A stretch of DNA of 30,512 nt from a virus: the IMG/VR virus record IMGVR_UViG_3300025327_000120, positions 1-30,512 of that record; one strand, given 5' to 3'. The notes below the pieces were generated by a model that saw nothing but the letters and a program-made list of their open reading frames with translations, made no database searches and was not told the origin of the DNA. Each line of letters begins with the position of its first letter. Positions within the stretch are counted from its first letter, which is position 1. Of this stretch, positions 1 to 30,512 are shown piece after piece. Made by a program: the position numbers and the translations under genes.

Positions 1-125
1 CTATTGATAAGGCATCACTTAGCGCTGGCACGATGCATGCATATGCAATCCCCGTGCCGGCGCAGTGCATGCGCCATGCACGATGCGTGCCAACCACCTA
101 TCTCGCTGAGCCATAAGAGGTTAGT
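1..125. repeat. TGCATGC-type repeats with a short perfect hairpin, non-coding
   Basis: GCACGATGCATGC (28-40) recurs as GCACGATGCGTGC (78-90), a 12/13 match. Between them GTGCATG (65-71) and CATGCAC (75-81) form a perfect 7-bp inverted repeat around CGC. No open frame here looks like a protein. The role is unknown. Protein binding sites near a genome end or origin are possible, but this is inference. Confidence 0.5.
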
Positions 126-141
126 CCTGCGCATAATATTC

Positions 142-188
142 GGAGGGGGTCGCAAAAATTTCTGGGGGGTAGGGGGGACCCTTTAGGG
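142..188 (+). other. G-tract block, candidate cos or terminase recognition region
   Basis: Four G-rich tracts occur in under 50 bases: 142-149 (GGAGGGGG), 164-169 and 172-177 (six G each) and 186-188. A short A/T run at 154-160 separates the first two. A GGGT...ACCC pairing is possible at 167-182. G-rich blocks of this kind occur near cohesive ends upstream of terminase genes in some phages, and a terminase pair lies downstream here. I cannot show cleavage from sequence. A G-quadruplex is an alternative reading. Confidence 0.3.
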
Positions 189-208
189 CCGTTTTGTTTC
201 AAATTTTT

Positions 209-226
209 CAAATCAACCAAATCAAC
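209..226 (+). repeat. Tandem 9-mer CAAATCAAC x2 in an AT-rich patch
   Basis: CAAATCAAC occurs twice back to back (209-217, 218-226) and a third partial copy begins with CAA. It sits in an A/T-rich stretch (about 190-226) flanked by GC-rich repeats. An AT-rich tract beside iteron-like repeats is a common arrangement at replication origins, but no initiator gene is in the window to support that. Confidence 0.5.
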
Positions 227-252
227 CAATCCCCGAGATGGGTTCCCGCCTC

Positions 253-351
253 CAGGAACTCAGGAACGAATCTTTCAGAAATAGCAGTTCCCACGATCGG
301 TTCCCGCCTTAGGGCTCAAGGAGTTACAGCGCTGGGCTCCCTGAGTTCCTG
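253..351. repeat. 12-bp perfect inverted repeat with 75-nt interior
   Basis: CAGGAACTCAGG (253-264) is the exact reverse complement of CCTGAGTTCCTG (340-351). The interior holds one full copy of the 15-mer of the GGTTCC array. The pairing could form as a cruciform or, if transcribed, as an RNA stem. No promoter is obvious upstream of it. Confidence 0.6.
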
Positions 352-354
352 CGT

Positions 355-382
355 CGGTTCCGGGGCCTGACGGCCGGAACCG
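355..382 (+). other. 9-bp hairpin built from two GGTTCC copies
   Basis: CGGTTCCGG (355-363) pairs perfectly with CCGGAACCG (374-382) across a 10-nt loop. The arms are two oppositely oriented members of the GGTTCC array. A dimeric DNA-binding protein would see this as a palindromic site. There is no following T-tract, so it is not a typical terminator. Confidence 0.55.
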
Positions 383-439
383 CAGGCGGGATTGTCCAAT
401 GCTGATGCACACTTACATCGGTTCCGGCCCCATTAATCG

Positions 440-460
440 GAGAGGTAATCAAGACCTCTC
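440..460 (+). other. 7-bp hairpin, no T-tract
   Basis: GAGAGGT (440-446) pairs perfectly with ACCTCTC (454-460) across a 7-nt loop. The sequence after it (TATGAATAAC) lacks a run of T, so intrinsic termination is not supported. It lies between two copies of the GGTTCC motif. Confidence 0.45.
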
Positions 461-714
461 TATGAATAACTATGAGTTCCCATTCCTATACATAAGGAAC
501 CGATGTTTGGGAACCGGAGAGGCATCGAAAAAGGCCCATTTCAGGGGGTTTTCAAAAAGATCGGTTCCCGCCTCGGTTCCCAGCAGTGCCCAGCGCAGGA
601 AACAGCGCTGTTCATCCGCTGTTCACTTCCTAAACCTAGCGGAGTCAGTCCTTTGCGGCCGGGCAGCGGACCGCCTGCCCAGCGCCGCGCCTGGACACAC
701 CATATAGAGCCCAC

Positions 715-744
715 TTGACATAGGGCCCCAACCTGTGGTACTAT
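715..744 (+). promoter_or_regulatory. Sigma70-type promoter upstream of the leader RNA
   Basis: A perfect -35 box TTGACA (715-720) is followed by an 18-nt spacer and TACTAT (739-744) as -10 box, with TGG just before it as an extended -10. The predicted start is near 751, exactly where the 15-bp stem of the leader RNA begins. The same 18-nt spacing is seen at three other intergenic sites in the window. Confidence 0.8.
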
Positions 745-750
745 CCGCTC

Positions 751-898
751 GTGGGTGCAAAGAGGTCCCCCCTGCTCCGGTTCCGGTGGCTTCGGCCATG
801 AGCAATGCTCCGCACTCCCTTCCCTCAGGAGCGCGTCCGGGGCTGTTGAGCACCTCCTCCCCCCTCTTTGCATCCACACTTTCCCTTTTGGAGGAGCC
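751..898 (+). ncRNA. Structured 5' leader RNA, riboswitch-like or independent small RNA
   Basis: The first 15 transcribed bases (751-765) pair with 863-877 along their whole length, with one G-U pair, closing a domain of about 127 nt. Inside are a UUCG-capped stem (786-790/795-799), a GAGC/GCTC hairpin (800-810) and a possible GCTCC/GGAGC stem (807-811/827-831, competing with part of that hairpin). Just before the 3' strand of the closing stem, CTCCTCC (854-860) is a perfect complement of the Shine-Dalgarno GGAGGAG (890-896) of the membrane-protein gene. That pairing would cross the closing stem, so the two could compete or form a pseudoknot. A weak T-rich stretch (880-889) follows. I do not recognise it as a known RNA family. 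A copy of the GGTTCC motif lies at 775-784. Confidence 0.6.
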
Positions 899-1258
899 AT
901 GCCAGTAAAGAATAGTCCCACCCAGATCGTTGTCGGCACCCTGATCGGCCTAGTCCTGTGTCTTGTCTTCTACAACCTCCTGGGCTGGAAGCTCGCCCTT
1001 GGCGCTTGCGGGCTCCTACTCTACGAAGCCTACACCCTGATCAACCGCTTCCCGGAGGATACCATCTCTGAGATCATCTGGGTCTTTTCAAAGCGCCCTA
1101 TGGTCCCCTGGCTCTTTGGCTTGGGGACTGCGTATGCTATAGCGTCTGGGCTGCTCCCGGCCACCCAGGAGAGTCTCTGGATCTCCCTGGCCCTGGGATT
1201 TTTGTCCGGTCACTTCTTCTTCCAGCGTCATGAGGAGTCAAACAATGGGGTTTCTTAA
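899..1258 (+). CDS. Small multi-pass membrane protein, holin-like candidate
   Basis: This 119-residue protein has hydrophobic segments at about residues 10-28, 30-48, 70-88 and 93-110, split by a short charged stretch (around RFPEDT) and a SKRP turn. It ends in a basic/acidic polar tail. Size and topology fit a holin or another phage inner-membrane protein, but the only lysin seen lies more than 10 kb away, so holin is a guess. The start is ATG 899, because GGAGGAG (890-896) precedes it at good spacing. The longer frame beginning at 755 would run through the leader RNA stem and has unnatural composition. It is the first gene after promoter 715-744, so the leader RNA may regulate it. Confidence 0.7.
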   Translation: MPVKNSPTQIVVGTLIGLVLCLVFYNLLGWKLALGACGLLLYEAYTLINRFPEDTISEIIWVFSKRPMVPWLFGLGTAYAIASGLLPATQESLWISLALGFLSGHFFFQRHEESNNGVS

Positions 1259-1373
1259 GAAGGTGCGCACGGTTCTCGGGAAGTTGACGGATCTCCTGAA
1301 TGCAGGGAGAAAGAAGGGCTGGTGGCAGCGGAAGTCCGGTCCGGATGAGATATTCAAGGATGGACTCAAGTAA
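1245..1373 (+). CDS. Small basic protein, 42 aa, unknown
   Basis: ATG 1245 lies inside the end of the membrane-protein gene (14-nt overlap in another frame), with GAGGAG at 1232-1237 as a strong Shine-Dalgarno. The product is lysine/arginine rich, with an N-terminal amphipathic stretch (MGFLKKVRTVLGKLTDLL) and a GWWQRK turn. The overlap and strong ribosome site suggest it is translated together with the membrane protein. An amphipathic basic helix could touch the membrane, but I know no matching family. Confidence 0.6.
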   Translation: MGFLKKVRTVLGKLTDLLNAGRKKGWWQRKSGPDEIFKDGLK

Positions 1374-1403
1374 TGAGCCTCAACCATCGCCCTCGGAGAA
1401 GAA

Positions 1404-1628
1404 ATGACTCTTGATGACCATATCCATACCGCAGCAGACTTCTTCAAGAAGGATCTAGAGAGAATCAAACAACAGCCAGTGTTTGGCACTAACGACATCC
1501 ATAGATGCTGTTATGGTGATTACGTGAATGGATGGAAAATCACGTACATTTTAGAGTATGCTCCTCGGGGCACCCCGACGGAGGAGGTAAGTTCAGAGAA
1601 ACCATGGGCCTCTTCGGAAAAAGCCTAG
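1404..1628 (+). CDS. Hypothetical protein, 74 aa
   Basis: ATG 1404 follows GGAGAAGAA directly. The protein starts with a helical, charged segment (MTLDDHIHTAADFFKK) and has a mid-region with two adjacent cysteines and a GWKITYILEY strand. I do not recognise the family. Base composition is more A/T rich than the neighbouring terminase genes, as in the ORF at 2714-3055, which may mark an accessory insertion. It overlaps the next gene by 25 nt in a different frame. Confidence 0.5.
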   Translation: MTLDDHIHTAADFFKKDLERIKQQPVFGTNDIHRCCYGDYVNGWKITYILEYAPRGTPTEEVSSEKPWASSEKA

Positions 1629-1864
1629 ACCAGCGTGCCGTAGAGGCCCTGGAGCGCATCGCGGCGGCTCTTGAACTATCAGTGGGCCAACGCCAATCGA
1701 CCCTCCCGGCTGAAGATGCCACAGAGATCATGTACATTGACGATGAGGCCGCCTACCGCGAAGAGCTGAAGAAGGACCTCTACTTCATACGCACAGGCAT
1801 TCGGCTGAAGGAGGATGAGCCTGTGCCCTCCGTACCTGCGAGGGAGTTTGACGAGTTGGGATGA
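1604..1864 (+). CDS. Hypothetical protein, 86 aa
   Basis: The start chosen is ATG 1604. The best ribosome site, GGAGGAGGT (1580-1588), is 15 nt away, which is long, so the start is not firm. The longer frame from 1532 lacks a good site. The product has an amphipathic N-terminal helix (residues 6-30, alternating Leu/Ala with Glu/Arg) and a charged C-terminal half with an EELKKDLYFIRTG segment. The stop overlaps the start of the small-terminase-position gene (ATGA at 1861). Family unknown. Confidence 0.55.
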   Translation: MGLFGKSLDQRAVEALERIAAALELSVGQRQSTLPAEDATEIMYIDDEAAYREELKKDLYFIRTGIRLKEDEPVPSVPAREFDELG

Positions 1865-2751
1865 GATGGCGAATGGACGGTCCAGCACCTACTGAGGACA
1901 AACTAAAGTGGGACATGGTTGTGAATAAGGTGGGTCTCCCGGAGCGGGTGCTGCCAGACGAGCTCAGGGATTCTATCGTCAAACGCTCCAGGAAGGATGG
2001 CATCGGGGAGATCCAGGTCCGCCGCATGACAGGTCTCGTGAGTAATGATGCCCTTCGCATCGTGCGCCGCTTCGAGCGCGTGGCGGGCGGGAAGGTCGAC
2101 ATCGCAGAGAAACTCGCCGCGGTGGTGGACACTCTGAGACCAGAGGAGCGGCACTTCCTGGAGCTCGTGAGCAATCCGAGACTCAAGAAGGGTGTGGCAC
2201 ACCTCATCGCTGAGGCAGGCGCCAAGCCGACCGCGGTGATGGAGGCGTATGCGAGGGGGGCCGTGTCCCTGGGGAAGGTCGAGGCGGCCATCCTAGCGGC
2301 GCAGGAGCAGCCGGCGATCGTAAAGGACCTCGTGAGGCATGCCATAGACCAGCAGGGGTTGTGCGATACCTGCGTTGGGAGCGGGAGGGTGAAGGGGCGG
2401 CCGAATTCGAAGAGGGAGGATGCCCTCTGCCCAGCGTGCCAGGGGAATGGCTCCACCCTGGTGTCGAGCAAGCACAAGGAATTCAGCATGGAGAAGCTCC
2501 TTCAGATCAACAAGATGATCCCGAAGGAGGGCTCCACGATTAATGTGCAGACGAACGTGGGCATCAAGGTGGGCGGAGGGAATTTCGCTGAGCGCATGCT
2601 CAAGGCGAGTGATGAGGTTTTATATGGTGCAAAGGTTCAAGGGAAAGTGGTGCAGGCTGAAGTGGTGGGCGATCCGATGGGGGTGGAATCTGTACGTTCC
2701 GAGCTGGAAGATAGTGTTCAACCCATGGACGAAGAATCTTCATTTTCGTAG
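1861..2751 (+). CDS. Putative small terminase subunit with DnaJ-type zinc finger
   Basis: This 296-residue protein occupies the small-terminase position, shortly upstream of the large terminase. The N-terminal half is helical (residues 20-165) with the charged, regular pattern of a DNA-binding helical protein. Residues 168-195 hold two CxxC-x-G-x-G type knuckles (CDTCVGSGR and CPACQGNGS), as in the DnaJ cysteine-rich domain. The C-terminal region (about 208-255) is mixed helix and strand and could be an oligomerisation or terminase-contact domain. The start is ATG 1861, overlapping the upstream stop; ATG 1873 is an alternative. The role as DNA-recognition subunit is inferred from position and size. 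The zinc finger is unusual for a small terminase. Confidence 0.65.
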   Translation: MRWRMDGPAPTEDKLKWDMVVNKVGLPERVLPDELRDSIVKRSRKDGIGEIQVRRMTGLVSNDALRIVRRFERVAGGKVDIAEKLAAVVDTLRPEERHFLELVSNPRLKKGVAHLIAEAGAKPTAVMEAYARGAVSLGKVEAAILAAQEQPAIVKDLVRHAIDQQGLCDTCVGSGRVKGRPNSKREDALCPACQGNGSTLVSSKHKEFSMEKLLQINKMIPKEGSTINVQTNVGIKVGGGNFAERMLKASDEVLYGAKVQGKVVQAEVVGDPMGVESVRSELEDSVQPMDEESSFS

Positions 2752-3055
2752 AATCCGCGATTGTATCTGGGACTACTGGCAACATGAGTTTAGGACACTG
2801 TGTAGTTGTCGCTATGACTATCACGATTTTGCTTATGATAAGGCCAAGGAATATGAGAATGTGGAGGCTGCTTGGACGAGAGCACAGCATCCAGATTACG
2901 CCATAGGAATTTTTGGATCAATCATTGCGGACAGATCAAGGACAGAACTGGCGGCTAGTGACTGGAATCAAGAGTTCGAACTCCTTTTGGGCCGGCATAA
3001 GATAAGCGGGCTCTGGCAGAGATTTGTACAGCCAAGAAATCATCGACAGAAGTAG
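2714..3055 (+). CDS. Hypothetical protein between terminase subunits, composition unlike neighbours
   Basis: After the upstream stop at 2751 this frame encodes a natural-looking, aromatic-rich sequence (IWDYWQHEFRTL, DYHDFAYDKAKEYENV, ASDWNQEFELLL) of about 100 residues, ending in a basic tail. The start is uncertain. GTG 2714 gives 113 residues. ATG 2624 has a better-spaced AGG-type site but would overprint 128 nt of the upstream gene with a tryptophan-rich sequence. The region 2755-3020 is visibly richer in A/T than the terminase genes. It overlaps the start of the large terminase by 32 nt. I do not recognise the family; an accessory insertion is the simplest reading. Confidence 0.55.
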   Translation: MFNPWTKNLHFRRIRDCIWDYWQHEFRTLCSCRYDYHDFAYDKAKEYENVEAAWTRAQHPDYAIGIFGSIIADRSRTELAASDWNQEFELLLGRHKISGLWQRFVQPRNHRQK

Positions 3056-4991
3056 AGCCAAGCTGGAGGCCGCCCTCGGCCTGGAGCTGAGGGAGTATTC
3101 CCTGGATGAGGTGGAGGAGTTCGCCTTCCGCCTGAAGGATGTGGATTGGACAGTGCAGGGCATAGTGGAGTCTCTCCCGGAGGATGTGCAACAGTACATC
3201 GTGAATGAGCTCCACATGTCCAAAATTAACTTCCGCTACTGGGCGACGCGGTACTGCAAGATCCTCAGCACCGCCAAGCAGCTCATCCCTTTGTCGAACC
3301 TGTGGCCCTCTCAGGAGAAGCTCCTGGAACTGATGGCTGAGCTGGAGCCCCAGGGGAAACAGCGGATCATCCTCCTGAAATCCCGGCAGATTGGCGGAAC
3401 TGCCATCGCAGAGGCCCTCATCGCGCATGCGGTGTTCCTCCAGCCCAAGACCCAGGCGATTGTGGCCTCCGACCACCCAGACAACAGCCTGAAGCTCTGG
3501 CAGACCCTCATGCGCATGCATGAGAGCCTCCCTGGGTGGATGCGGCCCCTGGTGGATGCAAAACCCAAGGCCCAGAACCTCCACCTCTCGGGGCTTGAGT
3601 CGGATATCGTCTATGGGAGTGGAAACCAAAGAACAACCCTAGGCCAGGGCATGACGGTGGATGTCTGTCACCTCACTGAGGTCTCTGCGTGGATCCCTGA
3701 GTGCACCATCGGCATCGACTCGGATCTCTTCCCGGCATTTGAGTCCAGTGAGAAACCTCATTCATTTATCATCCTGGAGTCCACCGGAGCGGGTGCGCGG
3801 GGGAATTGGTTTCACGACCAGTACGACGCGGCGGCGCGCAACAAGAGTCGGTTCAAGAGCATCTTCATTGCCTGGTTCATGCGTCCGGGGTGGCGGGTCG
3901 CCTCTGAGGGGGTGACCCTCGCAGATGACACAAAGGCCATGGGGGAGAGGGTCTTGCGCGAGACTGGCCTGACCCTGGAGAAGGACCAGCTCGCCTGGTG
4001 GCAGGTTACGAAGCAAGACTACATGGCGAAGGACATGTTGGAGGTCTTCTATCAGGAGTATCCATCCACGGTGGAGGAAGCCTTCCAGACTGGACTGAGG
4101 AGCGTGTTCAGTATTGAGACCAGGGCGAAGGTTCGAGATGGTCTGAAGGTGCCAAAGTTGATCTTCGACTACGACGCGCGGGCGGATAAGTGGTCTGTCG
4201 TAGATGTGGATGCATGGCTGAAGGATGAGAAGGAAGAGAAATATGACGGGAAGTTCATCATCTGGGAGCCTCCACGCCCTGGATTCATCTACACCATTGG
4301 TGTGGATGCTTCGTATGGCATTACTGGGGGAGACAATGCAGCGGTGGAGGTCCTCCGGGTCGGGAATCGGAGGGAGGGCGATGAGCAGGTGGCAGAGTGG
4401 TCAGGCTGTCTGGACCCTGTTTCCCTGGCCAACGTGTGTTGGAAGGTAGGGCATTACTTTAGGGATAAGATAGAGCGCTTCCCTGCACTGATGGCCATCG
4501 AGGTGAATCCAGGGAGTCCTGGGATCGTCACCCAGACGGAGCTGATGAAGCGGAATTACCCTAATTTCTTCATCTGGAGGAAGGTTCTTCGCATGGACGG
4601 GCGCCAGACCAGGGAGGTTGGGTGGTGGACCACCCCTGCCACGAGGCCCCTCATCACGGAAAGGGGGGTGAATGGGGTCAAAAAGGGTGATTTACAGGTC
4701 AATTCGGTCGCTTTCGTGAAGGAAATGGGCTCCTATGTGGACAATGGCCGTCCTGGGCAGCGGCACTATGAGCACGCCCCAGGGTATCATGATGACCGCA
4801 TAATGGCCCTTTTTATCGCCCTAGAGGTCTCCCACGCGGATGATCGGGCTAATCTGGCCGATGAGCGGCGCCGGGTGGCGGAGCAGAGGAAGGCACCACC
4901 GGAGAAGGTGGTGCAGTTTCAGTCGATGGGCCTTACCTGGGAGGAGTGCATGGCAAAGTTTGAAGAGCAGGTGATTGATCCGTTCGGGTAA
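3024..4991 (+). CDS. terL: Terminase large subunit (packaging ATPase and nuclease)
   Basis: This is the motor that cuts concatemeric DNA and drives it through the portal. The 655-residue protein has a Walker A-like KSRQIGGT (119-126), a Walker B strand ending in acidic residues (TVDVCHLTE, 211-219) and a coupling motif ESTGAG (252-257). The conserved EYPSTVEEAF segment sits near 345-354. The C-terminal RNase H-fold nuclease shows D428 (IGVDAS), E493 (AIEVNP) and D590-D591 (YHDDR). It is longer than a typical TerL of about 450-550 residues because of a roughly 110-residue N-terminal extension. The only start in the open frame before the conserved part is TTG 3024, with a weak ribosome site, so coupling to the overlapping upstream ORF is likely. 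Confidence 0.93.
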   Translation: MYSQEIIDRSRAKLEAALGLELREYSLDEVEEFAFRLKDVDWTVQGIVESLPEDVQQYIVNELHMSKINFRYWATRYCKILSTAKQLIPLSNLWPSQEKLLELMAELEPQGKQRIILLKSRQIGGTAIAEALIAHAVFLQPKTQAIVASDHPDNSLKLWQTLMRMHESLPGWMRPLVDAKPKAQNLHLSGLESDIVYGSGNQRTTLGQGMTVDVCHLTEVSAWIPECTIGIDSDLFPAFESSEKPHSFIILESTGAGARGNWFHDQYDAAARNKSRFKSIFIAWFMRPGWRVASEGVTLADDTKAMGERVLRETGLTLEKDQLAWWQVTKQDYMAKDMLEVFYQEYPSTVEEAFQTGLRSVFSIETRAKVRDGLKVPKLIFDYDARADKWSVVDVDAWLKDEKEEKYDGKFIIWEPPRPGFIYTIGVDASYGITGGDNAAVEVLRVGNRREGDEQVAEWSGCLDPVSLANVCWKVGHYFRDKIERFPALMAIEVNPGSPGIVTQTELMKRNYPNFFIWRKVLRMDGRQTREVGWWTTPATRPLITERGVNGVKKGDLQVNSVAFVKEMGSYVDNGRPGQRHYEHAPGYHDDRIMALFIALEVSHADDRANLADERRRVAEQRKAPPEKVVQFQSMGLTWEECMAKFEEQVIDPFG

Positions 4992-5004
4992 AGTGTGGTA
5001 TAAT
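4975..5004 (+). promoter_or_regulatory. Sigma70-type promoter after terL
   Basis: TTGATC (4975-4980, four of six consensus) and a perfect TATAAT (4999-5004) are separated by 18 nt, with TGG as extended -10. The -35 box lies inside the last codons of terL. The predicted start near 5011 keeps the AGGAGGG ribosome site of the next gene in the transcript. Confidence 0.7.
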
Positions 5005-5022
5005 CAATGACTAGGAGGGCCA

Positions 5023-5403
5023 ATGGCTCTTGTCTCCCTTTCGATTCCTGATGAGTTGTACGCTGTTTACAGCGCGATGAACCCTGAGAAGCCCATCCAG
5101 CAGGCCCTCACGAAGCAGCTGGAGCGGTTCAAGGAGTTCCCTGCGCATGATCGTGCGCTTATCTTCCCACCTGAGGTGAGGAAGGCGCTGGAGGGCATTT
5201 ACGGGGGGCCAGTGGAGGACTTCGAGAAGTTCCTGGTATGGGTTCGCTCCATGGCAGCGTTGAAGGTGGATGGTGTTGAGCTCGCCCTGAGCGAGGGGCA
5301 GAGGAAGCGCCTGGTGAGTGAGGCGAATTTCTACGAGCGCTCCTATGAGATGCATGCAAAGCAGCGTCTCCAGCAGGCGCTTGAGTCGGCGATTGGTTAC
5401 TAG
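5023..5403 (+). CDS. Hypothetical protein, 126 aa, possible ribbon-helix-helix N-terminus
   Basis: ATG 5023 is preceded by AGGAGGG at ideal spacing and lies just after promoter 4975-5004. The N-terminus (VSLSIPDELYAVYSAM then PIQQALTKQLERF) has the strand-helix-turn-helix pattern of Arc/MetJ-type ribbon-helix-helix proteins, which bind DNA as dimers. The rest is helical and charged, with no other motif. If the fold is right it could bind the repeat array or phage promoters, but this is inference from a short pattern. Alternatives include a small structural or assembly factor. Confidence 0.55.
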   Translation: MALVSLSIPDELYAVYSAMNPEKPIQQALTKQLERFKEFPAHDRALIFPPEVRKALEGIYGGPVEDFEKFLVWVRSMAALKVDGVELALSEGQRKRLVSEANFYERSYEMHAKQRLQQALESAIGY

Positions 5404-5412
5404 GAGTTAGAA

Positions 5413-5673
5413 ATGCACAAAGTTGGCAAGGCGCACATGATTCCCATGATGCCTCACAGAGATCAGCCTGATGTGTTCGAGCGCTCGGAGCAGGCAAAGA
5501 CCCAGACGGTGCAGGATTGGTTTGAGAACTCGGAGGGGATCTACTCTGGGCAGACTGGGCAGTTCGTGGAGAAGGAAGAGCTGAGTGAGTGGGGTCGGCC
5601 GGAGATCAGCATCCTCCAGGCGGGGGAAGTGAATGAGAAGACGCGGGAAGAGAAGAAGGAGCATAAGTACTGA
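5413..5673 (+). CDS. Hypothetical protein, 86 aa
   Basis: The start is ATG 5413 with TAGGAGTTAG upstream. The protein is hydrophilic, with a His/Met-rich N-terminus (residues 2-16) and a lysine/glutamate-rich C-terminus (EKTREEKKEHKY). No motif is recognised. Position between the promoter and a run of small zinc-binding proteins suggests a minor virion or assembly role, which is a guess. Its stop overlaps the next start (TGATG at 5671-5675). Confidence 0.55.
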   Translation: MHKVGKAHMIPMMPHRDQPDVFERSEQAKTQTVQDWFENSEGIYSGQTGQFVEKEELSEWGRPEISILQAGEVNEKTREEKKEHKY

Positions 5674-5858
5674 TGGATAACTCAAAGACGCTTAGTTACT
5701 ATCAGCCTCTTGAGGGATGGTATCGCAATACTTGTCCTTCATGCGGTTACTGCCACTACTGTGGAAGGGGTGGACACTTCACGACTCCATACTACCCGAC
5801 ATATCCCTGGCAGCCACAGATCACCTGGAGCACTGCCAACACTAATGCCAGTCTTTGA
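5673..5858 (+). CDS. Small cysteine-rich, aromatic-rich protein, 61 aa
   Basis: Cysteines at residues 21, 24, 27 and 30 (CPSCGYCHYC) form a compact CxxC pair that could hold a metal ion. The C-terminal half is rich in Pro, Tyr and Trp (PYYPTYPWQPQ). ATG 5673 shares one base with the preceding stop, so translation is probably coupled. The gene overlaps the following zinc-ribbon gene by 14 nt. Family not recognised. Confidence 0.5.
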   Translation: MDNSKTLSYYQPLEGWYRNTCPSCGYCHYCGRGGHFTTPYYPTYPWQPQITWSTANTNASL

Positions 5859-6198
5859 TTGGAGCTGCTCCTGTGGTCACGAGGAGGAAGCCTACGTTCA
5901 TTCCCACCGTGAGGTCCACTCATGTTCAAAATGTGGGGCAGAGATGGTCCGTGAGTGGAGTCTCGGCGCTCGCCATCAGGGATCCAGCGCTTTCCCGTTC
6001 ACGACGACGAATCTCAATGGAAAGCCCATCGAGGTAACCTCGGAGTCGCACCTGAGGGAGCTGTGCAAGGAGCATGGGGTGACGCATCGACCGGATAATG
6101 CGTTCCTGGAGAAAACCTTCAAGGGCGTGAACCCGCGCACGGGGAAGCCGGAGTATCATGAGGGCTCTGGGCGGGGGATGCCGGGGTCCTGGGTGTAA
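5845..6198 (+). CDS. FmdB-type zinc-ribbon protein
   Basis: The 117-residue product starts MPVFDWSCSCGHEE and has CxC at 8 and 10 and CSKC at 27-30, the N-terminal pattern of the FmdB/CxxC_CxxC zinc-ribbon family found in many bacteria and environmental phages. The second half (about 45-90) is a mixed region with SESHLRELCKEHG, as in phage versions of the family. Biochemical role is unknown; the ribbon suggests protein or nucleic-acid contact. ATG 5845 is chosen because the family begins with MP[IV]; the longer frame from 5710 overlaps the upstream gene and does not match. Confidence 0.75.
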   Translation: MPVFDWSCSCGHEEEAYVHSHREVHSCSKCGAEMVREWSLGARHQGSSAFPFTTTNLNGKPIEVTSESHLRELCKEHGVTHRPDNAFLEKTFKGVNPRTGKPEYHEGSGRGMPGSWV

Positions 6199-6221
6199 CT
6201 AATCAGCGGAAGGTTTGAAAA

Positions 6222-6524
6222 ATGGGAATGTACATCTTCGGTGGACCAGTAACTGGACTCTCAACCGCGAAGAACCTTACTACGCTCCTGGCGGTGAGTC
6301 CTAGAGAAGACTTCTCCACCATAACCCTGCGAGCAAAGACAGACAACGCTGGGACCGTCTTCATCGGCCGCTCCAATGTGACCACCACAACGAATCAACT
6401 AGCATACCTCGATCGCGGGGAGGCCCTTTCTGTGGATATCACTAGGGGCTTTGCAAATACAGATCAACTCTTTCTCATAGGAACCGTTGGGACGGATGTG
6501 GTCTATGTCATAGGTATCGGTTGA
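6222..6524 (+). CDS. Small beta-rich structural protein, 100 aa
   Basis: The sequence is a run of short hydrophobic strands (STITLRAK, TVFIGRSNVT, ALSVDITRGF, QLFLIGTVGTDVVYVIGIG), typical of a small beta-sandwich. It resembles the product of 18192-18506: both have a V-[FL]-Y/I-[IL]-G-x-S-x-V-T segment, an L-x-x-G-x-A turn and a final hydrophobic [FL]-L-[IV]-G-T strand set. A GGAAGG ribosome site precedes ATG 6222. A decoration or tail-accessory role is inferred from fold pattern and context. Confidence 0.55.
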   Translation: MGMYIFGGPVTGLSTAKNLTTLLAVSPREDFSTITLRAKTDNAGTVFIGRSNVTTTTNQLAYLDRGEALSVDITRGFANTDQLFLIGTVGTDVVYVIGIG

Positions 6525-6640
6525 TGATCAGTTACAGCATCCCCCCGGTGACGGTTATCGTGAAGGAGGTTCCCCGAGAGGAGAGCCTCTGGCAGCACCT
6601 TTTGAGAGTTCTTAGGAGAAAGCTAAATGGCGACCTTTAA
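6524..6640 (+). CDS. Small basic protein, 38 aa
   Basis: ATG 6524 shares one base with the preceding stop (TGATG) and the frame runs to 6640, overlapping the next gene by 14 nt. The product starts with alternating hydrophobic residues (ISYSIPPVTVIVKEV) and ends with a basic helix (LWQHLLRVLRRKLN). It is too short to assign. The coupled start and the absence of any other gene in this gap support translation. Confidence 0.45.
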   Translation: MISYSIPPVTVIVKEVPREESLWQHLLRVLRRKLNGDL

Positions 6641-7055
6641 CAAATTCGAGAGCTTCGTTGGTGCGCTTGGTCTAGGTTACCATGGCAACCTGAACACCAA
6701 CCGCCTCGACGTCAACCTCTACCTGGACGCTCCCCTAGCCACAGATGATGTCCTGGCGGATGAGACCACCCCCGCAACTGGCACTGGCTCTGGAACACAG
6801 GATACACAGAACACCTACGCAGAGGCCAGCGGGACTGGCACTCTCGTTGGTACGAAGGTGGTGTGGACGGCCGGCGCTGCTGACTGGACCGCCTTCAGAT
6901 ATGTTGTCTGTTACAACACACAGACCACCACCATTACCAACGGCTTGGTTGGTTGGTGGGATTATCTGTCCAACTTGACACTTGCCAGCGGGGAGACCTT
7001 CTCCGTGAAGTTCAACGGCTCGGAAACCACAGGCAGTATCCTCACCCTCGCGTAG
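6627..7055 (+). CDS. Phage structural protein of the MATFNKF family
   Basis: The N-terminus MATFNKFESFV, the TDTQN-like segment (DTQNTYAEASGT), the V-x-W-T-A strand, FRYVVCYN and LVGWWDY are recurrent features of a small structural protein common in environmental phage genomes. The 142-residue product is Thr/Gly/Ala-rich and beta-strand rich. TAGGAGAAAG precedes ATG 6627. The role is not experimentally known to me; a head or tail surface protein is likely. It belongs to the block of accessory virion genes between terminase and portal. Confidence 0.7.
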   Translation: MATFNKFESFVGALGLGYHGNLNTNRLDVNLYLDAPLATDDVLADETTPATGTGSGTQDTQNTYAEASGTGTLVGTKVVWTAGAADWTAFRYVVCYNTQTTTITNGLVGWWDYLSNLTLASGETFSVKFNGSETTGSILTLA

Positions 7056-7062
7056 GGCAGAA

Positions 7063-7233
7063 ATGCTCCTAAAAAGCAATGGCCTCGTGCGGCCTTGTTG
7101 CATGCCTGAGAACTGTGAAGTCAAGATTGACAAGGACCGGCAAGGTGTAGTGGTGAAGACCTGCCGAACCTGTGGGGCTAGGCACATCGAGATGTCAGTG
7201 GATCCTGGGAGGATCTTTGGTAAGGGAACCTAG
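7063..7233 (+). CDS. Small zinc-ribbon protein, 56 aa
   Basis: Two cysteine clusters, C12-C13...C18 and C34-x2-C37 (TCRTCGARH), make a likely single-zinc ribbon. The sequence between is polar (EVKIDKDRQGVVVK). Small proteins of this kind are frequent in environmental phages, without known function. ATG 7063 follows AGGGCAG, a modest ribosome site. The gene fills the gap between two structural genes and stops 3 nt before the next start. Confidence 0.6.
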   Translation: MLLKSNGLVRPCCMPENCEVKIDKDRQGVVVKTCRTCGARHIEMSVDPGRIFGKGT

Positions 7234-7236
7234 GTA

Positions 7237-8598
7237 ATGGCTGCTCCTACAGTAAGAGGCGTCGGAGCCTACGGAAGCGGCGGCGGCGGCTCGTTCATAG
7301 CTGCAGTCCCGACGGGCGGTAGCGCCCCGGTCGCTGGCGATGCCATGTACATCATCATGGAATCGTCGGACTCCAATACGACTGCAGGAACGCCGAACAC
7401 GCCAGGTGGCTGGTCTAAGCTCTTCGAGCAGACGTTCGCGGCTGGGTCGTCTGTAGAACCTGCTGTTAGCACGCTCACTATCTTCGGGAAGATCGCGGGC
7501 GCGGGCGAAGCGAACGTCACCGTCGATGGCGTCGGCGAGCACTGCTCTGGTGCGATGATTGTCATCGCTGGTCATGGGCTGTCCGTCATAGGCGATACAG
7601 TCGTTGGGACCGCGGCGGATCACGGAACCACTCAGGCCAACAACCTTGCTCCATCCATCACCGTCTCCGCTAACTCGCTCATTATCCTGGCCATCGGTCT
7701 GGGTGACGACGCGAATGATACGACAAACGTCTCGGGTGTTGTCAACGCTAACCTCGCCAGCATAACGGAGCGAATTGACCAGACAACCAATGCGGCCTCT
7801 GGCGGTGGAGTCTCGATTTACACTGCCACCTGCGCGGGGACCACAACGGGTACAACGGAGTGGGACCACGACACCGCAGCGCAGTCCGAGTCACTTCACC
7901 TTGGAATCAAGCCAGCACTCCTCAGCATAACTGCAGCTCCAGGATCCTTCAGCGAAGGGGGAGTGGCAGCGACAATTGTAGCTGGCCGTCTTCTCTCTGG
8001 AGTAGCGGGAACATATGCTGAGAGCGGGTTCTCTGCCACCCTCGTAACAGCTCGGGTGTTGTCAGCTGAGATAGGAGGTTTCGCGGAGGGGGGAGTTGCT
8101 GCCACCCTCGTGGCAGGTCGCGCCATTGGAGCTGAACCAGGTTCTTTCCTTCTAACTGGGGTGAATGCTACCCTTGTGGTCGGGACATCAGAGAAGTTTA
8201 TCAACGCAGATCCCGGTAGTTTCCTCCAGAGTGGAGTTAACAGCTCCCTGATTGCAGACCGGGCACTCTCGGCAGATACTGGTGCGTACATCCTTGGTGG
8301 AATTGGGGCAAAACTCGTACCTGGCTGGGCTGTCCTTGCGAATCCTGGGAACTTTGCACTGAGTGGTGTGGCAGCAGCGACTGCCGCTGATCGCTTCGTC
8401 TCTGCCAGTCCTGGAGTGTTTGGTCTATCTGGGGTGGCAGCTACGTTTGCGGTGGAAAGAGCCCTCCTCGCTGGGGTGGGGACCTTCGTTGAAAGCGGCT
8501 TCTCAGCAACCCTTCTTCATTCAGCTGCGGGGGGCTCGCCACCGAGAAATTCCAGTGGAAGTGTCATGTTACATGCACGTCTTGAAGGGATAATCTAA
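7237..8598 (+). CDS. Surface or tail protein with nine ~22-residue C-terminal repeats
   Basis: The 453-residue protein has two parts. Residues 1-227 form a beta-rich domain typical of phage particle proteins (AGDAMYIIMESSD, GGWSKLFEQ, SLIILAIGLGDD, ITERID). Residues 233-430 are nine tandem repeats of about 22 residues with the pattern A-x-P-G-x-F-x-x-x-G-V-x-A-T-L-V-x-x-R-x-L-S; the fourth has a 3-residue insertion. Repeats of this A-x-x-G-x-[FY] type occur in other phage surface proteins and suggest a rod or stack of small strands. The ~23-residue tail after the repeats is polar and unique. ATG 7237 follows the previous stop by 3 nt. A fibre or host-surface-binding role is inferred. Confidence 0.7.
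   Translation: MAAPTVRGVGAYGSGGGGSFIAAVPTGGSAPVAGDAMYIIMESSDSNTTAGTPNTPGGWSKLFEQTFAAGSSVEPAVSTLTIFGKIAGAGEANVTVDGVGEHCSGAMIVIAGHGLSVIGDTVVGTAADHGTTQANNLAPSITVSANSLIILAIGLGDDANDTTNVSGVVNANLASITERIDQTTNAASGGGVSIYTATCAGTTTGTTEWDHDTAAQSESLHLGIKPALLSITAAPGSFSEGGVAATIVAGRLLSGVAGTYAESGFSATLVTARVLSAEIGGFAEGGVAATLVAGRAIGAEPGSFLLTGVNATLVVGTSEKFINADPGSFLQSGVNSSLIADRALSADTGAYILGGIGAKLVPGWAVLANPGNFALSGVAAATAADRFVSASPGVFGLSGVAATFAVERALLAGVGTFVESGFSATLLHSAAGGSPPRNSSGSVMLHARLEGII
7933..8526 (+). repeat. Nine in-frame coding repeats of about 66 bp
   Basis: Seven units are exactly 22 codons, one is 25 and the last is truncated at 19. The units match clearly in protein (G at position 4, aromatic at 6, G at 10, hydrophobics at 15-16) but much less in DNA, so the expansion is old or under diversifying selection rather than a recent slip. 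Confidence 0.8.
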
Positions 8599-8599
8599 G

Positions 8600-9397
8600 A
8601 TGTCCTACGCAATCCAGCCCGCATTTCTCACACCTACACTGAATGTCTCTATGACTGGGGAACTCCTTGGGAAACCAGCAAAGGTAGTTTACATCCTGGG
8701 GAGCCGAAGCCAAGGTTGGAGCAGCACGTCGGCCCTTGGGGATGCTTGTGATTACCTTGACACTAGCCAGGCTTTGATGAACACGCCGGGTATCGGTCAG
8801 ACCCTCTACCTGGTGTCGACGAGTACCTCTGATGATACTGGTGGAACTGGGGCGAGAACGGTCAGGATCGTCTACTTGGACGCAGCAGGAGATCAGCAGG
8901 TCACCACAGTCGCCCTTGATGGAACTACTCCCGTTAGTCTAGGGAGCGGTTTCAGTTTCATCCAGTGGATGGAAGTGGCGTCTACGGGGAGCGGAGAGGT
9001 TGCTGTGGGGGATCTTAGTATCTCCAGCATCAATGGAGCAGCCACGGTCGCGACTACTTTTGAGTTTATCCGCGCTGGAGGCAATAGGTCCCTCTCAGGG
9101 AGGTATCAGGTCCCCACGGGATTTACGGCATACATCAGCCACTGGGGCGCGGCATCTATTGGGGCGAATATGGATGTTCGCCTCAGGGCCTTGGTGTTCG
9201 CGGATGATTACACCCTCTCGACAGAGTATCACTTCCAGGACCGTGTTTATCTATCCTCTGGGAGTAATGGTGAGATGCTGACAAACTACATCAGTGTCCC
9301 CTCGGGGTGTGTGGTTAAGATATCCGCGATCCCTGACCAGGCGGCTGCGGGGAAACAATTGGACTGCGACTTTCACCTCATTGTAGTGGCTAATTAG
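8600..9397 (+). CDS. Beta-rich virion or tail protein, 265 aa
   Basis: The sequence is rich in Ser, Thr and Gly with regular strands. The segments YQVPTGFTAYISHWGAAS and HFQDRVYL are a pattern I associate with phage tail and particle proteins. N-terminal residues 1-60 include GKPAKVVYILGSRSQGW. No catalytic motif is seen. ATG 8600 lies one base after the previous stop with a weak AAGGGA site. Together with the repeat protein upstream it makes a pair of probable surface proteins just before the portal gene. Confidence 0.6.
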   Translation: MSYAIQPAFLTPTLNVSMTGELLGKPAKVVYILGSRSQGWSSTSALGDACDYLDTSQALMNTPGIGQTLYLVSTSTSDDTGGTGARTVRIVYLDAAGDQQVTTVALDGTTPVSLGSGFSFIQWMEVASTGSGEVAVGDLSISSINGAATVATTFEFIRAGGNRSLSGRYQVPTGFTAYISHWGAASIGANMDVRLRALVFADDYTLSTEYHFQDRVYLSSGSNGEMLTNYISVPSGCVVKISAIPDQAAAGKQLDCDFHLIVVAN

Positions 9398-9410
9398 TAG
9401 AGGTTGATCA

Positions 9411-11453
9411 ATGAGACTCCCTGCTGCATTTGAAGAGTACGAGAACCAGATCCTCTCCTACGTGCGCGCCTGCGTGAGCGATGGGATGTCCCTGCTCCGC
9501 AGGGAGCGGGCGTACACCGACATGAACACTGCCATTAAGTTTGTGAATGGGGAGCAGTACCCTCTCCGATCAAGGGCCATCTCACGCCTCGTGGACAACC
9601 GCCTCCGGAAGATCGTGAATGAAACCGTGGGTGCCCTGACCGATGTCCGTCCCATCTGGAACTATGACACCATCGACCCGGATCCTACATTCGTGGAGCA
9701 GGCAGAGATTCTCTCTAAGCTCGCCAGGGGGTGGTGGAAGGGGGGCCTGGTCGACCGGCGTCTCCAGACGATTCTCACCTATGCGATGGTGGGAGGTTCT
9801 GGATATGGGTTCTTGCGGTGGAATAAGGATCTCCCCGGCGGAGGGGATATTGAACTCACACCGCTGGATCCCAGAAACATCATCCCTATCGAGCCGGTGT
9901 ATAGCGACTCCATCCAGGACTGGCGGGGGGTTCTGATTCGCCAAGAGATCCAGATCGAGGATGTGAAGCTCATGTATCCCACCAAGGCATACAAGGTGGG
10001 GGCGAAGAGCCGGTCCTCATGGTTCACCCCGATGACCAAGGAGGGTGGGTCCATCTACAATGTCCTGAGCGCGGCGTGGAGCGTGCTCACGCGCGGGAAT
10101 GAGGGCCGCAACCGGGAACTCCCGAACACAACCGACCTGATGCATATCTTCATCAAGGACGAGAGTGTGAACACCGGCTCCGAGGTGCGCATCATGGGCG
10201 AGCCTGGGACGAATTGGCAATACCCAGTCTTCCCGGTCGGCTCGAAGCACCCCCTCACAGGTGAGGAGGTCACCGAGCTGGAAGCGCGTCTCTACCCAAG
10301 AGGGCGACTCATTGTGTGCACGGAAGAGGCAGTTCTGTCAGACGGCCCCAATCCCTACTGGCACGGGATGTTCCCCCTGATTCGCTTCACCCTGGAGCCT
10401 CTCCCCTGGTCGATCCTGGGGGCTTCGATTATTGGTGACCTGGTGCCCCTTCAGAATGCTCTCAACGAGGGCCTGCGTGGCATCGAAGATGGCACCGCGC
10501 AGTGGCTCAGGAGAGGCGTCGTCGCGGATCAGCACGCGATCTCCAAGACCACTCTGGAGGCCCTAGACACACGGAAGGCTGGATTCAAGGCATACCTGAA
10601 CAACAATGCCGGCGGGGAGGGATTCAAGATCGTCGACGGCCCTGTCTTCCCGGCCTGGTACATGCAGATGTTGGAGTTCTACAAGAGTGAGATGGATGAG
10701 ATCAGCGGTGTGAAGGGTTTGCAACAGCTCGCACAGCTCAAGCAGATGCCTTCTGCCGACACCCTGGAGAAGTTCCGGGAGGCCCTCTCACCCCTCCTGA
10801 AGGTCCGCTCAAGGGCCATGGAGGTAAGCCTGGGCGAGCTAGCGGAACTCCTGAAGGTGAACTTCTTCCAGTTCTACAACACGAAACGCCGGCTGGAGAT
10901 CCTTGGGAAGGATGGCGTCACCCTTGAGGACTTCGACTACGACCCTGGCAGCCTTGTGCCGGCGGGCACGCCGACTGAAACCACCACCAGGGAGGACAGA
11001 GCGAAGAAGCATCATAAGAGTTTCAAATTCAGCGTTGCACCCAACTCCTTCCTTGCAGTGAGCCACACGGAGCAGAAGATGCTTATTCTGCAGATGTTCC
11101 GGGAGCAGATCATGGATCCTTGGTCCCTGTGGGAGGCGATGGATGTCGCCAACACTGGACCAGTTCCGGCGGAGACGGTCCCGGAGCGCATTGTGGCGGC
11201 CCGGAAGATAGGCTTGATGGAAGGCCCAACCCCGGAGATGGTGCAGATGCAGCAGCAACTCCAGACGATGCAGCTTCAGCTTCAACTGATGCAGATGCAG
11301 GCGATGGCAGCTGGAATGGGAGGGGCTCCCCCGGAAGGTGGTCCGCCTCCTGAAATCCCAGGGAAGGGCCCTGGGCGGCCTCCTAGCGGTCAGGAGCCCC
11401 CACAGCTCATCCAAAAGGGTGGTAGCCCTGTGGTGAGTGAAAGCGGGCGATGA
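9411..11453 (+). CDS. Portal protein
   Basis: The 680-residue product fits a phage portal, the dodecameric ring at the head vertex through which DNA passes. The N-terminus is helical with a conserved-looking FVNGEQYPLR and VNETVGALTDVRP; DPRNIIPI and WRGVLIRQEI mark the wing region. A long helical stem follows (EMDEISGVKGLQQL, then FREALSPLLKVRSRAMEV). The final 75 residues are low complexity: a Gln/Met run (QMQQQLQTMQLQLQLMQMQ) and a Pro/Gly-rich tail. Position before scaffold and capsid supports the call. An AGAGGTTG site precedes ATG 9411. Its size is closer to P22-like or T7-like portals than to small siphovirus portals. Confidence 0.85.
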   Translation: MRLPAAFEEYENQILSYVRACVSDGMSLLRRERAYTDMNTAIKFVNGEQYPLRSRAISRLVDNRLRKIVNETVGALTDVRPIWNYDTIDPDPTFVEQAEILSKLARGWWKGGLVDRRLQTILTYAMVGGSGYGFLRWNKDLPGGGDIELTPLDPRNIIPIEPVYSDSIQDWRGVLIRQEIQIEDVKLMYPTKAYKVGAKSRSSWFTPMTKEGGSIYNVLSAAWSVLTRGNEGRNRELPNTTDLMHIFIKDESVNTGSEVRIMGEPGTNWQYPVFPVGSKHPLTGEEVTELEARLYPRGRLIVCTEEAVLSDGPNPYWHGMFPLIRFTLEPLPWSILGASIIGDLVPLQNALNEGLRGIEDGTAQWLRRGVVADQHAISKTTLEALDTRKAGFKAYLNNNAGGEGFKIVDGPVFPAWYMQMLEFYKSEMDEISGVKGLQQLAQLKQMPSADTLEKFREALSPLLKVRSRAMEVSLGELAELLKVNFFQFYNTKRRLEILGKDGVTLEDFDYDPGSLVPAGTPTETTTREDRAKKHHKSFKFSVAPNSFLAVSHTEQKMLILQMFREQIMDPWSLWEAMDVANTGPVPAETVPERIVAARKIGLMEGPTPEMVQMQQQLQTMQLQLQLMQMQAMAAGMGGAPPEGGPPPEIPGKGPGRPPSGQEPPQLIQKGGSPVVSESGR

Positions 11454-11998
11454 GACATGAAACAGCTTTTCTCCTTCTGGTGGGTCTGATGGCATGGTTG
11501 TCTTTTCTTGAACGTGAAGAGGAGCTCCCGCGCCCAGCGCAGGGGGCAGCGCAGATATTCGAGCCCCAAGTGGCGCAAGCTATTGAGCCGCCTCCATTTA
11601 CGGAGGAGGAACTCCTCGCTAGGACCGCCTATGGCGAGGCGCGGGGGGAGCCAGAGGAAGGTCAGCTGGCAGTCATGCACAGCATCCTCAATCGGGTGAA
11701 GAGTGGCCAATATCCAGGCACGGTGGAGGCTGTCGTGCGGCAGCCCAGGCAGTTTAGTGCGTGGAATCCAGAGGATCCCAACCGCGAGAAGATGGAGTCT
11801 GCCGAGGAGGATCCAGTCTTTGAGAAGATCCTGGAGCTTGCGGTGAGATCATTCAGGGGGAAGACCAAAGACCCCACGGGCGGTGCCACGCACTATCATC
11901 GCTCCGACATCAGCCCTCGATGGGCACCAGGGATGGAGACTACAAGGGAAATCGGAGCCCACCGCTTCCTGCGACCTAAGTCGCAGGGGCGCAGATAG
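11450..11998 (+). CDS. SleB-type cell-wall hydrolase (phage lysin) with N-terminal anchor
   Basis: The domain at residues 55-172 matches the SleB/Hydrolase_2 family of lytic transglycosylases, which cut peptidoglycan glycan strands. Visible are ARTAYGEARGE (58-68, probable catalytic E63), GQLAVMHSILNRVKSG, QFSAW, and TGGATHYH...W...IGAHRF near the end. Residues 6-19 are a hydrophobic segment (FLLLVGLMAWLSFL), fitting a signal anchor, followed by a Glu/Pro-rich linker. ATG 11450 overlaps the portal stop by 4 nt (ATGA), so translation is coupled to the portal. It may act in host lysis, or as a virion enzyme during DNA entry. Promoter 11999-12028 follows directly. Confidence 0.88.
   Translation: MRHETAFLLLVGLMAWLSFLEREEELPRPAQGAAQIFEPQVAQAIEPPPFTEEELLARTAYGEARGEPEEGQLAVMHSILNRVKSGQYPGTVEAVVRQPRQFSAWNPEDPNREKMESAEEDPVFEKILELAVRSFRGKTKDPTGGATHYHRSDISPRWAPGMETTREIGAHRFLRPKSQGRR
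11968..11987 (+). terminator. 8-bp hairpin at the end of the lysin gene, possible weak terminator
   Basis: CCTGCGAC (11968-11975) pairs perfectly with GTCGCAGG (11980-11987) across CTAA. It lies in the last codons of the lysin gene, 11 nt before the -35 box of the next promoter. There is no T-tract after it, so it could equally be an mRNA-stability or processing structure that separates two transcripts. Confidence 0.35.
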
Positions 11999-12028
11999 TT
12001 GACAGCTTGGCATGAGATATGCTACACT
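11999..12028 (+). promoter_or_regulatory. Sigma70-type promoter after the lysin gene
   Basis: A perfect TTGACA (11999-12004) is followed by 18 nt and TACACT (12023-12028), with TGC as extended -10. The predicted start near 12035 leaves a leader of about 11 nt before the next gene at 12046. It is placed to transcribe the scaffold and capsid genes. Confidence 0.72.
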
Positions 12029-12045
12029 GTTGAAAATGGTGGAAA

Positions 12046-12180
12046 ATGCCTAGTACGAGTGACCGCCAGAGACGTTACATGGGGGCGGCTCTTGCGCGAG
12101 CACGCAAGGGCGAACGCCGGGCGTCTGATCCTAAGATGTCTGAGCGGAAGCTCCGCCATTATGCTCGAAAGGTGAAGTAA
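12046..12180 (+). CDS. DUF3008-like small basic protein, 44 aa
   Basis: The sequence MPSTSDRQRRYMGAALARA...KMSERKLRHYAR follows the pattern of the small DUF3008 proteins widespread in environmental phages (MP.tS..QRRfMG...a...KG...S...mse..L..fA). It is strongly basic. The function is not established; a DNA- or RNA-contact or virion role is possible. GGTGG precedes ATG 12046, close to the predicted transcript start. The stop abuts the start of the next gene. Confidence 0.7.
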   Translation: MPSTSDRQRRYMGAALARARKGERRASDPKMSERKLRHYARKVK

Positions 12181-12324
12181 ATGGCTGAATACGGCACGAA
12201 GCGCCCTGCGCCTCAGATCAAGACCCCCTTCGCCGAGCCCATCGTCTGGGAGCATGGCAAGGGGAACAAGGATGGCGTGGAGCGTGTGAAGTCGGACAAC
12301 AAGAACACCAAGATCGGGAAGTAG
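12181..12324 (+). CDS. Hypothetical small basic protein, 47 aa
   Basis: ATG 12181 follows the upstream stop with no gap, and GAAAGGTG upstream can serve as ribosome site. The product is hydrophilic and lysine rich, with a TPFAEPIVWEHGKG centre. No family is recognised. Context (between a DUF3008-like gene and the pre-scaffold gene) suggests a minor virion or assembly factor. Base composition is the same as the capsid genes. Confidence 0.55.
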   Translation: MAEYGTKRPAPQIKTPFAEPIVWEHGKGNKDGVERVKSDNKNTKIGK

Positions 12325-12328
12325 GCGA

Positions 12329-12658
12329 GTGTCTACCCCAGTCAACCCAGCTCTGCAACTTGGGCGTCCGCCAGTGACGCCACCGGATATGCCTACGCTC
12401 TCATCCGTTCGGGTGGGAGAGGGTCCGACCGGCCCAGGGCTGAGTGCGGCTTTGCCGCGACTGTTCTTTGAATTGAGCCAGCGGATCGACACAATCGCTC
12501 GCTTGCTTCCAGGACAGAGTATGCAGCTTGATGAGATTCGCTCACGACTGCAGGAAGTACTGGCTGACGCGGTGCAGAACCCAGAGATGGGTGGCCGCGA
12601 GGAAAACCGCTCGCTGCTCGGATCGGCCGGGCAGGAGCAACAGCCCTACATGGGCTAG
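12329..12658 (+). CDS. Hypothetical protein with C-terminal helix, 109 aa
   Basis: The start is GTG 12329, 4 nt after the upstream stop. The first 45 residues are Pro/Gly/Thr rich and probably flexible. Residues 47-83 (RLFFELSQRIDTIARLL, then QLDEIRSRLQEVLADAV) look like an amphipathic helix pair. The tail is polar. It sits just before the scaffold gene and may be an assembly or internal protein, but no family is recognised. The 76-nt gap to the scaffold gene holds only the duplicated GGAGGAGCT and the scaffold ribosome site. Confidence 0.55.
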   Translation: MSTPVNPALQLGRPPVTPPDMPTLSSVRVGEGPTGPGLSAALPRLFFELSQRIDTIARLLPGQSMQLDEIRSRLQEVLADAVQNPEMGGREENRSLLGSAGQEQQPYMG

Positions 12659-12734
12659 ATGTAGGGTCTCAGAGGAGGAGCTCAGCTCTACCCCACCTGG
12701 GAGGAGCTAAGTAAACCAGCCTCTGGAGGTTAGA

Positions 12735-13574
12735 ATGAGCAAGGTGAATGAGCAGGAGGCGTACCAGGCGTTTCTAGATGAGGTTAAGGCTAAACTGCCG
12801 AGCGAACTCCAGTCGCATCTCGACGCAATCGCGGGGACCGATGCTGGGAAGGAAATCTTCCGCGGCAAGCTCCGTGAGGATCACTTCTACACCAAGTTGA
12901 ACGAAGTCAACGAGGTGAAGAAGCGTGCAGAGACCGATTGGCAGTCTGTTCGGGCGAAGGCGGCAGCTCAGGATGAGTGGTATAAGAAGAACGCCCCTCT
13001 CGCTGAGCGATCCATCAAGGAGGCGCAGGCGCTTAAGACGCGGCTTCGCTCCTTGGAGGACAAAGCCTCAGAGGCTGGCTTGAGTCTGGATGACCTGGGA
13101 GACGCTACCACCGAGCGGCGCAGCAGCGCTTCTGCTGCGGTTCCTGAAGGAATCTCCGCTGAGGAGTTGAATGATCTCAGGGCGAAAGTGAATTTCTTCG
13201 ACAAGGCTCTCCCCAAGGTGCTCGGTGATCTCACCGCCATCGTGAGGGAGTCTATCAAGGAGAATCTCGACGTGAGCCCGGAGGAGGTCATCAGCTACGC
13301 ATCGGAGCATGGAGTCGATCCTCGAAGTGCCTTTCTAGAGCTGACCCGTGAAGAGCGGGAGAAGAGAGATTCGAAAGCTCTCGACGATGCTTTGGAGCAG
13401 GCTAGAGAAGAGGGTCGACGCGATGCAATTTCTAAGCTCCAGGGGCCTGATCGCATTCGACACAGTGGTCCCTCCGTTGTGGATCAACTCACTGCAAAGG
13501 ACGCTCCTGTGAGCGACGCGCGCAGTAGGGTGGACCAGGCGGTGAGGGACTTCATGGAGTTGGGTGCGTCTTAG
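12735..13574 (+). CDS. Putative scaffolding protein
   Basis: The 279-residue protein lies directly before the capsid gene and is almost entirely charged and helical. Residues 55-125 form a probable coiled coil (KLNEVNEVKKRAETDW, KEAQALKTRLRSLEDK), and a second helical zone runs from 205 to 235 (REEREKRDSKALDDALEQA). It has few cysteines or aromatics. These are usual features of phage scaffolds, which guide capsid assembly and then leave. A conserved-domain match cannot be claimed. GGAGGTTAG precedes ATG 12735. Confidence 0.75.
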   Translation: MSKVNEQEAYQAFLDEVKAKLPSELQSHLDAIAGTDAGKEIFRGKLREDHFYTKLNEVNEVKKRAETDWQSVRAKAAAQDEWYKKNAPLAERSIKEAQALKTRLRSLEDKASEAGLSLDDLGDATTERRSSASAAVPEGISAEELNDLRAKVNFFDKALPKVLGDLTAIVRESIKENLDVSPEEVISYASEHGVDPRSAFLELTREEREKRDSKALDDALEQAREEGRRDAISKLQGPDRIRHSGPSVVDQLTAKDAPVSDARSRVDQAVRDFMELGAS

Positions 13575-13588
13575 CCCAGGGGCAACAT

Positions 13589-13608
13589 TGAGGCGCTAGC
13601 GCGCCTCA
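13589..13608 (+). other. GC-rich hairpin just upstream of the capsid ribosome site
   Basis: TGAGGCGC (13589-13596) pairs perfectly with GCGCCTCA (13601-13608) across TAGC. The Shine-Dalgarno GGAG (13609-13612) starts at its base and is left open. No T-tract follows. A 5' stabilising structure or RNase processing site for the highly expressed capsid message fits better than a terminator. Confidence 0.5.
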
Positions 13609-13620
13609 GGAGTTAACTAG

Positions 13621-14664
13621 ATGGCTTTCCTAGATCCTGTCAACACCATCGCGACGAAGAGAATCGTCCCTGGTGTCGTGGATCTCGTGTTTAAGAATGA
13701 CCCTCTCCTGGCGTTCTTCCGGCGTAACAGCCTGATGCGCTATGAGGGTGGGCCTTCTTGGCAGGAGAACTTCATGTACGGGATCAGCAACGTTGCGGCC
13801 TACGCGCCGGGTGATACGTTTGATATCGCCCAGATTCAGCTGGCCACCGGGACGACTGTTACCCCCCGGTACTACAACGTTCCTGTTCCTGCGTATCTTG
13901 AGAAGATCAAGATTGAGATGAATGGACCGCAGGCGGTTTTCGATTACGTCGATCTCCTCCTCCAGAACGCGGCCCTCACCATGAGCGCAAAGCTCGCGTC
14001 TGATGCTTACAAGCACGGACAGAACGTGGGCACGAACCGGACCTTGAACATCAATGGTCTGGAAGAGGCCCTGAATGATGGAACCAACACTGGTCCATCG
14101 GGTTCGACCTTTGCCTCCTACCTGAGCCTGACGCGTAATGACGCGAACATCGGCTCTGCGCTGAACAGCCCCATGACTGGCCCCACGGCCAACCTGGCGG
14201 GTGCACTCAGCTACCCCAAGCTTGAGCAGGCGTATAACTCGGTTGTGGTGGGTCAGGAATCTCCGGATCTCCTGGTGACCACGAACCTCGGGTTGTCCTA
14301 CATCAAGATGGTCTTCCAGTCCCAGCAGCGCTTTGAGAAGTCGGATGTGGATTTCGGCTTCCAGGGCATCAAGTTCAACGGCTCGGTGATCGTGCAGTCG
14401 CAGTACTGCCCCGGCACGGCCACGCCGTCGACTGCTGAGACGAACAAGTTGGGCCTCTCGGCTCTCGCTGGCGAGACCCTCTGGATCCTCAACACGAAGT
14501 ATTTCCGCTTCTACGTGAGCACTGACCCTCTGTACGGGTTCGGGTTCACTGGGTTCGTCCCGGCGCAGAATAACTCCGTGGTGGCGGGTCACTATCGGTT
14601 CGCGGGAAACCTCACTTGCACCGGCCCCCGGTACAGCCGAGTGCTCTTTGGCATCACCTCTTAG
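13621..14664 (+). CDS. Major capsid protein, HK97-like
   Basis: The 347-residue product follows the scaffold gene and has the composition of a capsid subunit. The N-terminal arm (residues 1-40) is followed by a KNDPLLAFFRRNSLMRYEGG segment, then an A-domain-like region with QSQQRFEKSDVDFGFQGIKFNGSVI and a final FAGNLTCTGPRYSRVLFGI. There is no visible protease or delta-domain; the separate scaffold gene would serve that job. CAGGAG at good spacing precedes ATG 13621. The HK97 fold is inferred because it is near universal in tailed phages. A 348-residue reading frame on the opposite strand is a shadow of the codon pattern. Confidence 0.82.
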   Translation: MAFLDPVNTIATKRIVPGVVDLVFKNDPLLAFFRRNSLMRYEGGPSWQENFMYGISNVAAYAPGDTFDIAQIQLATGTTVTPRYYNVPVPAYLEKIKIEMNGPQAVFDYVDLLLQNAALTMSAKLASDAYKHGQNVGTNRTLNINGLEEALNDGTNTGPSGSTFASYLSLTRNDANIGSALNSPMTGPTANLAGALSYPKLEQAYNSVVVGQESPDLLVTTNLGLSYIKMVFQSQQRFEKSDVDFGFQGIKFNGSVIVQSQYCPGTATPSTAETNKLGLSALAGETLWILNTKYFRFYVSTDPLYGFGFTGFVPAQNNSVVAGHYRFAGNLTCTGPRYSRVLFGITS

Positions 14665-14675
14665 GAGATCAAGCA

Positions 14676-15242
14676 ATGGCTGGAAATCTTAGAGAAGAGG
14701 GCCTCTACATCCAGACGGGGAATCCGTTCTCCGTCAATGAAGTGAGCCCCCAGTTTGCCCCTGGTCAGTTGGGCAAGGTGAGCGCCTTCAGCAACGCTGG
14801 TAACGAGAACGGTGTCAGTGGTGAGGTTGGCATTCTGGTTCAGAATGTCCAGCGCTACGCGACTGATACTGTTGCTGTCATCCAGGGTGGTCTTGCCTTC
14901 TGGCAGGACATGGATAACTTCGTCGTGACTGGTGAGCCGGCCAACGCGATTGGCGGCACTACCGAGCCGATCCCTGCGGGGATTTGGGGCGGGACGCTTC
15001 CGGCGGCTGGGAATATCGGTTTCATCCAGGTCGCTGGGGTTGCCCCTGGACGGTTCGCTGACTCCACTTCGGTGGCAACGGTTGGTAAGAACCTGATCTG
15101 GGCGACCAATCATCAGTTGAAGCAGGCCGGCACGCAGGATTCGGACTCTCCTGTTGTGGCTGTTCTGAAGACGCTGAACACGGCGACGACTACGAACATC
15201 TCGGCTGAGGTGCTCCTGAATCTGCCTGTGCACACTTGGTAA
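14676..15242 (+). CDS. Capsid-accessory structural protein, 188 aa
   Basis: The gene starts 11 nt after the capsid stop with TAGGAGATC as ribosome site. The protein is Gly/Ala/Val rich with alternating strands (GEVGILVQNVQRYATDTVAVIQGG, split by turns) and no enzyme motif. Its position right after the capsid gene suggests a decoration or cement protein binding the outside of the shell. The reading from 14616 was rejected because it overlaps the capsid end and lacks a ribosome site. Confidence 0.6.
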   Translation: MAGNLREEGLYIQTGNPFSVNEVSPQFAPGQLGKVSAFSNAGNENGVSGEVGILVQNVQRYATDTVAVIQGGLAFWQDMDNFVVTGEPANAIGGTTEPIPAGIWGGTLPAAGNIGFIQVAGVAPGRFADSTSVATVGKNLIWATNHQLKQAGTQDSDSPVVAVLKTLNTATTTNISAEVLLNLPVHTW

Positions 15243-15253
15243 GGGGGTAAGAC

Positions 15254-15811
15254 ATGGCTTCAACTGTGTCTAATCTTGTCCGCGATAACGCGGGCAGCCT
15301 CCGCCTGCACAGCGGGGTCGTGACTCTCGGTACGTATGCCACTGGTGGCATCGCGCTGAGCGCCGACCAAGTGGGCTTGAGCAAGATCAAGCACATCAAT
15401 CTCCACCCCACGGGTGGGCTGGTGTTCACCTATAACTACACCACCGGGAAGGTGCTGGCGTATCAGGGGGGTGGATTCACACCCTCCGGCACGATCGTGG
15501 CCACTGCTGGTGCGCTTACTGCGACTGCGCAGAAGCCTGCGTTCGTGATCGCATCGGGAACGCCGTTGACGGATGGCGCGCTCTTCGTAGACACCACTGG
15601 TGCCGCGGCAAAGGTGGTTGGTTCGACGGCAATTACTGTTGATTTGACAATCAGCTCGACCAACTCCCCTGTGGCGGCACCGGCGGTTGCGGTGACGGCG
15701 GCCGATCCGACTGCGGCCTTCAGTGGCACGGCGGTCGGTGCGGCGGTCTTCACTGAGCTGGGTGCGGTTGACCCAGGCGTGAGCATCAACTTCGAGGCGC
15801 TGGGGTACTAG
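15254..15811 (+). CDS. Structural protein, 185 aa
   Basis: AAGGGGGTAAG precedes ATG 15254. The N-terminal half has a strand-rich region with HINLHPTGGLVFTYNYTTGKVLAYQGG, a pattern seen in small virion proteins encoded after the capsid gene in environmental phages. The C-terminal half is Ala/Val/Thr rich and repetitive (VAAPAVAVTAADPTAAF). A head decoration or completion role is inferred. The stop overlaps the GTG start of the glycosyltransferase-like gene (TAGTG). Confidence 0.6.
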   Translation: MASTVSNLVRDNAGSLRLHSGVVTLGTYATGGIALSADQVGLSKIKHINLHPTGGLVFTYNYTTGKVLAYQGGGFTPSGTIVATAGALTATAQKPAFVIASGTPLTDGALFVDTTGAAAKVVGSTAITVDLTISSTNSPVAAPAVAVTAADPTAAFSGTAVGAAVFTELGAVDPGVSINFEALGY

Positions 15812-16608
15812 TGCAACCTGCACACGTTGTGGTGTGCTTTCATCATTGGGGCCTTGTCAGTGGTAGGTTCTGCTTCTCGCTCGCAAGGGCGGTGGCATAT
15901 GAAGGGAATCGGATTGCGAGAGTAATCGACCTCCCCTCACCCTACACTGACGAGGCCCGCGACAAACTAGTCGGGGCCTTCCTGGCAGTTGAAGGAGAGC
16001 CTCGCTACATGCTGATGGTTGATGCGGACATCGAGTTTGACAAGGATGCCATTAGCAAGACAATGTGGGTTGCCTTGAATCATGATGCGGATGTCGTCTG
16101 GGGGAACTATGCCCTAGGCGATTTCCGTAACTCTCTCTTCCGGAAGGATGAGAATAGCGATCTGGCGGTGTGTGTCGATGACATGCAGCCGGATATGATT
16201 TATCACAACGTCTACGCCGGCGGGACTGGATGGGCTCTCATAGACAGACGGATCCTGCTGAAAATGAAGGACATCTACCCCGAGCCGTGGCATTGGTTTG
16301 AACGTGACGTGACGGGTGGCCCTGGTGGGGTTGTCTTGAAGCTTGGTGAGGATATCTCCTTCGGCCGTAGGGTTTACAAGGCCGGCGGCAAGCAAGTTGG
16401 CTACACGGGCATTCATCTCTACCACCACAAGAACCAGCCCATCGTTCCGCTCTTCATGAAGGGCGCGATTGAGGGGGTTGGGAGAAAGGTGCTAAACGCG
16501 AGTGGAACTCCTTCTGGGCTGCGGGATGAATCGGTCAAAGAAGCTGTCCCTTCCGAATCGGGAGGGGTGGTTGGATCTGGTGACTCTGGATCTCAATCAG
16601 CAGCATAG
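15811..16608 (+). CDS. Glycosyltransferase-like protein (GT-A, DxD)
   Basis: The 265-residue protein has an N-terminal nucleotide-sugar fold pattern (HVVVCFHHWGLVSGRF, then RARVIDLPSP-like strand), a metal-binding DAD at 71-73 in the strand YMLMVDADIEF, a GGTGWALIDRR acceptor-side segment (137-147) and GEDISFGRRVYKAGG (179-193). A following HLYHHK histidine cluster fits the usual late His of GT-A enzymes. Such enzymes transfer a sugar from a nucleotide donor. The target could be a virion protein, DNA base or host surface sugar. The GTG start overlaps the upstream stop. The last ~36 residues are low-complexity Ser/Gly and overprint the next gene. Confidence 0.7.
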   Translation: MQPAHVVVCFHHWGLVSGRFCFSLARAVAYEGNRIARVIDLPSPYTDEARDKLVGAFLAVEGEPRYMLMVDADIEFDKDAISKTMWVALNHDADVVWGNYALGDFRNSLFRKDENSDLAVCVDDMQPDMIYHNVYAGGTGWALIDRRILLKMKDIYPEPWHWFERDVTGGPGGVVLKLGEDISFGRRVYKAGGKQVGYTGIHLYHHKNQPIVPLFMKGAIEGVGRKVLNASGTPSGLRDESVKEAVPSESGGVVGSGDSGSQSAA

Positions 16609-17002
16609 ACCTGATGTTGTGTTTGATCTCAACATCCCGAGCCTCCCATTTCGTGATGAGAGTGCCGATGAGATCCACGCCTATGATGTCCTAGAGCACT
16701 GTGGCAGACAGGGTGACTGGAAGTTCTTCTTTGACCAGTTCACCGACTTCCACCGGGTGCTCAAGCCTGATGGGACGCTCCACGCCATCTGCCCTTCGTG
16801 GAAGAGCATGTGGGCTTGGGGAGACCCGAGCCACACGAGGGTTCTGACTCAGGGCTCTCTTGTGTTCTTGATGCAGGATAGCTACAAGACTGTGGGTGTC
16901 AGCCCAATGAGTGACTTCAGATTCTGCTACAAGGTGGACTTCGCACCAGTCGTGGTGCATGATGATGAGGATCGCTTCTACTTCATCCTGAGGAAGAAGT
17001 GA
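16502..17002 (+). CDS. Class I SAM-dependent methyltransferase-like protein
   Basis: The 166-residue product shows a shortened SAM-binding motif at its N-terminus (LLLGCG, 3-8), an acidic strand end at D30 (VTLDLN), VVFDLN...LPF (39-50), a central ADEIHAYDVLEH (55-66) and VLKPDGTLHAICPSW (86-100). This is the order of the Methyltransf_11-like family. The GDPSHTRVLT segment (107-116) is typical of phage members. The start is GTG 16502; the SAM motif begins two residues later, so there is little room for another start. It overlaps the glycosyltransferase-like gene by 107 nt. Substrate unknown: sugar, protein or DNA are all possible. Confidence 0.75.
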   Translation: MELLLGCGMNRSKKLSLPNREGWLDLVTLDLNQQHRPDVVFDLNIPSLPFRDESADEIHAYDVLEHCGRQGDWKFFFDQFTDFHRVLKPDGTLHAICPSWKSMWAWGDPSHTRVLTQGSLVFLMQDSYKTVGVSPMSDFRFCYKVDFAPVVVHDDEDRFYFILRKK

Positions 17003-17976
17003 GCGACGCCAACTTTGAAGGTCTCTGGAAACGCCTGCGGGTCTTTGCGCCCGAGGCGCCAATTCCCCTCGTGCAGGAGTTTGTGAACACTGCCTATTCG
17101 AGGGCGCTGGCTTATCATCTGTGGAATGACCTTCGAGGGCAGAGCGCGGCGCAGGTGCCAGCGCTGTACAACACTGGGAACGTCACCGTTGTCCAGGGCT
17201 CTGCTACCGTGACTGGTGTGAATGGTGCAGCCTTCACCACGGCGATGATCAATCGGCAGTTCTTCACTGGCGCGGGCACAGTGGCGGACCCATCCTCCAC
17301 TGGGACACTTGCACCGTACTACACCATCATCGCCCGGCCGGATGCGACCACCCTGACCTTGGATCGCCCCTATGAGAAGCCCACTGACGCGACGGGGGAT
17401 CTGACCTACTCGATCCTCCAGGTCTATATTGAGATGCCTTCGGACTTCTTGAGATTCGAGTCCATCGTGGACATCGACAACAACTGGAAGTTGCACACCA
17501 ATTTCCGGCAGGAGCAGATCAACATCTGGGATGCGAAGCGCTCTGTGAGTGGGACCACGTGGATCGTGGCGAGTGCGCCCCCGAGGTTTCCGAGTGGTGG
17601 TGCGGCGGAGATTCAGAGGTACGAGCTCTGGCCAAAGACCAGCCCTGGACCAAAGACTTTCCCCTTCTGGTACACCAAGAAACCCGCGCTGTTGAGCGCT
17701 GCGACTGATCGTCCGATCTCGCCCATCAGAGGAGATGTCATCAGGAAGGGCGCATTGGCGGAGTTGGCCTGCTGGCCTGGAACGGGCACTAGCCCGAATC
17801 CGTACTTCAATCTAGACCTTCACGTGAGGCTGGATAAGGAATTCACCGATGGCCTCGACCACCTGGTGAGAGAAGATAATGAGCGCTCCCAGCGCGCTGT
17901 TTGGTATGAAGACTGGGAGGGTGTGCCCTATGCGCCGATTGACGCGCGCTACTTGCAGACCCATGATGTGTTCTAA
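16999..17976 (+). CDS. Head-tail adaptor (connector)-like protein, 325 aa
   Basis: The N-terminus is helical (FEGLWKRLRVFAPEAPIPLVQEFVNTAYSRALAYHLWNDL, split by prolines). A beta-rich insertion of about 90 residues follows (VTVVQGSATVTGV... LTLDRPYEKP). The core then resembles phage connector proteins (VYIEMPSDFLRFESIVDIDNNW; RYELWPKTSPGPKTFPFWYTKKPALL). The final third is helical. Proteins of this layout dock under the portal and hold the tail. The GTG start overlaps the methyltransferase stop by 4 nt. Two further proteins of similar layout lie downstream (20468 and 22426). Confidence 0.6.
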   Translation: MSDANFEGLWKRLRVFAPEAPIPLVQEFVNTAYSRALAYHLWNDLRGQSAAQVPALYNTGNVTVVQGSATVTGVNGAAFTTAMINRQFFTGAGTVADPSSTGTLAPYYTIIARPDATTLTLDRPYEKPTDATGDLTYSILQVYIEMPSDFLRFESIVDIDNNWKLHTNFRQEQINIWDAKRSVSGTTWIVASAPPRFPSGGAAEIQRYELWPKTSPGPKTFPFWYTKKPALLSAATDRPISPIRGDVIRKGALAELACWPGTGTSPNPYFNLDLHVRLDKEFTDGLDHLVREDNERSQRAVWYEDWEGVPYAPIDARYLQTHDVF

Positions 17977-17987
17977 GGAGAACTCAA

Positions 17988-18182
17988 ATGCCTGATCTTG
18001 GACTGAAGAGCCCGTTCAAGGATGCGTGGAAGAAGGATCACTCTGGAAAGGGTGACGACTCCCCGCGCGAGTTGAAGGGTGACGTGGATGTGAGTGGCGC
18101 GAAGGCGGTTATCGGAGTGCCGATTGGCGACGCCGATGAGGCGCTCTTTGATTGCCTGGATCACTATAGCGGACAGAAGTAA
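17988..18182 (+). CDS. Hypothetical acidic/basic small protein, 64 aa
   Basis: AAGGAGAACTC precedes ATG 17988. The sequence is polar, with alternating Lys/Asp stretches (KKDHSGKGDDSPRELKGDVD) and a C-terminal half with an IGVPIGDADEALFDCLDHY segment. There is no recognisable motif. The gene lies between an adaptor-like and a small beta-rich structural gene with tight spacing, which argues for a minor virion component. Confidence 0.5.
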   Translation: MPDLGLKSPFKDAWKKDHSGKGDDSPRELKGDVDVSGAKAVIGVPIGDADEALFDCLDHYSGQK

Positions 18183-18191
18183 GGAGCTCCG

Positions 18192-18506
18192 ATGGCTTGG
18201 AATGGTACACAGTATACCATCACCGCAACCGCGGCAAAGCTTAGTACGATCCTTGGCTTGAACGCGGCTGATCTTAAGAGATTCAAGCAGATCGACATTA
18301 AGAACGCTAGTGGAGCGGCGAATGTCCTCTACCTTGGTCCTTCGACGGTGACGAATGTCCCAGCAAACGCCAGGGTGGAGCTGTCGGCCGGACAAGCCTA
18401 CAGTTTCGATCCAGGTGGTGGGGCATTTCATGTCTCTACTGAGGAAATCTTCCTGGTAGGCACTGCAAACGCCGCGAATATTGCCTTCATCTCCCTCTTG
18501 GACTAG
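18192..18506 (+). CDS. Small beta-rich structural protein, paralogue of 6222-6524
   Basis: The 104-residue protein starts with a strand-rich segment (MAWNGTQYTITATAAKL), then FKQIDIKNASGAANVLYLGPSTVT, a loop with L-S-x-G-x-x-Y-x-F-D, and a final EIFLVGTANAANIAFISLLD. The order YLGPSTVT / AGQAY / FLVGT / hydrophobic end matches VFIGRSNVT / RGEAL / FLIGT / hydrophobic end in the protein at 6222-6524. A small decoration or tail-accessory role fits. TAAGGAGCTC precedes ATG 18192. Confidence 0.6.
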   Translation: MAWNGTQYTITATAAKLSTILGLNAADLKRFKQIDIKNASGAANVLYLGPSTVTNVPANARVELSAGQAYSFDPGGGAFHVSTEEIFLVGTANAANIAFISLLD

Positions 18507-18508
18507 GT

Positions 18509-19270
18509 ATGCCTTATAACTACGGGGGATTCAGAGGCGGGTATTCGTCTGTATCTGCAGCGGATCCAAATGCGGACCTAAAGGCTCTCGTGGATGTTTA
18601 CTGGAAGTATGATGAGTTTAGTGACGGCTCCGCTCCAGTTACACGTCTTGACTCTGGGCCAAATGGTATCCATCTGACTGACAATAACACCACCCCGAGT
18701 GGCACCGGACATGTCTATTCGAATGCAGCTAGTTTTGTTGGGGCAAATCAAGAGTTCTTCAGCCATGCAAATCATTCAGTGTTAGACAAAGGTGATGAAG
18801 ATTTCACGTGGGTTTTTTGGATTAACTTTGCTAACCTCACCGGAACACAGTTCTGTGTGGCCAAGGACGTGACCGCCAGTGGTTTCTCCGGGGACTACTC
18901 TATCTGGTTGGATAATGTGACAGATCGAATGGTTGTTGGTTATAGCACTGGACCGGCAGCAGAGAAGTTCGCAGTGGATGCGAACTTTGGTCCACTCACA
19001 GCAAGCACGTGGTATATGGTTTCTGGCGGGTATGATTCCGTCCGGCAACGTGGGTTTGTTCGAGTGAATACTTCAATCATCACAGAGACTACTGTAGGGA
19101 TACATACAACCGCGAACACTGACCCATTCAAGTATGGACGGCGTAACTTTGCTGGAGCGCCCTCCTTTGTTACTGCCAGTTCAGGTCCAGTTGCGTTGTA
19201 TCATGCTGTTCTTAGTGACAGTCAGAATACACGTCTCTGGAACGGTGGCGCAGGATTGGCCCTCTACTAA
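18509..19270 (+). CDS. LamG/concanavalin-like lectin-type protein
   Basis: The 253-residue product has the strand pattern of the Laminin G / concanavalin A-like fold: FTWVFWINFANLTGTQFCVAKD (split strands near 97-118), YSIWLDNVTDRMVVGY, ASTWYMVSGGYDSVRQRGFVRV and a terminal VALYHAVLSDSQNTRLWNGG. Such domains in phages usually bind host surface sugars or decorate the virion. No catalytic residues are seen. The ATG is 2 nt after the upstream stop. A second lectin-type protein lies at 23549-24262. Confidence 0.72.
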   Translation: MPYNYGGFRGGYSSVSAADPNADLKALVDVYWKYDEFSDGSAPVTRLDSGPNGIHLTDNNTTPSGTGHVYSNAASFVGANQEFFSHANHSVLDKGDEDFTWVFWINFANLTGTQFCVAKDVTASGFSGDYSIWLDNVTDRMVVGYSTGPAAEKFAVDANFGPLTASTWYMVSGGYDSVRQRGFVRVNTSIITETTVGIHTTANTDPFKYGRRNFAGAPSFVTASSGPVALYHAVLSDSQNTRLWNGGAGLALY

Positions 19271-19271
19271 A

Positions 19272-19580
19272 ATGCCCTACATCCCTTGGGACTCAAACGA
19301 TCTCGGCAGCCCCCCTACAGGCGCGTCAACCCTCACCGCAACACCAGGGGACAATCAGGTTAGTCTATCCTGGACAGCTGTCACTGGCGCGGATGGCGGG
19401 TATCGAATCTGGCGGGGATTGGCCTCGGGAGCGGAGACGCCCTTTGCGGTGGAGCCAACTACATCCTATGTTGACTCAACCGCTGTGAATGGGACGACTT
19501 ACTACTACTACGTAACCGCCTTGAATGGATACGGAGATGGCCCGCTTTCCAATGAGGACAGCGCCACTCCGACTCCTTAG
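19272..19580 (+). CDS. Fibronectin type III domain protein, 102 aa
   Basis: The sequence is a single FN3 domain: ASTLTATPGDNQVSLSWTAV, GGYRIWRGL, TSYVDSTAVNGTTYYYYVTALN, then GDGPLSNEDSATP, with the conserved Trp and Tyr in the usual positions. The N-terminal 17 residues are a short polar leader. FN3 domains are common in virion surface proteins and can aid weak carbohydrate contact. ATG 19272 comes one base after the LamG stop, so the two probably make a coupled pair and may act in the same surface structure. Confidence 0.82.
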   Translation: MPYIPWDSNDLGSPPTGASTLTATPGDNQVSLSWTAVTGADGGYRIWRGLASGAETPFAVEPTTSYVDSTAVNGTTYYYYVTALNGYGDGPLSNEDSATPTP

Positions 19581-19589
19581 GAGTTCAAA

Positions 19590-20213
19590 ATGCCTCTCTA
19601 CGATCCAAGAGCCGCCGATCTAGCGCTAATGCCAAACGGTAGACCTACGCCGAGAATATCTGATGGAATGGCAGGAGGGAATATGTATAATCCCGCACCG
19701 CCGTTCCTCGGGGGGATGGTGGGAGGGAACATGTACAACCCTCCTCCTCCGATGCGTGCTCCAATGGCGCCCCCAGTGAAGCCTGCCCCGGCACCTCCTC
19801 AGTTCACGCGACCCATTGATCGCCGGCGTGCAGCGGGAGAGGAGATTGGGGGTCCTGAGATTTCTGGTGTTGTCCCTCCTGGCATGATTCCTGGGGGCGG
19901 TTTTGCTGGGGAGTACTTTCCGCAGCCAGAGCTTCCTTCAGGTGGGCCTGGATCCCTCATCGGCATGCCTCCAATTGCTGCACCTCCGACGGGCGACATC
20001 TCTGGCGTTGCTCGTGGCATAGATCCGAGTGGTGGTGGTGTTAAGGGTCGCGGTTGGGGCAGAGGTCGGCAGGCCGCTGATGCGCTGAAGCGTCGAGGGG
20101 GTAGAGGGAGAAAGCAGACACAAACAAGGTTCGGCTCCTTCCCAAAGAAGGAAGGCGTGATTTCTAATGCTGGTCGAGCTCCAGATGAATCCTGGATGAA
20201 GGGTGGTTACTAA
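19590..20213 (+). CDS. Pro/Gly-rich protein with a duplicated GGNMYNP motif
   Basis: The 207-residue product is low complexity, high in Pro and Gly. GGNMYNP occurs twice within residues 28-52, and a related GGNMW appears in the protein at 27087. A basic stretch (GRGWGRGRQAADALKRRGGRGRKQ) near 152-175 could touch nucleic acid. It is likely disordered. TAGGAGTTC precedes ATG 19590. A linker or internal virion role is possible, but function is unknown. Confidence 0.55.
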   Translation: MPLYDPRAADLALMPNGRPTPRISDGMAGGNMYNPAPPFLGGMVGGNMYNPPPPMRAPMAPPVKPAPAPPQFTRPIDRRRAAGEEIGGPEISGVVPPGMIPGGGFAGEYFPQPELPSGGPGSLIGMPPIAAPPTGDISGVARGIDPSGGGVKGRGWGRGRQAADALKRRGGRGRKQTQTRFGSFPKKEGVISNAGRAPDESWMKGGY

Positions 20214-20468
20214 GTGGCTGAACTAACGGCGGAAGAGTTAAAAGAACGCAAGGCGGGTGCTCCTTTTGGCAAGCGTTCTAAGGCGCAGGAGCATGAGGAC
20301 GTCTTGGCGAAGGAGAAGTTCCAGGATGTCTCTCCCCTAGCGGCGGCTGCGGCGCGTGCTGCGGCGGCGCGGAAGAAGAAGGCTGAGGCGTCGGTGGAGG
20401 AGAAGAAGAAGTCCTCCCTCCCTGCTGGTCTAGCCAAAGCCCTGGCCCGGAGAAAAGAGAAGGCTTAG
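20214..20468 (+). CDS. Lys/Ala-rich helical protein, 84 aa
   Basis: The GTG start follows the previous stop without a gap. The protein is made of helix formers: ELTAEELKERKAG, an alanine-rich run (AAAAARAAAARKKK) and a lysine-rich tail. The charge is strongly positive. It may bind DNA inside the head or help assembly. No family is recognised. It overlaps the next start by one base (TAGTG). Confidence 0.5.
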   Translation: MAELTAEELKERKAGAPFGKRSKAQEHEDVLAKEKFQDVSPLAAAAARAAAARKKKAEASVEEKKKSSLPAGLAKALARRKEKA

Positions 20469-21157
20469 TGGCCAACTACCAGCGCTTCACCCTCTCTCAG
20501 CTAGAAGATATCGTCACGGGCCGAGTTGGGAATAACTCTGTCTTCTGGCTTGAGGGTGAGAAGAAGGATGCCATCAACGAGGCGCTGTGCGTGTGGCAGG
20601 CCATGACGGGGGAGTGGACCTTTGGCTTCTCCATGCCTGTGACGAGTGGACACTTCTATGAGGTGCCTAGACAACTGGTTGGCCTGCAGCGGGTGTTGTG
20701 GACTTCTAGTGGTAATCCTCTAAGTGCAGTGCCCTTGACGGAAATCAGCTTGCCAGAGCTTGACTTTGGATCGCCAGGCTGGGAGAATGTGAGTGGAACG
20801 CCCTTGTACTGGGCGCCTCTGGGGGTGAATAGGGTGGCCTTCTCGCCAGCCCCGCTCGTTGGCGCCATTGTTTACGAGGGCATTCAGGAAGCTCCAGTGT
20901 TGACTAACTCGATCGAATATGTTCAACTAGGCGATGAGGAGTTGACACGAATCACCTCCTATGCACAAGCATACCTAGCGCTGAAGGAGGGGACGAAGGA
21001 GTTTCAGAATGCAGAGGATGAGCTGGGGGAGTTCGTCAAGGCGGCCTCCCTACGGAATGCTCGCCTGAAGTCAACTGCGATGTACAAGTACTACATGGGT
21101 CTTCCTCAACAGGAGAGGGGACGGCCTCAAGAGGTGGAAGGGAGTCCGGGGAGATGA
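20468..21157 (+). CDS. Adaptor/connector-like virion protein, 229 aa
   Basis: The layout is an N-terminal helix (LSQLEDIVTGRV...DAINEALCVWQAM), a central strand region (FYEVPRQLVGLQRVLWTSSGNPL, PLTEISLPELDFGSPGW, VAFSPAPLVGAIVYEG) and a C-terminal helix pair (YAQAYLALKEGTKEFQNAEDELGEFVKAA). The C-terminal half of 22426-23562 has the same order, so the two are likely related. Such proteins form rings under the portal. The GTG start overlaps the previous stop. The stop overlaps the next start (ATGA). Confidence 0.55.
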   Translation: MANYQRFTLSQLEDIVTGRVGNNSVFWLEGEKKDAINEALCVWQAMTGEWTFGFSMPVTSGHFYEVPRQLVGLQRVLWTSSGNPLSAVPLTEISLPELDFGSPGWENVSGTPLYWAPLGVNRVAFSPAPLVGAIVYEGIQEAPVLTNSIEYVQLGDEELTRITSYAQAYLALKEGTKEFQNAEDELGEFVKAASLRNARLKSTAMYKYYMGLPQQERGRPQEVEGSPGR

Positions 21158-21462
21158 ATGAGATTTACGCCATCACCATCACAGAAGATGGCAGGACTAG
21201 GGAAGTACCAGCCTACACCTGTGGACACTGCACTATGGTGGTTGTGCTCAATGCTCAGCGCACGAGAGGGCGCACGGCCTGTGGCGCCTGTGGAAGATGG
21301 TTGTGCGAAAAGAACGAACTTTGTCGAGTGGCATGCACGCCCATACATGCCATGGCGAAGGATCGGTTTCAGGGTGCTGGAAAGTGGGGCCGCCTCGTGA
21401 GCCCTATCATGGGCGGTATCGAAACTGTCGAAGAGGCTCGCAAGAGCGGCTTTGACGTATAG
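21154..21462 (+). CDS. Cysteine-rich zinc-ribbon protein, 102 aa
   Basis: Cysteines at 23/26, 43/46, 51, 57 and 61 (CGHC, CGACGRWLC, C...C) make one or two zinc sites. Similar small phage proteins pair a CGHC knuckle with a CxxC-x4-C knuckle and a helix-rich tail. The C-terminal region (ETVEEARKSGFDV) is helical. ATG 21154 overlaps the previous stop by 4 nt. Function unknown; the coupling to the connector-like gene suggests a late role. Confidence 0.65.
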   Translation: MNEIYAITITEDGRTREVPAYTCGHCTMVVVLNAQRTRGRTACGACGRWLCEKNELCRVACTPIHAMAKDRFQGAGKWGRLVSPIMGGIETVEEARKSGFDV

Positions 21463-21472
21463 GAGAAACTAG

Positions 21473-21970
21473 ATGGCTTTCAAATATTCCATCATCATCA
21501 GTGGCGCTTCTGCAACAACGGGCACGATCCAGACCGGATCTTTTGCTGTGCTCAAACCTGCTACCACGGCCGGGGATCCTGGTTCCGTCTGCGGAGTTTC
21601 TGAAATCTCCCTCTCTGGCGAGTCGACTGGCTCGTTGGTCTGGAGAAACGCTCTACAGCGGTCGCAGACTACCACCATCGCCGCAGCCACGGTCCCTGCT
21701 TCACTTAGTCCCTTCGCTCCTGCGGCGGGCTCCACCTCTGATGGTGGAAGCGTTGCTGTGGCTAGCGCGCCGACGGCAGCCTCTGCTGGTGGTGTGCTTC
21801 TGCACCTGGGCTTCAACACCTTCGGTGGGGTCTATCGCTGGGTGGCGCCTCCAGGGAGTGAAATCCTCGTGACGACTGCCGCTGATGCTGAGACAGGTGT
21901 TGGCCTGGTCATGTGGAGCGTCTCTGGATCGCCCTTGGTGAGCGGGCACATCATCTTCGAAGAGCTGTAA
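21473..21970 (+). CDS. Beta-rich structural protein, first of a tandem pair, 165 aa
   Basis: TAGGAGAAAC precedes ATG 21473. The protein is Ser/Ala/Thr rich and strand rich, and it ends in a sequence alike in layout to the next gene: [FY]-x6-[APL]-P-P/E-G-S-E-I/C-x-V-x-T...M-x-W...H-x-x-x-x-x-E-E-L. The pair probably arose by duplication. A decoration or tail surface role is likely. No enzymatic motif is seen. Confidence 0.55.
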   Translation: MAFKYSIIISGASATTGTIQTGSFAVLKPATTAGDPGSVCGVSEISLSGESTGSLVWRNALQRSQTTTIAAATVPASLSPFAPAAGSTSDGGSVAVASAPTAASAGGVLLHLGFNTFGGVYRWVAPPGSEILVTTAADAETGVGLVMWSVSGSPLVSGHIIFEEL

Positions 21971-21973
21971 AGA

Positions 21974-21993
21974 AGAGGCCGTAAGTGGCCTCT
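21974..21993 (+). promoter_or_regulatory. Hairpin that covers the ribosome site and start codon of the next gene
   Basis: AGAGGCC (21974-21980) pairs perfectly with GGCCTCT (21987-21993) across GTAAGT. The GTG start (21985-21987) is in the loop/stem junction and the only Shine-Dalgarno-like bases (AGAAGAGG, ending 21978) are in the 5' arm. Ribosomes coming off the upstream gene (stop at 21970) would open it, so this may couple the two genes. Confidence 0.5.
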
Positions 21994-22425
21994 GGCATCT
22001 ACACAGCCCAAACGAGTGGGCAGGCTCCACTCATTTTCCAACTAGCCACTAAAACTCTGCCCTCAGATCCCAAGACACTTTTGCTCTTTGAGATCAATGC
22101 AAGTGGGGAGAACATAAGCGGCTCCGCCTCTTTCCCTGTGATCTCTCGACCAGCAGTTTCAGGGGTGGCCTCCTCTACGCTACCTGTGGTGTCCCTGAAT
22201 CATAGTGGTGCTATTCTGAGTCAAGCTGCTCCGGCGGTGGCATTTTCTTCTCCACCCACCCTGCCCCCGGTAAGTAGTGGACCATTCTACCTGCCAATCA
22301 TCTTTGATATTCGCCTTCCTGAGGGAAGTGAGTGTATCGTCCAGACTTCCAATGTGCTTCTCCTCTACGCAGCCGCGAGCGGTGGACATACCTGGACTGC
22401 TGGAATGACCTGGGAGGAGCTGTAG
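21985..22425 (+). CDS. Beta-rich structural protein, second of a tandem pair, 146 aa
   Basis: The GTG start at 21985 is the first start in the frame after the upstream stop. The product shares its C-terminal pattern with the 21473 gene (IFDIRLPEGSECIVQTSNVLLLYAAASGGHT...EEL) and its general Ser/Pro-rich strand layout, but is shorter. A tandem duplication followed by divergence is the simplest reading. The role is probably the same surface structure. The start is masked by the hairpin at 21974-21993. Confidence 0.55.
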   Translation: MASGIYTAQTSGQAPLIFQLATKTLPSDPKTLLLFEINASGENISGSASFPVISRPAVSGVASSTLPVVSLNHSGAILSQAAPAVAFSSPPTLPPVSSGPFYLPIIFDIRLPEGSECIVQTSNVLLLYAAASGGHTWTAGMTWEEL

Positions 22426-23562
22426 GTGTCGAGGAAGAGTAGACGGAATTACCAGATTCAAAGCACCATGGTCCACCGTGGCCGAGTGAGTGGCGGACTT
22501 CCGTTCGCACAACAAACCCTCTCCTATGTGGTCGAGGCGCCGGATTGGTATCAAGACACCTTCTCTGGTGTCTTTCCTCCTTTGATGGACATTGCAGAAG
22601 GGGCTTGCCCACCGCCTGAGAATACTGGATCAGGGCAGGATTGTTTTAGAACGAGGGCATACGAAATACCAGAGGCATTTCCTCACGCTGAAGCTTCAAA
22701 GCGTCTTGCTGCTTATGAGGCTGCAACTGCAACTCGGCTAGGACTACCACATACTTTTGTGGACTTCATCAATGACGAGACACCGCTATTCATCTCCCAG
22801 ACCATTGAGACAAAATCACCGATCGAGTGGGCTATCTGGAGGCGGAGGTGGGCGCAGTGGGGAGCTGGGGAACTGACGGCCCCTTCGCGCTTCCCTGCAT
22901 TCATCAATGCCACTGTCTACAGTGCCGACTCCTGCACGTTGCTCTCTGAGATCCAAAGACACATGCTGGAGCCGGTGATTGATAATGGTGTGAGCTGGAC
23001 GATGTGGACACAGGATGAGGTTTTGAAATATCTGAACACTCGCCTGAGTCGCTTCATGATGGAGACGGGACTCATTAATGAGATCACAACCATCCCTGCA
23101 ACCGCTGGAACGGGGGAATATAACTACCCAACCGATCTCATCGAGAGTCGCCGCGTCGCGTGGGATGACGGTGCAACGGTGGCGGTGCTGCCACGGATAG
23201 ATCCGTATCAGCTTGACAACGCCAGACCAGGGTGGCAAGCGGAACAGGACACACCGGAGAATGTCATCGAGGAGCCGAGGGAGCCGCTATCCTTCCGCCT
23301 GGCGCCAACGCCAGACGTGAGTGGGAACGTGGATTTGGTCTACATCGCTGCCCCGACAGAGATCACCTCTGCCTGCGCTCCTATCCCCTTCCCTTGCCAA
23401 TACGCATGGGCTATCAAGTATGGTGTCATGGCAGATATGCTCAACAAGGAGGGAGAGGCTCAAGATCAGGAGCGGGCGACATTCTGCGAGCGACGCTATA
23501 GCGAAGGTGTGGAGTTGGCAAGGATGCTCATCAATAAGGGAGTTAGCAGTGGCGCTGCCTAG
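22426..23562 (+). CDS. Two-part virion protein with C-terminal connector-like half
   Basis: This 378-residue protein has an N-terminal part (1-170) with no recognised family, tryptophan-rich near 128-145 (IEWAIWRRRWAQWG). The C-terminal part (185-375) has a helix (TQDEVLKYLNTRLSRFMMETG), strands (YNYPTDLIESRRVAWDDG; VDLVYIAAPTEI) and a closing helix set (AWAIKYGVMADMLNKEG...YSEGVELARML). It matches the order seen in 20468-21157. The GTG start abuts the previous stop. A portal-proximal adaptor is inferred. The extra N-terminal part may contact other tail components. Confidence 0.55.
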   Translation: MSRKSRRNYQIQSTMVHRGRVSGGLPFAQQTLSYVVEAPDWYQDTFSGVFPPLMDIAEGACPPPENTGSGQDCFRTRAYEIPEAFPHAEASKRLAAYEAATATRLGLPHTFVDFINDETPLFISQTIETKSPIEWAIWRRRWAQWGAGELTAPSRFPAFINATVYSADSCTLLSEIQRHMLEPVIDNGVSWTMWTQDEVLKYLNTRLSRFMMETGLINEITTIPATAGTGEYNYPTDLIESRRVAWDDGATVAVLPRIDPYQLDNARPGWQAEQDTPENVIEEPREPLSFRLAPTPDVSGNVDLVYIAAPTEITSACAPIPFPCQYAWAIKYGVMADMLNKEGEAQDQERATFCERRYSEGVELARMLINKGVSSGAA

Positions 23563-24262
23563 TGATCTCTCTGGCCTACAGGTGTGGTATAAGGCATCCA
23601 CCCTGGCGCTCAGTAGTGGTAACCCTGTGAGCAGCTGGCTCGATTCCTCTGGGAATGGGCGCACGATTCAGCAAAGCAACGCCTCGCTCCAGCCAATTTT
23701 TCAGACGGGCCTGAGCGGCATCTCCGTAGGTAAAGCAGTGAGGTTTGATGGTACAGACGACTTCATGCAGACGGTGGCAGGGGTGAATTGGAGCACCATC
23801 TTCGGAGCGCTCAACTACACGCTCTTCGCGCTCGTGAATTTCCGAACCGCCAGCGGTACGGGAGAAGTCTTCACTGATGGGAATGGCGTGATTGGGATGA
23901 GATCGGTGGTCTCATCTGGAGTGCTTCAGGCATTCCAGAGTCCGGATCTTGTGAACACTGGGACACTTGTGGTGGGAGCTTGGGAGAAGTGCCTCGTGAT
24001 GCGGAGAAATGTCTCCGCTGGTATCTTCGTCGGTGTGGACAACTTCGCAGATGCAGGGCTCAACTCCACGGGCTCAACGGGGAATCCGGCGACTGCACGC
24101 ATTCGCTTGGGGCAGGTATCTGCCTCGGATCAGTTTGATGTGGTGGAGGCTTTTGGGTTCAATCGAGCGCTCACCGAAGCAGAGCGCCTTCAGATGAGTG
24201 ATTACTTGGACACGCTGATCTCTTCCTCTGGTAGTGGTACTGGAATTGTGCTGGTTCTCTAA
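23549..24262 (+). CDS. Concanavalin/LamG-type lectin-like protein, 237 aa
   Basis: The sequence LSGLQVWYKAS, VSSWLDSSGNGRTIQQSN, PIFQTG and KAVRFDGTDDFM is the classic opening of a LamG_3/ConA-like domain. The strands continue with FALVNFRT and IFVGVDNF, then a terminal EAFGFNRALTEAERLQMSDYLD helix-strand end. It probably binds a host glycan or caps a fibre. The GTG at 23549 was chosen because AAGGGAG lies at correct spacing and the domain begins right after; the longer frame overlaps the upstream gene. It overlaps that gene by 14 nt. Confidence 0.78.
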   Translation: MALPSDLSGLQVWYKASTLALSSGNPVSSWLDSSGNGRTIQQSNASLQPIFQTGLSGISVGKAVRFDGTDDFMQTVAGVNWSTIFGALNYTLFALVNFRTASGTGEVFTDGNGVIGMRSVVSSGVLQAFQSPDLVNTGTLVVGAWEKCLVMRRNVSAGIFVGVDNFADAGLNSTGSTGNPATARIRLGQVSASDQFDVVEAFGFNRALTEAERLQMSDYLDTLISSSGSGTGIVLVL

Positions 24263-26436
24263 TGACTGACTATCGGAACATCCGCTTCCGCTTGGACAAC
24301 CTAGGTCTAGACTTGCTGCACACAGCAGACAACATCGACCCTGGAAAGTACACGCGGCTTCAGAATGTATTCTCCCAGCGCGATGGTGAGATGTCCACGC
24401 GCCTTGGCACGTCACCATTCCTGTCAGTGAGCCCTGGGAGTCCGATTCACTCGATGCGCCGCATTGGCGACTCCACCCTTGTGCTCGGCTCCTCTGATGA
24501 TCTTTATGTGAATGCTGCGCTGGTGTCGAGTGGGTGGAGTGGGGATCCGCTCTCTCTCGTGCGCTTCCGTCCGAGCAACAGCTCCGATCAGTGGATGTAC
24601 ATTGGTGACTCCGCAAAGATGCGGAAGGTCAAAGCGGATGGGACAGAGTTCCTCTGGGGCATCGTGCGTCCCTCGGTGGCGCCTACTCTTACTGTCAATG
24701 CTCCAGGGACTGGAGCTCAGGACTCTACTGTAGCCGGAGCGATTCCCTATTCTTACAAGTACACCTACTACTCCACCGCGACAGGAGCGGAGAGTAATCC
24801 TTCTGATGAGAGCGCCTCCGTGGCTGCAAATACAGAGTCAATCACTGTCGCCGTCATTGCCTCTGCTGATCCTCAGGTGACGAACATTCGCATCTACCGC
24901 AAGGGTGGGACACAGGTTAGTGATTTTGTATTCGTAACACAAACGAGCAATGGCACTGGCGGGTACGTGGATGCCGCCTCGGATATTGCCCTGGCGCAGA
25001 ATGACTCCCTGAGGGATGACAATGATGTCCCCTTCACTACTGTTGACACCAATGGCACGACTCTCTTTGGCACACCACTTTCCAAGGTATGGGGGCCCTT
25101 CATCGGAAAGTACATCATGGCCTGTGGGGACCCAGTAAGACCTGGGTTTATCTACTGGACCAACACCGATCGCCCGGAGAGCGCCTCTTCAGCCAACAAC
25201 GTGCAGGTGACCAATCCCTCAGAGCCTCTCCTCAATGGTTTCATCTTTGCATCAAACCCCTATGTGTGGACACGGGATAATCTTTACACCTTGGACTTCG
25301 GCGGACCAAATGCTCTTCCCACCTTCATCCCTCGCTTAGTTCCAATTGGGATTGGTATCACTGGACCTAATTCATTCACACCAAACGGTCCTGGGTTTGT
25401 GTTCTTCAAGTCTAAGGATGGGATCTATGTCACCGACTGCCAGAACACGCTGGACAGCATAACTGATGACTCCCTTCGGCCTATCTTCAGGGGGGAGTCA
25501 ACTGGGCCATTTGCGCCTGTGGACAACTCTCAAGAAGACCGTCTCCGGATGGAGGTAGTGCAGCAAGAGTTGCACTTCTGGTATCTGGACACTCAAGGGG
25601 AGCCACAGCATTTGTTCCTGGATCTCCTGAGAAAACGCTGGCAGCAGTATAAGAACTCAACCAGTGTGCGCTTCTTCATGGGATATGCGGATGAGAACCA
25701 ACCGCAGCATCGCCTCCTTCTCGGTGGGGATGATGGAGTGGTCTATGAGGCAAATACTGGGATCTTCGATATCGACACGGCGGTGGCGGGGAACTTCCGA
25801 ACGCACTCTCTAGATGCGGAATTGCCACAGACATTGAAAGAGTTTGGGAACGTAATCATCGACATCGACCCCAAGGATGCAACGATCACAGTCACCCCTT
25901 ATCTCAACTCTGAGGCCACTGCGCTGGCGCCTACGGTCATCACTGGTGCGGGACGGAGGAAGATACCAATAAGCCTCACTGACACTTATGCGTATAGCCT
26001 GGCGCTGGATTTCAGCTGGAGCGGCCCGGCCACCTTCTACCAGTATGAAATCCTCTTCAGAGTAGACGAGGAAGCACTTAAACACTGGGAGATGCCGGAG
26101 ACCTCTCATGGCATCGCCGGGTGGATGCATGTGCGAGACGCCTACTTCTGCCTCCGCTCTACTGCAGATGTGACCTTCACCCACACCATTGATGGCCTGG
26201 TGAAGACCTACACTCTGGCCTCCACGGGCGGGGATAGGCGCAGAATCTACGTCCGCCTCGCACCGACCAGGGGGAAGGTCTTTAGGTATGCGCTGGATTC
26301 GAGCGCGGACTTCAGGCTCTATGGCGAGGACTCTCAGCTCAATGTGAAGGGATGGAATGATACTGGGTATAAGCCCATCTTCCCATTCACTGCGCCGGGC
26401 TATGCACCCTTCTTGCGTAAAGAGGCAGGCACGTAA
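24262..26436 (+). CDS. Large tail nozzle/stabilisation-like protein, 724 aa
   Basis: The start overlaps the lectin stop by one base (TAATG). The protein is made of repeated strand-turn units typical of a beta-propeller or beta-sandwich: MRRIGDSTLVLGSSDDLY, QWMYIGDSAKMRKVKADG, PGFIYWTNTDRPES, PYVWTRDNLYTL, RLLLGGDDGVVYEANTG. Near 150-240 is an Ig/FN3-like insert (IPYSYKYTYYSTATGAESNPS...NIRIYRKG). Size and position after the connectors fit the nozzle of podoviruses (T7 gp12 or P22 gp10 type), which seals the tail end. Family match is inferred by pattern only. Confidence 0.6.
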   Translation: MTDYRNIRFRLDNLGLDLLHTADNIDPGKYTRLQNVFSQRDGEMSTRLGTSPFLSVSPGSPIHSMRRIGDSTLVLGSSDDLYVNAALVSSGWSGDPLSLVRFRPSNSSDQWMYIGDSAKMRKVKADGTEFLWGIVRPSVAPTLTVNAPGTGAQDSTVAGAIPYSYKYTYYSTATGAESNPSDESASVAANTESITVAVIASADPQVTNIRIYRKGGTQVSDFVFVTQTSNGTGGYVDAASDIALAQNDSLRDDNDVPFTTVDTNGTTLFGTPLSKVWGPFIGKYIMACGDPVRPGFIYWTNTDRPESASSANNVQVTNPSEPLLNGFIFASNPYVWTRDNLYTLDFGGPNALPTFIPRLVPIGIGITGPNSFTPNGPGFVFFKSKDGIYVTDCQNTLDSITDDSLRPIFRGESTGPFAPVDNSQEDRLRMEVVQQELHFWYLDTQGEPQHLFLDLLRKRWQQYKNSTSVRFFMGYADENQPQHRLLLGGDDGVVYEANTGIFDIDTAVAGNFRTHSLDAELPQTLKEFGNVIIDIDPKDATITVTPYLNSEATALAPTVITGAGRRKIPISLTDTYAYSLALDFSWSGPATFYQYEILFRVDEEALKHWEMPETSHGIAGWMHVRDAYFCLRSTADVTFTHTIDGLVKTYTLASTGGDRRRIYVRLAPTRGKVFRYALDSSADFRLYGEDSQLNVKGWNDTGYKPIFPFTAPGYAPFLRKEAGT

Positions 26437-26870
26437 TGGCACGCAACGACGACCGCAGAGTCATCCAGATCAAGGCGGACAGGGAGGGGAAGCCTCAGCT
26501 ATTTGACGTGCAGGACGCGATAAGGCAGCTCAGTGAGATGGTCTACAAGCTGGAGGGGCGGGTCGGGCAGGTTGAGTTGCGAGATGGGCTTAAGATTGTT
26601 GAGGATACCGTGAACCCCCTCAGTCTGAGTAGCAGGAATATCACCTTTGCTAACTTTAACATCTTCTTCGGCGCCTCCTCAAATTTACTCACCACTGCTG
26701 ATGTTTACTTCGCCAGTGGGGCGCTGCTGAATGGCGAACAGTGGAATGCCACACACACGGTGGTCACCATCATCAAGCTTGATGCAGCGGGTGGGATTAA
26801 GTTCTTCTCCGACACCGACCTCACAGTGGGGCAGCCCTTTGTCCCGACGCAAGTAGGGAGCTTCCCCTAA
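26436..26870 (+). CDS. Protein with N-terminal coiled coil, 144 aa
   Basis: Residues 25-50 (DVQDAIRQLSEMVYKLEGRV) form a heptad-like helix, so the protein is probably oligomeric. The C-terminal half is strand rich (NITFANFNIFFGAS, THTVVTIIKLDAAGGIKFFSD). Short coiled coil plus beta head is the pattern of small tail spikes or fibre-associated proteins. ATG 26436 overlaps the preceding stop by one base. Promoter 26872-26901 begins immediately after its stop. Confidence 0.55.
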   Translation: MARNDDRRVIQIKADREGKPQLFDVQDAIRQLSEMVYKLEGRVGQVELRDGLKIVEDTVNPLSLSSRNITFANFNIFFGASSNLLTTADVYFASGALLNGEQWNATHTVVTIIKLDAAGGIKFFSDTDLTVGQPFVPTQVGSFP

Positions 26871-26871
26871 G

Positions 26872-26901
26872 TTGCTATTCAGTCTGGAGTTGTAGTATAA
26901 T
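26872..26901 (+). promoter_or_regulatory. Sigma70-type promoter upstream of the internal-protein genes
   Basis: TTGCTA (26872-26877, four of six) and a perfect TATAAT (26896-26901) are 18 nt apart. The predicted start near 26908 is only about 3 nt before the next ATG, so that message would be nearly leaderless. The GGAG at 26902-26905 would be used only by read-through transcripts from upstream. Confidence 0.65.
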
Positions 26902-26910
26902 GGAGCTACA

Positions 26911-27087
26911 ATGGATCCCAACGGACGGTGCCACATTTGCCAGGAGAGCACGCCCATTCGTTACTGTCCAATCTGTGACCACTGGTTCTGTGACCAATGT
27001 CGAGGGAAGTATTGGGAGCGAGGCTTCGCGGCGGTGATGGAGTTGGTCAAGGGGCGAAGTGGCCCTGATTGTTGTGGAGTGATCTAA
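26911..27087 (+). CDS. Small zinc-finger protein, 58 aa
   Basis: Cysteines follow C7-x2-C10-x8-C19-x2-C22-x4-C27-x2-C30 with a CC pair at 54-55 (CHIC, CPICDHWFCDQC, DCCG). The CPICxHWFCxxC core with a following helix (YWERGFAAVMELV) is common in small proteins of environmental phages, and resembles a RING or treble-clef zinc fold. Function unknown. ATG 26911 has GGAG five bases upstream. The stop overlaps the next start (TAATG). Confidence 0.65.
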   Translation: MDPNGRCHICQESTPIRYCPICDHWFCDQCRGKYWERGFAAVMELVKGRSGPDCCGVI

Positions 27088-28301
27088 TGGGTTTCTGGGA
27101 TATCGCAAAGAGAGTTGCCCTTGGCGCAGCGACTGGTGGGCTGAGCCACGTCAAGGACATCAGGGACGCTACGAAGAAGCGCAAGGATAAGGGGACGTCT
27201 GCGAAGGCGCCTGAGGCTGAGGCCCAGCAAGCTCCTGCCCCTGGAGGACCCTCGATTGAGCAGTTGATGGCCATTGATCCCTCCATCTCCCGTGGGCAGT
27301 GGGAGGCTCAAATGGCAGAGCAACAGGCGGAGGGAGGCTTCGATCCGAACTGTCCGCCTGATCGGCCATTCAAGTCAGGGCGACCCATCCAGGGGGCAGC
27401 AGGACCAGTTGACAACTGCGTGGAGAAGCGTGAGAACTGCCCTCCAGGATTCAGGGTTATCGGCTCCGATGACAGGGGCGACGCGCGATGCTTGCCTGGA
27501 GATGCTAGGGAGTTTGGCGGACCTGGCGGTGGTGGTGGGCGCGGTGGTCGCGGCGGAGGTCCTGGAGGCGACGCAGGCATGCCCGGTGGGAACATGTGGG
27601 GTGGCTACGATGACATGACCGGCCAGGCCATGAGCCAGCTCTACGGTACACCCTTCTACGGCCCGGAAGAGGGGATGCTCAGGGACTACTATGCTGGGAT
27701 CATGGGGAAGAAGTGGGATCCCACGAGTGGGCAGTATGTGGACACTGGATCAACCGCTCAGCTGGCGGCTGCGACGGGCGCCGAGCAGAATGCCCTTCGA
27801 GAGAGTATCGAAGGGCAGGTTCAGCAGGTCATGCAGACGATGCCACCGGGCGGGCAGCGGGATAAGATGATCGCGGACCTTCGAGCGCAGCAACAGTCAC
27901 TCGCAGCACAGTCACGGCAGGGCGCGATTCAAGGGGCCACGGCAGGACTCACTGACCTCTACGGGCGGCGCCTTGATGTTGCAGGGAATGTCCTGGGCCA
28001 AGGCACTGAGCGGTTTGGAATTGAAACCACGCGGCGTGGGCAGGACATTGGCTTTGACATCGCACAGCTCGAAGACAAGACACGTCGGGAGCTTGGTCTT
28101 GGTGAGCTTGGACTGCAGAGGGAGCGATTCGGTTTTGAGACCGGCACCGCCTTCCCCTGGGAGCAGAAGAAGTTCATGCTGGAGCAAAAGCAGCGTGGTC
28201 AAGAAGGGAAGTCTGCACAACAGCAGTCCAGACGAGCGGGCACAATGAGTGCCCTGGGCACTGTGGCCTCCATTGGAGGCACCGTGGCGATTGCTCTGTG
28301 A
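27087..28301 (+). CDS. Putative internal virion (ejection) protein with Cys motifs, 404 aa
   Basis: The N-terminus (1-20) is hydrophobic and Gly-rich (ALGAATGGL), followed by a basic/acidic linker. Residues 89-111 and 118-135 hold two cysteine pairs (CPPD...NC and CPPGFR...RC); the second spacing is C-x16-C. A Gly-rich hinge (142-170) precedes a long Gln/Ala/Arg helical region (230-390). This layout of small hydrophobic start, flexible middle and long helices is common in internal proteins ejected with DNA. The start is ATG 27087 because GGAG lies upstream and the first residues fit. The pattern is an inference, not a family match. Confidence 0.55.
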   Translation: MGFWDIAKRVALGAATGGLSHVKDIRDATKKRKDKGTSAKAPEAEAQQAPAPGGPSIEQLMAIDPSISRGQWEAQMAEQQAEGGFDPNCPPDRPFKSGRPIQGAAGPVDNCVEKRENCPPGFRVIGSDDRGDARCLPGDAREFGGPGGGGGRGGRGGGPGGDAGMPGGNMWGGYDDMTGQAMSQLYGTPFYGPEEGMLRDYYAGIMGKKWDPTSGQYVDTGSTAQLAAATGAEQNALRESIEGQVQQVMQTMPPGGQRDKMIADLRAQQQSLAAQSRQGAIQGATAGLTDLYGRRLDVAGNVLGQGTERFGIETTRRGQDIGFDIAQLEDKTRRELGLGELGLQRERFGFETGTAFPWEQKKFMLEQKQRGQEGKSAQQQSRRAGTMSALGTVASIGGTVAIAL

Positions 28302-29110
28302 TGCTCAAGGAGAAGGTTGACGCTGCGGTTGGGTTGATTCAAGAGGTGGTGGAAGAGCACGTGAATCCAGTGGTGATGTCCAGTTTCGGGAAGGACTCAA
28401 TGGTGCTTCTGGACTTGGTGAAGAGAGCTGGGTTTCGCCTTCCGATTCTCTTCTTCAAGGAGTCCTACTTCCCCAGGAAGTACCACTTCGCCAATCAGGT
28501 GATCGAGGCGAATGACTATGTGGTCTATGACTACCCACCTCTAGAGACGGCATTCTTTAAGCGAAACGGGAAGGTTGAGGTGTATAACTTCTACCAGTCC
28601 GTGAACAAGCCCATTGGATTGCCAACTGGGATCAAGGTGCCAAAGGCAGGGGAGGATTACCTCTGTGCGCTGTCTGCCCTCTACGGTAAGCCGACTGGGA
28701 CATATGACTTCCAATGGGATGCTGCATTCATCGGGCACAAGGCCACGGATGTGGATCCCCTCCTTGGTCCTGTTCCTATCCATAATGATCGCGTGGAGGC
28801 ACCTGAGGAGCTGCATCTGGCTTTTCCCCTGAGGAGCTTCACTGATGCAGACATCTGGGAGTATCACTTAGAGAACCACCTGCCGATAAACCGGCAGCGG
28901 TATAATGAGGCTGATAACTGGAGGGAGTTTGATGATGTCACCTACAATCCTGACTACTTCCCAGCCTGCACAGCGTGCATGGACTTGGACCAGGGTACTA
29001 AGGTCTACTGTCCAAAGGTTGGAGCGATGGTCGAGAGCGTTTCATCGCAACTACGTGATATGAACAATACCTCCCTACCTGCGTACATGACTGAAGTTGA
29101 GGTGAAGTAA
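28301..29110 (+). CDS. PP-loop ATPase, PAPS-reductase-like
   Basis: The 269-residue product has the N-type ATP pyrophosphatase motif SSFGKDS (27-33; consensus SGGKDS) at the end of a strand (NPVVMSSFGKDSMVLLDLV, split here). Helix-strand repeats follow (RLPILFFKESYFPRKY) and a downstream AFPLRSFTDADIWEY as in PAPS reductase and related enzymes. A CTAC...C...C cluster near 222-238 could bind metal or act as redox cysteines. The enzyme class uses an adenylated sulfur donor or activates a substrate by AMP. The start is ATG 28301 (TGATG with the upstream stop); GTG 28298 is an alternative. Its place between two internal-protein genes is unusual. Confidence 0.72.
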   Translation: MLKEKVDAAVGLIQEVVEEHVNPVVMSSFGKDSMVLLDLVKRAGFRLPILFFKESYFPRKYHFANQVIEANDYVVYDYPPLETAFFKRNGKVEVYNFYQSVNKPIGLPTGIKVPKAGEDYLCALSALYGKPTGTYDFQWDAAFIGHKATDVDPLLGPVPIHNDRVEAPEELHLAFPLRSFTDADIWEYHLENHLPINRQRYNEADNWREFDDVTYNPDYFPACTACMDLDQGTKVYCPKVGAMVESVSSQLRDMNNTSLPAYMTEVEVK

Positions 29111-30072
29111 TGCCTTTTATGCCACCTAGGTACTCTGAACCAGCGGCGATGCCTGCTGCTAGGGAAATTACAAATGAAGCCCTCCCTTCCTCCTATGTGA
29201 GCACGCCACCGGCTGGTGGGAGGAGTTTTTGGGACGTTGCCCTCCCCGGCCTCGTCGGTGCCGGAGTGACTGGACTTGGTGCGCTTGTCGGTGGTGGAGA
29301 AGGTGCTGCAACAGCGGCAGCGGGCTTCGCTCGGGGCGGTGAAGGAGAATGGCAGAGGGGTCGGGCGATTGAGCTGGCGAAGGAGCAGGAGCGCACGCGG
29401 AACATGCGCCAGATTGAGGAAGAGCAGCGGAGGGAGAAGTCTCAGCAAGACATAGAGACTCGGGCGGAGAATCGGTGGAAGGAGCATTTTGCTACGACCG
29501 CTGCATCAAACCTTGCTGAGAAGCAGCGGAACCAAGTTCAAGCACCACCGAAGATGGGCCTTCCTCCTGGGACGATGATCGACCAAACTGATTTGGTTAA
29601 GTTCATGATCGCCGATAGGCAGGCCGAGGCAGCGGCAGCCCGATCGGAGAAGACTGCGGGTGCGACAGCGAGCCGCCAAGAAGCTCATGACACTCGTATG
29701 ATGCAAGCGCAGATCGACGCGATGAAGGAACGGGAGCGGGAGGCGCGGGGGAGAGAGGTGCGCGCTGCCCAGCAGCAGTGGAATCGTGGGCTCATGGGCG
29801 CGCGAGAGAGTGCCCTGAGGGAAGGTGTCACGCCCGATGCGGCGGAGGCAGCCTATCGGAGGCGCTTCTCTGAGCCTGGAGAACAGGTGGCTGGGGAGTT
29901 GGGATTTGGCGAGGATTCCCCTGCTGGTGTACCCACACCTCCACCTCAGGTGGGCGTGACACCCAGCGCCTCACCCACACCGCAGGCCAGTGTCCCACCG
30001 CCTCCTCAACCTTGTCCTCCTGGGACGAGAGCAGAGTACAGTCCAAGCCGTGGCACGCATCGGTGCGTCTGA
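29110..30072 (+). CDS. Putative internal virion protein with coiled coil and Cys motif, 320 aa
   Basis: A Gly/Ala/Val-rich segment at 40-75 (WDVALPGLVGAGVTGLGALV) could insert into a membrane. Residues 78-245 are a long, highly charged helical region (RAIELAKEQERTRNMRQIEEEQ and more), probably a coiled coil. The tail is Pro/Thr rich (PTPPPQVGVTP) and ends CPPGTR...HRCV, with the same C-x16-C spacing as in the 27087 protein. This suggests both work in one structure. ATG 29110 overlaps the previous stop by one base. Function is inferred from layout and neighbours. Confidence 0.55.
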   Translation: MPFMPPRYSEPAAMPAAREITNEALPSSYVSTPPAGGRSFWDVALPGLVGAGVTGLGALVGGGEGAATAAAGFARGGEGEWQRGRAIELAKEQERTRNMRQIEEEQRREKSQQDIETRAENRWKEHFATTAASNLAEKQRNQVQAPPKMGLPPGTMIDQTDLVKFMIADRQAEAAAARSEKTAGATASRQEAHDTRMMQAQIDAMKEREREARGREVRAAQQQWNRGLMGARESALREGVTPDAAEAAYRRRFSEPGEQVAGELGFGEDSPAGVPTPPPQVGVTPSASPTPQASVPPPPQPCPPGTRAEYSPSRGTHRCV

Positions 30073-30075
30073 CCC

Positions 30076-30512
30076 ATGCCCTTCCCTGATGAGGCGGATG
30101 ATTGGATTCCTGTAGAAGATAGCGTCGATGACTGGGTGCCCGTATCACCTTCTACAGCAGCGCCATCATTCCAACCTGAGACCGTCGCTGGTGCTCTAGA
30201 GCGTTTCGGCACTGGTCTGCAGGAGCAGGGTGGGCCGCTTGCCCTTCCGCTCGCGTTGCAGATGAGAGCCTCCTCTCGTGGGCTTGGTGCACTGCAGCGT
30301 GTCGGGGGCTTTGCTCAGGAGCAAGTGCTCAAGGGGATGGGTGCGCTTGCTGGAGAAGAGGATCTGGGAAAGGTACAACGTGAGGCTGGCACGCAAGCTA
30401 TCAGGGCCTTTCCTGGTGCACGACTTCCTTACGACATCTATCGGGCAATTGATAAGCCACCTGAGGTAGAAGCAATACAGGCGGGCCTAGAGAAGGGCAT
30501 TGGTGGTATCGT
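30076..30512 (+). CDS. Partial gene, cut by the window end; likely internal virion protein
   Basis: The frame opens at ATG 30076, 3 nt after the previous stop, and is still open at the last base (at least 145 residues). The N-terminus has a duplicated motif, DDWIPV then DDWVPV. Then comes a Pro/Thr linker and a helical, Leu/Gly-rich region (FGTGLQEQGGPLALPLALQM). It probably continues as a large internal or ejection protein, but only the start is visible. Confidence 0.6.
   Translation, partial: MPFPDEADDWIPVEDSVDDWVPVSPSTAAPSFQPETVAGALERFGTGLQEQGGPLALPLALQMRASSRGLGALQRVGGFAQEQVLKGMGALAGEEDLGKVQREAGTQAIRAFPGARLPYDIYRAIDKPPEVEAIQAGLEKGIGGI

Follow-up and report, generated by a model that had tools for sequence, protein, structure and literature searches.

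A covarying RNA domain at the predicted 5' end of the late-operon transcript in a lineage of tailed phages

Positions 751-877 of the 30,512-base virus record analysed here (hereafter the window) are best read as the 5'-terminal domain of the late-operon transcript, one that represents a new phage leader-RNA family. The existence, strand, position and conservation of this domain were computed here. Its closing stem is under selection as plus-strand RNA, independently of its sequence, and the leader is almost certainly a real conserved RNA. Since the stems share no letters, the family is invisible to sequence search despite strong covariation, and was found only by means of its position at a promoter start and its shape.

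The window belongs to a tailed phage that encodes a P22-like portal, a large terminase, a SleB-type hydrolase and a major head protein. Only two annotated phages, both Tunturiibacter phages, showed a portal match, at approximately 25% identity. Genes 3' of position 751 lie on the plus strand. In the relative G007 (50.6 kb), which is arranged as the window is, the leader stands at the head of approximately 35 kb of plus-strand late genes, beyond which lies a block of minus-strand genes. Directly 5' of the terminase gene, positions 1861-2751 encode a conserved protein whose CxxC zinc motif is DnaJ/Anti-TRAP-like (Pfam PF15777, below cut-off); the protein occurs in the relatives aligned and is probably the small terminase. 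The late genes also include one for a PAPS-reductase-domain protein (28298-29110). The features of the leader and of the beginning of the operon are as follows.

715-744, plus strand: late-operon promoter with -35 TTGACA (715-720), an 18-nt spacer, TG before the -10, and -10 TACTAT (739-744); 10 of 12 consensus positions match, and the relatives have the same promoter type at the same place
751, plus strand: predicted transcription start G751, where the closing stem begins, 7 nt past the -10; the stems of the relatives start 4-11 nt past it
751-765, plus strand: 5' arm of the closing stem, from fold and covariation
766-772, plus strand: C-rich unpaired strand UCCCCCC, 5' side of the bubble in both MFE and centroid folds
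773-852, plus strand: branched apical domain containing a UUCG-capped hairpin at 787-798, from the fold; variable between members
853-860, plus strand: CCTCCTCC, an anti-Shine-Dalgarno motif left unpaired in the 3' strand of the bubble, with unpaired probability 1.00 in the window; CCTCC is enriched among members
863-877, plus strand: 3' arm of the closing stem, from fold and covariation
890-896, plus strand: GGAGGAG, by its sequence the ribosome site that serves the first late gene, 12 nt past the stem
899-1258, plus strand: first late-operon gene, encoding a small membrane protein of 119 aa
1604-1864, plus strand: gene of a small MGLF-type protein, a homologue of which lies directly 3' of the leader in L019, L021 and L100

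An earlier sequence-only reading had described most of this architecture. The promoter that it placed at 715-744, with a start near 751, was recovered as TTGACA and TACTAT with G751 seven bases past the -10, the start being a prediction. The closed domain was likewise found, 751-765 pairing with 863-877 in a 15-bp stem of 14 Watson-Crick pairs and one G-U, as were the UUCG-capped stem between the arms and the complementary CTCCTCC (854-860) and GGAGGAG (890-896). The folding energy of 751-877 is -61.5 kcal/mol (z -5.07), and none of 200 shuffles was as good. A search for a terminator 3' of 877 in the window found none. Shuffles of the window also reach stems of 13-18 bp when G-U is allowed, so a 15-bp stem somewhere in 30 kb is unremarkable, and CTCCTCC is present in 11% of 751-877 shuffles. 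What goes beyond chance is the position of the stem, the fold and their recurrence in eleven independent phages, not the 15-bp stem or CTCCTCC by itself. That the leader is merely C-rich and folds by chance is therefore hardly credible: chance alone yields long G-U-tolerant stems in the window, but not an eleven-fold recurrence at the same promoter together with the covariation, G-U bias and z-scores described below.

Relatives were collected by means of terminase and small-terminase alignments, which gave approximately 20 loci of one lineage, all of them metagenomic. These loci were scanned jointly for a long stem shortly 3' of a sigma-70-type promoter, and stem boundaries were picked by the analyst from these scans. 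A blastn against phages identified no DNA-level homologues, and searches with the membrane protein and the capsid identified no relatives. An exact 16-mer of the 5' arm was rejected as a homologue finder since it matched only unrelated phage genes.

A leader was found 5' of the late operon in the window and in L110, L111, L112/L113, L019, L021/L102, L099, L100, L115, L116 and L122. As L112 and L113 are identical in sequence and L021 and L102 are close, this amounts to eleven independent members including the window. The terminases of these phages are mostly 45-59% identical to that of the window. All eleven share one plan, in which a sigma-70-type promoter is followed by a stem of approximately 9-20 bp at or near the start and then by the first late gene, with a domain of 55-146 nt. 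The stems of L115 and L116 are shorter, with nine perfect or near-perfect pairs up to the first interruption, and that of L122 has 20 positions. No leader was found in the 3.1 kb that its contig holds upstream in L109 (terminase 71% identical), nor in L118 (43%). In L103 (668-742) and L104 (342-416) the leader slot, shortly 3' of the late promoter, holds a tRNA-Met (CAT) gene, with a ribosome site a few bases past the CCA of the tRNA.

Since members were partly found by searching for stems, background, arm-swap and G-U tests were made. Pair counts were made by script because MAFFT aligned the stem arms out of register. Over the 12 outermost stem positions 94.7% are paired, versus 41% once the 5' arm of one member is matched with the 3' arm of another, and none of 100,000 arm-swap permutations reached the observed pairing. 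The mean pairwise identity of the 5' arms is 25%, which is chance level. With scoring blind to G-U, the non-Watson-Crick stem positions comprise 13 G-U, 2 A-C and 1 other, against 245 G-U, 258 A-C and 985 other in random stems from the same contigs. This bias of G-U over A-C relative to the background shows that the stem was selected as plus-strand RNA. The plus-strand fold is stronger than shuffles in 12 of 12 sequences (z -2.7 to -8.1), and the minus-strand z is weaker than the plus-strand z in every member; together with the G-U bias this rules out a minus-strand RNA or a DNA palindrome. Covariation in homologues, one of the checks by which the idea of a closed domain was originally to stand or fall, was thus found.

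The domain is specific to the late promoter. For a random 6-nt window, the chance that a stem starts there is approximately 0.011 at a score of at least 10 and approximately 0.0015 at score 14, the level of the window. Other strong (TTGACA) promoters in the same genomes have no such stem, apart from one weaker match at 10191 of the window, on its minus strand. A strict scan of 1.7 Mb of loci on both strands gave nine matches, six of them at the late promoter of the lineage (five independent); its controls gave 1 match in shuffles and 1 to 6 in windows offset from real promoters.

Rfam 15 was searched with a covariance-model score at or above the gathering threshold as criterion. The whole window gave no match, a permissive search of 700-920 gave weak matches only, far below threshold, and among 13 relatives only the tRNAs of L103 and L104 were identified. 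No 6S RNA model matched in the window, in 700-920 or in the 13 relatives. The RNA is hence of no family recognised by Rfam, in the window or as leader in the relatives, in line with the first impression of the sequence. A conserved leader peptide was ruled out: the leader frame is open in the window, L019, L110, L111, L116 and L122 and is blocked by stops in L099, L115, L112, L100 and L021. In L111 (1939-1942) and L122 (1993-1995) an ATG lies within the first stem bases, at or next to the predicted start. It shares the reading frame of the first gene, and translation in these two could begin leaderless, within the RNA.

The second recurring feature is an unpaired CCUCC, which was found in nine of the eleven members. 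CCUCC is the core of the 16S anti-Shine-Dalgarno sequence and pairs with GGAGG. Inside the domains CCTCC occurs 24 times, versus 5.1 +/- 2.2 expected from base composition, and the unpaired probability of CCUCC is 0.92 (pooled over the nine members) versus 0.39 for the remaining interior. The window has CCTCCTCCCC once, and other members have CCUCC repeats with varied flanks. L021/L102 and L122 have the stem and lack CCUCC. Two other candidates were set aside. A rut/Rho site was rejected on the grounds that CCUCC is enriched and C-richness as such is not (CCCCC occurs 9 times versus 9.2 expected). A phi29-type pRNA was set aside by reasoning, the terminase being of the long kind and CCUCC unable to pair with itself.

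Most members have a strong SD approximately 10 nt past the stem (often 9-13 nt), so a pseudoknot in cis is possible, and such spacing would suit the switch of the first gene that the sequence-only reading had in mind, in which a ligand, a protein or temperature would choose between the closing stem and CTCCTCC:GGAGGAG. The 7-nt complement in the window is perfect, and inspection shows similar 7-8-nt complements in L100, L115 and L116. In a nested model, however, that pairing requires the closing stem to open, at a cost of 12.2 kcal/mol; the two pairings can therefore hardly compete by exchange, and only a pseudoknot could hold both. Nor is there co-adaptation between loop and SD, the loop pairing no better with its own SD than with those of other members (permutation p 0.37). 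A conserved ligand-pocket sequence is lacking as well, and the switch is inapplicable to L110, L111 and L122. The first genes themselves differ between relatives, encoding a membrane protein, a zinc-ribbon protein, a small hydrophobic peptide or an MGLF-type protein, while the RNA stays. We consider the switch improbable, and a control element specific to a holin-like gene is not supported; the membrane protein of the window was searched against Pfam and PHROG and matched neither. Of the sequence-only interpretation, a plus-strand RNA domain sealed at the predicted start and leading an operon stands. The masking of one gene's ribosome site has partial support at best, given the differing first genes, the lack of co-adaptation and the fact that in L110 and L111 CCUCC is retained with no SD close by on its 3' side. 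The other option of that interpretation, a discrete small RNA, may yet apply, although no terminator lies 3' of 877.

Members have the stem in common, and usually CCUCC, whereas the first gene changes, so the function of the domain lies with the late transcript and not with one gene. We favour, with a probability of roughly 0.5, a sealed and stabilising leader of the long late transcript, the anti-SD loop of which moderates initiation. The first transcribed nucleotides, as predicted from the promoters, are paired in all members, the stem beginning at or near +1. By pairing the first predicted base of the late mRNA, the stem would seal its end and keep pyrophosphohydrolase and 5'-end-dependent nucleases off this very long message. 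Paired 5' ends are described to hinder RppH and 5'-tethered RNase E and to stabilise mRNA (PMC3997798). The CCUCC loop would pair transiently with GGAGG-type ribosome sites, first with the one approximately 10 nt past the stem, and this pairing, a pseudoknot, could moderate initiation. We infer all three of start site, stabilisation and loop target; sealing is the better supported half of the mechanism and the cis target of the loop the weaker one. Stability alone needs no CCUCC, so sealing leaves one of the two conserved features unexplained. CCUCC without a nearby SD (L110, L111) and the stem without CCUCC (L021, L122) count against this mechanism, and the tRNA-Met in the leader slot of L103 and L104 counts against sealing, a tRNA being not obviously a 5' seal.

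The same tRNA gene fills the slot much as though separate RNA products belonged there, and this bears on a trans-acting anti-SD RNA, cut from the late transcript or remaining as a stable 5' fragment, whose CCUCC loops would pair with ribosome sites of host or phage mRNAs. The absence of a particular match between the loop and its own SD would fit such an RNA, as would the variable stems with a kept unpaired CCUCC, a plan like that of the alpha-r14 sRNAs. It nevertheless seems unlikely, if worth serious consideration: no terminator or evident processing site lies past 877, cis leaders are usually built in this way, as a single copy per transcript at the mRNA 5' end, and the phage's own genes use AGGAG/GGAGG ribosome sites, which would make its messages targets of a free anti-SD RNA too. 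The more specific idea of a late-expressed phage mimic of the ribosomal anti-SD, a processed stable RNA whose CCUCC occupies ribosome sites in trans and redirects host translation, is slightly more doubtful still. If the loop does act in trans, it would give the phage a route to control host translation.

The alpha-r14 sRNAs are hairpins with variable stems and fixed CCUCCUCCC loops that silence mRNAs at the ribosome site (PMC10746234, PMC3927594). As a group, the anti-SD sRNAs of Alphaproteobacteria (alpha-r14/NfeR1 and CcsR, 'cuckoo') resemble the leader in carrying an unpaired CCUCC-type motif on sequence-free stems (PMC10746234, PMC3927594). They differ in being trans-acting, with three or four hairpins, several of which have the same CCUCCUCCC loop, whereas the leader is one domain with a single closing stem and forms the 5' end of a late phage mRNA, without a terminator and with CCUCC but no fixed CCUCCUCCC, and the genomes are unrelated.

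An RNA antiterminator, a nascent domain that would bind RNA polymerase as HK022 putRNA does and carry it through the terminators of the late operon, is a rather unlikely, though live, alternative. The location directly after the promoter, independent of the first gene and ahead of a very long operon, would be apt; in HK022, putL is found just 3' of its promoter, and terminators 10 kb or more distant are within reach of put (PMC9378689). The putRNAs, of approximately 70 nt, share sequence and two stem-loops (PMC9378689) and contact the beta' zinc-binding domain. The leader resembles them as a structured RNA directly 3' of a phage promoter that heads a long operon. In contrast to them it has a single closing stem, a length of 55-146 nt, a stem sequence that is random between members and CCUCC as recurring motif.

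The sealed, stabilising leader resembles in layout the 5' stabilising stem-loops of bacterial mRNAs, such as ompA-like leaders and the 5' hairpin appended to bla, with which it shares paired first bases, a short spacer and a ribosome site behind. Its domain is larger and is kept across a phage lineage, and we know of no conserved anti-SD loop described for 5'-terminal stabilising stem-loops. Riboswitches of the SAM-II and preQ1 type sequester the SD in a pseudoknot, and the leader has the same topology, its closed stem enclosing a segment that can pair with an SD further 3'; unlike them it has no conserved binding-pocket sequence, a stem of 9-20 bp, varied first genes and no Rfam match. Two devices that are each known, an anti-SD loop and a sealed 5' end of an mRNA, are combined here at the start of a giant phage operon. 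For phages without cultured hosts, this makes control of late genes at the RNA level open to test in a concrete case.

Further elements were observed 5' of the late promoter. A G-rich run (GGGGGTAGGGGGTGGG-like) followed by T runs, and often also by TCAACAACTTA, lies at 140-220 of the window; the run recurs in L115, L116, L102, L103, L112, L019, L100 and L118 and is a candidate origin or packaging signal. Upstream hairpins in L116 (384-451) and L103 (388-500) both hold TGATTCTAAAGGA inside unrelated stems and are possibly a second conserved element. Finally, an AT-rich element of TATATA type lies approximately 165-250 nt 5' of the late promoter (window 230-580, L019 1369-1500, L100 280-400, L111 1579-1700), flanked by inverted repeats and by repeated family-specific sites (CGGTTCC in the window, GGAACCTGTCC in L019, GGTACTTGTCC in L100 and TGATCC in L111). 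Mispairs in these inverted repeats have no G-U bias, and the flanks are therefore probably sites at the DNA level, such as an operator or a replication origin.
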